A stretch of 64,000 bases of DNA, taken from assembly GCF_030182585.1 (NCBI RefSeq), contig NZ_JARXOW010000001.1, positions 2,294,001-2,358,000 of the forward strand. The letters are read 5' to 3'. The translations under genes and the position numbers were made by a program. The notes below the pieces were generated by a model, which did no database searches, was not told where the DNA came from, and worked only from the letters and a program-made list of their open reading frames with translations. Positions 1-64,000 of the stretch are shown here, piece after piece; position 1 is the stretch's first letter, and each line of letters begins with the position of its first letter. This stretch comes from Pedobacter faecalis. GTDB lineage: Bacteria > Bacteroidota > Bacteroidia > Sphingobacteriales > Sphingobacteriaceae.

Positions 1-1
1 T

Positions 2-331
2 CCCGGGCTGTTTGATACGGACGGAAAATACGTCAACAAGGCACTGGTGCAGACATTGCTGTACACCTGCATCTATGAAATCTCCTCCGGCAAGAAAGCT
101 GTCGAACCAAACCTGTACATCGTAAAAACGATGAGCCAGGAAGGTGTCTGGTTCAAGTCGGGCCGTCAGACCCTCACTGGCGCATACCTGGAAGAAGTTA
201 AACAGCAATTCATGGAAGGCCTCAGGGAGAAACTCTCCGAACTGTTCGGCTCCCCCTATTTCCAGGCAAGTCTGATCGAAGACAACTACAAGTATTCGAT
301 CTACAAAACCCTGTTTGGCAGGCAGGTCTGA
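2..331 (+). CDS. PD-(D/E)XK nuclease family protein, C-terminal fragment
   Basis: This open frame runs in from the left edge and ends at TGA 331, so only about 109 C-terminal residues are visible. It contains a QTLLY motif followed by a helix, like the QxxxY motif that follows the catalytic core in RecB/AddB-type PD-(D/E)XK nucleases, and the tail resembles the end of AddB-like proteins of Bacteroidota. The catalytic D and DxK residues lie outside the window, so activity cannot be judged. An ATG at 47 is internal and is not the gene start. Family assignment is by resemblance and only moderately secure. Confidence 0.6.
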   Translation, partial: PGLFDTDGKYVNKALVQTLLYTCIYEISSGKKAVEPNLYIVKTMSQEGVWFKSGRQTLTGAYLEEVKQQFMEGLREKLSELFGSPYFQASLIEDNYKYSIYKTLFGRQV

Positions 332-355
332 GCAAACGAAAAGCCTGTCTTGAAG

Positions 356-387
356 CTTGCATTTGAAAGCAATTTTATCTAAGTTTG
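356..387 (+). promoter_or_regulatory. Bacteroidota-type promoter for pdhB
   Basis: A TTG-containing -33 element (CTTG, 356-359), a 20-nt spacer and TAAGTTTG (380-387) match the Bacteroidota vegetative consensus TTTG-N~20-TAnnTTTG. Transcription would start near 393, giving a leader of about 20 nt before the pdhB ATG at 413. Confidence 0.6.
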
Positions 388-412
388 CCCACAATAAACA
401 TTTGAATATACA

Positions 413-1399
413 ATGAGAGAGATTCAATTCAGAGAAGCTTTACGTGAGGCCCTTAGTGAAGAAATGCGTAAGAACGAAAACGTGTTTTTGATGGGTGAAG
501 AAGTTGCGCAATATAATGGAGCTTATAAGGTTAGTCAGGGTATGCTTGACGAATTTGGCGATAAACGCGTAATCGACACCCCTATTGCTGAGCTTGGTTT
601 CGCAGGTATTGGTATTGGTGCTGCAATGAATGGTCTTATTCCGGTTGTCGAGTTTATGACATTCAACTTCTCTCTTGTTGCTATCGACCAGATTATTAAC
701 GGCGCAGCCAAAATGCTTTCCATGAGCGGCGGGCAGTTTTCGGTACCGATCGTATTCCGCGGCCCTACTGGCAATGCCGGTCAACTGGGGGCACAGCACT
801 CACAAAACTTTGAGAACTGGTATGCAAACTGTCCAGGTCTTAAGGTGGTTGTTCCCGCTACACCATATGACGCCAAAGGCTTGTTAAAGCAATCTATCCT
901 TGATCCTGATCCGGTGATCTTCATGGAATCTGAGGTAATGTACGGCGACAAAGGTGAGGTGCCTGAAGGTGAGTATTACCTCCCCCTCGGCAAAGCCAAT
1001 ATCGTTAAGGAAGGCAGCGATGTAACGTTGGTTACTTTCGGTAAAATGCTGAGCCGTGTGGTTAACCCAGCGGTAGAGCTGCTGACAAAAGAGGGCGTTA
1101 ATGTTGAGGTCATCGACCTGCGTACCGTACGTCCTATTGACTACGAGACAATCATCAACTCTGTTAAAAAAACCAACCGTTTGGTTATTGTTGAAGAAGC
1201 ATGGCCGCTGGCGTCAATATCTTCAGAAATCGCGTTCAATGTGCAAAAGAACGCCTTCGATTACCTGGATGCACCGGTGCTTCGCATCACCTGCGCTGAT
1301 GTGCCGCTGCCATACGCACCTACACTCATCGCAGCAAGTTTGCCTAACGCAGAGAAGGTAGTGAAGGCTGTAAAAGAAGTGATGTACGTCACTAAATAA
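413..1399 (+). CDS. pdhB: Pyruvate dehydrogenase E1 component, beta subunit
   Basis: This is the beta chain of the thiamine-diphosphate-dependent E1 decarboxylase that feeds acetyl-CoA into central metabolism; it works as an alpha2beta2 heterotetramer in the cytoplasmic PDH complex. The 328 residues match the usual length. Visible hallmarks are GEEVAQYNGAYK near residue 28, TPIAELGF near 56 with the glutamate that activates the ThDP aminopyrimidine, and GAQHSQ near 125 with the conserved histidine, followed by the C-terminal transketolase domain (VIDLRTVRPID). A close Bacteroidota promoter precedes it and a strong hairpin terminator follows, so it appears monocistronic. The alpha subunit is not in the window. 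A 2-oxoisovalerate E1 beta is less likely given the strong pyruvate-type motifs. Confidence 0.93.
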   Translation: MREIQFREALREALSEEMRKNENVFLMGEEVAQYNGAYKVSQGMLDEFGDKRVIDTPIAELGFAGIGIGAAMNGLIPVVEFMTFNFSLVAIDQIINGAAKMLSMSGGQFSVPIVFRGPTGNAGQLGAQHSQNFENWYANCPGLKVVVPATPYDAKGLLKQSILDPDPVIFMESEVMYGDKGEVPEGEYYLPLGKANIVKEGSDVTLVTFGKMLSRVVNPAVELLTKEGVNVEVIDLRTVRPIDYETIINSVKKTNRLVIVEEAWPLASISSEIAFNVQKNAFDYLDAPVLRITCADVPLPYAPTLIAASLPNAEKVVKAVKEVMYVTK

Positions 1400-1422
1400 C
1401 GCCAATTACTTAAAGAAAATAT

Positions 1423-1454
1423 AATCCCGCTGGTGCAAGCCGGCGGGATTTTTT
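1423..1454 (+). terminator. Rho-independent terminator after pdhB
   Basis: AATCCCGCTGG (1423-1433) pairs with 1440-1450 through an 11-bp stem (one G-T pair) with a 6-nt loop, followed by a run of six T. Confidence 0.85.
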
Positions 1455-1457
1455 CGT

Positions 1458-1465
1458 TAATTTTG
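1458..1465 (+). promoter_or_regulatory. -7 box TAATTTTG for tex
   Basis: TAATTTTG fits TAnnTTTG. No good -33 element is seen at the expected distance because that region lies in the preceding terminator. The expected start near 1471 leaves almost no leader before ATG 1476 and about 20 nt before ATG 1491. Confidence 0.45.
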
Positions 1466-1490
1466 GCGCCATCTTATGTCAATTGAAAAA

Positions 1491-3812
1491 ATGAGCAATC
1501 ACACCAAGATCATCGCAGCAGAACTGAATCTGACCGTTCAGCAGATTGAAGCGACTACCTCGTTACTAGATGAAGGGGCAACGGTACCCTTCATCTCCCG
1601 ATATCGGAAAGAAATGACCGGTAGTCTGGATGAAGTTCAGATAGCGTTGATCCGCGACCGGGTGCAGCAGCTGAGGGATCTTGATAAGCGCCGCGAAGCC
1701 ATTTTAAAAGCACTGACGGCATTGGATAAGCTGAGCCCCGAACTTGAAAAACAGATCAATGCAGCAGTAACCATTGCAGAAATAGAAGACATTTACCTGC
1801 CTTATAAGCCCAAGCGCAAAACACGTGCTTCCGAGGCAAGAAAGAAGGGTCTTGAACCCTTGGCAACACTGATATTTCAGCAGGGCAAACAGGATCCTGT
1901 AGCTGAAGCTGAAGGATTTATCAATGTCGACCTTGGCGTACCTGCTGCCGAGGAGGCTCTGGCCGGTGCACGCGACATCATAGCAGAATGGATAAATGAG
2001 GACGCCGAGGCCCGCTCCCGTATGCGCGCCTACTATCAGCAGCACGCCGTGATCAGGTCGGCCGTAGTTAAAGATAAGGCCGATACCGGCATTAAATACA
2101 AAGACTATTTTGAATGGTCTGAAACTCTGAAGTCTGCGCCCTCCCATCGCATTCTGGCAATGCGGAGAGGCGAACACGAAGAGGTGCTTAAATTGGAGAT
2201 AGCGCCTGAAGAAGCGGGCGCTATCGATATCCTGAACAGACTTTTTATAAAGTCTGATCATGCCAATTCCAGACAAGTAAAACTGGCTTTGGATGACAGC
2301 TTCAAGCGTTTGCTGGGTCCTGCCATGGAAACCGAGGTCAGAAACTTTTCCAAGGAAAAAGCCGATCGGGAGGCCATTCATGTATTTGCCGAAAATGCCC
2401 GTCAGCTTTTGCTGGCCGCACCCATGGGGCAGAGAAACGTACTTGCAATAGATCCTGGATTTAGAACCGGCTGCAAGGTCGTTTGCCTCGACAAACAGGG
2501 CAAATTACTTAAAAATGCAGCTATATTTCCGCACAACGGGCAGCGTGGCGTAGCAGAGGCCGCAAGTACAATTAAAAGGCTCTGTGAAGAGCATGACATA
2601 GAGGCAATTGCAATTGGTAACGGTACTGCTGGCAGGGAAACCGAAGCTTTCATACGACAGCTCGGTCTGCAAGGCGTTACCATAGTAATGGTCAATGAAA
2701 GCGGCGCTTCAATATACTCCGCCTCAGATGTTGCCCGGCAGGAATTCCCCGATTACGATGTCACTGTGCGTGGGGCGATATCAATTGGCAGAAGGCTCAT
2801 GGACCCACTCGCCGAACTGGTCAAGATAGATCCGAAGTCAATCGGAGTTGGGCAATATCAGCATGACGTAGATCAGAATAAATTACAGCAATCTCTGGAT
2901 GATACGGTGATGAGCTGCGTGAATGCCGTAGGCGTCGAATTGAATACCTCATCCAAACAGCTGTTATCCTATGTCTCCGGGCTAGGCCCGCAACTGGCGC
3001 AAAATATCGTGAATTACCGGAATGAGCATGGCCCTTTTAAGAATCGCGAGAGTCTAAAAAAAGTTCCTCGCCTGGGAGAAAAAGCTTTCGAACAGGCCGC
3101 AGGATTTCTGAGAATAAGAAATGCCGACCATGTGCTGGACTCTAGTGCCGTGCACCCCGAGCGTTATGCGCTGGTTGGAAAAATGGCACGCGACCTGAAC
3201 TGTACCGTGGCACAGCTTATCCGCGACCAGGCCCTGCGCAGGCAAATTAAACTTGAGCAGTATGTAACTGAAGAAACCGGCCTTCCTACGTTGAACGATA
3301 TCATAGCCGAACTCGACAAACCTGGCCGGGATCCTCGTGAACAGTTTGAGGCGTTCAGTTTTACAGAAGGGGTTAATAGTATAACGGATTTGAAGCCCGG
3401 AATGAAATTGCCCGGTATTGTAACCAACATCACCAATTTCGGCGCTTTTATAGATATCGGTGTGCACCAAGACGGTCTCGTACACACCAGTTTGCTTTCC
3501 GACAAGTTCATCACGAACGCTTCCGAAGTCGTTAAAGTGCACCAAAAGGTTGAGGTGACAGTAGTTGAGGTAGACGTAGTTCGCAAACGGATCTCCCTTT
3601 CAATGAAGCCAGAAGCGCAGGCTAAGCCGAAAGCCAGATCTGAGAGGCATCAAAACAAGACGCCGCAGAGCAACAGCACCAGGCCTCACAGAAGCCCTGG
3701 CAAAGCACCGGCAAAACCTCAGCAACAGCGAAAATCGGGCGGAAAAGAAAAGCTTCCCGACGGCGACCTACAATTAAAGCTTGCCGCATTGAAAGATCTT
3801 TTCGGGAAGTAA
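1491..3812 (+). CDS. tex: Tex-family RNA-binding transcription accessory protein
   Basis: This is a Tex/Spt6-like nucleic-acid-binding protein of the cytoplasm, thought to act in transcription and RNA metabolism. Domain order is visible: an N-terminal helical Tex region with the conserved EGATVPFISRYRKE stretch, a YqgF/RNase H-like domain beginning around LAIDPGFRTG, helix-hairpin-helix elements around the SGLGPQLAQNIV stretch, and a C-terminal S1 domain with the usual NFGAFIDIGVHQDGLVH signature. A basic, low-complexity tail of about 70 residues (K/R/Q/P-rich) precedes a short final helix. I chose ATG 1491 (MSNHTK) because homologues start close to this point and an A-rich stretch precedes it; ATG 1476 in frame adds five residues and is the alternative. 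The gene converges with the Lrp gene 3 bp away. Confidence 0.93.
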   Translation: MSNHTKIIAAELNLTVQQIEATTSLLDEGATVPFISRYRKEMTGSLDEVQIALIRDRVQQLRDLDKRREAILKALTALDKLSPELEKQINAAVTIAEIEDIYLPYKPKRKTRASEARKKGLEPLATLIFQQGKQDPVAEAEGFINVDLGVPAAEEALAGARDIIAEWINEDAEARSRMRAYYQQHAVIRSAVVKDKADTGIKYKDYFEWSETLKSAPSHRILAMRRGEHEEVLKLEIAPEEAGAIDILNRLFIKSDHANSRQVKLALDDSFKRLLGPAMETEVRNFSKEKADREAIHVFAENARQLLLAAPMGQRNVLAIDPGFRTGCKVVCLDKQGKLLKNAAIFPHNGQRGVAEAASTIKRLCEEHDIEAIAIGNGTAGRETEAFIRQLGLQGVTIVMVNESGASIYSASDVARQEFPDYDVTVRGAISIGRRLMDPLAELVKIDPKSIGVGQYQHDVDQNKLQQSLDDTVMSCVNAVGVELNTSSKQLLSYVSGLGPQLAQNIVNYRNEHGPFKNRESLKKVPRLGEKAFEQAAGFLRIRNADHVLDSSAVHPERYALVGKMARDLNCTVAQLIRDQALRRQIKLEQYVTEETGLPTLNDIIAELDKPGRDPREQFEAFSFTEGVNSITDLKPGMKLPGIVTNITNFGAFIDIGVHQDGLVHTSLLSDKFITNASEVVKVHQKVEVTVVEVDVVRKRISLSMKPEAQAKPKARSERHQNKTPQSNSTRPHRSPGKAPAKPQQQRKSGGKEKLPDGDLQLKLAALKDLFGK

Positions 3813-3815
3813 GAC

Positions 3816-4289
3816 CTACAGCTCTATCTGACGTTTGATACTCTCTTCAAGGGAGATCAAGGTCTCTGTACGCTGTATGCCAGCCACCGCCTGTATCTCT
3901 TCATTCAGTACATGCCGGAGGTGACTGGTGTCGCGGCAAATGATTTTAGCGAACATGCTATACGCACCAGTTGTATAATGCAACTCCACAACTTCTTTGA
4001 TCTTGCTCAACTGTGCCACAGCATCTTTATACTGAATGCCCTTTTCCAGATAAATACCTAGGAATGCAGTAATATCATACCCTGCTTTTTGCGGATCGAT
4101 GATAAGGTGTGAGCCTTTAATAATGCCCATTTCGTGAAGCTTTTTCATTCTCACGTGAATGGTCCCGCCTGAAACGATCAGATCTTTTGCGATTTCAGTA
4201 TAGGGTTTGGTCGCATCGGCCATCAACTGCTTCAGAATCTCAACATCGAGGTTATCAATTTCTAAATTTTGACTTTCTTTTTTTAGCAT
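3816..4289 (-). CDS. Lrp/AsnC family transcriptional regulator
   Basis: This 157-residue DNA-binding protein has the standard Lrp layout: an N-terminal winged HTH (LDVEILKQLMADATKPYTEIA then a recognition helix near residues 35-55) and a C-terminal RAM/AsnC ligand-binding domain (GYDITAFLGIYLEKG through TTGAYSMFAKIICRD). Such proteins form octamers and respond to amino acids. It is transcribed away from the tandem tRNA-like genes, and its probable promoter overlaps theirs, so joint or mutual control is possible (inference). The effector cannot be read from sequence; annotation as Lrp, AsnC or AlsR-like would be guesswork. Confidence 0.9.
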   Translation of the reverse strand: MLKKESQNLEIDNLDVEILKQLMADATKPYTEIAKDLIVSGGTIHVRMKKLHEMGIIKGSHLIIDPQKAGYDITAFLGIYLEKGIQYKDAVAQLSKIKEVVELHYTTGAYSMFAKIICRDTSHLRHVLNEEIQAVAGIQRTETLISLEESIKRQIEL

Positions 4290-4335
4290 CGTTTTTATAT
4301 TTGATAATGATATGCAATATTAATTAATAATATAA

Positions 4336-4369
4336 CAAAAATAAAATTAAATGTTTATAATATTTGCAA
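4336..4369 (-). promoter_or_regulatory. Candidate promoter of the Lrp/AsnC gene
   Basis: Read on the minus strand, TATTTTTG (4336-4343) fits TAnnTTTG, with a TTG 23 nt upstream (4367-4369). The leader would be about 40 nt. It overlaps the -33 element of the opposing tRNA promoter. Confidence 0.4.
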
Positions 4370-4394
4370 CACTTTAAGGTTGTTATTACATTTG
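4363..4394 (+). promoter_or_regulatory. Promoter of the tandem tRNA-like genes
   Basis: TTTG (4363-4366), a 20-nt spacer and TACATTTG (4387-4394) give an essentially perfect Bacteroidota vegetative promoter, the best one in the window. Transcription would begin near 4400, about 40 nt before the first tRNA-like gene. Confidence 0.65.
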
Positions 4395-4442
4395 TATCAA
4401 GCAAGCAACTAAAAATAGTTCTTTAAAGACTTGCAAACATAC

Positions 4443-4554
4443 TGTAGGGTGGTGAAATTGGCAGACACACCTCCTTGTCTCGGTGGTGGAGAGTTCAGGA
4501 AATACTGGTTTTGGTACCAACTGCTCCATGAAGGTTCGACTCCTTCCCCTACAG
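4443..4554 (+). tRNA. tRNA-like gene 1: class II body, anticodon GTC, 43-nt variable region
   Basis: A full cloverleaf can be drawn. The acceptor is TGTAGGG/CCCTACA with discriminator G (4554). The 3-bp D-stem GTG/CAC encloses AAATTGGCAGA, the D-loop of leucine tRNAs. The anticodon arm is CCTCC-TTGTCTC-GGTGG (4470-4486) with GTC at 4477-4479 and a T-T mismatch at 29-41. The T-arm is GAAGG-TTCGACT-CCTTC (4530-4546). No CCA is encoded. The variable region (4487-4529) is 43 nt, far above the usual class II maximum of about 24, and is closed by TGGAG/CTCCA then AGTT/AACT. No register of the anticodon loop gives a Leu anticodon. GTC with G73 and C38 matches known AspRS identity elements, so an Asp isoacceptor is possible. 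An automatic scan may call it Leu, Asp, undetermined or pseudo. Confidence 0.7.
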
Positions 4555-4610
4555 CAATTAAGTTGTATTAACTACCTAAATATACATACTTAATACGTAC
4601 ATATACATAC

Positions 4611-4752
4611 TGTTGGGTGGTGAAATTGGCAGACACACCTTCTTGTCTCGGTGGCGGGGATCAATGGATAAACGCAGTTTATGGGTTGACCACAAATTAA
4701 TTTTTGAACTGTAGCTAACTACCCCTTGGAGGTTCGAATCCTTCCCCAACAG
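4611..4752 (+). tRNA. tRNA-like gene 2: class II body, anticodon GTC, 73-nt variable region
   Basis: This is a second copy, 56 bp after the first. The acceptor is TGTTGGG/CCCAACA with discriminator G (4752). The D-arm is identical to copy 1. The anticodon arm is CCTTC-TTGTCTC-GGTGG (4638-4654), again with GTC (4645-4647). The T-arm is GGAGG-TTCGAAT-CCTTC (4728-4744). Relative to copy 1, acceptor pair 4-69 changes from A-T to T-A, and other stem changes keep pairing (C-G to T-G, A-T to G-T), which argues against simple decay. The variable region (4655-4727, 73 nt) is closed by GGGG/CCCC and contains TCAA/TTGA around a 6-bp ATAAAC/GTTTAT hairpin plus further short hairpins. No CCA is encoded. 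Function in translation is unproven. Confidence 0.65.
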
Positions 4753-4787
4753 CCAGTTTTTTTATGAATAATAAGTTAGTTAAAATC

Positions 4788-4817
4788 GAGTAACCCTGGA
4801 TGGGGTTACTCTTTTTT
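4788..4817 (+). terminator. Terminator of the tRNA-like transcription unit
   Basis: GAGTAACCC (4788-4796) pairs with GGGTTACTC (4803-4811), followed by six T. The hairpin overlaps the last codons of the convergent amidohydrolase gene and could work in both directions. Confidence 0.8.
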
Positions 4818-6125
4818 CATTTTAGGCACTGCCCGATATTTGTCACTGAACTTTTTGTCCAATTGCTTATGGAGATTGTCAAGATTGATCTCGCGGCCCT
4901 GAATGAAGGCTTGCTCCACACGGTTGGTGCGCATATCAAGTGCATCTCCGGCAGATATAAAAAGCGTCGCGTCCTTTCCAATCTCCAGACTTCCTGTTTT
5001 GTCGGCTATTCCCAGTATCTGTGCAGCGTTTAAGGTAATCGTCTGAAGCGCCCGCTCTTTATTCAATCCCCAGGCCGATACGGTTCCCGCCATAAACGGC
5101 AGGTTTCGCTGCTGCCAGTATCCTTCAACGCTCAGGGCCACGGGTATACCCGCATCCATCAGCATACCCGCCTTTCTGTACGGTAGGTTTACGTCCTCAT
5201 CCGAACCGGACGGCAAGACATGAGGCTGACCGATCACTACAGAAACACCGCTAGATTTCAAAAAGTCAGTAATCAGGTAGGCTTCATCGGCACCGGTGAT
5301 CACAGGGGTTATGTTAAACTTTTTGGCAAATTTTACAGCATCCATGATATCTGTTTGACTATTTGCTGCGATGAACAGCTGTTGTGTACCACTGAAGAGC
5401 CGTTTCATCGCTTCAAGCCTGGTATTCACCACCTCGGGCTTGGTCATATCTGCATAGGCCTTTGCTTCAATAAACAGCTGTTCAAGTTCAGCTATCCGGT
5501 TCCTGCTCACTTCTTTTATCGCGTCGGCTGCCGAGTTGCCACGCAAATTGTTTCCCCGGAGCCTTGGCGTCGCCGGCCAGTCCACATGCATGGCACCATC
5601 AGTGCGTATCGCTGCATCCTCCCAGTTCCAGGCGTCAAGCTGTACAACAGAAGAACTACCCGTCACAAGGCCACCCTGCGGCGTGATCTGCGCCATAAGC
5701 ACTCCGTTACTCCGCAGTGTCGCCGGAACCTTCGAATCAGTATTATAGGCCACCAACGACCGGATATGCGGATTAAAGTTTCCTATTTCAGAAAAATCAA
5801 GCGTCGCTTTTACAGACTCAAATTCTGCCAGCCCCAGGTTAGTAAGCGGAGCAATGAAGCCCGGATAAATATGTTTTCCGTTCGCATTAATCAATGTAGC
5901 TCCGGTCGGGTCAATCCGCACGACTGTAGCATCACCTACACCGATGATCTTTCCTCTTTCGAAGATCAGGTAGCCATTGTCAATAGTGTTACCATTGCCT
6001 ATATGTAGCATCGCCCCCATAATAATCACCTTCTTATCTTGGGGCGGTGCCGGTGAGATGTTTGCCTGAGCCATACATAACGAACTTAACGAGGCAAATA
6101 ACAACGTATATAAATACCTATTCAT
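4806..6125 (-). CDS. Exported amidohydrolase-fold protein lacking the HxH metal motif
   Basis: A 439-residue protein with an N-terminal signal peptide (hydrophobic segment ending ...LCMAQA), so probably periplasmic. The fold is that of the amidohydrolase/imidazolonepropionase-like superfamily: an N-terminal beta region with an 'A..G.GN...NG.ILIE.GKI' pattern and a C-terminal 'LNAAQILGIADKTGSLEIGKDATLFI' type segment. Where active members read PGLIDxHxH, this one reads PGFIAPLTNLG (near residue 85), so the first metal-binding histidines are absent and it is probably not a canonical metallohydrolase. It is the second gene of a two-gene operon, overlapping the 908-residue amidohydrolase by 8 bp, and may be its partner subunit (inference). 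The substrate is unknown. Confidence 0.82.
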   Translation of the reverse strand: MNRYLYTLLFASLSSLCMAQANISPAPPQDKKVIIMGAMLHIGNGNTIDNGYLIFERGKIIGVGDATVVRIDPTGATLINANGKHIYPGFIAPLTNLGLAEFESVKATLDFSEIGNFNPHIRSLVAYNTDSKVPATLRSNGVLMAQITPQGGLVTGSSSVVQLDAWNWEDAAIRTDGAMHVDWPATPRLRGNNLRGNSAADAIKEVSRNRIAELEQLFIEAKAYADMTKPEVVNTRLEAMKRLFSGTQQLFIAANSQTDIMDAVKFAKKFNITPVITGADEAYLITDFLKSSGVSVVIGQPHVLPSGSDEDVNLPYRKAGMLMDAGIPVALSVEGYWQQRNLPFMAGTVSAWGLNKERALQTITLNAAQILGIADKTGSLEIGKDATLFISAGDALDMRTNRVEQAFIQGREINLDNLHKQLDKKFSDKYRAVPKMKKE

Positions 6126-8844
6126 GTGAGTGATCCCCTTTCAAATCTTCTTCGTAAAACTCATCGCCTATCGACTCGCAATGAAACAACCTCGAACGTT
6201 GCGCCTGCGGACGTTGGGTCTTGTTACCCTTATTTTTACTCTCCTTCATTTTCCCCATAAGCCTTTCCCGCTCCTCCAACTGTCGACGCCTCAACTGAGC
6301 ATCACGATCTATATCCCAGTACGCAGCACCATCTACAAAGGTCATCTCTGCCTTCGCATAAACCGACAGAGGATGGTCTGACCATACCACCAGGTCCGCA
6401 TCTTTCCCCGGTTTCAAACTCCCCACTCGGTCATCAATGTGCAGCATTCTGGCCGGATTCAGGGTAACAAACTTCAGCGCATCGATTTCACTGACTCCAC
6501 CATAAAGTACCGCCTTCCCGGCCTCCTGATTTAAGCGGCGCGCCATTTCGGCATCATCTGAATTGAACGCTGTTGTAATACCGACGTTGTGCATAATCTT
6601 GCCATTGTAAGGGATAGCTTCGGCAACTTCCATCTTATACGCCCACCAGTCTGAAAATGTAGAAGCATTGATTCCTCTCGCTTTCATTTTATCGGCCACC
6701 TTGTAACCCTCCAGAATATGCGTAAAAGTATTGATCCGGAAACCAAGACTATCAGCCACCTTCATGAGCATATTGATTTCAGACTGAACATAGGAATGAC
6801 AAGTGATAAAGCGCTTGTTGTCCAGAATTTCAACGATGGCATCAAGCTCGAGGTCGCGGCGTACGTTACTGCCCTTCTTCGTCATTGCCTCCTTGTACGC
6901 CTTTGCGCGCGTAAACTGATCTACAAAAACCTGCTCTACTCCCATACGCGTCACCGGAAACCGTGCACCCGTACCAAAATTGCTTTGCTTCACATTTTCA
7001 CCCAGGGCAAATTTGATAAAATGATCACCGTCTGTGTATTTTAGTTCTTCCGGCAGCTTCCCCCAGCGCAGTTTGATCAGCTGCGCCTGTCCACCCACCG
7101 GATTAGCCGAACCATGAAGTATATGAGAAGTTGTAACACCGCCAGCCAGCTGCCGGTAGATATTAATATCCTCGGAATTGATAATATCCGCGATGCGAAC
7201 TTCCGCAGAAGAAGCCTGGGATCCCTCGTTGATTCCGCCTGTCCCTGCAATATGCGAATGCTCGTCGATCAGCCCCGGAGTAATGTGCTTACCTGTGGCA
7301 TCAATAACCCGGGCCCCTGATGCGTTCAATCCTTTTCCTATCGCGCTTATCCGGCCGTTCTGAATAAGCACGTCAGCATTCTGTAAGACTCCTTCCTGCT
7401 CGTTTGTCCAGACTGTCGCGTTCCGGAGCAGCACATGCTCCATTGTTGGTACAGTGGTATTACCGAAGGCTGTAAAAGGATAAATCATCGGCTCCCTTGG
7501 ACGAATCATAGCGGCTGCCAGCGTTGCTGGAGCCACACTCGCCGAATCCTTTTTAGCCGAATCATCCGCAAACACAAGAATGTGTCGCTTACCCTGCACC
7601 CAGTTCTCCTGGATAACATTGGCTCTCGTGAACAAACTGTCCGAAGTAATGATAAAATTTGCCAGCTTTCCTTTATCCAGCGTACCCACCTTATCTGAAA
7701 CGCCAATCATCGCTGCAGGGATCTCGGTGAGCGCCAAAAGCGCCTGCTTTTTAGATAAACCGTGATCGATCGCAAGTAAAAGGTTCATCCAAAAATCTTT
7801 TATATCGTCTAATCCGTGCCCAGTTATAGCGAACTGGATCCCAGCCTTTTCCACAATACCAGGATTAGCCGGCGCCATCTCCCAGGCCTTCATCTGAGCG
7901 AGGGTGATATGTCTGCTTTCCAAGGTATCATCCACGTCATAGGCCTTAACAAAATTTAACGGCACGATCAAAGCTGACCCTGTAGCTTTCACGGCGTCAA
8001 TCCGCTGGTATTCGTCGCCGCTGGTTTTAATCAGGTAACTGCGGCCAAATTCTTTCGCTATTTTGTGGGCCCGCAATACATTTTGCCAACCGTCTGCTTC
8101 AAAGACCTGAGGCAACACCTGTTGTCTATTAAACTCCTGCAGAGAAATATTAAATTCCGAGGTCTGTTTACTGTACCACAAACCATCGTAATAGGTTTGT
8201 CGGAGCAGTGCTATGGATCCCATCAGCGAAGTAGGATAATCGTTCTGGGAGCTCCCCTTACTGAAAGAGAAATTGGCCGCTGCCCGATCCTTAAGTATGG
8301 TGATGTTCTCCTTGTCGTCAGAAAGGGTTACCACTGTCGACGTCCCACGCACAATACCATCACGGTTTACCGCATGTACCGTTCCAAATCCAATTTTACG
8401 CAAGTCAGCAGCCGCTCTATTATCGGCCGCAAAAAAGGTATGTGCATTTGTTTCCGGCCTTATTGCTTCGTTCCATGCGTAGGCACCCCGCTTGGTCGAC
8501 AAGAAAATGGATTGCCTGCCGGCACTAACGTTTCGCGCGGCGTCGGGCAGACCGTATCCGGTAAATGCATCGATTAATGAAGGATATATAAACCTCCCTT
8601 TCAGATCAATCACTACATATCCCTTTGGCACCGCTAAGTCAGATCCCACTGCTTGTATTGTCTGCCCTTTTATAAGCATAGTGCCATTTGTAATAGCCCT
8701 TGAGGCGCTTACAACAATATTGGCATTGGTAAAGGCATACAACCCAGGCCTGATATCATAAGAACCGTTTACCGGATAGGTTTGCTGAGCGCATAGATGC
8801 ATTGCAGACAATGCAAATGCCAGCAGAAATAGCGTTTTTTTCAT
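6118..8844 (-). CDS. Exported tandem amidohydrolase (908 aa), active site in C-terminal half
   Basis: This long protein has a signal peptide (cleavage likely after ...AMHLCA) and two amidohydrolase units. The N-terminal unit (about residues 25-430) lacks the HxH motif: the equivalent stretch reads IYPSLIDAFTGYG. The C-terminal unit (about 465-870) has TPGLIDEHSHIAG with H529 and H531, and ends with the usual LKPGKDADLVVWSDHPL segment, so it should be the catalytic half. A charged K/R/Q-rich tail follows. Substrate unknown; exported relatives act on peptides, N-acyl amino acids or ring amides. It is first in an operon with the 439-aa degenerate paralogue. Both resemble a Bacteroidota gene pair often annotated simply as amidohydrolase. 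Confidence 0.87.
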   Translation of the reverse strand: MKKTLFLLAFALSAMHLCAQQTYPVNGSYDIRPGLYAFTNANIVVSASRAITNGTMLIKGQTIQAVGSDLAVPKGYVVIDLKGRFIYPSLIDAFTGYGLPDAARNVSAGRQSIFLSTKRGAYAWNEAIRPETNAHTFFAADNRAAADLRKIGFGTVHAVNRDGIVRGTSTVVTLSDDKENITILKDRAAANFSFSKGSSQNDYPTSLMGSIALLRQTYYDGLWYSKQTSEFNISLQEFNRQQVLPQVFEADGWQNVLRAHKIAKEFGRSYLIKTSGDEYQRIDAVKATGSALIVPLNFVKAYDVDDTLESRHITLAQMKAWEMAPANPGIVEKAGIQFAITGHGLDDIKDFWMNLLLAIDHGLSKKQALLALTEIPAAMIGVSDKVGTLDKGKLANFIITSDSLFTRANVIQENWVQGKRHILVFADDSAKKDSASVAPATLAAAMIRPREPMIYPFTAFGNTTVPTMEHVLLRNATVWTNEQEGVLQNADVLIQNGRISAIGKGLNASGARVIDATGKHITPGLIDEHSHIAGTGGINEGSQASSAEVRIADIINSEDINIYRQLAGGVTTSHILHGSANPVGGQAQLIKLRWGKLPEELKYTDGDHFIKFALGENVKQSNFGTGARFPVTRMGVEQVFVDQFTRAKAYKEAMTKKGSNVRRDLELDAIVEILDNKRFITCHSYVQSEINMLMKVADSLGFRINTFTHILEGYKVADKMKARGINASTFSDWWAYKMEVAEAIPYNGKIMHNVGITTAFNSDDAEMARRLNQEAGKAVLYGGVSEIDALKFVTLNPARMLHIDDRVGSLKPGKDADLVVWSDHPLSVYAKAEMTFVDGAAYWDIDRDAQLRRRQLEERERLMGKMKESKNKGNKTQRPQAQRSRLFHCESIGDEFYEEDLKGDHSHE

Positions 8845-9104
8845 GAAATTCCTGTTAATGTTCTAAATCTATTAAAAATCCAGTGTAACAGGCGTAGAAA
8901 CTTTGCATTATCTCTTTGGAATTCAACAAACCTGTTGACCCTTATGTCAAAGAACTCCGAAAAAGCACTGGTCAGCACTTTTATCGGAGACAAAAATCAT
9001 CATTCAAAATGCAAAAGGATCAGTGCTGCACAGGAATGACACGGTATGACGTCCCTTTGTCATCACCTGTCAGAACAGCACATAAAAAACTCACCATAAA
9101 CGGC
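8845..9104. other. Intergenic region upstream of the amidohydrolase operon, with one hairpin
   Basis: This stretch between the amidohydrolase operon start and the tRNA-Ser terminator has no convincing gene. It contains an imperfect hairpin, CTCCGAAAAAG (8955-8965) against CTTTT-A-TCGGAG (8978-8989), without a T-run on either side. I could not find a clear TAnnTTTG box for the operon here. Confidence 0.5.
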
Positions 9105-9105
9105 A

Positions 9106-9128
9106 AAAGCCGTCTTATGGACGGCTTT
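9106..9128 (-). terminator. Terminator of tRNA-Ser
   Basis: A 9-bp perfect stem, AAAGCCGTC (9106-9114) with GACGGCTTT (9120-9128) and a 5-nt loop, lies 15 nt beyond the tRNA 3' end. Read on the minus strand it is followed by TTTTG. Confidence 0.75.
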
Positions 9129-9142
9129 CTTTTTCTGTTTTG

Positions 9143-9230
9143 CGGAGAGAGAGGGATTCGAACCCTCGATACCCTTTTGAGATATACACACTTTCCAGGC
9201 GTGCTCCTTCGACCACTCGGACACCTCTCC
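9143..9230 (-). tRNA. tRNA-Ser (anticodon GGA)
   Basis: An 88-nt class II tRNA. On the minus strand it begins GGAGAGGTGTCCGAGTGG, has the anticodon loop CTGGAAA with GGA, an ordinary long variable arm, the T-loop GGTTCGAATCC and discriminator G. CCA is not encoded. It serves as a normal-size class II comparison for the oversized tRNA-like pair at 4443-4752. Confidence 0.95.
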
Positions 9231-9242
9231 TTCTTTGCGACG

Positions 9243-9250
9243 CAAAAGTA
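9243..9250 (-). promoter_or_regulatory. -7 box TACTTTTG for tRNA-Ser
   Basis: On the minus strand TACTTTTG fits TAnnTTTG and ends 13 nt before the mature tRNA 5' end. No clear -33 element is seen. Confidence 0.45.
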
Positions 9251-9275
9251 GATTTTTTTTGGATAAATGCGAATA

Positions 9276-10706
9276 TTAATCGATAAGGGATACCTTGAGC
9301 ATATTCGTCCTGCCTTGGGCTTCCAATGGAATAGCGGCTGTATTAATAATCACGTCGCCTTTCTTAATAAGCTTTTTCGCCTTTAAAAGGTCATTAACGT
9401 CCTGAATGGTTTCGTCGGTACTCTCAAATTTATCATAATAGAATCCCTGGACACCCCATAACAGGCTAAGCGCATTCAAGAGGGAACGGTTGCTGGTAAA
9501 AATGTATGTAAATGCCTTTGGCCGGTGGCTCGAAATCTCGAACGCCGTATATCCGCTAACGGTCATGGAAACAATTCCCGCCGCCCCGGTTTGCTTAGAC
9601 AGCGTACAGGCAGAATCACAAACAGCATCGCTCAGGAAGCTTTCGGTTTTAGGCTTAAGGAACTTGTCAGGATGGAAAGGATAGTTATTCTGTTCAATGT
9701 TCTGTATAATTTTCTGCATTGTTTCAATAACGATCAGCGGAAATTCGCCTACTGATGTCTCGCCGCTCAGCATCACAGCATCCGCGCCATCCAATACCGA
9801 ATTTGCGACATCGTTAACCTCTGCGCGCGTAGGCCTCGGTGTCGTGATCATGCTTTCAAGCATCTGAGTAGCAACAATTACCGGTTTTGAAGCAGCACGG
9901 CATTTCTGCACAATCATCTTTTGTAGCAAAGGCACCTCTTCCATAGGCATCTCCACACCCAGATCGCCACGCGCCACCATAACACCATCTGCTTCCGCTA
10001 TGATCGCATCGATGTTTGCAATCGCCTCTGGCTTTTCGATCTTGGCAATTACCCTTGCATTTTTATTTTGTGCTTTGATAATGTCTTTCAGTTCCACAAT
10101 GTCTTCAGCATTTCTCACAAAAGACAAACCGATCCACTCCACATCGTTCTGGAGCACAAAATCCAGATTCTTACGGTCTTCGGGAGTTAGTGAAGGAATG
10201 GATACTTTCGTGTTCGGCAGGTTTACGCCTTTCCGCGAAGTCAGGATACCGCCGTGGACAACCTCGCAGACAACCTCATCTACATAATTTGTCTCAACGA
10301 CACGCATCTGCAGTTTCCCGTCATCCAGAAGAATGATCTCCCCCGCCTTTACATCTTTGGGAAATGCTTCATAAGTAATATATATACGTTCTTCATTACC
10401 GACACATTCCCTTGTTGTTATGACGGTTCTGGCGCCATTTATCAGATGGATACCCCCGTCTTTAACCATACCAATCCTGATCTTAGGACCCTGTAAATCA
10501 GCAAGTATACCAACGTTGTAATCATATTTCTCATTGATAGCCCGTATCGTGTCCAACACAACCTGGTGATCGGCCTGCGAACCATGGGAAAAGTTCAGAC
10601 GGCAAACGTCTAAGCCGGCATTGAACATACTATATAAAACTTCGGGTTTGGCTGATGCAGGGCCTAGTGTGGCTACGATCTTTGTTCTAGAATGAAAGGG
10701 TTTCAT
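9276..10706 (-). CDS. pyk: Pyruvate kinase
   Basis: This enzyme converts phosphoenolpyruvate and ADP to pyruvate and ATP in glycolysis. The 476 residues cover the A domain (start TKIVATLGPAS, then CRLNFSHG), the inserted B domain (about residues 70-165), the catalytic signature around VIAKIEKPEAIANID with its lysine, the MVARGDLGVEMP metal/phosphate loop, and the C-terminal allosteric domain. Type II-like length, no C-terminal PEP-utiliser extension. It has its own -7 box just upstream and follows the IPExxxVDY gene in the same direction, a neighbourhood common in Bacteroidota. Confidence 0.96.
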   Translation of the reverse strand: MKPFHSRTKIVATLGPASAKPEVLYSMFNAGLDVCRLNFSHGSQADHQVVLDTIRAINEKYDYNVGILADLQGPKIRIGMVKDGGIHLINGARTVITTRECVGNEERIYITYEAFPKDVKAGEIILLDDGKLQMRVVETNYVDEVVCEVVHGGILTSRKGVNLPNTKVSIPSLTPEDRKNLDFVLQNDVEWIGLSFVRNAEDIVELKDIIKAQNKNARVIAKIEKPEAIANIDAIIAEADGVMVARGDLGVEMPMEEVPLLQKMIVQKCRAASKPVIVATQMLESMITTPRPTRAEVNDVANSVLDGADAVMLSGETSVGEFPLIVIETMQKIIQNIEQNNYPFHPDKFLKPKTESFLSDAVCDSACTLSKQTGAAGIVSMTVSGYTAFEISSHRPKAFTYIFTSNRSLLNALSLLWGVQGFYYDKFESTDETIQDVNDLLKAKKLIKKGDVIINTAAIPLEAQGRTNMLKVSLID

Positions 10707-10744
10707 TTATCTTGGTTAATGTAATTCTGTTTGTTAAAGCAAAC

Positions 10745-10752
10745 CAAATATA
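10745..10752 (-). promoter_or_regulatory. -7 box TATATTTG for pyk
   Basis: On the minus strand TATATTTG fits TAnnTTTG, about 38 nt upstream of the pyk ATG and downstream of the IPExxxVDY stop codon, so pyk can be transcribed alone. Confidence 0.5.
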
Positions 10753-10782
10753 GTGTATTTCATACACGTTTTAAGATAAAAT

Positions 10783-11202
10783 TTACATAATCAGGTTTTG
10801 TTTAGACTTCAATCTTGCCGGCTCGATCTGTACAGCCACCTGAATATCAGCAAGTTTATTGAGTCCGCTAATGATGTAATTAAGGTCTTCCTGGTCTATA
10901 AACTGATGGATGACCATGAAGAAATCTACTTTATTCATTTCAGGAATCAGAAAGCCTTCAGAATTCCTGTTGCTGACAATATAGAATTCCGTTTCTCCCT
11001 CTTCCGCTACATGATAATATTTTGAAAAAAGCACAGGAGGCTCGTCGATGTTGAAGAAAACCTCATGATCGGCTACCTTTTCAAAATTGAGGGACAGGGA
11101 TGTATTGAGTTTGTGACAAAACATATAGTCCTTCATTGGTGCTGTAATAGCAACCAGGATAAAGTCAAGATCAAGTGATAATTTTAAGTAGGTTTTGTTC
11201 AA
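10783..11202 (-). CDS. IPExxxVDY family protein
   Basis: A 139-residue cytoplasmic protein of a family found in Bacteroidota and named for its motif, seen here as IPEMNKVDF near residue 86 (Phe in place of Tyr). No catalytic motif, signal peptide or membrane segment is visible. Function is unknown. It lies between pyk and the divergent acpP-fabF-rnc genes, an association typical of the family. Confidence 0.8.
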   Translation of the reverse strand: MNKTYLKLSLDLDFILVAITAPMKDYMFCHKLNTSLSLNFEKVADHEVFFNIDEPPVLFSKYYHVAEEGETEFYIVSNRNSEGFLIPEMNKVDFFMVIHQFIDQEDLNYIISGLNKLADIQVAVQIEPARLKSKQNLIM

Positions 11203-11363
11203 AATCTGTCGCCTTTAGGCGATTGCGAAATTATAAAACTATTTTTTTACTTTCATGTTCAGATAAAAAACATTAACATTGGTTGAGAAATAAAAACATT
11301 TGAAATGTGTTAGAATTTATTTTTCTTTGCACTGAATTATTTAACCATTAAATTATAAAGATT

Positions 11364-11600
11364 ATGTCTGATATTGCTTCAAGAGTTAAGGCTATTATCG
11401 TTGAAAAATTAGGTGTGGATGAGAGCGAGGTTACCCCGGAAGCTTCTTTCACAAACGACTTGGGTGCTGATTCTTTGGATACAGTAGAACTGATTATGGA
11501 GTTTGAAAAAGAATTCAATGTAGCAATCCCTGATGATCAGGCTGAGACCATTGGTACAGTTGGTCAAGCAATCGCTTACTTGGAAAAAAACGTTAAGTAA
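11364..11600 (+). CDS. acpP: Acyl carrier protein
   Basis: A 78-residue acidic protein with the phosphopantetheine attachment motif [13 protein letters not shown] (Ser near residue 38). It carries acyl chains during type II fatty acid synthesis. It is the first gene of acpP-fabF-rnc, 28 bp before fabF. No consensus -7 box is evident in the AT-rich 160-bp divergent region; TTTCTTTG at 11332-11339 is a one-mismatch candidate. Confidence 0.97.
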
Positions 11601-11628
11601 AAATACGGTCTCCGTATAATCCGTATAA

Positions 11629-12882
11629 ATGGAATTAAAAAGAGTAGTAGTTACAGGGTTAGGTGCGCTCACTCCAATAGGCAATACTGTTCCTGATTTT
11701 TGGGAAGGATTGATTAACGGTGTGAGCGGCGCCGCGCCTATTACGAGTTTTGATACAGAAAAATTCAAAACCAAATTCGCCTGTGAACTGAAAAATTTCA
11801 GGGCTGAAGATTTTCTGGACAGAAAAGAAGCACGTAAGCTGGATCCGTTTGTTCAGTATGCACTTGTGTCTACGGATGAGGCCGTCAAAGACAGTGGCCT
11901 TGACTTTTCGGCAGTTGACACCAACCGAGCAGGAGTAATCTGGGGAGCTGGGATCGGCGGATTGAAAACTTTTCTGGATGAGGTAAGTAACTTTGCAAAA
12001 GGCGATGGCACACCACGCTACAACCCGTTTTTTATTCCTAAGATGATCGTTGATATTGCCGCCGGGCATATCTCGATCAAATATGGCCTTCGCGGGCCAA
12101 ATTTTTGCACGGTGTCCGCCTGTGCATCATCAACCAATGCAATGATCGACGCATTCAATTATATTCGTCTTGGTGTCGCAGACCTGATCATTTCGGGTGG
12201 TTCTGAAGCGATTATAAACGAAGCTGGTATCGGCGGTTTCAATGCTATGCATGCGCTTTCGACCAGAAACGACGATCCGACTACTGCTTCGCGTCCTTTT
12301 GATAAAGACCGGGATGGCTTTGTAGCAGGTGAAGGTGCCGGCACAATCATACTTGAAGAGCTTGAGCATGCAAAAAAACGCGGGGCTAAAATTTATGCTG
12401 AACTTGTCGGTGGCGGCATGAGCGCGGACGCAAATCACATCACAGCCCCCCACCCTGAAGGCCTCGGCGCCAGAATGGTTATGTCAAATGCATTAAAAGA
12501 CGCTGGTCTTTCCGTAACGGACATTGACTACATCAATGTACACGGCACCTCCACCCCGTTAGGCGACATATCCGAAAGCACAGCAATTGTTGATCTTTTT
12601 GGTGAAAATGCTTACAAACTGAACATAAGTTCGACCAAATCAATGACAGGCCACCTACTTGGGGCGGCTGGCGCTGTGGAAGCGATTGCCTCTATTCTGG
12701 CGGTTAAAAATGATGTTGTTCCTCCTACAATTAATCATTTCACTGATGATCCGGACTTTGACCCTAAATTGAATTTCACATTTAATAAGGCTCAGAACAG
12801 ACCTATCCGTGCTGCATTAAGCAATACCTTTGGTTTTGGCGGTCATAACGCATCCGTGATTTTCAAAAAATACGAAGAGTAA
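11629..12882 (+). CDS. fabF: 3-oxoacyl-[acyl-carrier-protein] synthase II
   Basis: This condensing enzyme elongates acyl-ACP with malonyl-ACP. The 417 residues match the family. The Cys-His-His triad is visible: Cys in VSACASSTNA, His in NVHGTSTPLGD and His in KSMTGHLLGAAG, and the C-terminal GFGGHN loop is intact. It lies directly after acpP and 18 bp before rnc, the usual cluster. FabB is a less likely name given length and context. Confidence 0.96.
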   Translation: MELKRVVVTGLGALTPIGNTVPDFWEGLINGVSGAAPITSFDTEKFKTKFACELKNFRAEDFLDRKEARKLDPFVQYALVSTDEAVKDSGLDFSAVDTNRAGVIWGAGIGGLKTFLDEVSNFAKGDGTPRYNPFFIPKMIVDIAAGHISIKYGLRGPNFCTVSACASSTNAMIDAFNYIRLGVADLIISGGSEAIINEAGIGGFNAMHALSTRNDDPTTASRPFDKDRDGFVAGEGAGTIILEELEHAKKRGAKIYAELVGGGMSADANHITAPHPEGLGARMVMSNALKDAGLSVTDIDYINVHGTSTPLGDISESTAIVDLFGENAYKLNISSTKSMTGHLLGAAGAVEAIASILAVKNDVVPPTINHFTDDPDFDPKLNFTFNKAQNRPIRAALSNTFGFGGHNASVIFKKYEE

Positions 12883-12900
12883 GAGCCATTCCAGCATTTA

Positions 12901-13629
12901 ATGCCATTATTTGACCTATATAAGTTATATCTATCATCAGATAAAGACTTTATAAGAAAGTTAAACAATATTTTGGGGTTTGTGCCTCGAAATACTGTCT
13001 TATACAAAATGGCATTCCGACACCGTTCCGTGGCTAAGGTCCTCAAAAACGGAACCCGGAGCAGCAATGAACGGCTGGAGTTTCTAGGCGACGCAATATT
13101 AGGCTCTGTCGTAGCAGAACTCCTCTTTAAAAGTTACCCTTACAAGGAAGAAGGTTTTTTAACTGAAATGCGGTCCAAGATTGTAAACAGAAACAATCTG
13201 AACCGGCTTGCCAAAAAAATGGGTTTCGACCAGTTGATCGTATTTGACCAAAGAACCGTAAACATGCAAACCAAGCATCATTCTATGCTAGGTGACGCAT
13301 TCGAAGCATTGATCGGGGCTATCTATCTGGACCGGGGATATAATTTCACCAAAGAATTCTTACTAAAACGAATTGTCAAGCCATACATTGATATCCATAC
13401 GCTGGAGCTAACTGAAACCAACTTCAAAAGCAAACTTATAGAGTGGTGTCAGCGCCATGGAAAGGATATCTCGTTCGATATGATTCAGAATGAAGAAGGA
13501 GAAAGTGCTAAGCTCTTTACTGTACAGGCGGTGATAGACGGCGAAAGCTGCGGCATTGGCAGGGATTACAATAAGAAGAACGCCGAAAAACTAGCCGCTG
13601 AAAAGGCCTGCGAACTGTTATCTATTTAA
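12901..13629 (+). CDS. rnc: Ribonuclease III
   Basis: This double-strand-specific endoribonuclease processes rRNA and structured RNAs. The 242 residues contain the RNase III domain with signature RLEFLGDAILGSV and the second acidic cluster GDAFEALIGAIYLDRG, both with Mg-binding residues, then a C-terminal dsRNA-binding domain (about residues 165-240, ending KKNAEKLAAEKACELL). It is third in acpP-fabF-rnc. Its last 12 bp overlap the convergent gene at 13618. Confidence 0.96.
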   Translation: MPLFDLYKLYLSSDKDFIRKLNNILGFVPRNTVLYKMAFRHRSVAKVLKNGTRSSNERLEFLGDAILGSVVAELLFKSYPYKEEGFLTEMRSKIVNRNNLNRLAKKMGFDQLIVFDQRTVNMQTKHHSMLGDAFEALIGAIYLDRGYNFTKEFLLKRIVKPYIDIHTLELTETNFKSKLIEWCQRHGKDISFDMIQNEEGESAKLFTVQAVIDGESCGIGRDYNKKNAEKLAAEKACELLSI

Positions 13630-14394
13630 TCTTATTGACGTATCAGGCTTGAGTCGGGGCAAGCTGTCTAACTTGGTAGGCGAATCAAGATATTGTTTGC
13701 TTGAGTCTTTAATATACTTAATTGCATCATACATTGTCCAGCTTTTGGCGCGCTCATAACTTGGTCTGTAGAAAAACATATACTGCTCCAGATCTTTGCC
13801 GCGCAAAGTAGTGTTCGACTGAATGATCGACTCATTAAACAGTCCGTCGACATGCGTTTCCTCCATTTCATTGGTGTAATAACGACCAAATCTCCGGGCA
13901 TTTTTCGGCGTCTTTCCCAGCAGTTCATATATAGCCGTAAGCGGGGTAAACAAAAACGAGAGTGCCGGCGGTTTCCCCTCATAAAAAGAACCATTGCGCT
14001 TGTGGTCACGCTTTACATCCTCCAATTCGCTTTTCCTCGACTGCCCCACAATAGTTACCTCCTTCAGCATCTGGTTGCGACTAAGGTTAATGATCATATC
14101 CGTTTTATCACTGTTAACCGCGGCCGTGAAGTCCGTAAAGCCTGATTTGATAACCAGCAGGGTGTCGCCTGCCACCGCCTTAATCTGGAAAAGCCCAAGT
14201 GCGTCGCTTGAAACAGTCGCCCGGGTCCTTTGGTTAACAATCTGCGCGCCTGAAACGCGGCCCTGGCTCTCCTGGTCCTTTATAACACCTTTAAGCACAA
14301 AGGCTTCCTGTGCCAGCGCGGAAACGGCCGTCATCATGAAAAGGGCTACACTCACCAGACCGGAAATACGAAAGGGCATCTTCATCGTGAACAC
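13618..14394 (-). CDS. Exported protein with carboxypeptidase-like regulatory (CarboxypepD_reg-like) domain
   Basis: A 258-residue protein with an N-terminal signal peptide (ending ...SALAQ) and a beta-sandwich domain at about 30-110 (LKGVIKDQESQGRVSGAQIVN, ...LLVIKSGF, ...EVTIVG), the same module that begins SusC/TonB-dependent receptors. The remainder is unrecognised and charged, with an FLFTPLTAIYELLGKTPKNARR stretch seen in related short Bacteroidota proteins. Several in-frame ATGs (M1, M4, M6) are possible starts. Likely envelope-associated; function unknown. The convergent overlap with rnc is 12 bp. Confidence 0.75.
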   Translation of the reverse strand: MFTMKMPFRISGLVSVALFMMTAVSALAQEAFVLKGVIKDQESQGRVSGAQIVNQRTRATVSSDALGLFQIKAVAGDTLLVIKSGFTDFTAAVNSDKTDMIINLSRNQMLKEVTIVGQSRKSELEDVKRDHKRNGSFYEGKPPALSFLFTPLTAIYELLGKTPKNARRFGRYYTNEMEETHVDGLFNESIIQSNTTLRGKDLEQYMFFYRPSYERAKSWTMYDAIKYIKDSSKQYLDSPTKLDSLPRLKPDTSIRLNR

Positions 14395-14487
14395 AAAAAA
14401 TCAGGTAAACATACCCATTGTTTCCCAAATCCTTTAGTTAAAAAAAGTTAAATACGATGGAAAGATCAATAAATGATATCTTTGCAC

Positions 14488-15363
14488 ATGATAAAATCAA
14501 TGACTGGATATGGCCTGGCCACTACAGATTATAATAACGTAAGATTTATAGTCGAAATCAAGTCGCTAAACAGTAAGTTCCTGGAACTTAACCTCAAACT
14601 TCCGAGAGCTTTTTCAGACAAGGAGCTGATGCTGCGCAATTTATGTAGCAAAGATATCGAACGCGGCAAATCAAGTGTAACCATTACGATCGAACGCAGC
14701 GATGAAGCGCTTAAGGGAGCCGTGATAAATACCGTTCTCCTAACTCGCTATTATCAGCAACTGGAGAAACTCAACGCCGAACTAGGCGCAAACTCGGGCA
14801 ATCTCTTTCAGACTGCACTGAATATGCCGGAGGTCATCAGCTACACCGAGGAGGACGCTGATGAGGGAGAGTGGGATATGCTACACGATACCTTTCTAAA
14901 ATCGCTCGAACGCTTTCAGGAATTCAGAAAGACAGAAGGGCAGGTCCTCAAAGCAGATCTTGAACTCCGGATAAGGAACATTCTGCAGTTGTTCAGCCAG
15001 GTCGAAACGATTGAGCCGCTTAGAATCCCAAATATCAAATCGAGGCTCATGCAATATCTGGATGAACAGGTAGGTAAAGCTGGTGTCGACCAGAACAGGC
15101 TTGAACAGGAGCTGATCTATTACATTGATAAACTTGACATTACAGAAGAAAAGATCCGGCTGAAAAGTCACTGTGATTATTTTATCGAAACACTGAAGGC
15201 CCGGGATGCTAATGGAAAAAAGCTTGGCTTTATCTCACAGGAGATCGGCAGGGAAATTAATACCATGGGCGCCAAGGCAAACGATGCGCAAATTCAGCAA
15301 CTGGTTGTAGGAATGAAAGAGGAACTCGAAAAGATTAAGGAGCAATTATTGAACGTACTGTGA
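14488..15363 (+). CDS. YicC/YloC family endoribonuclease
   Basis: This protein belongs to the YicC family, whose members cleave RNA and help control small-RNA turnover in Escherichia coli. I chose ATG 14488 because the family begins MxxSMTGYG; an ATG at 14473 in frame lies before the -7 box and cannot be the start of a transcript from it. That box, TATCTTTG (14477-14484), ends only 3 nt before the ATG, so the mRNA may be leaderless. The C-terminus shows the family EIGREINTMGAKANDAQIQ signature. Length 291. It overlaps gmk (TGATG), and yicC-gmk-nadD form an operon. Confidence 0.92.
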   Translation: MIKSMTGYGLATTDYNNVRFIVEIKSLNSKFLELNLKLPRAFSDKELMLRNLCSKDIERGKSSVTITIERSDEALKGAVINTVLLTRYYQQLEKLNAELGANSGNLFQTALNMPEVISYTEEDADEGEWDMLHDTFLKSLERFQEFRKTEGQVLKADLELRIRNILQLFSQVETIEPLRIPNIKSRLMQYLDEQVGKAGVDQNRLEQELIYYIDKLDITEEKIRLKSHCDYFIETLKARDANGKKLGFISQEIGREINTMGAKANDAQIQQLVVGMKEELEKIKEQLLNVL

Positions 15364-15926
15364 TGCAAGGCAAATTGATTATATTCTCTGCGCCATCTGG
15401 CGCCGGCAAAACCACTATTGTCAAACATCTCCTCGAGACATTCCCTGCCCTGAATTTCTCCATTTCGGCCACAACACGTGCGCCGAGAGGGGATGAGAAG
15501 CACAAACAAGATTACTATTTTATCAGTAAAGAGGATTTTTTACATCGCGTCGCTCTGCATGAATTCGTGGAATTCGAAGAAGTCTACAACGGCACTTTCT
15601 ACGGAACACTCCGCAGCGAGATCGAGCGCATCTGGAGTTCCGGCAAACACGTAATTTTCGACATCGATGTAGAAGGAGGGCTGCGCCTTAAGCGAAAATA
15701 TGAAGATAACGCACTGGCCATATTTGTCCAGCCCCCCTCACTCGAGGTACTCAAAGAGCGTCTTACAGGCAGGGGCACAGATAGTGCTGAAAAGCTCGCC
15801 GAGCGGTTCAAGAAGGCAGAGAAAGAACTTGGCTATGCAGACAAGTTTGACGTCATCCTCAAAAACTATGACCTTAAAGTCGCCTGTGCTGAGGCAGAGA
15901 AACTCGTAGGCGACTTTCTTAGTTAA
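15363..15926 (+). CDS. gmk: Guanylate kinase
   Basis: This enzyme phosphorylates GMP to GDP with ATP. The P-loop FSAPSGAGKTTIV is at residues 8-20, followed by the GMP-binding region (ISATTRAPRGDE, then YYFISKEDF and EFEEVYNGTFYGT). Length 187 is typical. The start is the ATG at 15363 overlapping the yicC stop; a GTG one codon upstream is also open. It is followed after 10 bp by nadD. Confidence 0.95.
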   Translation: MQGKLIIFSAPSGAGKTTIVKHLLETFPALNFSISATTRAPRGDEKHKQDYYFISKEDFLHRVALHEFVEFEEVYNGTFYGTLRSEIERIWSSGKHVIFDIDVEGGLRLKRKYEDNALAIFVQPPSLEVLKERLTGRGTDSAEKLAERFKKAEKELGYADKFDVILKNYDLKVACAEAEKLVGDFLS

Positions 15927-15936
15927 TCGCGAACCA

Positions 15937-16509
15937 ATGAAAACGGGATTATTTTTCGGTTCCTTTAACCCCATTCATACCGGCCATTTGGTTATTGCCA
16001 ATTATATGGCGGGATTTACCGGGCTGAAAGAGGTCTGGCTGGTCGTTTCGCCTCATAATCCGCTGAAAAAGCGAAGCAATCTGGCAAACATGTACGACAG
16101 GCTGGAGATGGCACGGCTGGCGACTGAAAATAGTGAGCAGCTCAAAGTCAGCGATATCGAATTCGGACTTCCCCAGCCCTCCTACACCATTGATACGCTA
16201 ACATATTTAAAGGAACGCTACCCTGGAAAGGACTTTGTTCTGATCATGGGAGCAGACAACATGGCTTCTTTCAAAAAATGGAAGAATTACGAGCTTCTGC
16301 TTAGGGATTACCAGATTTTTGTGTATCCGAGGCCAGGAGCAGACCTGTCGGGGTGGAAAGGTCATCCCTCGGTAACGATAACCGATACACCTCAAATGGA
16401 CATCTCATCTACCTTCATCAGGAATGCAATCAAAGAGGGCCGCAACGTACAGTTCTTTGTACCCGACAGTGTACTGGACTTTATAGACGGAAAACAGATG
16501 TACCGTTAG
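15937..16509 (+). CDS. nadD: Nicotinate-nucleotide adenylyltransferase
   Basis: This enzyme adenylates nicotinate mononucleotide during NAD synthesis. The 190 residues contain the nucleotidyltransferase motif GLFFGSFNPIHTGHLVIAN at the start (HxGH type) and the C-terminal ISSTFIR motif of the family. Third gene of yicC-gmk-nadD; its end overlaps the convergent methylase gene by 4 bp. Confidence 0.94.
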   Translation: MKTGLFFGSFNPIHTGHLVIANYMAGFTGLKEVWLVVSPHNPLKKRSNLANMYDRLEMARLATENSEQLKVSDIEFGLPQPSYTIDTLTYLKERYPGKDFVLIMGADNMASFKKWKNYELLLRDYQIFVYPRPGADLSGWKGHPSVTITDTPQMDISSTFIRNAIKEGRNVQFFVPDSVLDFIDGKQMYR

Positions 16510-17228
16510 GTATTCCTGTAAATCAGAAAAATCGCCGGACGTTTGTGAAGGTCCGGTTTTTCCTTTCTCCACAGTGCAACCGACTGTGTTTTTATATATT
16601 CGCTTTCAGCGGTAAGGTCGCATGCTACACAAAGGGCAGTGCTGGGTTGACAGGTCTTCAGCACTTCTTCGAAAAGTTGATTGTTTCGAAAAGGGGTCTC
16701 TATAAACAGCTGCGTCTGCCTATTTCGCTCGGCGAGCTGTTCAAGTTCTCTGAGCTTTCTCGAACGCTGAGCCTTATCGATCGGCAGGTAGCCATGAAAA
16801 GTAAAGCTTTGCCCACTAAAGCCTGAAGCCATCAATGCAAGCAGTATAGAACTTGGCCCTACAAGCGGAACTACCCGCACGCCGCGTTTATGCGCTTCAG
16901 CAACAATGTCCGCCCCGGGATCAGCCACACCAGGACAGCCGGCTTCGCTCATAAGCCCTACATCTTTACCGGACAACAGTTGTTTAAAAAAGTTACCTAC
17001 AGGGCTATTGCGGTTATGCTTTCCATAGTCGTGTATAATAAGTTGCTGCTGAGGCAGCCTAATTCCCGCCTCCTTAAGAAATTTTCTTGCCGTTTTTTCG
17101 TTCTCAACAATATAAGTATCAATACCGTTGATGGTATCGACCAGGTAAGGGGTAAAGGATTTCTGCGCTGCAGCATCGGCAAGGGGTACGGGAATCAGGA
17201 ACAGTGTGCCTGGCTGGGTTTTATTCAT
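16506..17228 (-). CDS. RsmI-like SAM-dependent methyltransferase (tetrapyrrole methylase fold)
   Basis: A 240-residue protein resembling RsmI, which 2'-O-methylates C1402 of 16S rRNA. Visible motifs are the SEAGCPGVADPGADIV segment and VVPLVGPSSILLALMASGFSGQSFTFHGYLP, followed by an LFIETPFRNNQLFEEV stretch, all typical. The N-terminus (LFLIPVPLADAAA) diverges from the LYLVATPIGNL of canonical RsmI, as in the shorter Bacteroidota branch, so target specificity is less certain. Monocistronic and convergent with nadD. Confidence 0.85.
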   Translation of the reverse strand: MNKTQPGTLFLIPVPLADAAAQKSFTPYLVDTINGIDTYIVENEKTARKFLKEAGIRLPQQQLIIHDYGKHNRNSPVGNFFKQLLSGKDVGLMSEAGCPGVADPGADIVAEAHKRGVRVVPLVGPSSILLALMASGFSGQSFTFHGYLPIDKAQRSRKLRELEQLAERNRQTQLFIETPFRNNQLFEEVLKTCQPSTALCVACDLTAESEYIKTQSVALWRKEKPDLHKRPAIFLIYRNT

Positions 17229-17496
17229 GTAGCAAAAGAACTATATTTTAGGTACTTGAACTATTTTTCTGAGAATTTTTATGGAATCAGGACAAATAAT
17301 GCATCCTGATATAACGTAAAGACGAGTTGAGTCGTCTCATCGAAACTAAATATTTTAAAAAGTTTGAACAACGAACTAATATTATGCTTTAACTACACTA
17401 GTCAATGTAATATTTCTCAGACAAATTAAACTTTGTCGCCATTTGGAACTCATATTGACATATAAAGAGCGTTAGGTAAATTAAACACACACACAA

Positions 17497-18717
17497 ATGA
17501 ACAACATGATCAAATTACCGGCAATCGTGCTGGGGCTACTGCTCCTGCTGACCGGCAGCACACAACAGGTTATGGCTCAGGACGAGGAGGTTTCGCTCCA
17601 ATCCTTCTATGATGAGCTGTCACCTTACGGGACCTGGATCCAGGATCCGCAGTATGGCTATGTTTGGCGCCCCGATGTGGATCAGGGTGATTTCCGGCCA
17701 TACTATACGAATGGACGCTGGGTGATGACCGAGTATGGTAACACCTGGGTTTCTAACTACGACTGGGGTTGGGCACCGTTTCACTATGGCCGCTGGGTAT
17801 ACAACCGCTATAATCAATGGATATGGATTCCGGATACAGTCTGGGGCCCCGCATGGGTAAGTTGGAGGAGCGGTGGCGGATACTATGGCTGGGCGCCCCT
17901 GGGGCCGGGTATGCATGTCAATGTCAACATAAATATTCCTTCGTTATGGTGGGTATTTGTGCCGCACAGAAACATTTATTACGATAGTTTCCCGAGGTAC
18001 TATTCGCGAAGGAATGTAACGATCATAAACCGCACAACAATCATCAATAACACTTACGTCCGCAATAGCCGTACGTATTACAGTGGGCCCAGAGCTGCTG
18101 AGATAAGAAGATACACCGGCCGGGATGTAGATGTATATTCGGTAAACCGTACAAGCAGACCTGGAAGAAGCGGCATCACCGGAAGAAGTCTGGAGGTTTA
18201 TACACCGTCACGAAGCAGTCGCGATAACGGTCGCACCGCAGCTGCCCCAAGAACCTCAGTAAGGGGGGAAGGATACACCGCAGCACGCCCCGACCGCAGT
18301 ACACGCATCGAGGGTGGCGAGGGGTCATCAAGACCGCAGGGCAGGGAGACTATCTCCCGCGATAACGACCGCAGCGGACGGAGTGTTGAAGGCCGCAGCG
18401 CTGAAGGACGTGTGTCGAGAAACCGGAACAATGAAGTCCAGGAATCGAGGCCACAGCCGGCAGAGCAGCCGCGCGTAATGAGGCCGACACCGAATGAATC
18501 CCAGCCGGCACCGCAGCGTATCGAACGCCCCTCACGGCAGGAACGCCAGCCACAGGCACAGCCACAACGTCAGGAAAGACGTGTTGAGCCAAGGCAGCAG
18601 GCGCAGCCGCAACGGATTGAACGCACTGCGCCTTCCAGGAATTCTGAAAGCCGGGGAAGCCAGCAAGGGGGCGGAAGAGAACAATCTTCCCGCTCTTCGA
18701 GAGGTGGAAGAGGATAG
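17497..18717 (+). CDS. Exported DUF6600-like, tryptophan-rich protein with long Arg/Gln/Ser-rich tail
   Basis: This 406-residue protein has a signal peptide (ending ...QQVMAQ) and then about 130 residues dense in W, Y and G with repeated motifs of the YGxW / GRWV / WGWAPFHYGRW / YYGWAPLGPG type, characteristic of DUF6600/YXWGXW proteins of Bacteroidota. The half from about residue 195 is low complexity, rich in R, S, Q, P and G and ending in RGG-like repeats, so probably disordered and strongly basic. Function unknown; an envelope or surface role is likely because of export. The 268 bp upstream contains no gene, only a small AGACGA/TCGTCT hairpin. A strong terminator follows. Confidence 0.83.
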   Translation: MNNMIKLPAIVLGLLLLLTGSTQQVMAQDEEVSLQSFYDELSPYGTWIQDPQYGYVWRPDVDQGDFRPYYTNGRWVMTEYGNTWVSNYDWGWAPFHYGRWVYNRYNQWIWIPDTVWGPAWVSWRSGGGYYGWAPLGPGMHVNVNINIPSLWWVFVPHRNIYYDSFPRYYSRRNVTIINRTTIINNTYVRNSRTYYSGPRAAEIRRYTGRDVDVYSVNRTSRPGRSGITGRSLEVYTPSRSSRDNGRTAAAPRTSVRGEGYTAARPDRSTRIEGGEGSSRPQGRETISRDNDRSGRSVEGRSAEGRVSRNRNNEVQESRPQPAEQPRVMRPTPNESQPAPQRIERPSRQERQPQAQPQRQERRVEPRQQAQPQRIERTAPSRNSESRGSQQGGGREQSSRSSRGGRG

Positions 18718-18735
18718 AAGTCAGCTCGATAAATT

Positions 18736-18771
18736 AAACTGGTGTCCCTTAAAAAGACACCAGTTTTTTTT
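18736..18771 (+). terminator. Terminator after the DUF6600-like gene
   Basis: AAACTGGTGTC (18736-18746) and GACACCAGTTT (18756-18766) form a perfect 11-bp stem with a 9-nt loop and a run of T. Confidence 0.9.
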
Positions 18772-18778
18772 ATCTTTG
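18771..18778 (+). promoter_or_regulatory. -7 box TATCTTTG for prfC
   Basis: TATCTTTG fits TAnnTTTG and follows the terminator directly; a start near 18785 gives a leader of about 22 nt before ATG 18807. No clear -33 element. Confidence 0.55.
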
Positions 18779-18806
18779 CAGCCTTTTGTCACAGGCTTAA
18801 CCCTTT

Positions 18807-20387
18807 ATGATCCATCCGGAAATAGAAAAACGTAAAACATTTGCCATCATCTCTCACCCCGATGCCGGTAAAACGACGCTTACTGAAAAGTTCCTGCTTT
18901 TTGGGGGAGCCATAAATACCGCCGGCGCAGTAAAGCGCAACAAGGCCAACCAGAGCAATACCTCCGATTTCATGGAAATTGAAAAGCAGCGTGGCATCTC
19001 GGTGGCAACTTCAGTGATGGGCTTTGAATACAGTGGCAAACGGATCAATATACTGGATACGCCCGGGCACAAGGACTTTGCAGAAGATACCTACCGGACT
19101 TTGTCGGCTGTCGACAGTGTTATCCTGGTGGTCGACTGTGTTAAAGGCGTGGAGGAGCAGACAGAGAAGCTGATGTCGGTTTGCCGCATGCGGAATACTC
19201 CAGTGATCATTTTTATCAACAAGATGGACCGGGAAGGTAAGGATGCATTCGATCTGCTTGACGAAATTGAAGATAAACTCAATATCAGTCTGTGCCCGCT
19301 TTCCTGGCCAATTGGCCAGGGCCATACATTCAAAGGGGTTTACAGCATCTATAATAAACACCTGAACCTTTTTGAACCGGATAAATCGAAAATCAGTGCT
19401 CCGGTTATAGAGGTGAGTGATCTGGACGACAAAAACCTGGTCAACTTTTTAAAGGAAAAGGAGCTGGATACGCTGAAGGGCGACCTGGAGCTTGTTGAGG
19501 GCGTTTATGGCGAACTGGATCAGGACCTGTATAAAGAAGGTCTGCTTGCCCCGGTGTTCTTCGGCAGTGCCATCAATAACTTTGGAATCAAGGAATTGTT
19601 GGACACCTTCATTACCATAGCACCAAGTCCGAAAAGCCGCGAGGCTGAACAGCGGGAGGTAATGGTCGAGGAGAAGAACTTCTCTGGTTTTGTCTTTAAA
19701 ATCCACGCCAACCTTGATCCGAAACACCGCGACCGTATTGCTTTTCTCCGCATTTGCTCAGGTAAGTTCGAGCGCAATAAATTCTATTATCATACGCGCC
19801 AGGACAAAAAGCTGAAGTTTTCGAACCCGATGGATTTCATGGCGAACGAAAAAAGCATCGTGGAAGAGGCCTGGCCGGGCGACGTGGTAGGCTTGTACGA
19901 CAGCGGAAACTTTAAAATAGGCGACACGCTGACCGAAGGCGAGAAACTCCAGTTTAAGGGCATCCCAAGCTTTTCTCCGGAAATATTCAAGGAGCTGGAG
20001 AACAGAGACCCGCTTAAGACCAAACAGTTGGAAAAAGGCATACAGCAGCTTACAGAAGAAGGCGTGGCGCAGTTGTTTATCATGCAGCCGGGCAACCGTA
20101 AGGTGGTTGGCGCTGTAGGGGAACTCCAGTTTGAGGTAATTGCATTCCGTCTTGAACATGAATACGGTGCTAAGGCTGCTTTCAGGATGCTGAGCTATAC
20201 GCGATCATCCTGGGTTACGTCGACCGACAAAAAGAAACTGGAAGAGTTCCTGAAGCGCAAACAGCAGCATATCGGCGAGGACAAAGACGGCAATCCTGTG
20301 TTCCTGTCAGACAACGACTTTATGATCAGTATGACCATGCGCGATTATCCGGATATTCAGTTCCACAAGACCTCGGAGTTCAAATAG
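18807..20387 (+). CDS. prfC: Peptide chain release factor 3
   Basis: This translational GTPase recycles RF1/RF2 from the ribosome after termination. At 526 residues it has typical RF3 length. GTPase motifs are visible: [13 protein letters not shown] (G1), the switch region with the [13 protein letters not shown] stretch, [16 protein letters not shown] (G3) and NKMDREG (G4). The C-terminal RF3 domain carries [20 protein letters not shown]. Single gene, convergent with argH 10 bp away. Confidence 0.96.
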
Positions 20388-20397
20388 TTACACGCAC

Positions 20398-21729
20398 CTA
20401 GGCAAGCAGCTCCTGGATAGCGTTATTAACCTTCTCAAAGCCAAACTGGGAAAGTACCTGGCCCATCATGCCTTCAATCTCCGCATTGCAGAGATTGCCC
20501 AGACTGCCCTCGTGCGTATGGCGCAGATCGGTATCTGGTTTAAAGCTGCCCTGTTCTATCGCTTCACCAACGATCTTGTAGGCCTCCCTGAAAGGCGTTC
20601 CTTTCAAAACCAGCTCGTTAACCACCTCTACGCTAAACAGGTAATCGTATTTTTTGTCGTTTAAAATGCCATCCTTGATGGAAATATGCTGCAGCATAAA
20701 GGCCGTCATCTCCAGGCATTCATTGAGCGATGTGATGGCTGGAAACAGGTTTTCTTTCAACAACTGCAGGTCGCGGTGGTAACCAGAGGGCAGGTTCGTA
20801 GTCATCATAGCAATCTCATTGGGCAATGCCTGTATCTTATTGCAGCGCGAACGGATCAGTTCAAATACATCCGGATTCTTTTTATGCGGCATAATGCTCG
20901 ATCCGGTGGTAAGTTCTGCCGGGAAGCTGATGAAATTAAAGTTCTGGTTGATGAACAGGCATACGTCCATGGCCATTTTGGCGAGAGTTGCGGCAACCGA
21001 AGACATCGCCTGCGCGAGGATCCGCTCAGTCTTGCCCCTGCCCATTTGTGCATAGACCACATTGTAATTCAGCGTTTCAAATCCGAGCAGCGCGGTGGTC
21101 ATCGTCCGGTTGAGCGGAAAGGAAGATCCGTATCCTGCTGCAGAGCCAAGCGGGTTTTTGTTGCAGACCTTCCAGGCGGCAAGCATCAGTTCCATATCGT
21201 CGACCAAACTCTCCGCATATGCACCAAACCACAAGCCGAAGGACGAAGGCATGGCAATCTGCAGATGCGTATATCCCGGAAGCAGCTTGTCTTTATGCGT
21301 ATTGCCCAGTTCAATAAGTTTACCGAAGAGCAGCGCCGTGTTACCAACCAGCTGCTCTATACTGCTTCTGAAGAACAGTTTGAGGTCGACCAACACCTGG
21401 TCATTCCGTGAACGTCCGCTGTGAATTTTCTTGCCTGCCTCACCGATACGTTGAGTAAGCAGCCATTCCACCTGTGAATGCACATCCTCCACACTGTCTT
21501 CAATCTGGAATTTTCCGGCAAGGATATCGGCATATATCTGCTTCAATTCGCCTTGTACAAGCCGGAGATCCTCAGGTGTCATCAAGCCAATGCTTTCCAG
21601 CATCTGCACATGTGCCAGCGAACCGAGCACATCAAAAGCGGCCATCTGCAGGTCCAGCTCACGGTCTTGACCCACCGTGAAGGTTTCAATATCCTTGTTT
21701 ACGTTTACGTTCTTCTGCCAGATCTTCAT
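20398..21729 (-). CDS. argH: Argininosuccinate lyase
   Basis: This enzyme splits argininosuccinate into arginine and fumarate, the last step of arginine synthesis. The 443 residues contain the fumarase-superfamily signature TTGSSIMPHKKNPDVFE with the catalytic serine loop, and the HSGRSRNDQV substrate loop near residue 103. It is the last gene of the nine-gene arginine operon and lies 29 bp after the M20 deacylase. Confidence 0.95.
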   Translation of the reverse strand: MKIWQKNVNVNKDIETFTVGQDRELDLQMAAFDVLGSLAHVQMLESIGLMTPEDLRLVQGELKQIYADILAGKFQIEDSVEDVHSQVEWLLTQRIGEAGKKIHSGRSRNDQVLVDLKLFFRSSIEQLVGNTALLFGKLIELGNTHKDKLLPGYTHLQIAMPSSFGLWFGAYAESLVDDMELMLAAWKVCNKNPLGSAAGYGSSFPLNRTMTTALLGFETLNYNVVYAQMGRGKTERILAQAMSSVAATLAKMAMDVCLFINQNFNFISFPAELTTGSSIMPHKKNPDVFELIRSRCNKIQALPNEIAMMTTNLPSGYHRDLQLLKENLFPAITSLNECLEMTAFMLQHISIKDGILNDKKYDYLFSVEVVNELVLKGTPFREAYKIVGEAIEQGSFKPDTDLRHTHEGSLGNLCNAEIEGMMGQVLSQFGFEKVNNAIQELLA

Positions 21730-21758
21730 ACCTCAAAAATACAATAAATTATAGCCAA

Positions 21759-22829
21759 TCATTCTCCTGCCTGAATTACAGGCCCGAGCATCCTGATATA
21801 CAGGTCAATTCCCTCGCTGATCTCGTCTACATAAATAAACTCATCTGCCATGTGCGAACGGCCGGAATCACCTGGGCCCACCTTTACCGAGGGGATACTG
21901 AGCAAGGCCTGATCGGAGGTAGTTGGGGAGCCGTAGGTTGTCCGCCCCAATGCGATGCCGGACCGGACAAGAGGGTGATCTTTGTCGATAGAAGAAGGCT
22001 TGAGCCGGATCGATCTCGGCTTAACATCGCAGTCTACATTGTTGCGGATGATCTTAAGAACTTCCTCGTTTGTGTACGCGTCTGTGACACGCACGTCAAC
22101 CGTGAATGTGCAGGTCGCGGGCACCACATTGTGCTGCGACCCGGCGTTGATGATCGTGACGCTCATCTTCAGCGGCCCGAATACTTCCGAGACCTTCGAA
22201 AAGCGGTAGTTTCTAAACCATTCAATATCCTTAAGCGCTTTATAAATAGCATTATCGCCCTCCTCACGTGCAGCATGCCCGGCTTTACCGGTCGACGTGC
22301 AATCCAGGACAAGCAGGCCGCGCTCAGCGATCGCCAGGTTCATTTGCGTAGGCTCTCCTACGACCGCGAATTCGAGTTCGCCAAGATCAGGAAGCACAAG
22401 TTCCAGGCCGTTGTTTCCCGATATTTCCTCCTCGGCCGTAGTGGCCAGACAGATGTTGTACTTCAGATCTGCCCTATCATAATAAAACAGAAATGTCCCG
22501 ATAAGCGAAACGAGACATCCTCCGGCATCATTGCTGCCCAATCCATATAATTTTCCGTCTTCCACCGCAGCATCGTAAGGATCGCGCGTATAGCCCGAAT
22601 TGGGCTTTACCGTATCGTGATGGGAGTTCAGTAATAATGTGGGCCGGGCCGGATCGAAATGCTTGTTATATGCCCATACGTTATTTAGTTTCCTGTGGGT
22701 GCGGACACCGCGCTGCTGCAGGAACTGCTCTATAACATCGGCGGTCTTATCTTCCTCTTTGCTAAAAGACTGGATACGTATTAATTGCTTGAGCAACTCC
22801 AGGCATTCCGCCTGTATTTGTTCTATCAT
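21759..22829 (-). CDS. argE: M20 family deacylase, probable N-acylornithine/N-acylcitrulline deacylase
   Basis: A di-zinc M20 peptidase-family hydrolase of 356 residues. Metal ligands are recognisable: LNSHHDTVKP (His, Asp), GSNDAGGC (bridging Asp), TTAEEEISG (Glu pair), VGEPT (Glu) and a C-terminal RSHMADEF (His). Because the operon has an N-acylornithine transcarbamylase (ArgF') rather than ornithine transcarbamylase, this enzyme should act after carbamoylation, removing the acyl group from N-acylcitrulline (inference from pathway logic). Whether the acyl group is acetyl or succinyl is open. It lies 5 bp from proC. Confidence 0.85.
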   Translation of the reverse strand: MIEQIQAECLELLKQLIRIQSFSKEEDKTADVIEQFLQQRGVRTHRKLNNVWAYNKHFDPARPTLLLNSHHDTVKPNSGYTRDPYDAAVEDGKLYGLGSNDAGGCLVSLIGTFLFYYDRADLKYNICLATTAEEEISGNNGLELVLPDLGELEFAVVGEPTQMNLAIAERGLLVLDCTSTGKAGHAAREEGDNAIYKALKDIEWFRNYRFSKVSEVFGPLKMSVTIINAGSQHNVVPATCTFTVDVRVTDAYTNEEVLKIIRNNVDCDVKPRSIRLKPSSIDKDHPLVRSGIALGRTTYGSPTTSDQALLSIPSVKVGPGDSGRSHMADEFIYVDEISEGIDLYIRMLGPVIQAGE

Positions 22830-22834
22830 AAATG

Positions 22835-23653
22835 CTATTCTTTGGTGTATAAGGCGCCTGCTTTCTGGGCAGACAGCTTGATGCCTTTGATCAGGGATGA
22901 GCTGAACCCGTTATGTTCCATTTCGTTCAGTCCCGCGATGGTACAGCCTTTTGGCGAAGTCACTTTATCGATCTCCTGTTCCGGATGCGATGCCATTTGC
23001 AGGAGCAGATCGGCTGCACCTTTTGCAGTCTGAACAGCCATCTTCAGCGCCTCATCGGCATGAAAGCCGATCTCGACACCACCTTGTGATGCGGCGCGTA
23101 TCGCTCTCAGAAAGAAGGCAATGCCACAGGCGCAGAGCGCGGTCGCAGAAGTCATTAGCTCCTCATTGATCCTGACTACCGAGCCCACAGTTTCAAACAT
23201 ACTGGTTACCTCAGCTATATTTGACGCAGTTGCGGAATCGCTGGCTACGCAAGTCATCGACTGTCCGATGGCTATGGCCGTATTCGGCATTGCTCTGATC
23301 ACCTGCACCTCATCGCCGAGCTTGGCGCGGATATCGGCACAGCTTACACCGGAGGCAACAGAAATAACGACATGCCTGCTGGCGGAAATGACCGGCTGGA
23401 TCTGATCGAGTAGTTGGTTTAACTGCTGCGGCAGTACGGCCAGCACAATGATCTCGGCGGCCTCGGCCGCCGCCGCATTGTCTGCACTTACCACAAAACC
23501 CTGCGCCGCAAATTCGCCCAGATGAGCAATATTACGTCTGGTCAGACTGATTTGCTCCGGTCGCGCATAGCTGGCTTTCACCAGGCCTTTGGCCAGTGAG
23601 ATTCCGATGTTTCCGCTTCCGAGAATGGCGATATTGCCTGCAAATTTTTTCAT
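22835..23653 (-). CDS. proC: Pyrroline-5-carboxylate reductase
   Basis: This enzyme reduces pyrroline-5-carboxylate to proline with NAD(P)H. The 272 residues begin with a Rossmann motif (IAILGSGNIGISLAKGL) and carry the C-terminal family signature around VTSPKGCTIAGLNEMEHNG. It sits in the middle of the arginine operon between argB and the deacylase (gaps of 6 and 5 bp), so proline and arginine synthesis from glutamate are co-expressed. Confidence 0.93.
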   Translation of the reverse strand: MKKFAGNIAILGSGNIGISLAKGLVKASYARPEQISLTRRNIAHLGEFAAQGFVVSADNAAAAEAAEIIVLAVLPQQLNQLLDQIQPVISASRHVVISVASGVSCADIRAKLGDEVQVIRAMPNTAIAIGQSMTCVASDSATASNIAEVTSMFETVGSVVRINEELMTSATALCACGIAFFLRAIRAASQGGVEIGFHADEALKMAVQTAKGAADLLLQMASHPEQEIDKVTSPKGCTIAGLNEMEHNGFSSSLIKGIKLSAQKAGALYTKE

Positions 23654-23659
23654 CTGTTC

Positions 23660-24448
23660 TTATTTTGTTAACCGTGTTCCAAAGCCCTGCTGCGCCAAAT
23701 GCGACAGTTCATCGGCCTTGCCTATATAAACATTGCTTACGCCGCTTTTAATGGCTTCAAAAGCGTTATGCAATTTAGGAATCATTCCTCCGGAAACAAT
23801 GCCATCCTGCTTCAATCCTTCGAATTCATCCATTCTGATCTCAGATACCAGCGAATTATCATCGCCTATGTCGCGCATCACGCCCCTCTTCTCAAAGCAA
23901 TAGATCAGCGATGTGTCGTATCGGGCCGACATAGCAACGGCTACTGCCGAGGCGATCGTGTCGGCATTGGTATTTAGCAGCTGCGAATCGCCGTCATGCG
24001 TGATCGCACAAAGCACGGGAACCATTCCGGCCTCGAGTAAGCTGCTCAACGCAGTCGCCGATACCGAACCTGCATCAAGATCGCCCACAAAACCATAGTC
24101 GATCTCCTTCACCGGACGTTTAACCGCTTTGATGACGTTACCGTCGGCACCAGTCATTCCTATCGCATTGCAGGCCCGGGCTTGTAGCTGGGCAACGATA
24201 TTCTTATTAATCAGTCCTCCATAAACCATCGTCACGATCCGCAGTGTCTCAATATCGGTAATGCGGCGCCCATCCACCATCTTAGCCTCGATACCCAGGG
24301 AGTGACCCAGTTCGGTGGCAATCTTACCACCACCATGCACCAGTATCTTATCTCCCGGTAATGCGGTAAAGTCGGTCAGAAATTCATGCAGTTTTTCCGA
24401 ATTGTCGATAACGTTTCCACCTATCTTAATGACGCTGAGCTGTTTCAT
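23660..24448 (-). CDS. argB: Acylglutamate kinase
   Basis: An amino acid kinase-fold enzyme that phosphorylates the gamma-carboxylate of N-acylglutamate, the second step of arginine synthesis. The 262 residues show VIKIGGNVID at the start, LVHGGGKIATELG near residue 40, the NADTIASAVAVAM nucleotide/substrate segment and a C-terminal GGMIPKLHNAFEA motif. The short length without an N-terminal extension suggests the arginine-insensitive type (inference). It lies 5 bp after argF' and 6 bp before proC. Confidence 0.94.
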   Translation of the reverse strand: MKQLSVIKIGGNVIDNSEKLHEFLTDFTALPGDKILVHGGGKIATELGHSLGIEAKMVDGRRITDIETLRIVTMVYGGLINKNIVAQLQARACNAIGMTGADGNVIKAVKRPVKEIDYGFVGDLDAGSVSATALSSLLEAGMVPVLCAITHDGDSQLLNTNADTIASAVAVAMSARYDTSLIYCFEKRGVMRDIGDDNSLVSEIRMDEFEGLKQDGIVSGGMIPKLHNAFEAIKSGVSNVYIGKADELSHLAQQGFGTRLTK

Positions 24449-24453
24449 ATACC

Positions 24454-25416
24454 TTAAAGTTTTTCGAGCATTTGCTTTAAAACTGCCTGCGCTGCCCAGA
24501 GGCGGTTGCCGGCTTCATGGATTACCAGCGAGTTGGGCCCGTCGAGCACTTCGGCCGACAATTCCAGATCACGTCGGACGGGCAGACAGTGCATCACCCT
24601 GGCATCGTTGGTCGCCGTAAGCTTCTCATTGGTCAGCATCCAGCCCTCCGGATAAGGCAGCACCTTTCCGTAATCTTTATAGCTCGACCAGTTCTTCACA
24701 TAGATATAGTCGGCTCCGCTGAGTGCTGCGTCCAGATCGTAACTGATCGCCGCACCTTTGCTGAAGTCCTCACTCAACTCATATCCTTCCGGCTGGGCGA
24801 TCGTAAAATCGAGCATATCGAGTTCCTGCGCCTTGCACATCCACTCCGCAAACGAGTTTGGCACCGCCTGTGGCAATGCTTTAATATGCGGTGCCCAGGC
24901 AAGAACCACTTTCGGCTTGCCTGCGCCCTGCCAGGTTTCTTTGATTGTCACCAGATCAGCCAGGCTCTGCAAAGGATGCCGCGTGGCACTTTCCAGACTC
25001 ACTACAGGAACTTTGCTATAGGCAATAAACTTGTTGAAAAAATCTTCACTGTAATCCTCTTCGCGGTCGGCCAGCTTCGGAAACGACCGTAGCCCGAGGA
25101 TGTCACAGTATTGCCCCATTACCGCTGCAGCCTCACGGATATGTTCTACAGTGGTGCCGTTCATCACAACGCCATCCTGGGTTTCCAGAGCCCAGCCTTC
25201 TTTGTCCATGTTCATAACCATAACGCTCATGCCCAGGTTCAGCGCCGCTTTCTGGGTGCTAAGCCTGGTACGCAGACTAGGGTTCAAAAATACCAGTCCG
25301 AGTGTCTTGTTCTCACCAAGGCTTTTATGCACATAGGGGTTTTCCTTTAAAGCCAGCGCATCGCGGAGCAGCTTACCGATGTCTTGCACATCGTGTACGG
25401 AAGTAAATTGGTTCAT
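24454..25416 (-). CDS. argF': N-acylornithine carbamoyltransferase (acetyl- or succinyl-ornithine type)
   Basis: This enzyme carbamoylates N-acylornithine to N-acylcitrulline. The 320 residues belong to the AOTCase/SOTCase branch: the carbamoyl-phosphate loop reads NPSLRTRLST (not STRTR), with ATRHPLQSLADL and MHCLPVRRDLELSAEVLDG downstream. At the position that sets acyl specificity (Glu92 in Xanthomonas AOTCase, Pro90 in Bacteroides SOTCase) this protein has V90, in NGTTVEHIREA. Lack of Glu favours the succinyl type, but valine is neither reference residue. It overlaps argD by 4 bp (ATGA) and precedes argB by 5 bp. Confidence 0.92.
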   Translation of the reverse strand: MNQFTSVHDVQDIGKLLRDALALKENPYVHKSLGENKTLGLVFLNPSLRTRLSTQKAALNLGMSVMVMNMDKEGWALETQDGVVMNGTTVEHIREAAAVMGQYCDILGLRSFPKLADREEDYSEDFFNKFIAYSKVPVVSLESATRHPLQSLADLVTIKETWQGAGKPKVVLAWAPHIKALPQAVPNSFAEWMCKAQELDMLDFTIAQPEGYELSEDFSKGAAISYDLDAALSGADYIYVKNWSSYKDYGKVLPYPEGWMLTNEKLTATNDARVMHCLPVRRDLELSAEVLDGPNSLVIHEAGNRLWAAQAVLKQMLEKL

Positions 25417-26546
25417 CCTTTTAAAGCAAGTTTAAATTCGTTTAAAAAATGATCTGCCTGGGCCTTGCTAAGATTCAATGCAGGCAGCAGCCTGATCACA
25501 TTGGGCTTAGCCTCTCCGGTAAAGATCTTATGCTTGAACAGCAGGTCTTTCTTTATGTTTGACAACGATTCAGGTAATTCTATCCCGATCATGAGTCCGC
25601 GTCCCCTCACCTCCTTTACGCCTTCTATCTTATGCAGTTCGGCGATCAGGTAACTTCCTATGTCCTCTGCGTTCTTCATCAGTTCGTCCTGCTCAATAAC
25701 TTCGAGCACGGCAAGCGCAGCCGCACAGGCAAGATGGTTGCCGCCAAACGTTGTCCCCAGCATACCATGCCATGGCTTAAACTTTGGCGCTATGGAGATG
25801 CCGGCAACTGGAAAGCCATTGCCCATACCTTTTGCCATCGTATAGATATCGGCATTTACGCCTGCGTAATCGTGGGAATAAAAAAGCCCGGTACGGCCAT
25901 ACCCACATTGCACGCTGTCGGCTATATACACGGCATTGTACTGATCACAAAGCGAACGGATCTGTTGCAGGAAACTTACCGAAGCCTCCCTGATTCCGCC
26001 AACACCCTGAATACCTTCTATGATGACAGCAGCGATCTCGTTGCCGAATTCTGCGAAGGCTTTGGCCAGTGCACCTTCATCGTTATGCGGCAGAAACACG
26101 ACGTTATCGGTTTCGTTGACAGGCGCAATGATCTTCGGGTTATCTGTGGCAGCAACCGCGAGGGATGTCCTGCCATGAAAAGCGCCTTTAAAGGCGACAA
26201 TCTTTTTGCGGCCATTGTAAAACGAGGCCAGCTTCAACGCGTTCTCGTTTGCCTCTGCGCCCGAGTTGCACAAGAAAAGCTGGTAGTCTGTTTTACCGGA
26301 AACCTGGCCCAGCTTTTCAGCCAGCTGTACCTGGAGGGGAATCTGAACAGAGTTGGAATAAAAACCCACCTTATTCAGCTGATCTGTCAGTCGCCCTACA
26401 TAATGCGGGTGTGTATGACCAATAGAGATCACGGCATGTCCGCCATACAGATCCAGATATTCTTGTCCCTCAGCATCCCATACGGTACTGCCCGAAGCTT
26501 TGGCTATTTCAATATTGTTTAAAGGGTATACGTCAAATAAATTCAT
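25413..26546 (-). CDS. argD: N-acylornithine aminotransferase
   Basis: A PLP-dependent class III aminotransferase that converts N-acylglutamate semialdehyde to N-acylornithine with glutamate as donor. The 377 residues contain FLCNSGAEANENALKLA, the FHGRTSLAVAATD segment, the AVYIADSVQCGYGRTG motif with the PLP-ring Asp, and TMAKGMGNGFPVAG with the PLP lysine. The usual DEVQ of the family is DSVQ here. It lies between argC and argF', overlapping the latter by 4 bp. Confidence 0.93.
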   Translation of the reverse strand: MNLFDVYPLNNIEIAKASGSTVWDAEGQEYLDLYGGHAVISIGHTHPHYVGRLTDQLNKVGFYSNSVQIPLQVQLAEKLGQVSGKTDYQLFLCNSGAEANENALKLASFYNGRKKIVAFKGAFHGRTSLAVAATDNPKIIAPVNETDNVVFLPHNDEGALAKAFAEFGNEIAAVIIEGIQGVGGIREASVSFLQQIRSLCDQYNAVYIADSVQCGYGRTGLFYSHDYAGVNADIYTMAKGMGNGFPVAGISIAPKFKPWHGMLGTTFGGNHLACAAALAVLEVIEQDELMKNAEDIGSYLIAELHKIEGVKEVRGRGLMIGIELPESLSNIKKDLLFKHKIFTGEAKPNVIRLLPALNLSKAQADHFLNEFKLALKG

Positions 26547-26610
26547 GTTGTTGTCGTTAATGCCGGTTAAGGCGGATAAATAAATACAGAAAGGTCTTGT
26601 TGGCCCCGGT

Positions 26611-27588
26611 CTAGAAAGCCTGGGCCTTAAGCCGTAGCCCTTCGCTTTCAGGCAATCCGAACATGAGGTTCATGTTCTGTACGGCCTGTCCGCTTGCACC
26701 TTTCAATAAATTATCTATAATACTGACCACAAACAGCTTGCCGCCATGTTTCTCGACATGCACCAGCGCCTTATTGGTGTTCACGACCTGCTTCAGGTCG
26801 ATATTTCTCGGGCTGACATGCGTAAAAGGATGACCCGAATAATACTCCGTATACAGTTTTTCGGCCTCCTCAGCTGTTAACGAACAGTCGAGATACATTG
26901 CTGCAAGAATACCCCTGGTAAAGTCGCCACGCTGCGGAATAAAGCTGATCTCTCCGTCAAATGAAGCATCAAGCTGCTTGAGGCTCTCCCCAATCTCGTT
27001 CAGGTGCTGATGTCCGAAAGCCTTGTAGACCGACAGGTTGTTGTTTCTCCAGCTGAAATGTGAAGTGGCCGACAAGCTCTGTCCCGCTCCGGTTGAGCCC
27101 GTGGTGGCATTGATATGGATCTCACCGTTCAGCAGTCCATTTGCTGCCAGTGGCAGGAGGCCGACCTGGATGCAGGTGGCAAAGCAGCCCGGATTCGCAA
27201 TTTTCCCGGCTTGTCTAATGGTTTCCCTGTTCAGTTCCGGCAAACCGTAAACCCAATCAGCGCCCGCATTCACTTTCAACCTGAAATCCTGACTGAGGTC
27301 GATGATCTTTACGGTATCGGCTATTCTGTTCGCATCCAGAAACTTTTTAGCGTCGCCATGGCCTACACACAGGAAAAGCACATCGATGTTGTCAGACAAG
27401 CCCGCCGCAAAACGTAGCTCCGTATCACCAAAAAGGTCGGTATGTACATCTGAAACCAGGTTGCCTGCGTTGCTGCTGCTCTGCACAAAGCTGATCTCTA
27501 CCGAAGGGTGGTTGACCAGCAAGCGAAGCATTTCGCCGCCGGTGTATCCTGCGCCGCCTACTATCCCTGCTTTAATCTTCATTGCCAT
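26611..27588 (-). CDS. argC: N-acyl-gamma-glutamyl-phosphate reductase
   Basis: This NADPH-dependent reductase makes N-acylglutamate semialdehyde. The 325 residues start with GIVGGAGYTGGEMLRLL and carry the catalytic Cys signature GKIANPGCFATCIQVGLLPL. The start may be the ATG two codons later (MKIKAG, 27582). It overlaps the end of argG by up to 17 bp and is followed after 64 bp by argD. Confidence 0.94.
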   Translation of the reverse strand: MAMKIKAGIVGGAGYTGGEMLRLLVNHPSVEISFVQSSSNAGNLVSDVHTDLFGDTELRFAAGLSDNIDVLFLCVGHGDAKKFLDANRIADTVKIIDLSQDFRLKVNAGADWVYGLPELNRETIRQAGKIANPGCFATCIQVGLLPLAANGLLNGEIHINATTGSTGAGQSLSATSHFSWRNNNLSVYKAFGHQHLNEIGESLKQLDASFDGEISFIPQRGDFTRGILAAMYLDCSLTAEEAEKLYTEYYSGHPFTHVSPRNIDLKQVVNTNKALVHVEKHGGKLFVVSIIDNLLKGASGQAVQNMNLMFGLPESEGLRLKAQAF

Positions 27589-28765
27589 TCACTTTATGCC
27601 AAATCATGACCTGGTTGCCAAAAATCTTCGAAAAGCCTTTAACGTCTTCACCGCTCCAGGCATTGTTCATCTCGCCGTAGCTGCCGAACTTGTTGCTCAT
27701 CAGGTCGTGTGCCGACTCAATACCGATAATATTAAAGCGGTATGGAAGCAGCTCCACGAATACTTTCCCGCTCACCACCACCTGTGTATCTTTCAGGAAG
27801 GCTTCAATATTGCGCATAACCGGGTCGTGAAACTGCCCTTCATGCAGCCAGTTGCCGTAAAACGATGCCAATTGCTCCTTCCATGACAGCTGCCACTTGG
27901 TAAGAATATGCTTCTCCAGCGTATGGTGCGCTTTTATGATCACCATCGGTGCCGCAGCTTCAAAGCCTACGCGGCCCTTTATCCCAATAATGGTATCTCC
28001 AACGTGGATGTCCCTGCCAACACCAAAAGGCTGTGCAATGGCCTGAAGTTTCTGAATCGCCTTAACCGGGCTCATCGCTTCCCCGTCTATACCAGTAAGT
28101 TCGCCCTGCTCAAAAGTCAGCTCGAGTCTGCGTGGTTCGGTTTCAGTGACCTGGGTCGGCCATGCCTCTTCCGGAAGGGTGTCGTGGGAAGTCAAGGTTT
28201 CTTTCCCGCCCACTGAAGTTCCCCACAGCCCCTTATTGATGGAATATCTGGCTTTCTCGGCACTATATTCTACGCCATGCTTGGCCAGGTATTCTATTTC
28301 TGCCTCACGCGATAGTTTCAGATCCCTGATCGGCGTGATGATTTCCACCTCAGGAATCAGAATATTAAAGATCATATCGAAACGCACCTGATCGTTACCT
28401 GCGCCTGTGCTGCCGTGGGCAACATAGTCGGCCCCGATTTTTTTCACATAGTTTGCAATTGCCGTTGCCTGGCTCACACGCTCGGCACTCACAGAAAGCG
28501 GATAAGTCGCGTTCTTGAGCACATTACCAAAGACCAGGTATTTAATACAGCTGTTGTAATAGTTGATGGTCTCATCAACCACCGCATGAGAAGCAACGCC
28601 CAGCGAATAAGCCCGCTTTTCGATCTCCTGAAGTTCTTCATCCGAAAAACCACCGGTATTTACGATGACCGAGTGTACTTCTAATCCGCGGTCCTGGGCC
28701 AGGTAAATGCAGCAAAAAGAGGTATCTAATCCTCCGCTAAATGCTAAAACTACTTTCTTCTTCAT
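27572..28765 (-). CDS. argG: Argininosuccinate synthase
   Basis: This enzyme condenses citrulline and aspartate with ATP to argininosuccinate. The 397 residues show the N-terminal ATP-pyrophosphatase P-loop VLAFSGGLDTSFC and the YVAHGSTGAGNDQVRF segment. It is the second gene of the operon, 12 bp after the GNAT gene, and its end overlaps argC. Confidence 0.95.
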   Translation of the reverse strand: MKKKVVLAFSGGLDTSFCCIYLAQDRGLEVHSVIVNTGGFSDEELQEIEKRAYSLGVASHAVVDETINYYNSCIKYLVFGNVLKNATYPLSVSAERVSQATAIANYVKKIGADYVAHGSTGAGNDQVRFDMIFNILIPEVEIITPIRDLKLSREAEIEYLAKHGVEYSAEKARYSINKGLWGTSVGGKETLTSHDTLPEEAWPTQVTETEPRRLELTFEQGELTGIDGEAMSPVKAIQKLQAIAQPFGVGRDIHVGDTIIGIKGRVGFEAAAPMVIIKAHHTLEKHILTKWQLSWKEQLASFYGNWLHEGQFHDPVMRNIEAFLKDTQVVVSGKVFVELLPYRFNIIGIESAHDLMSNKFGSYGEMNNAWSGEDVKGFSKIFGNQVMIWHKVNGNED

Positions 28766-28777
28766 TGGATATTACAG

Positions 28778-29479
28778 CTATTTAAATAAAAAGGTAAACA
28801 TAGGCAGCAGGGATTTCAGTCCCTTGCTCTGTGGTTTTGTTTTAAGTACCAGCTTTTGTTTGATGCGCATAAAGCGTTCGTACAAACTCGGGTTCTTATG
28901 TAATTCTTCAGCAAACTTCTTGGCAGCGTCATGCTTTTGCACAACCGGATCATAGAGCATAGCCGTGCACATGCAGTTCTTGCGTTCCTTCATTTTAAGA
29001 ATTTCGAAGTTCACACAACTCTGGCAGCCTTTCCAGAACTCTTCATCCTGTGTAAGTTCGGAGTAGGTGACTGGCTCATAACCCAGATCGGAATTGATCT
29101 TCATAACGGCAAGCCCGGTGGTAAGGCCAAAGATTTTTGCCTTCGGATATTTCTGTCTGGAAAGTTCAAATATTTTATGCTTGATGGCGTTCGCAAGGCC
29201 GGCCTTTCGGTATTTGGGACTTACGATGAGTCCCGAATTGGCCACGAACTGTCCGTGGCTCCAGGTCTCAATATAACAGAAGCCTGCCCAACTGCCATCC
29301 TTGTGGAAGGCGATCACGGCCTTACCGTCGGCCATCTTAGCGGCTACATAGTCGGGAGAACGTTTAGCAATACCTGTTCCTCGTGCTTTTGCAGATTCTG
29401 CCATTTCTTCACAGATCTCCTCTGCGAAGACACGATGTTCAGGAAGTGCTACCTGCACTATAAAATCGTTTATATTCAT
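28778..29479 (-). CDS. GNAT acyltransferase, probable N-acylglutamate synthase (ArgA-like role)
   Basis: A 233-residue GNAT protein. The acyl-CoA pyrophosphate loop is seen as KYRKAGLANAIKH (residues 89-101). After the GNAT core there are four cysteines, C152, C155, C169 and C171 (C-x2-C-x13-C-x-C), suggesting a metal or Fe-S site, then a basic C-terminal tail. It is the first gene of the arginine operon, which otherwise lacks argA or argJ, so it very probably makes N-acetyl- or N-succinyl-glutamate. I recall that a Bacteroides GNAT of this kind was proposed as N-succinylglutamate synthase from fitness data. Identity of the acyl donor is not determined by sequence alone. Confidence 0.75.
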   Translation of the reverse strand: MNINDFIVQVALPEHRVFAEEICEEMAESAKARGTGIAKRSPDYVAAKMADGKAVIAFHKDGSWAGFCYIETWSHGQFVANSGLIVSPKYRKAGLANAIKHKIFELSRQKYPKAKIFGLTTGLAVMKINSDLGYEPVTYSELTQDEEFWKGCQSCVNFEILKMKERKNCMCTAMLYDPVVQKHDAAKKFAEELHKNPSLYERFMRIKQKLVLKTKPQSKGLKSLLPMFTFLFK

Positions 29480-29567
29480 TAAGAGTTAACGAAAAAATAT
29501 AAATGTTCTGATTAATTGTTTTTTGAGAGGCAATCCTCTTCGTAAAAGACCTGAATTAGGATTTTAC

Positions 29568-29702
29568 TCAGATCCGCGGCGTGTAGGTACGCCGGTTCGT
29601 AGTCACAAAAAACACGGGCTCGGAACGTTCATTAAACAGACATCTCAGGACCATAGTGCTGGCCTCTTGAAGTGTCGGTTTATGCGCTGCGTGTTTGATC
29701 AT
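29568..29702 (-). CDS. Candidate 44-aa leader peptide of the arginine operon
   Basis: Within the roughly 255-nt leader upstream of the GNAT gene, the minus strand has ATG at 29702 and TGA at 29568, with an A-rich stretch before the ATG. The product ends FVTTNRRTYTPRI, with arginines at 20, 26, 37, 38 and 43. A hairpin (AGAGG-ATTG-CCTCT, about 29525-29538) follows in the untranslated stretch. Its place between the probable promoter and the first structural gene suggests a regulatory leader peptide sensing arginine, but there is no homology I recognise, and an ORF of this size can occur by chance. The opposite-strand ORF here is longer (79 aa) but without context. Confidence 0.4.
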   Translation of the reverse strand: MIKHAAHKPTLQEASTMVLRCLFNERSEPVFFVTTNRRTYTPRI

Positions 29703-29740
29703 TTCTTATGTGTAAATAGTTATTTGAATGTATTGAGGCG

Positions 29741-29772
29741 CAAAGGTTTAAATAAATATTGAGTTGTGCAAC
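29741..29772 (-). promoter_or_regulatory. Candidate promoter of the arginine operon
   Basis: On the minus strand GTTG (29769-29772) lies 18 nt before TAAACCTTTG (29741-29750), an approximate -7 box with two extra bases between TA and TTTG. Predicted start near 29735. Weak match. Confidence 0.3.
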
Positions 29773-29838
29773 AGGTTTTATGTTTTTTTACACTTTTTAA
29801 GGGATGATGAAGGTCGGGTTTATTACCTTTAAACGCAT

Positions 29839-30987
29839 ATGAAAAGCCTGGCCTGTATTGTGTTCATTCTTCTGACTGGCTTGTGCCGCGCACAGGATCC
29901 TGATGGTGTCAAACATACCGTAGCAGAACTCTCCTCTGCAGCCATGTGGGGCCGTGGTTATACGAAGGGCGGCATGGCTCGCGCGGCCGACTACATTACC
30001 GAGATGTTAAAGCGCCATGGGCTCCAAGCGGTCGACAGCACCTACCGGCAAACATGCACTTTCCCGGTCAATACATTCCCCGGCAAGATGGAAATGAGTG
30101 TAGATGGGCGGCGACTGGTTCCCGGGCGCGACTTCATTGTACACCCCGCTTCCAGGGGACTTACTGCCTCGGGCAAACTGGTGCAGACCGACAGTCTTAC
30201 GTTCATAAACCCCGAAAACCGGATCGCACTTGTTCTGAAAGACAAACTGACATGGTCGGTGTCGCAGGAGCTGGCGGACTATACGGCGCTGGAAGTGAAA
30301 AAGTCGGCCGCCGGACTTGATCCAAAGGAGGTATCGGTCGATATTGAGAACATGTTCATACCTGAATTTAAGGCCGACAATATCTGCGCTCTCGTTAAAG
30401 GCACCCGTCGGCCCGATTCGCTCATTGTGCTGACCGCACATTATGACCACCTGGGCGGAATGGGCAGCGACACCTTTTTCCCGGGTGCCAATGATAATGC
30501 CAGCGGTGTGGCTTTCCTGCTTAGCCTGGCCGGGTACTATGCCAAGCATCCGCAGCCTTATACCATCATGTTTATCTTTTTTGCCGCAGAGGAAGCCGGA
30601 CTGGTCGGCTCGAAATATTTCACCGAGCATCCGCTGGTGCCGTTAGAGCGTATCCGGTTTTTAGTGAATGTCGACATGGTCGGAACCGGCGAGGCCGGAA
30701 TAACCGTGGTAAATGCTACGTTGCATCCGCGGGAGTTTGGCTGGCTGACAGCGCATAACGAGCGTAAACGTTACCTCAGCAAAATCAACGCAAGGGGCGA
30801 AGCGGCAAATAGTGACCATTATTTCTTCACTCAAAAGAATGTACCTGCTTTTTTTATCTATACTCAAGGCGGCCCTTCAGCCTACCACGATATCAATGAT
30901 GTTGCCGCAAAGCTGCCGCTGACCGAATACAGCGATCTTTTCCGGCTGTTCCGTGATTTTACAAAGGCGCTGATGGAAATTAGATAG
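29839..30987 (+). CDS. Exported M28 family zinc peptidase
   Basis: A 382-residue protein with a signal peptide (ending ...LCRAQ). It carries the complete M28 di-zinc set: TAHYDHLG (His), GANDNASG (bridging Asp), FAAEEAGLVGS (catalytic and ligand Glu), VNVDMVG (Asp) and AYHDINDV (His). Such enzymes are aminopeptidases or related exopeptidases, here probably periplasmic or surface-exposed. An insert between the N-terminal region and the zinc core (about residues 75-180) resembles the PA-like region of some M28 members. It stands alone, divergent from the arginine operon. Confidence 0.9.
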   Translation: MKSLACIVFILLTGLCRAQDPDGVKHTVAELSSAAMWGRGYTKGGMARAADYITEMLKRHGLQAVDSTYRQTCTFPVNTFPGKMEMSVDGRRLVPGRDFIVHPASRGLTASGKLVQTDSLTFINPENRIALVLKDKLTWSVSQELADYTALEVKKSAAGLDPKEVSVDIENMFIPEFKADNICALVKGTRRPDSLIVLTAHYDHLGGMGSDTFFPGANDNASGVAFLLSLAGYYAKHPQPYTIMFIFFAAEEAGLVGSKYFTEHPLVPLERIRFLVNVDMVGTGEAGITVVNATLHPREFGWLTAHNERKRYLSKINARGEAANSDHYFFTQKNVPAFFIYTQGGPSAYHDINDVAAKLPLTEYSDLFRLFRDFTKALMEIR

Positions 30988-31069
30988 TTTCACCGACAGA
31001 TTTTAAACCAATTTGCTTTAATTTCGTTTCCTTAATAACGCGTAACGTATTACATAAAACCCGTTAACT

Positions 31070-31384
31070 ATGTTCGACAAACTCATGGCCGCTCAGCAAA
31101 AAGCTGACGAGATAAAGAAAAGACTGGACACCATTTCTGTTTATGGTGAAGTTGAAGGCGGCAAGATCCGCGTAACCGCTACTGCGAATAAAGCGCTTAC
31201 TGCAATTGAAATAGATGAAAGCTTCCATAAGGAGGCCGACAAAGAGGAACTGGAAGAACTGCTGCTTACGGCGGTTAATAAGGCGCTTGATCAGGCCGAG
31301 CAGGTAAGCGCGGCAGAGATGCAGAATATGACCAAGGATATGCTTGGCGGATTGGGTAACCTCGGTGCCATGTTTGGTCAGTAA
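31070..31384 (+). CDS. YbaB/EbfC family nucleoid-associated protein
   Basis: A 104-residue DNA-binding dimer of the YbaB/EbfC family. The region VEGGKIRVTATANKALTAIEID at residues 26-47 and the helix LEELLLTAVNKALDQAE are typical; the C-terminal tail is Gly/Met-rich. It is usually next to recR or dnaX, but here precedes an MBL-fold hydrolase by 24 bp. Confidence 0.9.
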   Translation: MFDKLMAAQQKADEIKKRLDTISVYGEVEGGKIRVTATANKALTAIEIDESFHKEADKEELEELLLTAVNKALDQAEQVSAAEMQNMTKDMLGGLGNLGAMFGQ

Positions 31385-31408
31385 CCGCTAAAGTAAAGAC
31401 ATTCAGCT

Positions 31409-32086
31409 ATGAAATACACGTATTACGGCCAGTCCTGCTTCCTGCTTGAAGCAGAAGGCAAGAAATTTCTGTTCGACCCCTTTATCAGCGGCAACCCTTT
31501 GGCAAAGGATATTGATATTGACGGCATTGAGGCCGACTACATCCTGGTAAGCCACGGTCATGGCGACCACGTCGCCGATCTTGCGCGGATCGCTAAGCGG
31601 ACCAATGCCCGGGTGATCGCCATGGTAGAGGTAGCCGAATGGATCAGCAAACAAGGCGTAGAGAACGTTGTGGATATCAACTTCGGGAAGTCAAAACACG
31701 ACTTTGGAGCGCTCAGAACGGTATGGGCCGTACACAGCAGCGCCAATCCCGACGGCAGCTACGGCGGCAACCCGGCCGGATTTGTACTGGAGCTGGAAGG
31801 AAAAAGCATTTATTTTGCCGGAGATACGGCTCTGACCCTGGAAATGAAGATCCTGGCTGATCTTTACAACCTGAGCTATGCGATCCTGCCGATCGGCGGA
31901 CATTACACCATGGATGTAGACGATGCCTTAATCGCAACAAAGTATCTGGAGTGTAACACGGTGATCGGTGTGCATTATAATACTTTTCCGCCAATCGCTA
32001 TCGACGAAGAAGAAGCTGCAGCGAAATTCAAACGGGAAAACAAGACCCTGCTGTTGCCGTCAATCGGAGAAACAATTGAGTTGTAA
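31409..32086 (+). CDS. Metal-dependent hydrolase, MBL fold, UPF0173 type
   Basis: A 225-residue cytoplasmic metallo-beta-lactamase-fold protein. The metal motif is SHGHGDHVADL near residue 49, followed by HSSANPDG, YFAGDTALT (Asp ligand) and a C-terminal VIGVHYNTFPP (His). The family hydrolyses unknown substrates. Second gene after ybaB, convergent with polA. Confidence 0.9.
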   Translation: MKYTYYGQSCFLLEAEGKKFLFDPFISGNPLAKDIDIDGIEADYILVSHGHGDHVADLARIAKRTNARVIAMVEVAEWISKQGVENVVDINFGKSKHDFGALRTVWAVHSSANPDGSYGGNPAGFVLELEGKSIYFAGDTALTLEMKILADLYNLSYAILPIGGHYTMDVDDALIATKYLECNTVIGVHYNTFPPIAIDEEEAAAKFKRENKTLLLPSIGETIEL

Positions 32087-32138
32087 CAACTCAGGGATGA
32101 ACTGGGTAATATCCCGAGACTAGGCATCTGCGTTTTGC

Positions 32139-32226
32139 AAAAATAAGACGTTCAAGGAGAAGACCTAGGATTTGTGTGCTTCTTCAGCACACAAGGTCCA
32201 GTCTTCGAGTTTAATGTCTTATTTTT
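32139..32226. ncRNA. 88-nt imperfect palindrome: bidirectional terminator or 6S-like RNA
   Basis: AAAAATAAGAC (32139-32149) pairs perfectly with 32216-32226 over 11 bp. Then comes a symmetric 9 x 9 nt internal loop, a GAAGAC/GTCTTC stem (32159-32164 with 32201-32206), a small asymmetric loop, and an 8-bp TTGTGTGC/GCACACAA hairpin with a 7-nt loop. T-runs end the outer stem in both directions, so it can terminate both the MBL gene and polA. Its size and central bubble are larger than a terminator needs and recall 6S RNA topology (inference). A TATCTTTA box on the minus strand lies next to its polA-side end. Confidence 0.5.
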
Positions 32227-32246
32227 AAAGATATTGAACTGCGGAA

Positions 32247-35057
32247 TTAATGCGCTAAAAGCCAGTTTTCACCTTCCCCGATCTCTACTTCAATAGGAAC
32301 AGTCGTCTTAATGGCTGTTTTCATTCGATGGGTGATGATCTCTTTCATAACCGCAACCTCAGAACGCAGGACGTCGAACACCAATTCGTCATGTACCTGC
32401 ATGGTCATTTTTGACTGCAAACCTTGAGAAGCCATGTCGCGGTGGATATTGATCATCGCCACTTTAATCATGTCGGCAGCCGAACCTTGTATCGGCGCAT
32501 TGATCGCATTTCGTTCCGCATAACCACGAACCGTCTGGTTGGCGGAGTTAATGTCCCGCAGATAACGCCTGCGGCCCAGAATGGTTTCCACATAACCGTT
32601 CTCGCGGGCGAAGTTCATGGTGTCTGACATATATTTCTTAATGCCGGGGTATTGTTCGAAGTATTGTGCGATAATTTCCGCCGCTTCCTTCCTTGGAATA
32701 CCGAGATTCTGTGAAAGACCAAAGGCCGACTGTCCGTAGATAATGCCAAAGTTGACCGCCTTAGCGTTTCTCCTTTGCGTTGCGTCTACCGCAGCAATAT
32801 CAACACCATACACCCGTGCTGCCGTTGCCGTATGGATGTCGATTCCTTTGTTGAATGCGTCCAGCATGTTCTCCTCCTTACTGATATCCGCAATAATGCG
32901 CAGTTCAATCTGTGAGTAATCCGCAGAAAGCAGAATATGGTCCGCATCACGTGCAATAAAAGCGCGACGGACTTCCCGGCCCCGCTCCGTGCGGATGGGA
33001 ATATTCTGGAGGTTGGGATTATTCGAACTAAGACGTCCGGTGGCTGCCACCGCCTGGTTAAAACTTGTATGCACGCGGCCCGTTTTAGGATTTACCATCA
33101 GCGGCAGGGCATCCACGTAGGTCGACTTCAGCTTTTGAAGCTGCCTGAACTCCAAAATATCCTGTACAATATCGCTCTTGGTGGCCAGTGCCAGCAGTAC
33201 GTCTTCTCCGGTCTGGTACTGACCCGTTTTTGTCTTCTTCGCTTTAGGGTCGAGCTGCAGCTTATCAAACAGTACCTCGCCTAATTGTTTCGGTGATGCA
33301 ATATTGAAGCACACGCCGCACTTGTCGTGCACATTCTGCTCATACTTTCTGATCTCCAGTTCCAGTTCCTTTGAGTAGTTCACAAGCGTATCCATATCAA
33401 TGCGTACGCCTTCTTTCTCCATATCGGCCAGCACATAGATCAGTGGGTTTTCTACTTCTACAGCAAGCCGTTCCGCATTGAGCTCTTTAAGCATTGGCTT
33501 AAAAACATTGGCGAGCTGTAAGGTGACATCTGCATCTTCGGCAGCGTAATCTACCACTTTGTCGACAGGTACATCACGCATCGTACCCTGATTTTTCCCT
33601 TTTGCGCCAATGAGCGAGGTGATGGATATCGGTGAATAACCGAGATAGTTCTCCGACAATACATCCATGCTATGGCGCGTATCCGGATCTATAAGATAGT
33701 GCGCAAGCATCGTGTCAAACAACTCGCCCCTCACATGAACGCCATACCACTTAAGCACAAGCATATCATATTTAATGTTCTGCCCTATCTTTGCTATGCG
33801 CTCATTCTCCCACACGGGCTTGAACTCCTCAATAATCAGCATAGCCTCATCCCGATCCGCCGAAAGCGGAACGTAATAGCCTTCGCCAGGAACAATACAA
33901 AACGAAATACCTACCAGATCGGCGGCATTGGCATCCGTACCCGTGGTTTCTGTATCAAACGAAATGCTTTCCTGGGCGAGCAGCAATCCGATCAGTTCCT
34001 TGCGTAATGCCGGGGTGTCGACCAGTTTATAATGGTGCGGTGTGTTTTCAATGGTTTTCGCAGCAGGCTGCTCAAACATAGCGGGCGGCACCACGAAGGT
34101 GGTCGACTGGCTGCCAGCTTCTGTTGCTGCATGGCCAAACAGGTCTGTCTGCTGTCCAGCGCTGCCTTTGGCTTCATTTACGTTGAAGCCCTCACCAAAT
34201 ACCCGCTTGCCGATGGTACGGAACTCAAGCTCGGCAAATAGCGGCTCCAGCAATTCGCGACTGGGTGGTTCCAGCTCAAGTGCCTTTTCGTCGAACTCGA
34301 CGGGCACGTCGAGCAGTATCGTGGCCAGCTTTTTTGAAATGATTCCCTGCTGCGCATACATCTCCACGTTCTCCCGCTGTTTACCCTTCAATTCATGCGC
34401 GTTGGCGATGATGTTCTCTACTGAACCATATTGTTTGATCAGTAACTTCGCAGTCTTCTCGCCAATCCCGGGTATTCCCGGAATATTGTCGACCGCGTCA
34501 CCCCATAGGCCCAGAATATCGATAACCTGCTCTACACGTTCTACTTCCCATTTCGCAAGTATTTCCTTCACACCAAGCACCTCCATATCGTTACCCATAC
34601 GGGCGGGCTTATAAATGAATATGTTATCGGAAACAAGCTGTCCGAAATCCTTGTCCGGCGTCATGCAGAACACCTGAAATCCTGCACGCTCAGCCTCCTT
34701 AGCTAGTGTGCCAATGATATCATCAGCCTCATAACCGTCTTTGGTGATCACCGGAATCTTAAATCCCTCTATCAGCTTGAACACATAAGGCAGCGCCCTG
34801 GCCAGATCTTCCGGCATCGCCTCCCTGTGGGCCTTATAACCTACAAACTCCGTGTGTCTGTCGGTCGGCGCATCCGTATCGAACACAACCGCAATATGTG
34901 TAGGCTTTTCTTTTCTAAGTACCTCAAGCAAAGTATTGGCAAAACCCATCACTGCCGATGTGTTAATGCCTGTAGAGGTAAACCTCGGCGTCTTGCTTAA
35001 TGCAAAATGCGCGCGGTAAATCAGTGCCATGCCATCAAGAAGGAAGAGTTTTTTCAT
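32247..35057 (-). CDS. polA: DNA polymerase I
   Basis: A 936-residue repair and Okazaki-fragment-processing polymerase. The N-terminal 5' nuclease domain (residues 1-~290) shows FLLDGMALIYRAHFA and GYEADDIIGTLA. The 3'-5' exonuclease domain is intact, with SFDTETTGTDANAADLVG, NIKYDMLVLK and the YAAEDADVTLQL motif. Polymerase motifs are LLSADYSQIELR (motif A), RRNAKAVNFGIIYG (motif B/O-helix) and MTMQVHDELVFD (motif C). All three activities should therefore be present. It stands alone. Confidence 0.96.
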   Translation of the reverse strand: MKKLFLLDGMALIYRAHFALSKTPRFTSTGINTSAVMGFANTLLEVLRKEKPTHIAVVFDTDAPTDRHTEFVGYKAHREAMPEDLARALPYVFKLIEGFKIPVITKDGYEADDIIGTLAKEAERAGFQVFCMTPDKDFGQLVSDNIFIYKPARMGNDMEVLGVKEILAKWEVERVEQVIDILGLWGDAVDNIPGIPGIGEKTAKLLIKQYGSVENIIANAHELKGKQRENVEMYAQQGIISKKLATILLDVPVEFDEKALELEPPSRELLEPLFAELEFRTIGKRVFGEGFNVNEAKGSAGQQTDLFGHAATEAGSQSTTFVVPPAMFEQPAAKTIENTPHHYKLVDTPALRKELIGLLLAQESISFDTETTGTDANAADLVGISFCIVPGEGYYVPLSADRDEAMLIIEEFKPVWENERIAKIGQNIKYDMLVLKWYGVHVRGELFDTMLAHYLIDPDTRHSMDVLSENYLGYSPISITSLIGAKGKNQGTMRDVPVDKVVDYAAEDADVTLQLANVFKPMLKELNAERLAVEVENPLIYVLADMEKEGVRIDMDTLVNYSKELELEIRKYEQNVHDKCGVCFNIASPKQLGEVLFDKLQLDPKAKKTKTGQYQTGEDVLLALATKSDIVQDILEFRQLQKLKSTYVDALPLMVNPKTGRVHTSFNQAVAATGRLSSNNPNLQNIPIRTERGREVRRAFIARDADHILLSADYSQIELRIIADISKEENMLDAFNKGIDIHTATAARVYGVDIAAVDATQRRNAKAVNFGIIYGQSAFGLSQNLGIPRKEAAEIIAQYFEQYPGIKKYMSDTMNFARENGYVETILGRRRYLRDINSANQTVRGYAERNAINAPIQGSAADMIKVAMINIHRDMASQGLQSKMTMQVHDELVFDVLRSEVAVMKEIITHRMKTAIKTTVPIEVEIGEGENWLLAH

Positions 35058-35134
35058 AGGTAATATCTGAATTTGCCTTTAGGATCGGCATAAAGATAAA
35101 AAATAACTTATATTTAAGCATTTGACGCGAATTT

Positions 35135-35911
35135 ATGAAAACCAAACTAACGCTTATCTTCCTTGCATTGTGTCTAACAGCCAGTGCACAGTTGCCATCA
35201 AAGGCCCTATTAGACATGGTCACACTCACTGGTCTTAAAAATGAAATAAAGCCAGGGTACGGTACAACCTTACAAGACCCCATATGCACAGGCGCGTTTC
35301 TGGATATCAGCAATACGACCGCTGTCCGCGAAAAGATGTTCAGACTAATGAACAGTTATCGCTGGGCTGACGGCAGTAAACTGAATTTTTCGAAGCGGGT
35401 AAGCTATACAAAGCCGGATGGCTCGGGAATAACGGACTGTTACATGATTCCAAAACCAGGAACTTCAGATACCCTTCGGCTCTACGTAGATCCTTACAAA
35501 AACACAGATATCCATTTCATACCTGAAGGCCTCGCCATGCTGTCGCTCGCCACAATTGGCAAAGAAATCTCGCCGTACGTTGAGGAGATCAAAGCAATTG
35601 AAGCGGCGAGCGATGCCTTCATCCTAAAGGAGGCCTCTGGAAAAATATTGCAATACATCAGCAACACCTTCGCTCTGGCTGGCTTTCTGGACCGGGATGC
35701 TCTGCAGATTATAGCGGACGACAAGCAGGCCAATGCCGAACTGAAAGGATTTCTTGTACGCGCATACATTCTGAACAAATTTTACGCCTACGCGCATAAC
35801 CTACCCGAGCCACAGAAATATGCTTTCGAGAAAATGAAGGAAAACTTTGCGGAAATTACGAAAGCACATCCTGATCTTACAACCGGTAATCTTAGTGCTG
35901 CTTTGAGATAG
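35135..35911 (+). CDS. Exported protein of unknown function
   Basis: A 258-residue protein with a clear signal peptide (ending ...LTASAQ). Nothing in it matches a family I recognise. The mature part is mixed alpha/beta, with a helical C-terminal half (about 130-258), a single Cys pair candidate (PICTG and TDCYM), and no membrane segment. It is divergent from polA and 43 bp upstream of another small exported protein of unknown function. Confidence 0.65.
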   Translation: MKTKLTLIFLALCLTASAQLPSKALLDMVTLTGLKNEIKPGYGTTLQDPICTGAFLDISNTTAVREKMFRLMNSYRWADGSKLNFSKRVSYTKPDGSGITDCYMIPKPGTSDTLRLYVDPYKNTDIHFIPEGLAMLSLATIGKEISPYVEEIKAIEAASDAFILKEASGKILQYISNTFALAGFLDRDALQIIADDKQANAELKGFLVRAYILNKFYAYAHNLPEPQKYAFEKMKENFAEITKAHPDLTTGNLSAALR

Positions 35912-35954
35912 ACAGTTTGAACAACATTGTCTATCTTGGGCCGTTTAATGTCAT

Positions 35955-36644
35955 ATGAAACACCGGTATCTAATCCTTTTCTTGGCACTTCTATCTTCTC
36001 TTGCATTAAGAGCTCAGGACGTTGTCCTCATCTCCGAGGGCAACTATGTACGGGGAACCATTCAGGGCACAAACTATGCTTCTGTTATTTTGAAAACAGA
36101 GGACGGTAAAGTAAGCCAGTATGAGGCCACCAAGATCAAAGAATTTATCTGGAATGGGCAAACCTACGTAAGTAAGCCGATCATCATTAAAAAGAAGATG
36201 GAGCATCGCTTTTTCAGGCTTCTGGAATATGGGGCGGCCAATCTGTATGCCATTGGAGGTACGGACGCCGGCATCGATGAGCCGCAACCGAAAGCGGCCC
36301 CCAGAGTGCGTCCCTCAATCGCCATTGGAGGCGGAAGCGGCGGCGTGGGCGGTCTGGGCGGCGGCGTGGGCATCAGCATTGGTGGCGGTCGCAGGTCTGA
36401 GCCCGGAAAACCGAAACAGAAAACGCCGGAATCCTATTTTATTGAAAAGCCGGGAACCGGGCCTATGATTGAAATCCCGGTAGAAGGCGGCAACTCGGAA
36501 AGCAAGAACCAGCACATTAAAAATGCGCTGCTGCAAAAACTAACGAACGACGAGGACCTAGCAGAGCGGATTAAAGCAACGGAAAATTTTGATGCCAAAC
36601 TGATCCGGGCATTTGTTGCTGCCTACAACGATATGAAAAAATAG
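35955..36644 (+). CDS. Exported glycine-rich protein of unknown function
   Basis: A 229-residue protein with a signal peptide (ending ...ALRAQ). Residues 20-75 form a small beta-rich unit (SEGNYVRGTIQGTN..., KTEDGKVSQYEA), similar in style to Bacteroidota modules that begin secreted proteins. Residues about 115-150 are a Gly/Ser/Ile repeat (GGGSGGVGGLGGGVG type), then a helical C-terminus. Function unknown. It ends 1 bp before the convergent tag gene. Confidence 0.7.
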   Translation: MKHRYLILFLALLSSLALRAQDVVLISEGNYVRGTIQGTNYASVILKTEDGKVSQYEATKIKEFIWNGQTYVSKPIIIKKKMEHRFFRLLEYGAANLYAIGGTDAGIDEPQPKAAPRVRPSIAIGGGSGGVGGLGGGVGISIGGGRRSEPGKPKQKTPESYFIEKPGTGPMIEIPVEGGNSESKNQHIKNALLQKLTNDEDLAERIKATENFDAKLIRAFVAAYNDMKK

Positions 36645-36645
36645 G

Positions 36646-37206
36646 CTACCTGCTGATACAATCTACCCGGTGATCGTTCACCATTCCGGTGGCCTGCATA
36701 TGGGCGTAACATATCGTTGTACCGAAAAATTTAAAGCCCCGCTTTTTCATGTCTTTGGCAATCGCATCGGAAATAGTGGTCCTGGCCGGAACATCCTTCA
36801 TACCTTTTACCTCATTCAACAATGGCTTTTTGCCCGGCAGAAAGCCCCAGATATAGTCCGAAAAGGAGCCGAACTCTTTTTGTATTTCAATGAACAGCCT
36901 GGCATTGGTGATGGCGCCATTCACCTTGAGGCGGTTTCTGATAATTCCGGGGTCGTTCATCAAGCGCTCAACGTCCGTCTCATCAAATGCCGCAACCTTT
37001 TCAACATCAAACCCCGCAAATGCCTTCCGATAGTTTTCCCGGCGCCTCAGGATCGTGATCCAGCTTAGACCTGCCTGTGCGCCTTCCAGGATCAGGAATT
37101 CGAATAAGGTCTTATCATCATAAACGGGCTTACCCCATTCTTCATCATGATACTTCACATAAAGCGGGTCTGTTCCACACCAGTCGCACCGGATAATCTC
37201 TGCCAT
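36646..37206 (-). CDS. tag: DNA-3-methyladenine glycosylase I
   Basis: This base-excision enzyme removes 3-methyladenine from alkylated DNA. I chose ATG 37206 (MAEIIRCDWCG), since the family begins this way; an upstream extension is also open. The zinc site is visible: Cys in RCDWCG, His in VKYHDEEWG, and the C-terminal CYAHMQATGMVNDH. Length 186 is typical. It lies 17 bp after the alkyltransferase-like gene, so two alkylation-damage functions are co-transcribed. Confidence 0.94.
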   Translation of the reverse strand: MAEIIRCDWCGTDPLYVKYHDEEWGKPVYDDKTLFEFLILEGAQAGLSWITILRRRENYRKAFAGFDVEKVAAFDETDVERLMNDPGIIRNRLKVNGAITNARLFIEIQKEFGSFSDYIWGFLPGKKPLLNEVKGMKDVPARTTISDAIAKDMKKRGFKFFGTTICYAHMQATGMVNDHRVDCISR

Positions 37207-37223
37207 ATTTGATTGTTTTGCTT

Positions 37224-37568
37224 TTAACCATTTAACTCTATAAGCGGATCCCAAAACACCGCTTTAAAGTTCTGCACCTTATTGTTCTTCACCACAATTC
37301 CTTCTGCTTCGAGAAGCTCCTGCATCCGTTCCGGTGTTTCGAAATGAAATTTGCCGGTTAGCAGGCCACTGCTATTAACCACACGCTGCGCGGGAACCGG
37401 AGGATGCGCTTTTCCTGCATGTGCCATGGCATAACCGACCATTCTAGCAGAACCTCCAGCGCCTAGACTTTTTGCTATGGCCCCATACGAGGTGACCCGC
37501 CCTTCGGGCACCAGCCTCACCAGCTCAAACACCTGATCATAAAAGCTTTGCTCCATCCGCATAGCCAT
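37224..37568 (-). CDS. Alkyltransferase-like (ATL) protein, MGMT fold without active-site Cys
   Basis: A 114-residue protein with the DNA-binding half of O6-methylguanine-DNA methyltransferase. It starts in the FYDQVFELVRLVPEGRVTSYG region and has ARMVGYAMA. The active-site PCHRV of true alkyltransferases reads PAQRV, so the acceptor Cys is Ala and the usual His is Gln. ATL proteins bind alkylated guanine and flag it for nucleotide excision repair rather than repairing it themselves. It lies between trmB and tag. Confidence 0.88.
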   Translation of the reverse strand: MAMRMEQSFYDQVFELVRLVPEGRVTSYGAIAKSLGAGGSARMVGYAMAHAGKAHPPVPAQRVVNSSGLLTGKFHFETPERMQELLEAEGIVVKNNKVQNFKAVFWDPLIELNG

Positions 37569-37574
37569 CCACTT

Positions 37575-38225
37575 TTACTCGAAAGAGAACTGTATGTAAT
37601 TGATATTTTTATCGTGTTTCAAATAAATACGCTCGTAATGCGTCTTAATGCGCAGCACCTCATTGTCAAATTCCGACTGATACAGGTGATCGGTCTGCTT
37701 ATGGCAAACCAGCCCGAGTTCGGCGACCTTCTCAGCGGTATAGGCGTATAAGCCGTCATTGTCTGTCTTCAGGTTGATCTTGCCGCCCTTTTTCAGGAAG
37801 GTACGATACTTGTCGAGAAAGCCGGGAAAGGTAAGCCGCTTACGCTCGCGGCTCAACTGCGGCTGCGGATCGGGGAAGGTGATCCAGATCTCATCCACCT
37901 CTGCTTCTCCAAAATAATCCATGATGTCTTCGATCTGGATTCTTAAAAAAGCCAGATTAGCGATATTCTCATCAATGCCCGTCCGCGCACCACGCCATAT
38001 CCTGTTTCCTTTGAGGTCTACCCCTATAAAATTCTTTTTTGGAAACAGTTTGGCGAGACCCACAGAGTACTCTCCCTTGCCGCAGGCGAGCTCCAGCACA
38101 ACCGGATTGTTATTCTTGAAATGTTCAGCTGCCCACCTGCCCTTTAACGGCTTTCCGGCGTCGAGCTGGTATACGTTGGCGAAAGTATCGATCTCCGCGA
38201 ACTTCCTTAATTTATCTTTACCCAA
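37575..38225 (-). CDS. trmB: tRNA (guanine-N7-)-methyltransferase
   Basis: This enzyme forms m7G46 in tRNA. The 216 residues have the SAM motif VLELACGKGEYSVGLA, the FIGVDLKGNRIWRGA segment and the DEIWITFPDPQPQ motif typical of TrmB. It is the first gene of trmB-atl-tag. Confidence 0.94.
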   Translation of the reverse strand: MGKDKLRKFAEIDTFANVYQLDAGKPLKGRWAAEHFKNNNPVVLELACGKGEYSVGLAKLFPKKNFIGVDLKGNRIWRGARTGIDENIANLAFLRIQIEDIMDYFGEAEVDEIWITFPDPQPQLSRERKRLTFPGFLDKYRTFLKKGGKINLKTDNDGLYAYTAEKVAELGLVCHKQTDHLYQSEFDNEVLRIKTHYERIYLKHDKNINYIQFSFE

Positions 38226-38245
38226 TGCAATAGTATATTGTCATA

Positions 38246-38253
38246 CAAAAATA
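38246..38253 (-). promoter_or_regulatory. -7 box TATTTTTG for trmB
   Basis: On the minus strand TATTTTTG fits TAnnTTTG, 20 nt upstream of the trmB start. No clear -33 element. Confidence 0.45.
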
Positions 38254-38307
38254 TACAAACTTTAGATTCTTTGCCGCTTGCCCCAGCACTTATCCGCCGC
38301 CATTTTG

Positions 38308-38315
38308 TATTTTTG
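38308..38315 (+). promoter_or_regulatory. -7 box TATTTTTG for the GDP-fucose synthase gene
   Basis: TATTTTTG fits TAnnTTTG; a start near 38321 precedes the GTG start codon at 38339 by about 18 nt. Confidence 0.5.
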
Positions 38316-38338
38316 CACCAGCATCATAGCATTTAATC

Positions 38339-39268
38339 GTGGAAAAAAACGCAAAAGTATATATCGCCGGCCACCGGGGGATGGTGGGTTCGGCCATTTA
38401 CCGCAAGCTGGTCAAGGAAGGTTTCAGCAATATCGTCACCCGCACATCTGCGGAACTGGACTTGAGAGATCAGCAGGCTGTTGCCAGTTTCTTTGAAACT
38501 GAGCGGCCCGAATATGTGTTTCTTGCCGCTGCTAAGGTTGGCGGTATCGTAGCTAATAATACATATCGTGCCGATTTCCTTTATGAAAACCTGGCCATAC
38601 AGAACAACGTGATTCACCAGTCGTATCTGAACGGGGTCAAAAAGCTGATGTTTCTGGGTTCAAGCTGTATTTATCCCAAACTAGCCCCTCAGCCTTTGAA
38701 GGAAGAGTATTTGCTTACTGGGCCGCTGGAGGAAACCAATGAGCCTTATGCTATCGCGAAGATTGCAGGCATCAAGATGGCCGATGCCTATCGCGACCAG
38801 TATGGCTGCAACTTCATTTCGGTGATGCCAACAAACCTCTATGGATATAATGATAACTATCACCCGCAGAACTCGCATGTGTTGCCTGCCTTGATCCGTC
38901 GTTTTCACGAAGCTAAAGTGAATAACAGTCCCGAGGTTGTTATCTGGGGTTCGGGCTCACCCATGCGGGAGTTCCTCTTTGCTGATGACCTGGCCGAGGC
39001 CTGCTATTTCCTGATGGAAAGCTATAACGAATCCGGACTGGTAAATATCGGCACAGGCGAAGACCTGAGCATCAAAGACCTGGCCGGCCTCATCAAAAAG
39101 GTGGTCGGCTATGAAGGTGAACTAAGATTCGACAGCTCTAAACCCGATGGCACGCCGCGCAAACTGATGGATGTGTCTAAGCTGCACGCCCAGGGCTGGA
39201 AGCATAAAATCGAACTTGAAGAAGGCATAGCGCTGGCGTATCAGGATTTTCTCAAAAAGCATAGTTAA
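38339..39268 (+). CDS. fcl: GDP-L-fucose synthase
   Basis: This epimerase/reductase converts GDP-4-keto-6-deoxy-mannose to GDP-L-fucose for surface glycans. The 309 residues begin with [16 protein letters not shown] (NADP-binding), with [15 protein letters not shown], and the YAIAKIAG catalytic YxxxK of extended short-chain dehydrogenases. The start is GTG; no better ATG lies upstream. The partner gmd gene is not adjacent, so context does not add to the call. Confidence 0.93.
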
Positions 39269-39274
39269 AAACAA

Positions 39275-39282
39275 TATATTTG
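39275..39282 (+). promoter_or_regulatory. -7 box TATATTTG for oxyR
   Basis: TATATTTG fits TAnnTTTG immediately after the fcl stop; start near 39288, 20 nt before ATG 39308. Confidence 0.55.
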
Positions 39283-39307
39283 CTAGAGACCAATCAGCTT
39301 TAGCTAT

Positions 39308-40240
39308 ATGACCTTAGTTCAGCTCGAATATATTGTGGCGGTTGATACCTACAGAAGTTTTGTGGGCGCTGCAGAAAAGTGCTTTGTAACACAACCTACG
39401 CTCAGTATGCAAATCCAGAAACTGGAAGAAACACTAGGCGTAAAACTGTTCGACCGCAGCAAACAGCCTATTGTCCCTACCGAAATCGGGGCGCAAATTA
39501 TTGATCAGGCCCGGCTGGTGCTGCATGAAAGCAATAAGATCAAAGAACTGATCAACACCCAGCAAAAAGACATCAGCGGAGAGCTGCGTATAGGGATTAT
39601 TCCGACAATTGCCCCCTACCTTCTGCCAAAGGTTATTGCGGCCATGATGGAGAAGTACCCCGACCTGCGCCTGCTGATCTGGGAGTACACGACAGAAGAT
39701 ATTATGCATCACCTGAAGACTGGCGTACTTGATTGTGGTATTCTTGCCACGCCCCTTGCCGATCCGGGAATCGAGGAATATCCGCTATACTATGAAGATT
39801 TCGTAAGCTACATTAGCAAGAACAGTCGCCTTTACAAGAAGAAAGCGGTAGAAGCCGAAGACCTGGAGACAGAAAATATCTGGCTGCTTAACGAGGGCCA
39901 CTGCATGCGCTCGCAGGTGCTTAACATCTGCCGGTCCACCAAGCAAAACCGCCTGCAGGGGCTCACTTATAACACCGGCAGCGTGGAGACCCTGATACGC
40001 ATGGTAGACATGAACGATGGCGCCACATTACTGCCCGAACTGGCGCTGGAAGAACTAAGCAACAAACAACTCAGCAAAGTCCGGCATTTCAAATCGCCGC
40101 AACCGGTGCGGGAAGTGAGCCTGGTGACCAATAAGAATTTCATAAAAAAGCGAATGCTGAATGCACTCGCTGAAGAGATCCTGAATGTGGTGCCCAAGAC
40201 CATGAAGCAGAAAAAGAAAAAAGATATTGTGGGCATATAG
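39308..40240 (+). CDS. oxyR: OxyR-type hydrogen peroxide-sensing LysR regulator
   Basis: A LysR-family regulator of 310 residues: N-terminal HTH (VQLEYIVAVDTYRSFVGAAEKCFVTQPTLSMQIQKLEE) and C-terminal sensor domain. The peroxide-sensing pair is intact: GHCMRSQVLNIC gives C199 and C208, the same numbering and C-x8-C spacing as in E. coli OxyR. It should activate catalase/peroxidase genes under oxidative stress. An OmpA lipoprotein and superoxide dismutase lie next to it on the other strand. Confidence 0.93.
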   Translation: MTLVQLEYIVAVDTYRSFVGAAEKCFVTQPTLSMQIQKLEETLGVKLFDRSKQPIVPTEIGAQIIDQARLVLHESNKIKELINTQQKDISGELRIGIIPTIAPYLLPKVIAAMMEKYPDLRLLIWEYTTEDIMHHLKTGVLDCGILATPLADPGIEEYPLYYEDFVSYISKNSRLYKKKAVEAEDLETENIWLLNEGHCMRSQVLNICRSTKQNRLQGLTYNTGSVETLIRMVDMNDGATLLPELALEELSNKQLSKVRHFKSPQPVREVSLVTNKNFIKKRMLNALAEEILNVVPKTMKQKKKKDIVGI

Positions 40241-40247
40241 CCCACAA
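40227..40247. terminator. Hairpin between oxyR and the OmpA gene
   Basis: TTGTGGGC-ATATA-GCCCACAA, an 8-bp perfect stem spanning the oxyR stop codon. Read on the minus strand it is followed by ATATCTTTTTT, fitting termination of the OmpA transcript; on the plus strand the T-run is poor. Confidence 0.6.
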
Positions 40248-40251
40248 ATCC

Positions 40252-40779
40252 TTATTTCTGCACTTCAAATTCCACACGTCTGTTCTTCGCACGTCCTTCT
40301 TCAGTACTGTTTGAAGCAGTCGGCTGTGTAGACCCGTGGGCTTTAATGGTCAGGTTGTTTGCGCTGATGCCGGCATTGATCAGGTATGACTTCACAGAAT
40401 TGGCCCGATCATTTGAAAGCGACATATTGTGTTCTGCAGAACCTTCCACAGACGAATGTCCGTGCAGGATAAACTTTACCGAAGGATCTTTCTTCATCTC
40501 CCTGGCAATTTGATCAAGCGTTTCAAAAGAAGCCGTTTTAAGTACTCCCGAATCGAACTCAAAAAGCACATTTCTAAAATTATAATTTGGCTTTTCCGGT
40601 GCTGGGGCTGGCTTCTCCGGCGCCGGAGGTGCTGGCGGGACCGGTCTTACGGGTTCTGGCTTAGTCTCTGCCACCGGCGGCGTTGGCTTAGCGGCAATCT
40701 TCTTCGTTTTGCAAGCCTGCAGTGAAACAGCCATGAGGCCGATCATCATGAAGGTTAGCGGGTTCTTTAACATTTTCAT
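40252..40779 (-). CDS. OmpA family (Pal-like) lipoprotein
   Basis: A 175-residue lipoprotein: signal peptide with lipobox VSLQAC (Cys at 23), a Pro/Glu/Lys/Ala-rich spacer (about 30-65) that could span the periplasm, and a C-terminal OmpA domain (about 68-175) with FEFDSGVLK, HGHSSVEGSAEHN and RAKNRRVEF, the peptidoglycan-binding motif. Probably anchors the outer membrane to the cell wall, like Pal. Monocistronic. Confidence 0.88.
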   Translation of the reverse strand: MKMLKNPLTFMMIGLMAVSLQACKTKKIAAKPTPPVAETKPEPVRPVPPAPPAPEKPAPAPEKPNYNFRNVLFEFDSGVLKTASFETLDQIAREMKKDPSVKFILHGHSSVEGSAEHNMSLSNDRANSVKSYLINAGISANNLTIKAHGSTQPTASNSTEEGRAKNRRVEFEVQK

Positions 40780-40826
40780 TTGTTTGTGTATTGGTTTATG
40801 CGTGAAAAATACGAAAATTAATAAAA

Positions 40827-40853
40827 AAGAGGATCACCCGAAAGCATCCTCTT
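40827..40853 (-). terminator. Terminator after superoxide dismutase
   Basis: On the minus strand AAGAGGAT and ATCCTCTT form an 8-bp stem with an 11-nt loop, then a T-run; 26 nt beyond the sod stop codon. Confidence 0.85.
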
Positions 40854-40878
40854 CACCATTTTGAAATATAAAGTGCTA

Positions 40879-41484
40879 TTATGCTTTTTTGAAGCGCTCA
40901 GCTACAGCATCCCAGTTTACCACATTCCAGAACGCTGCGATATAATCAGGACGTCTGTTCTGATACTTTAGGTAATAGGCATGCTCCCATACATCCATAC
41001 CCAAAATAGGCGTGCCTTTCACTTCAGCAACATCCATTAGCGGGTTGTCTTGATTTGGTGTAGACGAAACGATCAGCTTTTTATCAGCGCCAACGCTTAA
41101 CCAGGCCCAGCCAGATCCAAAACGGGTAGCGCCTGCTTCGGCAAACTTAGTTTTGAAATCAGCAAACGATCCGAAGGCGGAATTGATCGCCTCAGCAAGT
41201 TCGCCAGTAGGCTCTCCGCCCTTGTTCGGCCCAATAACCTGCCAGAAAAGGGAGTGGTTATAGTGGCCACCGCCGTTATTTCTAACCGCTGCCGGGAACT
41301 TTGAAATATTTTTGATGATCTCTTCGATGCTCTGATTGGCCTCAGGCTTACCTTCTAAAGCTTTATTCAGGTTGGTTACATAAGCCTGGTGGTGCTTGCC
41401 ATGGTGAATTTCCATGGTTTGCTTATCGATATGCGGTTCTAATGCGTCGGTTGCGTATGGTAACGCAGGTAGTTCAAAAGCCAT
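40879..41484 (-). CDS. sodA: Superoxide dismutase (Mn/Fe family, Mn-like residues)
   Basis: This enzyme removes superoxide. The 201 residues contain the metal ligands in [18 protein letters not shown] and [20 protein letters not shown] and [10 protein letters not shown] place Gly and Gln as in manganese enzymes rather than iron ones, although cambialistic use is possible. No signal peptide. It has its own promoter and terminator, near oxyR. Confidence 0.93.
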
Positions 41485-41584
41485 AATATATGATTTAAGG
41501 TTTAAAATTATATTTCCAATTTCTGCTCAGCACGGCCGGTAAAAATTGTTTGAGAACAAACTTAGGCAATAACGCTAAGCTTAA

Positions 41585-41592
41585 CAAAGATA
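41585..41592 (-). promoter_or_regulatory. -7 box TATCTTTG for superoxide dismutase
   Basis: On the minus strand TATCTTTG fits TAnnTTTG, with a TTG about 23 nt upstream (41616-41618). The leader of about 95 nt contains a small GTTTG-AGAA-CAAAC palindrome. Confidence 0.5.
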
Positions 41593-41631
41593 ACATACCA
41601 AGGTTAAAAATTGTTCAACACTTTGTCAACT

Positions 41632-42105
41632 TTAACCCCTTTTGTTCAGGAAAAATTGCTTCATCAATGCAGCACACTCATCTGCAAGCACCCCGCCCTT
41701 CAGGAGTGTCTTAGGATGCAGCAGCTTATCGCCTTTAGAAGTAAAACCGCATTTAGGCTCAGAAGCGCCGTACACCACCCGGCTGATCTGTGTCCAGTAA
41801 CTTGCTCCCGCACACATCACACAAGGCTCTACGGTTACATAGAGTGTACAGTCACGCAAATACTTTCCGCCAATGGTTTGCGAGGCTGCAGTAAAAGCCT
41901 GCATCTCGGCATGAGCAGTGACATCATTAAGCTGTTCGGTCAGGTTGTAGCCCCGCCCCACGATCCTGTTCTTGCATACCACAATTGCGCCGATAGGGAT
42001 CTCTTCTGCCTCGTAAGCCTTTTTCGCTTCCTGCAAGGCCAGCCGCATATAATGTTCGTCTTCCGCTTCGGGCTGTGTTTCTCCTGAAAAATTGTAAAAT
42101 GTCAT
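41632..42105 (-). CDS. tadA: tRNA-specific adenosine deaminase (nucleoside deaminase)
   Basis: This zinc deaminase converts A34 to inosine in tRNA-Arg. The 157 residues have the HAEMQAF motif (zinc His, catalytic Glu) and PCVMCAGA (zinc cysteines). A guanine deaminase-type nucleoside deaminase is an alternative within the family. A TATCTTTG box ends 5 nt before the start codon, so the transcript may be leaderless. Confidence 0.9.
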   Translation of the reverse strand: MTFYNFSGETQPEAEDEHYMRLALQEAKKAYEAEEIPIGAIVVCKNRIVGRGYNLTEQLNDVTAHAEMQAFTAASQTIGGKYLRDCTLYVTVEPCVMCAGASYWTQISRVVYGASEPKCGFTSKGDKLLHPKTLLKGGVLADECAALMKQFFLNKRG

Positions 42106-42110
42106 TGGCC

Positions 42111-42118
42111 CAAAGATA
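42111..42118 (-). promoter_or_regulatory. -7 box TATCTTTG abutting the tadA start
   Basis: On the minus strand TATCTTTG ends at 42111 and the tadA ATG begins at 42105, leaving almost no room for a leader. Confidence 0.45.
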
Positions 42119-42174
42119 CGATATTCTGCTTAGCCAGACCGGAAGAAGAATGCTACATGGTGTCCACCAAATCT

Positions 42175-42249
42175 GGGATTAATCTGGGTTTTGTTCGGGA
42201 ATAGTCCACAAAAGGTACCCTTTTTGCGAACAAACCCCCAATTAATCCC
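42175..42249. repeat. 75-bp nested inverted repeat between tadA and rlmI
   Basis: GGGATTAAT (42175-42183) pairs with ATTAATCCC (42241-42249), GGGTTTTGTTCG (42186-42197) with CGAACAAACCC (42227-42237, one bulge), and an inner AAAAGG/CCTTTT hairpin sits at 42210-42224. A second small palindrome, TGGTGTCCACCA, lies just before (42159-42170). The element is between divergent genes, so it is not a terminator. It resembles a palindromic interspersed repeat or MITE (inference); it encodes nothing. Confidence 0.55.
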
Positions 42250-42371
42250 GAAGAAATGCTGGATCAGGCCATGCCCTCTACTGCTGATGGCGGCCGATAA
42301 ATATCGTAAGAGGTGGCGACATTTGCCGGATTATACTATCCCCGAAATTCTCCCATACGCCATTTTTAGAC

Positions 42372-42379
42372 TATTTTTG
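42372..42379 (+). promoter_or_regulatory. -7 box TATTTTTG for rlmI
   Basis: TATTTTTG fits TAnnTTTG and ends 4 nt before the ATG at 42384, again suggesting a very short or absent leader. Confidence 0.45.
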
Positions 42380-42383
42380 TGGC

Positions 42384-43568
42384 ATGACTGACGTGATACT
42401 AAAGAAAGGCAAAGAAAAGGCGGCATTGCTGCGTCATCCCTGGATATTTTCCGGCGCGCTCGAGCGGTTAAAAGGGAAACCGGAGAACGGTGAGGTTGTA
42501 ACGGTAAGGTCGGCAGCGAACGAGTTTCTTGCCTATGCATATTACAATGATCAGTCGCGCGTTGCGCTCCGACTGCTGGAATGGAAAGAAGACGCGGTGA
42601 TAGATAAAGCCTGGTATTCCGACAAACTAAGCAAGGCAATTGCTGCCCGCAAGCCCTTGCTGGATGAAAATACGGATACATGCAGACTGGTATTCAGTGA
42701 GGCCGACTTCCTGCCGGGCCTGATTGTCGACAAGTACGCTGATTTCCTGTCGGTACAGATCCTGAGTGCTGGAATTGAGCTGGTTAAACACGACCTGATC
42801 GATATTCTTGTTGAACTGCTTCAGCCCAGAGGCGTATTTGATAAGAGCGATGCCGGTGCCCGCAAACACGAGAACCTGGCGGCTGATCAGGGTCTGCTTT
42901 GGGGTGAACACCCGCCTGAGTTTCTTGAGGTAAAAGAGAACGGTATTAAATACCATATCAATATTGCCGGGGGACAAAAATCCGGCTTCTATTGCGATCA
43001 GCGTGATAACCGGGCGATCCTTGCGGCACACGCAAAGGGTAAAAGGGTTTTGGATTGCTTTTCTTACAGCGGCGGTTTTTCACTTAATTGTATTAAACAA
43101 GGTGCTGCCGAGGTTACGAGTGTCGACAGCTCGGCATTAGCCATCGAAACGTTACAGCATAATATCAGCTTGAATGGTTTTGATAAGGAGCATCAAAGGA
43201 GCATCCAAGCGGATGTTAACAAACAACTCAGGGCTTTTAAAGACGAAGGCAGAAAATTTGACGTGCTGGTACTCGATCCGCCCAAGTATGCCCCCTCACG
43301 GTCGGCGCTCGACCGGGCTGCACGGGCTTATAAGGATCTGAACCGGTTGGGCATGCTTATCCTGGAGCCGGGGGGCTTGCTGGCCACGTTTTCCTGCTCT
43401 GGTGCTGTGGATATCGAGACTTTCAAACAGATCATTGCCTGGGCCGCGCTTGATGCCGGCCGGGAGGTACAGATCATCGGACAATTTTCTCAGCCGGAAG
43501 ACCACCCGGTGCGGGCTTCATTTGCAGAGGGGGAGTATCTGAAGGGCTTGCTGCTCCGCGTTTTATAG
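42384..43568 (+). CDS. rlmI: RlmI-like 23S rRNA (cytosine-5)-methyltransferase
   Basis: A class I SAM methyltransferase of 394 residues. An N-terminal PUA domain (HPWIFSGALERLKGKPENGEVV) precedes the RlmI-like region and the Rossmann fold with KSGFYCDQRDNRA, VLDCFSYSGGFSL and VLDPPKYAPS. E. coli RlmI makes m5C1962 in 23S rRNA; exact site specificity here is inferred. Confidence 0.9.
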   Translation: MTDVILKKGKEKAALLRHPWIFSGALERLKGKPENGEVVTVRSAANEFLAYAYYNDQSRVALRLLEWKEDAVIDKAWYSDKLSKAIAARKPLLDENTDTCRLVFSEADFLPGLIVDKYADFLSVQILSAGIELVKHDLIDILVELLQPRGVFDKSDAGARKHENLAADQGLLWGEHPPEFLEVKENGIKYHINIAGGQKSGFYCDQRDNRAILAAHAKGKRVLDCFSYSGGFSLNCIKQGAAEVTSVDSSALAIETLQHNISLNGFDKEHQRSIQADVNKQLRAFKDEGRKFDVLVLDPPKYAPSRSALDRAARAYKDLNRLGMLILEPGGLLATFSCSGAVDIETFKQIIAWAALDAGREVQIIGQFSQPEDHPVRASFAEGEYLKGLLLRVL

Positions 43569-43592
43569 CGGATCTGATGCTGTGTGACAGAG

Positions 43593-43832
43593 CTACTCGT
43601 CGGGAAGCCTGTTGTACTCGCCTTTAAGCGCATAATAGCCAAAAACAACCAGTCCGGCGCTGATCGGGATGAATATACAAAGGATAATTCCCCATTGAAG
43701 TGCCGTGTTGGTTCTGGCCACACCATCCGGGGCCAGCCCGGTTTTCTCAATAGCCTGAGCAAACAGGAAAATGATCGATGCTGGTCCGAGCAGGATCCAG
43801 AATATGCCTAATGCCTTTTTTAATGCGTTCAT
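43593..43832 (-). CDS. Small two-helix membrane protein (DUF6814-like)
   Basis: A 79-residue protein with two hydrophobic segments (about ALGIFWILLGPASIIFLF and LQWGIILCIFIPISAGLVVF) joined by a polar loop. I chose ATG 43832; a TTG three codons upstream is also open. It follows the MHS transporter gene directly on the same strand and is probably its small partner. I believe Bacteroidota have a DUF6814 family of this form next to such transporters, though I could not verify the match. Confidence 0.7.
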   Translation of the reverse strand: MNALKKALGIFWILLGPASIIFLFAQAIEKTGLAPDGVARTNTALQWGIILCIFIPISAGLVVFGYYALKGEYNRLPDE

Positions 43833-43841
43833 ATGGCTCAA

Positions 43842-45371
43842 TTAATGATCGGCTTCGCCGTGATCGGGTTTACGATTGGACAGATAGACGGCGCCTATAA
43901 CAAAACTTAAAGCGGCTATGCCTATAGGATACCACAAGCCTGATAGCGGCGTGGAACCAGGGAAACTAGCGATTAAGGTAGCAACGAAGGGCACCAGTCC
44001 GCCAAACACCCCGTTGCCTATATGATAAGGAAGCGACATGGAGGTGTATCGGATCTTTGTGGGGAAGAGTTCTACGAGGAATGCTGCAATTGGGCCGTAA
44101 ACCATAGTGACCAGCAGGATCTGGAAAAACACAAGTGCAACGAACTTCCAAAAGACGGGGGAAGATAATTTTTTGTCTTTGTATACCGGCTCTGCGGTGC
44201 TCATCCAGTTGTCCGGCTTCTTGGTGATCAGCTGTTCTTTCGTAAAGGCCGTACCATCATGCAGCTCATAATGCGTTTGAATCAAGGTAAGGCTATCGCC
44301 TGTCTTCACATCCAGCGATTTGGTAACAGCGCCTTCGAGCCGACTACGCACTTCTGTTTGCGGAATGTTACTGAAGTCCGTATCGTTAAGGAAGATCTGG
44401 TATATGGGCCTGTATAACACGACGCCCAGGAGCATGCCAGCCAGCATAATCCATTTCCGCCCTACCCTGTCGCTCCATGACCCGAAGACAATAAAAAATG
44501 GCGTCGCAAAGGCGATGGCCCAAAGCAGGATATAACGGGAGTCGTTGAAATCGAGTTTGCAGGTATTCTCCAGAAAGGACTGGGCGTAAAACTGCCCGGT
44601 ATACCAGATCACACCTTGTCCCATCGTAGCGCCAAACAAAGCCAGCAGAACCATCTTGAAATTGGCTTTGTTCCTGAAGCTCTCCTTAAGCGGATTTTTG
44701 GACACCTTGCCTTCGGTCTTGAGTTTGGTGAACATGGGTGACTCGTGCATCTTCATCCGGATATAGATGGAAACACCGACAAGCAGGATGGAGAGCAGGA
44801 AAGGCACACGCCAGCCCCAGTCGGAAAACGCTTCTGCACCCAGCAGGTTTTTGGTAAACACGATGACACCCAGCGAGAGAAAGAGTCCACCCGTCGCCGT
44901 GGTCTGTATCCAGCTGGTGAAGAAGCCCCTTTTATTAGCGGGCGCGTGTTCGGCAACATAAGTAGCCGCACCTCCGTATTCTCCTCCAAGGGCAAGCCCC
45001 TGCACCAGTCGGAGTATGAGAACGAGTATAGGAGCCGCATATCCAATGCTGGAATACGATGGGATAAGACCGATGAGGAAGGTCGACCCACCCATGAGGA
45101 CCAGCGTAAGGAGAAAAGTATACTTACGCCCGATCAGATCGCCCAGGCGACCAAACACAAGCGCTCCAAAGGGCCTGACTATAAATCCAGCGGCAAAGAT
45201 CGCCAGGGTGTTGATCAGCGCCGAGGCACCCGCATCAGCAGGGAATAATTGCGTGCCTATGATGGTGGCCAGACTTCCGAAAATATAGAAGTCGTACCAT
45301 TCAATGAGGGTTCCAAGTGAAGAGGCCCCGATAACTTTAAAAATATTGTTCTGTTTGCTTTCGCCGTTCAT
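43842..45371 (-). CDS. MFS transporter, metabolite:H+ symporter (MHS) type
   Basis: A 509-residue 12-helix permease with the MHS signature: the GTLIEWYDFYIFG first helix and the FGRLGDLIGRKYTFLLTL loop between helices 2 and 3, plus RLVQGLALGGEYGGAA. ATG 45371 is chosen because the family begins just before the EWYDF helix. An unusual hydrophilic insertion of about 95 residues (about 310-405) lies between helices 8 and 9. The substrate is probably a dicarboxylate, betaine or proline-like compound, not decidable from sequence. Confidence 0.88.
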   Translation of the reverse strand: MNGESKQNNIFKVIGASSLGTLIEWYDFYIFGSLATIIGTQLFPADAGASALINTLAIFAAGFIVRPFGALVFGRLGDLIGRKYTFLLTLVLMGGSTFLIGLIPSYSSIGYAAPILVLILRLVQGLALGGEYGGAATYVAEHAPANKRGFFTSWIQTTATGGLFLSLGVIVFTKNLLGAEAFSDWGWRVPFLLSILLVGVSIYIRMKMHESPMFTKLKTEGKVSKNPLKESFRNKANFKMVLLALFGATMGQGVIWYTGQFYAQSFLENTCKLDFNDSRYILLWAIAFATPFFIVFGSWSDRVGRKWIMLAGMLLGVVLYRPIYQIFLNDTDFSNIPQTEVRSRLEGAVTKSLDVKTGDSLTLIQTHYELHDGTAFTKEQLITKKPDNWMSTAEPVYKDKKLSSPVFWKFVALVFFQILLVTMVYGPIAAFLVELFPTKIRYTSMSLPYHIGNGVFGGLVPFVATLIASFPGSTPLSGLWYPIGIAALSFVIGAVYLSNRKPDHGEADH

Positions 45372-45467
45372 TTGGTTAAAATTGGTTAGCAGGCTGGGGC
45401 AACCGGGTTGCCGCAAACCTAAAGCTACAATTTATTCCGAATTTAAGGCAGGTGGCCGACGGATAAT

Positions 45468-46523
45468 TTATTGTTCTTCGCGGAAGTAAACCTTGTAGTA
45501 GTTCATGGACTTATCATCGTCAAAGCCCTTTTCGATAAGCTCTTTGTCGCCATGAATATAAATGTGGAAGTTTTTGTCAAGTTTAAGTACACTCTTGTAT
45601 ACCCGCGCCTGCTTTTTCACAGCCGCGCCCGAGATATCAAAACTGTCGGGAATGGCTGTATCGAATTCTTCTTCGTAGCTCTTTTTATAACTTTTGAAAG
45701 ATTCGATCCCTTCGGCATTACCGATCACTTCATTGGAGAACTCATCCAAATCAAAACTCTCCTTTTCTTTGAAGTATTTCATCGACTTATTGAGCAGGTC
45801 GATCTTGTCGGCCTTGGAGATCTCAAACTCTTCATCGAGCTTTTCGGTAACAAAGCTCTTATAAACGCCCAGTACGCTGTTGGTCTGGTTGAAATTGTCG
45901 TTACGAACCCGAAGCTTTAGAAATTCATCTTTCCAGTACACGGCTTCGCTGCTACGGTTGGTCTGGTCGATGACGGCAACGCGATAACCTTCTTCCTTAT
46001 CGGTATTGAAAATAAGGCAGCCTTTGTCGAGCTTACTGATGTTGATAGCATCCTGTTCATAGCTTAGCCCGAAGCCACTGTTTTCCGGGTACACCTTAAG
46101 GTAGGTTTCCTTGGTCTCAGATTTAAATATCCCGATGGCATCATGAAGCCCGCCTTCTATTTGAACGTTTTCAAAATAGGCGACATAAAGTTCTCCCGAC
46201 TTGATCTTGGGGTGGCCCGATACCTCGTACAGGTGTTTGGCTATTTCCTGACTGTGGCTGTGGAATTGCTGCCCGTCTTCAAATATGCTTGCGACGAAGT
46301 GGTAGACCTCGTTCAGGTTCAGATCGGCGTTCGGATGGTAGAACCTGTAAATCTCATTGACCTTTTCGAACTGCCCAAGGAAGTATTGCTGCAACAGGTT
46401 GCTTAGCAAATTGTCTGAAATTGAAACGGATTGCTCCGACAAAACGTAAAACTCGTCCTGCGATTTATTTCCTATCCGGTGTATAGACAGTTCGGATAAG
46501 GAGGCCTCAAAAAATGAAATCAT
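45468..46523 (-). CDS. Nucleoid-associated protein (NdpA/YejK, 37-kDa family)
   Basis: A 351-residue protein of the 37-kDa nucleoid-associated family. The N-terminal stretch ELSIHRIGNKSQDE, and later KSGELYVAYFENVQ and FLKLRVRNDNFNQT, fit the family; no HTH or catalytic motif is seen. E. coli YejK associates with the nucleoid, but the molecular role is unclear. It overlaps terC by one base (TAATG) and is co-transcribed with it. Confidence 0.82.
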   Translation of the reverse strand: MISFFEASLSELSIHRIGNKSQDEFYVLSEQSVSISDNLLSNLLQQYFLGQFEKVNEIYRFYHPNADLNLNEVYHFVASIFEDGQQFHSHSQEIAKHLYEVSGHPKIKSGELYVAYFENVQIEGGLHDAIGIFKSETKETYLKVYPENSGFGLSYEQDAINISKLDKGCLIFNTDKEEGYRVAVIDQTNRSSEAVYWKDEFLKLRVRNDNFNQTNSVLGVYKSFVTEKLDEEFEISKADKIDLLNKSMKYFKEKESFDLDEFSNEVIGNAEGIESFKSYKKSYEEEFDTAIPDSFDISGAAVKKQARVYKSVLKLDKNFHIYIHGDKELIEKGFDDDKSMNYYKVYFREEQ

Positions 46524-47323
46524 TACTGTGCCTGCTCCTTAACATCGCCCTCATTTGGCATATTACGTAATGTTACAGGTCGCTCCGCATTTTTCTTCAT
46601 CTTCAGGTTAAGCATCTCTACAAGTACAGAGAATGCCATGGCAAAATAAATGTAGCCTTTTGGAATATGCTGATCCAGGCCCTCTGCAAGTAAAGATACC
46701 CCTATAAGAAGAAGGAACGACAGGGCAAGCATTTTGACGGTGGGATGCTTATTTACGAAAGTACTGATAGCGCCAGCGGATACCATCATGATCACGACGG
46801 CAATGACAACTGCGGCGATCATGATCTCCACGTGGTCGGCCATACCTACAGCGGTAATCACCGAGTCGAGCGAGAACACGATATCCAGAATAAGGATCTG
46901 AGCGATGACACCGGCAAAACTGTGCACTTTACCCTTGACTTCTTTTTCTTCTTCGCTTTCCAGCTTGTCATGGATCTCATGGGTACTCTTATAGATCAGG
47001 AAGAGCCCACCCAGGATCAGGATCAGGTCGCGCCCCGAAATGGAGAGTTTTTGCAGCCACTCTGTACTGCTTACCCCAATCAGGCTGCCAAGGTTGAATA
47101 TCTCTGCGGTAAGGGTCATAACCCAGCTCAACGATAGCAACAGGAGCACACGGGTGATCATGGCCAGCGCCAGTCCTACCTGTCTGCCCTTCTTTTGCTG
47201 GTGGACAGGCAGCTTGCCGGATAAGATGGAAATAAAAATGATGTTGTCTATGCCGAGAACGATCTCCAGTACCGTCAGCGTTAATAATGATATCCAGGCC
47301 TCGGGGCTGCTCAAAAATTCCAT
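46523..47323 (-). CDS. TerC family integral membrane protein
   Basis: A 266-residue membrane protein with about seven to eight hydrophobic helices and the TerC motifs EIVLGIDNIIFI near residue 22 and LDIVFSLDSVITAVG near 150, each with acidic residues inside membrane helices. Family members are linked to tellurite resistance and to manganese export or metalation of exported proteins. It heads a two-gene operon with the nucleoid protein. Confidence 0.9.
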   Translation of the reverse strand: MEFLSSPEAWISLLTLTVLEIVLGIDNIIFISILSGKLPVHQQKKGRQVGLALAMITRVLLLLSLSWVMTLTAEIFNLGSLIGVSSTEWLQKLSISGRDLILILGGLFLIYKSTHEIHDKLESEEEKEVKGKVHSFAGVIAQILILDIVFSLDSVITAVGMADHVEIMIAAVVIAVVIMMVSAGAISTFVNKHPTVKMLALSFLLLIGVSLLAEGLDQHIPKGYIYFAMAFSVLVEMLNLKMKKNAERPVTLRNMPNEGDVKEQAQ

Positions 47324-47479
47324 ATTCTTTTAAATATTAGGCTAAGATAGAAAAAGCCCGTCGAAAGTATGAACAAGATTTGGCGGTTTTGGTTTTGCTC
47401 CAGAGAAGTTTCTGCGGCGCCCGCTCGATTAATTATTCAGTTAAATGTTCCAGACGGCAAATATGTAGTTCAAAATCAA

Positions 47480-47487
47480 TATTTTTG
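47480..47487 (+). promoter_or_regulatory. -7 box TATTTTTG for aspS
   Basis: TATTTTTG fits TAnnTTTG, 21 nt before the aspS ATG at 47509. It also supports rejecting upstream in-frame starts. Confidence 0.5.
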
Positions 47488-47508
47488 CCGCTTCAATACA
47501 CTAAAAAC

Positions 47509-49254
47509 ATGCTTAGAACGACAACTTGCGGTGCTTTAAACCTTGAGAATCTGGGTCAAGAAGTGATTCTGTGCGGCTGGGTGCAAAAATCCAGGGACTT
47601 GGGCGGAATGACCTTTATCGATATTCGCGACCGGTATGGGATTACCCAGCTGGTGTTCAATATGGACGACAACCGTGAACTGTGTGAAGCGGCCCGGAAC
47701 CTTGGCCGTGAATTCGTGATAAAAGTGACCGGTACTGTTGTTGAGCGTTCTAATAAGAACCTGAAGATACCTACCGGCGAAATCGAGATCAAAGTTTCGG
47801 CGCTGGAAATTCTGAATGCCGCTAAACTTCCGCCTTTCATGATTGATGATGAAACAGATGGCGGTGATGACCTGAGAATGAAATACCGCTACCTGGACCT
47901 GAGAAGGAACCCGGTAAGAAATAATATGGTATTGCGTCACAGAATGGCGCAATCTGTACGTCGTTATCTGGACGGCCTGGACTTTATAGAGGTGGAAACC
48001 CCGGTTCTGATTAAATCGACACCGGAAGGCGCACGTGACTTTGTGGTGCCAAGCCGCATGAATGCCGGTGAATTCTATGCCTTGCCGCAATCGCCGCAAA
48101 CATTTAAGCAATTGCTGATGGTTTCTGGTTTCGACCGTTATTTTCAGATTGTGAAGTGCTTCAGGGATGAGGACTTACGTGCAGACAGGCAGCCGGAATT
48201 TACGCAGATCGATTGTGAAATGTCTTTTATTGAGCAGGAGGATATTCTGAACACATTTGAAGGCCTCATCCGGACGCTATTTAAGGAAATTAAAGGCATT
48301 GATTTGCCGGAAGTGCCACGTATGCAGTACTCGGATGCGATGAGATTGTACGGATCTGACAAGCCAGACACGCGTTTCGACATGAAGTTCGTTGAGCTTA
48401 CTGAACTTGTTAAAGGCAAAGATTTCCCTGTATTTGAGCAGGCTGAACTTGTGATCGGAATCAACGCCAAAGGGTGCGCCTCTTATACCCGTAAACAATT
48501 GGACGAGCTGACTGATTTCATCAAACGTCCGCAGATCGGTGGTACTGGTCTGATTTATATGCGCCATAATGAAGATGGTTCCCTGAAGTCTTCGGTGGAT
48601 AAGTTTTATGACGAGACTGAGCTTAAAAAATGGTCGGAAGCCATGAATACGGAGGCGGGCGACCTGGTGCTGATCATGGCAGGCATCAAAGACAAGGTCC
48701 GTAAGCAGCTTAGCGAACTGCGGCTTGAAATGGGCAGCCGGCTTGGACTACGCGATAAAAATGCGTTCAGCGCGTTGTGGGTGCTTGACTTTCCTTTACT
48801 GGAGTGGGACGAAGAGACCGAACGTTATCATGCCATGCACCACCCCTTTACGTCACCAAAACCCGAAGATATCCCTCTGCTTGATACGCAGCCAGGAGAG
48901 GTAAGGGCGAATGCGTACGACATGGTGCTGAATGGCACGGAGATCGGGGGCGGATCTATCCGGATTCACGATCGTGGGTTACAGGCACTGATGTTTAAAC
49001 ATTTGGGCTTTAGCCCGGAAGAGGCACAAAAGCAATTTGGCTTTCTGATGGATGCATTTGAATATGGCGCGCCGCCACACGGGGGTATTGCATTTGGATT
49101 TGACCGGTTGTGTTCGCTCTTTGCGGGACTGGACACGATCAGGGATGTGATCGCCTTTCCGAAAAACAATTCAGGAAGAGATGTGATGATAGACAGCCCT
49201 TCGGCTATAGACGAAAAACAACTGACCGAATTAAAGATAAGAACAGCTTTATAA
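47509..49254 (+). CDS. aspS: Aspartate--tRNA ligase
   Basis: A class II aminoacyl-tRNA synthetase of 581 residues. I chose ATG 47509 ([10 protein letters not shown]): upstream open frame lies before the promoter. The N-terminal OB anticodon-binding domain shows [26 protein letters not shown]. The catalytic core has [13 protein letters not shown] (motif 1), [18 protein letters not shown] (motif 2) and the C-terminal [12 protein letters not shown] (motif 3), with the bacterial GAD insertion between. AspRS recognises G34, U35, C36, C38 and G73, features that the odd tRNA-like pair at 4443-4752 carries. Confidence 0.95.
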
Positions 49255-49263
49255 GCTGTTCTT
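49239..49263. terminator. Hairpin at the aspS/unknown-gene junction
   Basis: AAGAACAGCTT-TAT-AAGCTGTTCTT, an 11-bp perfect stem spanning the aspS stop and reaching the end of the convergent gene. T-runs are poor, so it may be a bidirectional 3'-end structure rather than a classic terminator. Confidence 0.55.
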
Positions 49264-49726
49264 AATAGGTTTCGCTATCCGGCGGGATGCCATAATCTAC
49301 GTAGGCAACCTCTGGCTTAGCTGCTTTTTTCTTCTTGCCGGTGAACCACGACTTAACCGTAGCAAAAGCATTAGCTATATTTTCTGCGTCCAGCGTTTTT
49401 CCGATCTTTCCCGAGGCAAGGCCCACCACCGCCTTGGTGATGATTCCAGAACCTTTAAACAGGGTATTGTTCATCACAAACGGCAGGATCAGCGACATGA
49501 TACTACTGCTGATGTGCAGTTCCTCGTCTGCTTTAAGGAGATTTGAAGGATTCAGATGCCGTTTAAATAAATATGCAGGGGTAAACTGCTTGAGGTACGC
49601 TTTGCCATCGGCAACGATCGCCTCAGCCTGCATGTCGTTCTGCATCTTCAGGCTACTCAGCCTCGCTTGAAGGTCGTCCAGGTTCCGGATATTATATTTT
49701 CTTTTCATCGTTTCCATCATCTTCAT
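49262..49726 (-). CDS. Protein of unknown function, last gene of a two-component/YtxH operon
   Basis: A 154-residue protein, mostly helical, with an amphipathic or hydrophobic stretch (SSIMSLILPFVMNNTLF, about 73-90) and a basic GKKKKAAKPE near the C-terminus. No family recognised. It overlaps the upstream holin-like gene; a later ATG at 49708 (MKRKYN) would shorten the overlap to 17 bp. Its position suggests a membrane- or envelope-linked role shared with its neighbours (inference). Confidence 0.65.
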   Translation of the reverse strand: MKMMETMKRKYNIRNLDDLQARLSSLKMQNDMQAEAIVADGKAYLKQFTPAYLFKRHLNPSNLLKADEELHISSSIMSLILPFVMNNTLFKGSGIITKAVVGLASGKIGKTLDAENIANAFATVKSWFTGKKKKAAKPEVAYVDYGIPPDSETY

Positions 49727-50084
49727 CCAGTTTAGTAAAATATCGCCTTACAGTAACGTTAATGATGCCTTTCTCGATGTATTTGTCTTTGGTGAAAAAG
49801 ACAATGAGTGCCAGAAGAAGATAAATCAGCGATACAGCACCAAAGCCGGCCGTAAAGCTGCCAAAAACATCAGACAGATATAAGGCCAGCGTAACTGAAC
49901 CGAAAAGGAACGCAAGAATGAAACATACCAGCACCACGGTGTTAGTGACGATATCTGCGAATATCTTGGCAACCTTTTTCACCATCATAAGGTGCATGTA
50001 TTCCAGCTTTGTCTCCAGGTAAACCTTTACATCTTCGTAAAGATCCTCAATACGCTTTTCTTTGATTTCTTCTTCCTGCATCAT
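49692..50084 (-). CDS. Phage-holin-family/DUF1469-like membrane protein
   Basis: A 130-residue protein with an N-terminal charged helix and two strong hydrophobic segments (about TNTVVLVCFILAFLFGSVTLALY and FGAVSLIYLLLALIVFF), the form of the Actinobacteria/Bacteroidota 'phage holin family' (DUF1469), which in most hosts is not phage-related. It sits 17 bp after the YtxH gene and is typically found with it. Confidence 0.78.
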   Translation of the reverse strand: MMQEEEIKEKRIEDLYEDVKVYLETKLEYMHLMMVKKVAKIFADIVTNTVVLVCFILAFLFGSVTLALYLSDVFGSFTAGFGAVSLIYLLLALIVFFTKDKYIEKGIINVTVRRYFTKLDEDDGNDEKKI

Positions 50085-50101
50085 ACGAAATTTAAGCGGT
50101 T

Positions 50102-50368
50102 TTAAGCATGTTCTAAATCGTCAGCATATTCTTCTTCGGTCTGCCCTAGCTTGCTCTTTACGGAACTTACGACCTTTTCTTTCAGGCTGGCCAGATTATT
50201 TATCTCATCGGCAGCACGGTCTTTAATGGTGTCGCCAAGGTCTTTGAGTGACTGGCCAAGTTTATCCCGGGTATCACTTCCTTTTTCAGGTGCGAACAGT
50301 AAGCCCAACGCTGCGCCCGCAGCTAAGCCTGCTAACAATGCTACCAACACTTTTGAATTATCATTCAT
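50102..50368 (-). CDS. YtxH domain-containing protein
   Basis: An 88-residue protein with an N-terminal glycine/alanine-rich membrane segment ending in the YtxH signature [18 protein letters not shown], followed by an amphipathic helix. YtxH proteins are often induced by general stress; molecular function is unknown. It lies between the AI-2E permease and the holin-like gene. Confidence 0.9.
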
Positions 50369-50403
50369 AACTTTAAAATTTATATGTTTTTGTTTTGAAA
50401 ATT

Positions 50404-51465
50404 CTATTGTAATAACCCCTCTTCATCGGAATTTGTTTTGATTCTCTCCAATCTTTCCGTAGCCAGTGCGCTCGTTTCGTAGATTTTAATAAGCAGCACA
50501 AAATAAGATATCAGCAAGGGTCCAAATACGAGTCCTAATATCCCAAATAGCGGAATACCGATAACAACGCCGATAACCGTAACGATGGGATGAATGTTTC
50601 CAACCTTTTTGGCGATCATAAACCGTAGCACATTGTCGATATTGATCAGAACAATGAAACCGAAAACCAGCATAGACCATCCCGCCATGTTGTTCCCGTT
50701 TGCAATCTGTATAAGTGCCGCAGGTACAAAGACGATTGGCGGACCGAGGATGGGCACGAACGAAATAAAGGTGGTAATAACGCCCCAGAACACCGGGTCG
50801 GAATATCCGAGCACATAGAATGCGACGCCCAGCAGCGAGCCCTGTACCAGGGCAATAAATCCCTGCCCTACAACATTGGCGTAAGTCGTATTACGCATTT
50901 CTTCAGCGAAACGCTGCGCGTTTTGCTCCCTGAACGGAGCATATTTGAGCAAAGCTGCTTCGAATTTTTCCCGCTCCGCCAGCATGAAAAAAAGCAGAAA
51001 ATACATCAGCAGAAGCCCGAATACGATATTAAACGCCCCGGTGATCAAGGAAGGGAACAATCCTGCGGCCCATGCCCCCGCCTTTTGTATGCCATCCTGG
51101 ATAAGCTCCTGGACGTCGCCACCAAGAGGCACCAAGTGAGTGAGTTTGAACATGATCCGCTTGAAGTACGCCGGATCGTTCTGAAGTTCGGCGATTTTCT
51201 CAATGACCATGCTGCTTAATCCGTAAAAAGGCAGAACAAGGACAATCAGGGAAACGAATAATAACAGCACTGCAGCAACCTTTTGATTCATCTTTTTGGT
51301 TTCGGCGAGAAATATAAATCCGGGCCTGAGAATGGTATACAAAACCAGGGTGCTTAAGATTGATCCGAATATCCCCTGAAGCGAATACAGAATGAGTATT
51401 CCGAGCGCAATAATAATGATCAGATTGATATTGTTACGCTGCTTATAGCTGAAAAGTGACATCAT
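50404..51465 (-). CDS. AI-2E family transporter
   Basis: A 353-residue permease with about eight helices. The family signature appears around [18 protein letters not shown] and [27 protein letters not shown]. Members include AI-2 exporters and Na+/H+ antiporters, so the name does not fix the substrate; no AI-2 genes are in the window. It lies 12 bp after the kinase-like gene, in the same operon. Confidence 0.88.
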
Positions 51466-51477
51466 ATTAAATTATAT

Positions 51478-52938
51478 CTAAAGCCAAAGTGTGCTGTCTT
51501 TATAAACCGGAACCTGAATAAGAAACTGGCTGCCTGAAGGAAGTGCCTTGTACGTGATGTGGCCATGGTGGGTGGTAAGCAGCCTTTGGGCATGGGTAAG
51601 TCCCAGTCCGTTCGCCCTTATCTTGGTGGTAAAGAAAGGTTCAAAAATCTTAGACCTGTTGCCGGGAAGTATACCTGGGCCGTTATCTTCCACCACAATT
51701 TCAAAACTCTTCTCGTTGATAGATGCTTTTACGTGAATTTGCTTTGGGTATGTTTCCATGGCTTCGACGGCATTTACCAGCACTATTTTTAAGGCTTCCA
51801 CCATCTTCTGCCTATCCACAAAGGCCTGCGCACCGGATAAGTTGACTTCCCGGCTCAGCTGGATACCATGTCCGGCGATCAAATCCTGAATACCGGCAAG
51901 CGCTTCGTCAATAACCTCGCTAAGGTCATGCCGCTGCAAATTCAACGTCTTTGTTTCCGTACTGGATATGAAATTATGGATCAGCTGATTTAGCCTGTCG
52001 CAGTTGGCACGAACGATCTCCAGATTGCGCTGTACGGATTCATTATAAGCGAAACCTTCCTCGCTGGCCAATTCCTCAAGGGCGAGATTTATGGTCGACA
52101 ACGGATCCCTCAGTTCGTCACCCAAGCCTCTCGCTATATGTTCAGAAATGGCCATTTTACCTAAATTCACAGATTGATCTTCAATTTGCTTGCGATAGCT
52201 CAGGTCGCGAACAATGGTATGGTAAGTTTCCGTTACACTGATCATGTCGGTTTGAATAAATGAAGACAAACTGCAATGGTACACATCGCCTGTGCCCGAC
52301 ACCATCTCACATTCAAAGTCGCTTAGTAGTCCTTTTGTTTCCAGAAGATGATGGAATTGTTCGGCATCAACGGGATTTCTAAACAATGACCGGTCATCGA
52401 GGCCGGAAATCTGATCATGCTGATATCCGAAAAACCTTAATCCTCCGCTATTCATATCCTGGATCCGGCCCTTATCGTCAGATATAAAAATGGGATCTTT
52501 GGCCTGCTCGAACATCGTCCGGTATTTACGCTCGCTGCTCTTCAGCGCTTTCAAGATTCCCGCCTGCGTTAATGAGTACCTGATGCAGCGGTCAAGCATA
52601 TCAGCTTCGATCTCATCTTTTACAAGATAATCCGCGGCGCCATACTGCATCGCCTGCTCATCAATTGAGCGGTCACCTTTTCCCGTTAACATGATAACGG
52701 GTTGTTCGGATCCCGAATTTTTTGCTTCCTGAAGCAACTCTATACCCGTACTTTTTCCAAGTCTGTAGTCGACCAGATAAACATCGTACAATGCTTTGCG
52801 TATAGCGGAAATGCCCTTCTCATAACTATTTACCCAGGAAAGCTCATATTTATCGGCCAACTCTCCAAATATCGCTTTGGTCAAGACATAGTCGTCTTCG
52901 TCATCGTCGATCAGCAGCACTTTAATTTTTTCCATCAC
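51478..52938 (-). CDS. REC-PAS-kinase-like protein lacking the phospho-acceptor His
   Basis: A 486-residue cytoplasmic protein with an N-terminal receiver domain (LLIDDDEDD, DVYLVDYRLGKSTG with the phospho-Asp, MLTGKGD), a PAS domain (about 135-250) and a C-terminal kinase module. In the dimerisation helix the expected HEIRNPL reads GDELRDPL, so the phospho-acceptor histidine is Asp (D274). The ATP-binding half keeps LKIVLVNAVEAM (N box), DNGPGI, FEPFFTTK and NGLGLTHAQ. It may be a pseudokinase regulator or accept phosphate on its receiver only. It overlaps the preceding kinase gene by 17 bp. Confidence 0.87.
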   Translation of the reverse strand: MMEKIKVLLIDDDEDDYVLTKAIFGELADKYELSWVNSYEKGISAIRKALYDVYLVDYRLGKSTGIELLQEAKNSGSEQPVIMLTGKGDRSIDEQAMQYGAADYLVKDEIEADMLDRCIRYSLTQAGILKALKSSERKYRTMFEQAKDPIFISDDKGRIQDMNSGGLRFFGYQHDQISGLDDRSLFRNPVDAEQFHHLLETKGLLSDFECEMVSGTGDVYHCSLSSFIQTDMISVTETYHTIVRDLSYRKQIEDQSVNLGKMAISEHIARGLGDELRDPLSTINLALEELASEEGFAYNESVQRNLEIVRANCDRLNQLIHNFISSTETKTLNLQRHDLSEVIDEALAGIQDLIAGHGIQLSREVNLSGAQAFVDRQKMVEALKIVLVNAVEAMETYPKQIHVKASINEKSFEIVVEDNGPGILPGNRSKIFEPFFTTKIRANGLGLTHAQRLLTTHHGHITYKALPSGSQFLIQVPVYKDSTLWL

Positions 52939-54583
52939 TTTTTAAATTGAGCGTGTTAGTATGCTTTTTAGGCAACAGCACAGTGAAAACGGAACCTTGT
53001 CCCGGCTCACTGTCTGCATATATCAGCCCATTATGGTACGACACTATCTTTTTGCATATGGCCAGTCCAATACCCGTCCCCTCATATTCACTACGGATAT
53101 GCTGTCTGTGAAAGAGATCAAATATCCGCCCTGCGTCGTTTCTATCAAAACCTATTCCGTTATCTTCAATGGTGATTGAAGCGTATTGTTGCCGGGGGAC
53201 TATACCTTCCAGGTTCAACTGATCGTCTGTGGCCGACTGTGCGCTGATCTTAACGTGGGGGGGCTGTCCGGATTTGGTAAATTTAAGCGCATTACCTATC
53301 AGATTCAAAAACAACTGGTAGAGCTGGGTCTCAACGCCATAAACGCCTATCGATGCACTTACACTGATCGTCGCCTGTTTCTGCTCGATCGTATAATCCA
53401 TGTCGTGCGTTATCCTTGTGATCAGATCACCCAGGTCGACCACCGTAAACCGCTTCCCATCACGGGTAGCTTTTGAAAATGTAAGCAGGTCGCTGATCAA
53501 TACCCGCATGCGGTTAGCTGCCTGATCCATTCTGGACAAATAATCTTGAGCCTCTTCATCAAGGTTGCCACTGTGCTGCTCCTTAAGGCGCTTGCTAAAG
53601 GCCTGGATTTTTCGCAGCGGTTCCTGCAAATCGTGCGAAGCGACATAGGCGAACTGCTCCAAATCCTGATTTGACCGGTTAAGCGCGGATATCTTTTCTT
53701 CAAGCTGTACTTGCGCTTCACGCAATTCCGTAACGTCCTGAGTTGTTCCGATATAGGCAAAATTGTCGTTGATGCCAATACGCTTATATTCGCCCGCAGT
53801 AAGTACATGCCTGATCTGACCCGAAGGGCGCACAATACGATAATTTAGTTTAAATGGCGTTTTCCTTATCTGAGCCCGTTCAAATTCGGCCGTGACCTCC
53901 TTAAGATCCTCCTCATGTATCAGACTTTGGTAAGTATTGATATTCATTGTCACCGAATGAGGGAACAACCCGTGAATATTGTACATTTCGTCTGACCAAA
54001 GGATGTACTGTTTTCCTTCCATCCACTCCCAACTCCCGCTGTGAGAAACTTTTTCCGCCTCTCTTAGCAATGTCTCGTTAATTCTCAGCTTGAGCACGGC
54101 CTCCTTCAGTTCTGTGATATCCTGGATGGTCGCCACAAGCCGGCTTTCATCTGACAGGTAAAGTCCTTGCGCAAGAATATACTTTCTAAGACCTGAAGGC
54201 TGCATGATCTGGTATTCAACGGCGAAATTTGAATTATTGTTTACTGCGGATTCCAGTGCCTTGGCGACCTTCTCCCGGTATTCGGGAACGATGACCCGGG
54301 TGTTTAGTTCTGCATCAGGTGTTATCTCGGTCTTAGTAAAACCATAAATGCGGTAAAGCTCGTCCGACCATTCAACCGCCCCCGAGCGTGTGTCTACCTG
54401 CCATGTTCCGATATGGGCTATCTGCTCTGCCCGCTCCAGCAGTTGTCCTTTGCTGGCCAACCCACGATTAGTTTGTTCTAGTTCCGTTACATTGTGCGTA
54501 TATCGCCGGATTGCCCCGCTCAACCTCATGTTCATATACAACAAGATGAGGCATATCAGGCCGATTGCGATGGAGAAAAACAC
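52922..54583 (-). CDS. PAS-domain sensor histidine kinase
   Basis: A 553-residue kinase: one N-terminal membrane helix (MFFSIAIGLICLILLYMNM), two PAS domains (starting LLERAEQIAHIGTWQVD and LLREAEKVSHSGSWEWM), a HisKA domain with FAYVASHDLQEPLRKI (phospho-His), and an HATPase with LIGNALKFTK, DNGIGF and GTGIGLAICKKI. The lack of a periplasmic domain suggests internal signals sensed by PAS. It is 2 bp from the NtrC-type regulator gene, its likely partner. Confidence 0.92.
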   Translation of the reverse strand: MFFSIAIGLICLILLYMNMRLSGAIRRYTHNVTELEQTNRGLASKGQLLERAEQIAHIGTWQVDTRSGAVEWSDELYRIYGFTKTEITPDAELNTRVIVPEYREKVAKALESAVNNNSNFAVEYQIMQPSGLRKYILAQGLYLSDESRLVATIQDITELKEAVLKLRINETLLREAEKVSHSGSWEWMEGKQYILWSDEMYNIHGLFPHSVTMNINTYQSLIHEEDLKEVTAEFERAQIRKTPFKLNYRIVRPSGQIRHVLTAGEYKRIGINDNFAYIGTTQDVTELREAQVQLEEKISALNRSNQDLEQFAYVASHDLQEPLRKIQAFSKRLKEQHSGNLDEEAQDYLSRMDQAANRMRVLISDLLTFSKATRDGKRFTVVDLGDLITRITHDMDYTIEQKQATISVSASIGVYGVETQLYQLFLNLIGNALKFTKSGQPPHVKISAQSATDDQLNLEGIVPRQQYASITIEDNGIGFDRNDAGRIFDLFHRQHIRSEYEGTGIGLAICKKIVSYHNGLIYADSEPGQGSVFTVLLPKKHTNTLNLKSDGKN

Positions 54584-54585
54584 GG

Positions 54586-55986
54586 CTATGTGTCAAGATT
54601 GATCGCTTTCATTTTATTATACAAAGTTTTGCGATCGATATTAAGGATCTTGGCTGCCTTGGTCTTATTGAAGTTGACCTCGCGCAGCACCTTCAAAATG
54701 GTTTCGTATTCAGCCTCCAATGCTGCGTTTTTCAAGTCTCTGGGCTTATCAAACCGGGAAAGCGAGTTCTCTATCGCAGAAGCCTTGGCATAGGTCGATA
54801 TTTCGAGTGGAAGGGCTTTCAATTGGATTTCGTCGGTTTCCGCGAGGAGCGTAGCCCGTCGCACAACGTTTTTTAACTCCCTTACATTTCCCGGCCAGTT
54901 ATAGGTCAGAAGGCACTCCTCCACCTCTGCGGAAAATCCTTTTACGTTTTTATCCAGTTCCCTGTTTGCGAAGTCCAGAAAATTATTGGCGAAAGTAAGG
55001 ATATCCCGACCTCGCTGACTTAAAGGCGGAAGTTCAATGGAAAATTCATTGAATCTGTGAAACAAATCTTCCCTGAATTTACCTTTTTGAATAGCGTTGG
55101 CCAGGTTCTCGTTAGTCGCTACAATAATGCGCACATCAAGGTCTATCTCTTTGGTGCTACCGATCCGCTTTATCTTTCGCTCCTGAACCGTGCGGAGCAA
55201 GGCCGCCTGAATATCGTAAGATAGGTTGCCTACCTCATCAAGAAACAAAGTACCTCCGTTCGCCATTTCAAAGTGACCGATCTTCGTATATAAGGCTCCT
55301 GTGAAGGCGCCTTTTTCATGCCCAAAGAACTCGCTGCCGGCAAGTTCCTTGGTTAAGGATCCACAGTCCATTGCAACAAAGGGCTGATCTTTTCGGGGAC
55401 TGTTGAGATGAATCGCCTTTGCAACCGACTCTTTCCCTGTACCACTTTCCCCCATCAGGATGACGCTGTAGGAAGTTGGTGCTACAAGCTGTATCTGCTT
55501 GAGCAAATCTTTTGAAGATTGACTCTGACCTACCACAAAATTGTCCGTATTAACATAGGTTGCTTTTGCCGGCTTTTGCTTAGGAGCATCTGCGGAAATA
55601 TCGGATTGGTCCGTATTCAGTGCGATCTGCGTCTCAATCGCTTTGTTGATCGTGTTCAGAATTTCATCGGGATAGAGCGGCTTGGTGATGTAATCATAGG
55701 CCCCAAGTTTAATAAGTTCAACAGCCAGCTTGATATCTGAATAACCAGTGATGATGATCACTCCGGTTTTAGGGTAGCTTTCCTTAATTCTGATGAGCAT
55801 TTCCTTTCCATCTGTATCTTCCAAACGATAGTCGCACAGCACCAGATCGTACTTTTCGCGGCTCAGGTGTTCCATGGCAGTAACGCCGCTGGTTGCGGTA
55901 GTCACGCTGAAAGAATTCCTGGTTAAAAACTTCGAAAGAAGCAGACCTATATTGACCTCATCATCTACTATTAATATTTTTCTCAT
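54586..55986 (-). CDS. Sigma-54-dependent NtrC-family response regulator
   Basis: A 466-residue regulator: receiver domain (ILIVDDEVNIG, VLCDYRLEDTDG with the phospho-Asp, IIITGYSD), sigma-54 activator AAA+ domain with GESGTGKES (Walker A), HEKGAFTGA loop for sigma-54 contact, and LFLDEVGNL (Walker B), and a C-terminal Fis-type HTH (NFNKTKAAKILNIDRKTLYNKM). It should activate sigma-54 promoters. First gene of the seven-gene operon. Confidence 0.95.
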   Translation of the reverse strand: MRKILIVDDEVNIGLLLSKFLTRNSFSVTTATSGVTAMEHLSREKYDLVLCDYRLEDTDGKEMLIRIKESYPKTGVIIITGYSDIKLAVELIKLGAYDYITKPLYPDEILNTINKAIETQIALNTDQSDISADAPKQKPAKATYVNTDNFVVGQSQSSKDLLKQIQLVAPTSYSVILMGESGTGKESVAKAIHLNSPRKDQPFVAMDCGSLTKELAGSEFFGHEKGAFTGALYTKIGHFEMANGGTLFLDEVGNLSYDIQAALLRTVQERKIKRIGSTKEIDLDVRIIVATNENLANAIQKGKFREDLFHRFNEFSIELPPLSQRGRDILTFANNFLDFANRELDKNVKGFSAEVEECLLTYNWPGNVRELKNVVRRATLLAETDEIQLKALPLEISTYAKASAIENSLSRFDKPRDLKNAALEAEYETILKVLREVNFNKTKAAKILNIDRKTLYNKMKAINLDT

Positions 55987-56119
55987 ATAGCTAACTTGGC
56001 ACCTTATTTACGAAATAAATATAGGTATGTTTTTTTTATTGGGAAATATTCTCCACAGTTTTATTTAAAAAAGTCCCAATAAACCTCGAAGAAAAAAGGA
56101 AATAAGGCGTGTTCCCGAG

Positions 56120-56896
56120 CTATATGCCCTTGAATACCGGCTTGCGCTTTTCCATAAAGGCCTGCACCCCCTCCTGGAAATCATGTGTACCGAAGCACGC
56201 GGCAAACTCGTTAATTTCCGTCAGAAAGCCGGAATTTCCAGTCGACGCGTTTACGGCCCGGATAGCTGCGGCGATCGCCAAAGGCGCGTGCTGTATGATT
56301 TTTCTCATGACCTCTTCTGACTTTTCCTTGAGTTCTCCTAAAGGAACGATATGATTGACTATTCCGATTTCAAGAGCATTCGACGCGGTGATCATCTCTG
56401 CCGTTGCGATCATTTCAAGTGCCCGACCTTTGCCGATCAGCTGAGTCAACCGCTGTGTACCGCCATAACCAGGTATAAGCCCCAAGGTAACCTCCGGTAA
56501 ACCCAGCCGCGCGTGATCTGCGGCTATGCGAAGATGACACGACAAGGCCAGTTCCAGCCCGCCTCCGAGTGCAAAACCGTTGATAGCGGCGATAACCGGC
56601 TTAACGGAAGTCTCGATGGCGTTAAAAACGCTGCGTTGACCTGTCTCCGCTAAAGCCTTACCCTGTTCTACATTAAAGGATGCGAATTCAGCGATATCGG
56701 CGCCTGCAACAAACGCCTTCTCACCGGCACCTGTAAGTATAATCCCTCCAATGTTCGGATCTGCCTGCGCCGAAGCGATGACATCACTGAGTTCGGTGAT
56801 CGTCTGAGTGTTTAGCGCATTGAGTTTCGGAGCTCTGTTAATCGTGACATGAAGAATACGGTCTCTTAATTCGACGAGAAGATTTTGATAGGTCAT
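56120..56896 (-). CDS. Enoyl-CoA hydratase/isomerase family protein
   Basis: A crotonase-fold enzyme of 258 residues. The CoA-binding and oxyanion-hole segments are visible: AFVAGADIAEF near residue 65 and GFALGGGLELALSCHLRIA near 98. Glu and Glu residues near LGLPEVTLGLIPGYGGTQRL fit a hydratase. It follows a B12-binding protein gene by 2 bp on the same strand, suggesting acyl-CoA metabolism such as propionate or branched-chain amino acid catabolism. Confidence 0.92.
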   Translation of the reverse strand: MTYQNLLVELRDRILHVTINRAPKLNALNTQTITELSDVIASAQADPNIGGIILTGAGEKAFVAGADIAEFASFNVEQGKALAETGQRSVFNAIETSVKPVIAAINGFALGGGLELALSCHLRIAADHARLGLPEVTLGLIPGYGGTQRLTQLIGKGRALEMIATAEMITASNALEIGIVNHIVPLGELKEKSEEVMRKIIQHAPLAIAAAIRAVNASTGNSGFLTEINEFAACFGTHDFQEGVQAFMEKRKPVFKGI

Positions 56897-56898
56897 AG

Positions 56899-57318
56899 TT
56901 AAAAAGTTCTGTTTACGGATACCCAGTTCTTTATATAATCGACAACGGATGCCATTGTAGTACCCGGCGAAAACAGCTCTCCTACACCCATTTTCTTGAG
57001 CGCTAAGGCATCTGCCGCCGGAATTATGCCACCTCCGGTAAGCAACACGTCGTTGAGTCCCTTCTCATTCATCAACCGTATGATCTTAGGGAATACGGTC
57101 ATATGCGCGCCGGAAAGAATTGAGATGCCGATAGCGTCGACATCTTCCTGCAATGCTGTATTCACCACCATCTCCGGCGTTTGCCTTAACCCTGTATAGA
57201 TGACTTCCATTCCGGCATCGCGGAGCGAAGTAGCGATTACTTTTGCGCCTCTGTCATGTCCGTCAAGCCCCACTTTCGCGACAAGAACACGTATCGGTCT
57301 TTGTAATGCGTTATCCAT
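56899..57318 (-). CDS. Free-standing cobalamin-binding domain (methylmalonyl-CoA mutase small-subunit-like)
   Basis: A 139-residue protein equal to the C-terminal B12 domain of methylmalonyl-CoA mutase. The cobalamin-ligand motif DGHDRG (D-x-H-x-x-G) is at about residue 20, followed by [10 protein letters not shown] (the SxL region) and LLTGGGIIP (the GG region). No catalytic mutase subunit is adjacent; a large-subunit gene elsewhere would be needed. It is co-transcribed with a crotonase. Confidence 0.9.
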
Positions 57319-57368
57319 ATTAATGTGAATAGTATGCGGTAAATGTAATTAATTTAGCGGTTTTATGT

Positions 57369-57376
57369 TAACTTTG
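57369..57376 (+). promoter_or_regulatory. -7 box TAACTTTG for glnS
   Basis: TAACTTTG fits TAnnTTTG; a start near 57383 precedes the ATG at 57397 by about 14 nt. Confidence 0.55.
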
Positions 57377-57396
57377 AGGCAAAAATTACAGTTTTT

Positions 57397-59058
57397 ATGA
57401 GTGAGGAAAGATCATTGAACTTTATTGAAGAGATCATTGAAAACGATTTAAAGAGGGGCCGGTACGAAACCTTAATAACCCGCTTCCCTCCGGAACCGAA
57501 CGGTTATCTCCACATCGGACATGCAAAAGCCATTTGTCTTAATTTCGGCCTTACTCAGAAATACGGAGGCTATACCAATCTCAGATTTGACGACACAAAC
57601 CCAGTGACGGAAAAGACAGAATATGTGGACAGCCAGCAAAACGATATAAAGTGGTTGGGCTTTCAGTGGAAAAATGAACTTTATACCTCTGACTATTTCG
57701 ATACTTTATACGCTTTCGCAGTAAAACTCATCGAAAAAGGACTGGCCTATGTAGACGATAGCACGGCAGACGAGATTGCTGAACAGAAAGGCACTCCGAC
57801 TGAACCGGGGAGAGACAGCCCTTACAGGACCCGAACAATTGCAGAGAATCTTGATCTTTTCAGCCGGATGAAAGCAGGCGAATTCCCTGACGGAGCATGC
57901 ACGCTTCGCGCAAAGATTGACATGGCAAGTCCGAATATGCTAATGCGCGATCCGATCTTATACCGGATCAAACACGCGGATCACCATCGTACAGGAAACA
58001 AATGGTGCATCTATCCTATGTATGATTTCGCTCACGGGCAAAGTGACAGCATTGAATCAATTACCCATTCTATTTGCACACTCGAGTATGTTGCGCACCG
58101 TGAATTGTACGACTGGCTGATTGAGCAATTGGACATCTTCCCGTCTAAACAATACGAGTTTGCCCGACTAAACCTGTCATATACCGTAATGAGCAAGCGT
58201 AAGCTTCTGCAGCTTGTAAATGACGGTGTGGTAAGTGGCTGGGACGATCCGCGCATGCCTACGATAAGCGGTCTGAGACGCAGAGGATATACCCCGGAGA
58301 GCATTCGCGATTTTTGTGAAAGAATCGGGATCGCAAAACGCGAAAACATCATAGAGTTAAGCCTCCTGGAATTCTGTATCCGGGAACATCTTAACAAAAC
58401 CGCCACCAGAGTGATGGCCGTGATGGACCCAATTAAACTTGTTATTACCAATTACCCTGAAGACAAAGAGGAGATTTTAATTGGCGAAAACAATCCGGAG
58501 GCGGAAGACAAAGGCGGGACCCGGGAAATACCATTCAGTAATACGTTATGGATCGAGCGTGAAGACTTCATGGAAGTCCCGGCAAAGAAATGGTTCCGGT
58601 TAGCCCCGGGCTCCATGGTCCGGCTGAAGCATGCATATATTGTGAAATGCGAGGATTTCAAAAAAGATGACAACGGCAACCTTACAGAAGTCCACTGTTC
58701 TTACATCCCGGAGTCTAAAAGCGGGTCTGACACAAGCGGTATTAACGTAAAAGGCACCATCCACTGGGTAAGCGCTTCTCACGCAAAAAAGGCAGAAGTG
58801 AGGCTCTACGATCGTTTGTTCACGGTTGAGTCGCCAGACGCGGAAGCGGGAGATTTTAAGGACTACCTTAACCCGAACAGCGTTGAGGTACTCCATGACG
58901 TATACATTGAACCTTTTCTGGCTCAGGCTTCATCCGACGTACGCTACCAGTTCATCCGCAAGGGATACTATTGCCTCGACAGGGACGCTACTGCCGAAAA
59001 GCCCGTTTTCAACCGTACTGTCTCTCTCAAGGACGCCTGGTCTAAAGCCAATAAATAG
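57397..59058 (+). CDS. glnS: Glutamine--tRNA ligase
   Basis: A class I synthetase of 553 residues. The HIGH motif is PNGYLHIGHAKAI near residue 34, and the KMSKS equivalent is YTVMSKRKL. The C-terminal beta-barrel anticodon-binding domains follow. Distinguishing it from glutamyl-tRNA synthetase: it has the GlnRS-type C-terminal barrels and DDTNPVTE. Its presence means Gln-tRNA is made directly rather than by transamidation. Confidence 0.95.
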   Translation: MSEERSLNFIEEIIENDLKRGRYETLITRFPPEPNGYLHIGHAKAICLNFGLTQKYGGYTNLRFDDTNPVTEKTEYVDSQQNDIKWLGFQWKNELYTSDYFDTLYAFAVKLIEKGLAYVDDSTADEIAEQKGTPTEPGRDSPYRTRTIAENLDLFSRMKAGEFPDGACTLRAKIDMASPNMLMRDPILYRIKHADHHRTGNKWCIYPMYDFAHGQSDSIESITHSICTLEYVAHRELYDWLIEQLDIFPSKQYEFARLNLSYTVMSKRKLLQLVNDGVVSGWDDPRMPTISGLRRRGYTPESIRDFCERIGIAKRENIIELSLLEFCIREHLNKTATRVMAVMDPIKLVITNYPEDKEEILIGENNPEAEDKGGTREIPFSNTLWIEREDFMEVPAKKWFRLAPGSMVRLKHAYIVKCEDFKKDDNGNLTEVHCSYIPESKSGSDTSGINVKGTIHWVSASHAKKAEVRLYDRLFTVESPDAEAGDFKDYLNPNSVEVLHDVYIEPFLAQASSDVRYQFIRKGYYCLDRDATAEKPVFNRTVSLKDAWSKANK

Positions 59059-59059
59059 G

Positions 59060-59893
59060 CTAGAGATATTTGCGGTACAAACTGAATAACACCTGTTTAT
59101 CGTAGGGCGTTAGTGCAGGGCTAATATCTGTTTGAATAAAATGCCGCTTAAAGGCGGTAATTGCGGCCGGGAGATTACTGACGTCATATCCGATAATCCG
59201 AAGCGCAGCTTTTGTATCAAAGGTATCAGAAGGCGTTATTAGAATAGCGTCATACCAATATCCGAAACCTTTCTCGGCAAGTGTTTTCCATGGAAACATA
59301 TTCGGATCCTGCTTTCGGCCGGGCGCCATATCGGAGTGACCTATAAAATTGGCTACCGGAATGTTGTGCTTCTTTTTCAGCGCGGCTAGTACCTCGAGAA
59401 GACTGTTGATTTGAGCGTCAGGATAGGGTTCGCTTCCCGTGTTATCCAGTTCAATGCCGATCGACGACGAATTAAGATCGGTATCATTTCCCCATTTGCC
59501 CGCGCCGGCATGATGAGATCTGAGGTAATCATTTACCATCTGGATCACTTTTCCGTCGCGCCCAATTATGTAGTGAGCACTCACTTGTGTTCTTGCCAGG
59601 ATAAAGGTATTGATGGTTTGTTCGGTCGATTTTTGCGCGGTATGATGAAGAATAACAAAATTCGGCTTTCTCAGTCCGAAATTTACAGAGCCAACCCATG
59701 CCTGTTGATTCGCGGGAATTGTCTCACTTCCCTGATTTAAAGGGGGCGTTGCTTCAATTATCTTTGCATAGGCCCTGGCCTGACTTTTATAGATTTTATT
59801 CGTCGCTGCATATTTTCCGCCTCCGCAGGAGCTAAGCAGAACGGCAAAACTTATAAGGGCAAAAACATTTTTGCTGACGGGGGAGTTTTTCAT
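59060..59893 (-). CDS. N-acetylmuramoyl-L-alanine amidase (Amidase_2, AmiD-like lipoprotein)
   Basis: A 277-residue lipoprotein with lipobox LLSSC. The amidase domain shows FVILHHTAQ (zinc His), VSAHYIIGRDG, HHAGAGKWG and FIGHSDMAPGRKQDPN (zinc His and catalytic Lys), as in AmiD/AmpD-type enzymes. The C-terminal part (about 210-277) resembles a small peptidoglycan-binding helical domain. It cleaves the muramyl-alanine bond during wall recycling. Convergent with glnS by 1 bp. Confidence 0.9.
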   Translation of the reverse strand: MKNSPVSKNVFALISFAVLLSSCGGGKYAATNKIYKSQARAYAKIIEATPPLNQGSETIPANQQAWVGSVNFGLRKPNFVILHHTAQKSTEQTINTFILARTQVSAHYIIGRDGKVIQMVNDYLRSHHAGAGKWGNDTDLNSSSIGIELDNTGSEPYPDAQINSLLEVLAALKKKHNIPVANFIGHSDMAPGRKQDPNMFPWKTLAEKGFGYWYDAILITPSDTFDTKAALRIIGYDVSNLPAAITAFKRHFIQTDISPALTPYDKQVLFSLYRKYL

Positions 59894-59996
59894 AGCATAG
59901 GTATTGGGCTGTGAAATTACTAATTTTTGCTATTTTAGCCGCTATTTCTTCGGAGCTACTAGCCCGACTTACCGTTAAATTAAGAGTACGACCATT

Positions 59997-61664
59997 ATGA
60001 GAAATATCTTTATTGCTGCCTGTTGCTTTATTTATACCAGTATCATGCTGATTTCATGTACACATTCTACCGGAACCAGCGCTGGTACAACCGTGACAGG
60101 AGACGACAGCCTGCAGCGGTATGTCGCCGAACGCATCAGCATCTACGAACAGGTCAAACTGACGACCAACCTGAACGATCTTTCTCCTGATGACCGGAAA
60201 ATCCTGCCGCTCTTAATTCAGGCTGCCCAGATCATGGACGAGCTCTTTTGGAAACAGGCCTATCCGCAACGTGACAGCCTGTTGAACGCAGTAAAAGACG
60301 AAAAAACAAAAGCCTTTATCTGGATCAATTACGGACCTTGGGACCGCTTGAACGGCGATAAGCCATTCGTCGCAGGAATTGGTCCTAAACCTGCCGCCGG
60401 CACATTTTATCCTGCCGGTATGACCAAAGAGGCCCTCGAAAAATCAACGGTGAGTGATAAATATGGCTTGTACTCTGTGATACGGGCGGACACTCTGGGT
60501 CGTATGACATCCGTACCGTATCATGTACTTTACGCAGCAGAATTGCAAAAGGCCTCTTCGTTACTTAAGCAGGCGGCTTTACTCACGGAAAACGCCGGGT
60601 TCAAAAAATACCTTAACCTGCGTGCGGACGCTTTGGTAACAGACAAGTATACGGCGAGTGATTACGCATGGCTGGATATGAAAGACAATACGCTGGACAT
60701 CATCATCGGGCCTATTGAGAACTATGAAGATAAGTTATTCAATGCCCGCGCCGCCTACGAGGCATATGTCCTCGTAAAAGACAAAGTATGGAGTGAGCGC
60801 CTTACCAAATATGTTGCTATGCTCCCCGAGCTGCAGCGCGGACTTCCCGTGCCTGAAAAGTACAAACAGGAAAAACCGGGAACAGACTCTGAGCTTAACG
60901 CCTATGACGTTGTCTATTATGCGGGCGACTGCAATGCGGGCTCAAAGACCATTGCGGTAAATCTTCCCAACGATGAAATAATACAGCAGAAGAAAGGTAC
61001 CAGACGTTCCCAGCTCAAAAATGCGATGAAAGCGAAGTTCGACAAGATCCTGATTCCTGTTGCTAACGAACTGATTGATAAGTCGCAGCTAAATTATATC
61101 AACTTCGACGCGTTCTTCTCCAATGTTATGTTTCACGAGGTTGCCCACGGACTGGGCATCAAAAAAACGGTAAACGGCAAAGGCTTCGTCAAAGAAGCAC
61201 TTCAGGATCAATACTCCTGGCTTGAAGAAGGAAAAGCGGATGTCCTGGGGCTGTACATGGTTACCGGTCTTTTAAAGAAGGGGGAACTCAAAGGAAAGAT
61301 TGAGGACTATTATACGACTTACATGGCCGGTATCCTGAGGTCTGTTCGCTTCGGCGCCTCCAGCGCACACGGAAAAGCAAATATGCAGTGCTTTAACTTC
61401 TTTAAAGACAAGGGCGCATTTGTCCGCAATGCCAACGGTACCTACAAAGTAGATTTCAGCAAATTCGAAACTGCGATGAACGCGTTAAGCAGCCTTATTC
61501 TGCAGCTGCAGGGCGACGGCGACAGGGCTGCTGCGGAGCGGGCCCAGAAAGAAAATGCAGTTATAGGCGCCGAACTTAAGCAGGATCTGGACCGCCTTAC
61601 TCAAAAAGGTATTCCTGTAGACATTGTATTTGAGCAGGGGGTCGATGTCCTGGGCGTAAAGTAA
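59997..61664 (+). CDS. M49-like zinc metallopeptidase lipoprotein
   Basis: A 555-residue protein with a lipoprotein signal (LISCT). The zinc motif is HEVAHG: H380, E381, H384 in HExxH spacing, with a second motif EEGKAD about 26 residues later (E410/E411). Dipeptidyl peptidase III has HELLGH with one extra residue and EECRAE, so this is a divergent branch often annotated as Zn-dependent hydrolase or M49. The substrate is unknown. Convergent with the response regulator gene at zero spacing. Confidence 0.8.
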   Translation: MRNIFIAACCFIYTSIMLISCTHSTGTSAGTTVTGDDSLQRYVAERISIYEQVKLTTNLNDLSPDDRKILPLLIQAAQIMDELFWKQAYPQRDSLLNAVKDEKTKAFIWINYGPWDRLNGDKPFVAGIGPKPAAGTFYPAGMTKEALEKSTVSDKYGLYSVIRADTLGRMTSVPYHVLYAAELQKASSLLKQAALLTENAGFKKYLNLRADALVTDKYTASDYAWLDMKDNTLDIIIGPIENYEDKLFNARAAYEAYVLVKDKVWSERLTKYVAMLPELQRGLPVPEKYKQEKPGTDSELNAYDVVYYAGDCNAGSKTIAVNLPNDEIIQQKKGTRRSQLKNAMKAKFDKILIPVANELIDKSQLNYINFDAFFSNVMFHEVAHGLGIKKTVNGKGFVKEALQDQYSWLEEGKADVLGLYMVTGLLKKGELKGKIEDYYTTYMAGILRSVRFGASSAHGKANMQCFNFFKDKGAFVRNANGTYKVDFSKFETAMNALSSLILQLQGDGDRAAAERAQKENAVIGAELKQDLDRLTQKGIPVDIVFEQGVDVLGVK

Positions 61665-62033
61665 TTAAGGCGAAATATAACGGCTTATGATATCTTCCAG
61701 ATCCTGAATATCGAATGGCTTAGACAGATAATCATCGGCTCCAGCCTGTTCTGCGAGAGATTTCACATCATTGTTCGCGGAAAAATAGATTACCGGGATG
61801 TTTTTCAGCTCCGGATGGCTCTTAAGCGCCTTGGTGGCTTCAATTCCGCCAACATCAGGCAACCAGTTGTCCATGAAAATGATATCTGGTACACAGGCCA
61901 TTACCTGATCAATAATGTTATTCGAAGTCACCGAGGTTTTGATCTCGTAGCCGGCGTCCTCCAGAATGATTGTACATAAGTCGAGTATATCGGCATTATC
62001 GTCAAAGACGAATACTCTTTTGGGTTTATTCAT
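61665..62033 (-). CDS. Single-domain response regulator
   Basis: A 122-residue stand-alone receiver (VFVFDDNADIL, IIFMDNWLPDVGG with phospho-Asp, VIYFSAN, YLSKPFD). No output domain. It overlaps cheB by 8 bp and is the last gene of the cheR-cheB cluster. Confidence 0.93.
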   Translation of the reverse strand: MNKPKRVFVFDDNADILDLCTIILEDAGYEIKTSVTSNNIIDQVMACVPDIIFMDNWLPDVGGIEATKALKSHPELKNIPVIYFSANNDVKSLAEQAGADDYLSKPFDIQDLEDIISRYISP

Positions 62034-62604
62034 GATGGTATTTAGATAACGTGTTTATAAACTCTGCTATTTGTGGGATAGTCAGAATATGATCTACGGA
62101 TACATTTTGCTTTGCCTGAGCAGGCATGTAAGACACCTGAGCTGTTTCGGGATCCTGAATCGCAGCCACCCCTCCCCATTTTTTCACCTGCCTCAGCCCT
62201 GCCACACCGTCGGCGTTCGACCCTGAGAGCAGTAAGCATACAAGACCCTCTCTGTATACTTCTGCAGCGGTATGGAAAGTTACATCTATTGATGGCCTCG
62301 AATAATTCACTTTTTCCGAATAATCCAGCGAAAACGTTTTGTCCCGCTCTATCAGGAGGTGATAATCTGATGGTGCAATGTATACAACGCCGGGCTGAAC
62401 AACCTCTTTTTCATCAACTTCCTTCACCGTCAGCCCGGTCCGTGAAGTTAAAAGATCCGGGAGCAGCGAGTCGCTTCCATGCTTACGGTGTATGACAATA
62501 ATGATCGGAAACGGGACAGGGATACGAACGATCGGAAGCACCTTAAGCAGTACGTCCAGGCTACCAGCCGAGCCACCGATTATAAATGCTTCACACGCCC
62601 TCAT
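62026..62604 (-). CDS. CheB-type methylesterase without a receiver domain
   Basis: A 192-residue protein equal to the catalytic domain of CheB: FIIGGSAGSLDVLL (nucleophile Ser), VIHRKHGSDSLLPDLL (His) and SGSNADGVAGLR (Asp). It lacks the usual N-terminal receiver. It overlaps cheR by 4 bp. No methyl-accepting chemoreceptor is nearby, so its target may be a regulatory kinase or sensor rather than chemotaxis. Confidence 0.92.
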   Translation of the reverse strand: MRACEAFIIGGSAGSLDVLLKVLPIVRIPVPFPIIIVIHRKHGSDSLLPDLLTSRTGLTVKEVDEKEVVQPGVVYIAPSDYHLLIERDKTFSLDYSEKVNYSRPSIDVTFHTAAEVYREGLVCLLLSGSNADGVAGLRQVKKWGGVAAIQDPETAQVSYMPAQAKQNVSVDHILTIPQIAEFINTLSKYHHE

Positions 62605-63425
62605 TTCTGTATTTTACGCCATATTTTCTCCGTGCCGAGTCGCTTGTATTTCTTTAAGAATGGAGAAAAATTGATCGTCTCCTTGGTTCCTAATGCAAGA
62701 TAACCCAGTTCCTCAAGACTGTCGTCGAAAAGTCCGAATACCTTATGCTGCAATTCCCGGTCGAAATAGATCAGTACATTGCGGCACAAGATCAGTTGAA
62801 ACTCATTGAACGACCGGTCCGACACGAGGTTGTGCGTTGAAAAAATAATTTTCTTCTTCAGATCATCATTGAATTTAGCCAGGGAATAATTAGCCGTATA
62901 ATAACCGGAGAACTCCTTATTGCCGCCAGATAAAATGTAGTTCTCAGAATACTGTTTCATGTAGCTCAGTGCAAAAATACTCTGAGCGGCCCGATCAAGA
63001 ACAGCAGGATTTATATCGGTTGCATATATCAGGGATTTTTCGAGCAAATTGAGTTCCTTAAGGATAATAGCTATAGAATATGCCTCTTCTCCGGTCGAAC
63101 ACCCTGCCACCCACACTCTGATAAAGGGATAGGTCCCAAGCTTCGGCAGCACTTCCTCGCGGAGCGTCTTGAAGAACATTGGGTCACGAAACATTTCCGT
63201 CACATTTACAGTGATTTGCTCAACAAACCGTTTGAAATACGAGCTGTCATTGTTTATCCGGTACCTGAATTCCGCAAAGCTAAGTGCTTTATCGAGCGTG
63301 AAGAGTCTCAAAATTCTACGCTTCAGCGAGGCTCTGGAATATCCGGTAAAGTCGTAACCATATTGCTCCAAAGTATCTGCGAGCAATAAATCTACCTGTT
63401 CATCACTAATTACCGCTCCCTCCAC
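62601..63425 (-). CDS. CheR-type protein-glutamate methyltransferase
   Basis: A 274-residue SAM methyltransferase with the CheR layout: an N-terminal helical domain and a catalytic domain with VTEMFRDPMFFKTL, IRVWVAGCSTGEEAYSIA (SAM motif) and LILCRNVLIYFD. The start is GTG at 63425; no ATG is placed better. It overlaps cheB by ATGA and follows a single receiver gene by 1 bp. Confidence 0.93.
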   Translation of the reverse strand: MEGAVISDEQVDLLLADTLEQYGYDFTGYSRASLKRRILRLFTLDKALSFAEFRYRINNDSSYFKRFVEQITVNVTEMFRDPMFFKTLREEVLPKLGTYPFIRVWVAGCSTGEEAYSIAIILKELNLLEKSLIYATDINPAVLDRAAQSIFALSYMKQYSENYILSGGNKEFSGYYTANYSLAKFNDDLKKKIIFSTHNLVSDRSFNEFQLILCRNVLIYFDRELQHKVFGLFDDSLEELGYLALGTKETINFSPFLKKYKRLGTEKIWRKIQK

Positions 63426-63426
63426 A

Positions 63427-63792
63427 TCAAACGTATTGACTTATCAGCTTAATTAATTCGTCGACATTGATGGGCTTCGAAACATAGCCTGCTGCGCCCG
63501 CATCCAGGCACCTTTCCCTGTCGCCCACCATCGCCTGAGCAGTAACCGCAATTACCGGTATATGCTTCAACTGCTCGGTTTCAGCGATCTTTGCCATGGC
63601 TTCATAACCATCCATATCCGGCATCATCATGTCCATAAGCACAACCGAAATCCCTGGCTCAGCACTAAGCATTCGTATCCCCTCTTCGGCGCTTGTTGCC
63701 GACAAACAGGTGTATCCTTTCGACTTGAGCACTGCCTTTAAAGCGAAAATATTACGATTATCGTCGTCAACAATCAAAATCTTATTAGCCAT
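63427..63792 (-). CDS. Single-domain response regulator
   Basis: A stand-alone receiver of 121 residues; I chose ATG 63792 (MANKILIVDDD) because upstream frame is unrelated. Phospho-Asp in VVLMDMMMPDMDG, then VIAVTAQAM and YVSKPIN. It is followed directly by cheR and preceded by the end of another receiver. Confidence 0.93.
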   Translation of the reverse strand: MANKILIVDDDNRNIFALKAVLKSKGYTCLSATSAEEGIRMLSAEPGISVVLMDMMMPDMDGYEAMAKIAETEQLKHIPVIAVTAQAMVGDRERCLDAGAAGYVSKPINVDELIKLISQYV

Positions 63793-63793
63793 A

Positions 63794-64000
63794 TTATATC
63801 CTGTCATAAAGCCAGACCCTAAGCAACGAAATGAGTTGGTCAACATCTACAGGTTTTGAGATGTAATCCGAAGCACCGGCCGCAATGCATTTCTCCCGAT
63901 CTCCCATCATAGCTTTGGCAGTAACAGCCAGCACCGGCAATTGTTTGAAAGCAGGTATTTTCCTGATCTCCCGTGTGCTTTCATATCCATCCATTTCCGG
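63794..64000 (-). CDS. C-terminal receiver domain, partial (probable hybrid histidine kinase)
   Basis: The last 69 or so codons of a gene running off the right edge. The frame continues upstream past the ATG at 63994 as PEMDGYES, so it is the distal half of a receiver domain ([18 protein letters not shown]). Its position before receiver-cheR-cheB-receiver genes suggests a large hybrid sensor kinase with receivers at its end, but the kinase itself is outside the window. Confidence 0.75.

Follow-up and report, generated by a model that had tools for sequence, protein, structure and literature searches.

In the tRNA-dependent route to asparagine, as set out in the available part of PMC4206432 for Deinococcus, Thermus and Bdellovibrio, AspRS acts first and GatCAB then relies on a U1-A72 pair; the route cures an E. 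coli asparagine auxotroph and is linked to genomes in which asparagine synthetases are few or absent. The same portion of that source names 18 genera, Bacteroidetes included, which possess AsnRS, GlnRS and GatCAB and no asparagine synthetase, and proposes that they synthesize asparagine on tRNA-Asn. As regards the RNA substrates, the accessible text of PMC9976931 states that (i) AspRS is driven by the anticodon and G73; (ii) in bacterial tRNA-Asp, conservation is strict at G1-C72, called crucial, and at G2-C71; (iii) U1-A72 confers amidation of Asp-tRNAAsn; and (iv) G1-C72 and U20a block amidation in tRNA-Asp.

Here we analyse a stretch of 64,000 nucleotides from Pedobacter faecalis (the window; contig NZ_JARXOW010000001.1, positions 2,294,001 to 2,358,000), in which two adjacent tRNA-like genes lie divergent from a gene for an AsnC-like regulator. 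The likeness to tRNA-dependent asparagine synthesis lies in U1-A72, in an AspRS that would act first, and in a link to genomes of that kind. In contrast to that route, the carrier would be a separate RNA with an Asp anticodon, an altered loop and a giant variable arm, not tRNA-Asn, and the AspRS looks discriminating if judged by a residue that we take to mark the enzyme type. The arrangement also recalls the asnC-asnA gene pair of E. coli in that an AsnC-like regulator is divergent from a putative maker of asparagine; an AsnRS-like synthetase holds that position in two relatives (L153, L155), whereas in the window the divergent partner is the RNA pair. With class II tRNA-Leu the RNAs share the D-arm sequence and a long variable arm, but they differ by a GUC loop, G73, U1-A72 and a variable region of 38-99 nt. 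Like tRNA-Sec and the allo-tRNAs treated in the available part of PMC7609411 they are non-canonical class II tRNAs; unlike these, they have an ordinary acceptor of 7 bp, a T stem of 5 bp and no UCA, and are proposed to be non-decoding.

Two tRNA-like RNAs in the window

Copy A occupies positions 4443-4554 of the forward strand (tRNA positions 1-73, CCA not encoded), with GTC at 4477-4479 and a variable arm of 43 nt at 4487-4529. Copy B, on the same strand at 4611-4752, is followed by CCA in the DNA and has a variable arm of 73 nt (4655-4727) with a GGGTTGACCAC motif. Both copies have the acceptor TGTNGGG/CCCNACA, a Leu-like D arm, the anticodon loop TTGTCTC (GTC, C38), the discriminator G73 and TTCGA in the T arm. 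Every detail of the preliminary description of this tandem that was checked (coordinates, D arm, loop, G73) is present in the sequence, and so are the two variable-region lengths and the swap from A4-T69 in one copy to T4-A69 in the other. At its third pair, the anticodon stem has a T-T mismatch in both RNAs; a standard pair is found there in 40 of 61 distinct family copies. Across the compared stretch the pair is letter-identical to that of Pedobacter deserti.

A TAnnTTTG box, presumably the -7 type promoter box of Bacteroidota, is located at 4387..4394 (+), 56 nt upstream of copy A. Such a box was found at most 110 nt upstream of 42 of 62 family copies, as compared to 4.4 expected from single-base shuffles. 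Downstream of copy B, a terminator-like hairpin of the intrinsic type with a T run is present on the forward strand (4788..4817, hairpin 4788-4811); two such sites were found on both strands against 0.5 expected. The next gene, encoding an amidohydrolase-like protein, lies on the reverse strand (4806-6125), and its opposite orientation ruled out, in the window, that the RNAs are the leader of a downstream gene.

Neither copy was called by ARAGORN, Rfam gave no match for the pair (window positions 3000-6500, E<=1), and the 41 RF00005 matches of the genome do not include it. Single-sequence folding energies were unremarkable (z of 0.60 for copy A and -0.16 for copy B), and imposing the cloverleaf cost 1.5 and 5.1 kcal/mol, respectively, relative to the free minimum.

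Distribution of the RNA family

A DNA search of 35 further genomes of the genus recovered the RNA in 34. The sole exception, an 84% complete genome (G006), yielded a match of 31 nt. A pattern of 34 bases covering the D arm and the anticodon loop matched 63 stretches in named genomes whose titles include Pedobacter, Pelobium, Solitalea, Hufsiella, Pararcticibacter, Desertivirga and Nubsella, among others. Homologues were also sought with models built from family copies. Model R1, derived from 29 copies, detected clear members in at least 49 of 295 genomes of the class, where a genome was scored RNA-positive if a match of 105 nt or longer with E<=1.9e-13 was listed for it; this count is a lower bound because strict filters were on, and one member (G264) was missed. 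Weaker matches of about 80 nt occurred in most genomes, and the three that were read by eye are Leu tRNAs. With model R2 (E<=1e-16), members were detected in 31 of 296 genomes sampled across the phylum. Two of these 31 genomes (G565, G573) belong to another class; each carries three tandem copies adjoining a divergent AsnC gene of 59% identity. Judged by these searches, the two window RNAs are members of a conserved, widespread bacterial RNA family.

Some members depart from the common form. Triple tandem copies are located at L264:4976-5406 (G565), L265:4172-4623 (G573) and L110:1241-1609 (G242). A 76-nt member on the reverse strand at L204:1501-1576 (G093) combines the anticodon ATC with a small variable loop and is called tRNA-Asp(atc) by ARAGORN; its genome also has asnA and gatB. 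The member at L143:4625-4756 carries a large D-loop insertion.

Covariation and variable arm

In an alignment of 62 copies (61 distinct), the stems of the cloverleaf and the variable arm were paired in 96.7% of cells. Two-sided changes in paired positions amounted to 228 cells, as compared to 55.6 (sd 11.0) in shuffles, none of 500 of which reached 228, and to 11-29 when the partners were slid out of register; 20 of 31 pairs changed on both sides somewhere. As this alignment had been fitted to the model, a MAFFT alignment of 29 copies served for a second count, which gave 54 two-sided changes against 13.7 in shuffles. RNAalifold, unaided, predicted the same helices. At the level of sequence, the cloverleaf with its giant variable arm is supported by covariation, and the view taken at first from wobble and base-pair changes between two copies, that the RNAs are under selection, agrees with this count. 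The covarying stems extend into the variable region, and an intron destined to be discarded would not need them.

The variable region measures 38-99 nt among the 62 copies. Its internal loop, which we take to resemble a UAA/GAN loop, is near invariant (T180 in 58/62, the next two A's in 62/62). The motif GGTTGACCA is common to 19 of the 62 copies, every one with a variable region of at least 68 nt, and occurs in the window within 4655-4727; in these long arms it is a possible site of protein or tertiary contact.

Identity elements and decoding features

U1-A72, G2-C71, U35, C36, C38 and G73 never vary in the 62 copies, and G34 varies once (61/62), so that the AspRS identity elements named for the window pair extend to the family. 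No Leu anticodon occurs in any of the 62 loop sequences, as had been noted for the two copies. Decoding tRNAs have U33 and a purine at position 37. In the family, U33 is present in 53 of 62 copies (otherwise eight G and one C), and position 37 is a pyrimidine in 55 (T 50, C 5, G 7). Position 10 is variable (G 23, A 24, T 15). The genome of P. faecalis encodes an ordinary tRNA-Asp(gtc), in which the first pair is G1-C72; its tRNA-Asn and tRNA-Gln have U1-A72.

Thus, the family has the GUC anticodon, C38, G73 and G2-C71 of tRNA-Asp and lacks three features of a decoding tRNA-Asp, namely G1-C72, U33 combined with a purine at 37, and a short class I variable loop. It differs from tRNA-Sec by an acceptor modelled with 7 bp and not 8, and by GUC in place of UCA. 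The pair expected of a GatCAB substrate, U1-A72, is present in 62 of 62 copies, and gatCAB, scored by gatB, is present in 43 of 43 RNA-positive genomes. This pattern suggests that selection keeps the features of an AspRS substrate and a GatCAB substrate combined and releases the requirements of the ribosome. The replacement of G1-C72 by U1-A72 implies that charging with aspartate may be weak, which counts against a function as aspartate carrier. Two points go beyond the preliminary description, the invariance of U1-A72 as a GatCAB determinant and the AsnC-like nature of the neighbouring regulator, and both point to asparagine.

The AsnC-like neighbour and its divergent slot

The regulator gene (3816..4289, reverse strand) is divergent from the RNAs. 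Its product has AsnC as best NCBIfam match (E 2.3e-51) with 173.6 bits, which is below the equivalog cut-off of 227, and E. coli AsnC (2cg4) as nearest solved chain (E 2.6e-37; next chain 1.7e-22). We therefore call it AsnC-like, as it falls below the cut-off for filing as AsnC. The Lrp/AsnC synteny seen in the window recurs in the family: an AsnC-like gene accompanies the RNA at 93 of the 100 loci that were read (some genomes being included twice, and most loci coming from the same taxonomic order as the window), while the genes beyond it vary. Of the seven loci lacking asnC, five are truncated at a contig or slice boundary; in the other two (L069, L095) the absence is real. In the class, an AsnC ortholog (E<=1e-30) was found in 48 of 49 listed RNA-positive genomes versus 42 of 246 RNA-negative genomes (p=7e-29); the RNA-positive genome G195 had no AsnC match at E<=1e-30. 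Layouts counted by hand from coordinates in the 49 genomes comprised 32 divergent neighbours, 14 with RNA and asnC apart, two at contig ends and one without AsnC. In ten further loci, asnC was beside the RNA in six and not in four. Inspection of 12 loci with RNA and asnC apart or at contig ends did not reveal a partner that is constant across families.

The region upstream of asnC was then surveyed in 20 genomes that have a strong ortholog (E<1e-48) and no R1 match. In five of them, an asparagine synthetase gene is divergent from asnC: an AsnRS-like AsnA in L153 and L155 (326 and 332 bits, cut-off 309), AsnB in L154 and L156 (512 and 640 bits, cut-off 499), and in L157 an AsnB-type protein whose 492.8 bits fall just below 499, the piece being truncated by the slice edge. 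Three genomes of the family to which the window belongs (L150-L152) have lost the RNA, and by eye a trailer (near TAGGTTTATAATTGGTTAG) and a hairpin like those that come after the RNA in relatives remain; this conserved trailer may have a role of its own. A shortened, altered RNA (L163:970-1082, reverse strand; 28.9 bits with R1, 33.7 bits with R2) is located upstream of asnC in a further genome; its acceptor and T arm still conform to the family, and its D and anticodon parts are altered. The remaining 11 slots held no RNA, trailer or asparagine synthetase, and contained other genes, other possible structures or nothing obvious. Other possible tRNA-like stretches were seen upstream of asnC in L158 and L166.

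Co-occurrence with GatCAB

GatCAB is needed for Gln-tRNA if GlnRS is missing and for Asn-tRNA if AsnRS is missing; where both synthetases are present, it should be redundant. P. faecalis has its own GlnRS (57478..59046, forward strand; TIGR00440, 752.3 bits), which makes GatCAB unnecessary for Gln-tRNA. Genes for asnB-type proteins, gatB, asnA, asnS and glnS were searched in 80 of the 295 genomes. These 80, which are not a random sample, comprised 43 of the 49 listed RNA-positive genomes (the six left out are all less than 90% complete) and 37 RNA-negative ones: 19 of the 20 with strong AsnC (E<1e-48; G271 was left out for its completeness) and 18 picked by hand. AsnRS was found in 79 of 80 genomes (exception G138), and gatB in 43/43 RNA-positive versus 21/37 RNA-negative genomes. 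Genomes without GlnRS hold gatB anyway and say nothing on coupling.

GlnRS scored above the cut-off in 43 of the 80 genomes, all with AsnRS; a GlnRS fragment in G185 fell below the cut-off and was scored as absence. Among these 43, gatB was present in 25/25 RNA-positive and 2/18 RNA-negative genomes (p=5.8e-10). As the genomes are related, such per-genome p-values overstate independence; counted per family, the ratio was 8/8 versus 1/11 (p=1e-4), with the window's own family in both groups. One of the two exceptions, G264, has an RNA of 195 nt (109.7 bits) that the R1 search had missed. If it is counted as RNA-positive, a reassignment made only after it had stood out as an exception, the numbers become 26/26 versus 1/17 (p=6e-11). 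G093 with its 76-nt member and G164 with an altered member were left as RNA-negative; both lack GlnRS, and the comparison is therefore unaffected. Within the window's own family, all seven RNA-positive genomes have gatB and none has asnA; all three RNA-negative genomes are without gatB, and two have asnA. In genus g16, G224 has both RNA and gatB, and G050 has neither.

The other exception, G046, encodes a fusion of 1106 amino acids (L200:1304-4624, forward strand), consisting of GatB followed by an AspRS reading RDHG. By eye, the fusion directly follows a GatA-like frame (501-1304). The genome also holds an ordinary AspRS (RDKG), AsnRS and GlnRS, and contained no RNA match beyond Leu-sized ones. 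Like the RNA, it would represent a tRNA-dependent machine for converting Asp to Asn within the phylum, and it does so in a genome that possesses both GlnRS and AsnRS; unlike the RNA, the solution here is a protein with an RDHG AspRS.

AspRS type and other sources of asparagine

The enzyme proposed to charge the RNA is encoded at 47512..49242 on the forward strand (TIGR00459, 728.5 bits), reads RDLG at the marker site and is the single AspRS match of the genome at E<=1e-60. We take His at this site to denote a non-discriminating AspRS. The 26 genomes with RNA and GlnRS have one AspRS match each, with Leu (12), Lys (8), Phe (5) or Gln (1) and in no case His at the marker. If the marker holds, tRNA-Asn is not a substrate of these enzymes, and this would account for why a separate RNA with GUC is needed.

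At E<=1e-20, neither asnA nor asnB-type matches were found in three RNA-positive genomes, those of P. faecalis (96.4% complete), G036 (100%) and G195 (99%). One or more asnB-type matches, true AsnB and asnB-like paralogs pooled, occurred in 40 of 43 RNA-positive genomes, and asnA in G223; the RNA is thus often not the sole possible source of asparagine.

Proposed function and alternatives

We consider it probable that the RNA is a non-decoding, tRNA-derived carrier on which asparagine is made, AspRS loading aspartate and GatCAB amidating it. An ordinary, discriminating AspRS would charge it with aspartate by virtue of GUC, C38 and G73, and GatCAB would accept the Asp-RNA owing to U1-A72 and form Asn-RNA. 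Exclusion from the ribosome would be due to the changed anticodon loop together with the giant variable arm, and asparagine would thereby not be inserted at Asp codons. Asparagine would be released by hydrolysis and become available to AsnRS and metabolism; no candidate for a releasing enzyme was found. Expression would be tuned to asparagine supply by the divergent AsnC-like regulator. Charging, amidation, exclusion from decoding, release and AsnC control are what we infer from the RNA family and its structure, the invariant identity set, the links to asnC and gatB, and the asparagine synthetases in the slot of some relatives. This comes close to the earlier suggestion of an aminoacyl donor outside the ribosome. 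Several observations speak against the proposal: the change from G1-C72, the asnB-type matches in most RNA-positive genomes, the 14 of 49 genomes in which RNA and asnC are apart, the lack of an AsnC match in G195, the 11 slots with neither RNA, trailer nor synthetase, and the short-armed member of G093 with A34. With somewhat less assurance, we favour the broader view that an RNA gene does the work of an asparagine synthetase: in many Bacteroidota free asparagine would be formed on a non-decoding tRNA of hybrid tRNA-Asp/tRNA-Asn identity reserved for this purpose, under an AsnC-like switch as found beside the protein synthetases of relatives, and the sole job of this RNA would be to carry a metabolite during its synthesis.

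The constancy of the AsnC-like neighbour and the near-invariant internal loop of the variable arm (both A's in 62/62) would also suit a sensor, charged and amidated, whose charged state reports the supply of Asp, Asn or Gln to AsnC or another protein via the variable arm. We regard this as unlikely, since the slot in five relatives is taken by asparagine synthetases, not by other regulators, and since sensing does not require GatCAB per se, yet gatB accompanies the RNA in 25/25 genomes with GlnRS.

Species of tRNA-Gly donate to the cell wall in staphylococci, and the non-decoding design and the coupling with gatB would fit an RNA that passes asparagine (or aspartate) to a wall precursor, lipid or peptide. 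Such a donor is rather improbable, as no constant transferase neighbour was seen in the RNA loci read and asparagine synthetases replace the RNA beside asnC.

Still less probable is that the RNA is a bystander and that, as in Bdellovibrio, a non-discriminating AspRS charges ordinary tRNA-Asn, on which GatCAB then makes asparagine. The tRNA-Asn route proposed in the available part of PMC4206432 for genera, including Bacteroidetes, with AsnRS, GlnRS, GatCAB and no asparagine synthetase is in line with it, as are U1-A72 in the tRNA-Asn of P. faecalis and the fusion of G046, which seems to use this route. However, gatB tracks the RNA (25/25 versus 2/18), and the marker His, on our assumption about its meaning, occurs in 0 of 26 AspRS of genomes with RNA and GlnRS and is found in the G046 fusion.

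GTC, C38 and G73 would fit two further readings raised in the preliminary description, namely that the RNA serves translation as an unusual Asp isoacceptor or diverts anticodon nucleases as a decoy. Either is barely credible given the loss of U33 in 9/62 copies, the pyrimidine at position 37 in 55/62, U1-A72 and the presence of an ordinary tRNA-Asp(gtc), and would leave the linkage to asnC and gatB unexplained.

Novelty and significance

If the RNA is an asparagine carrier, the chemistry would be that of the known indirect pathway, and the new part is the carrier; the pathway may alternatively be classed as a variation on tRNA-dependent asparagine synthesis. We know of no precedent for a carrier whose dedicated function is the synthesis of a free amino acid. 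A literature search, which covered part of the literature, found no description of the RNA or of a separate RNA carrier; the RNA is also absent from the available part of PMC7609411, and a term search of PMC13092985 gave no match. Because it departs from tRNA-Asp, tRNA-Leu and tRNA-Sec in the features tested, matches nothing in Rfam and has no precedent known to us, we rate the RNA as new in category, with a function that is proposed.

If the proposal is true, a noncoding RNA replaces a metabolic enzyme in bacteria whose relatives use a protein for the same job, and it becomes possible to test directly whether an amino acid is made on an RNA reserved for that purpose. The retention of GatCAB in some Bacteroidetes would then have an explanation; according to the available part of PMC4206432, these bacteria possess both GlnRS and AsnRS and lack any known asparagine synthetase. 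The RNA would also be a natural example of a chargeable tRNA held out of translation.
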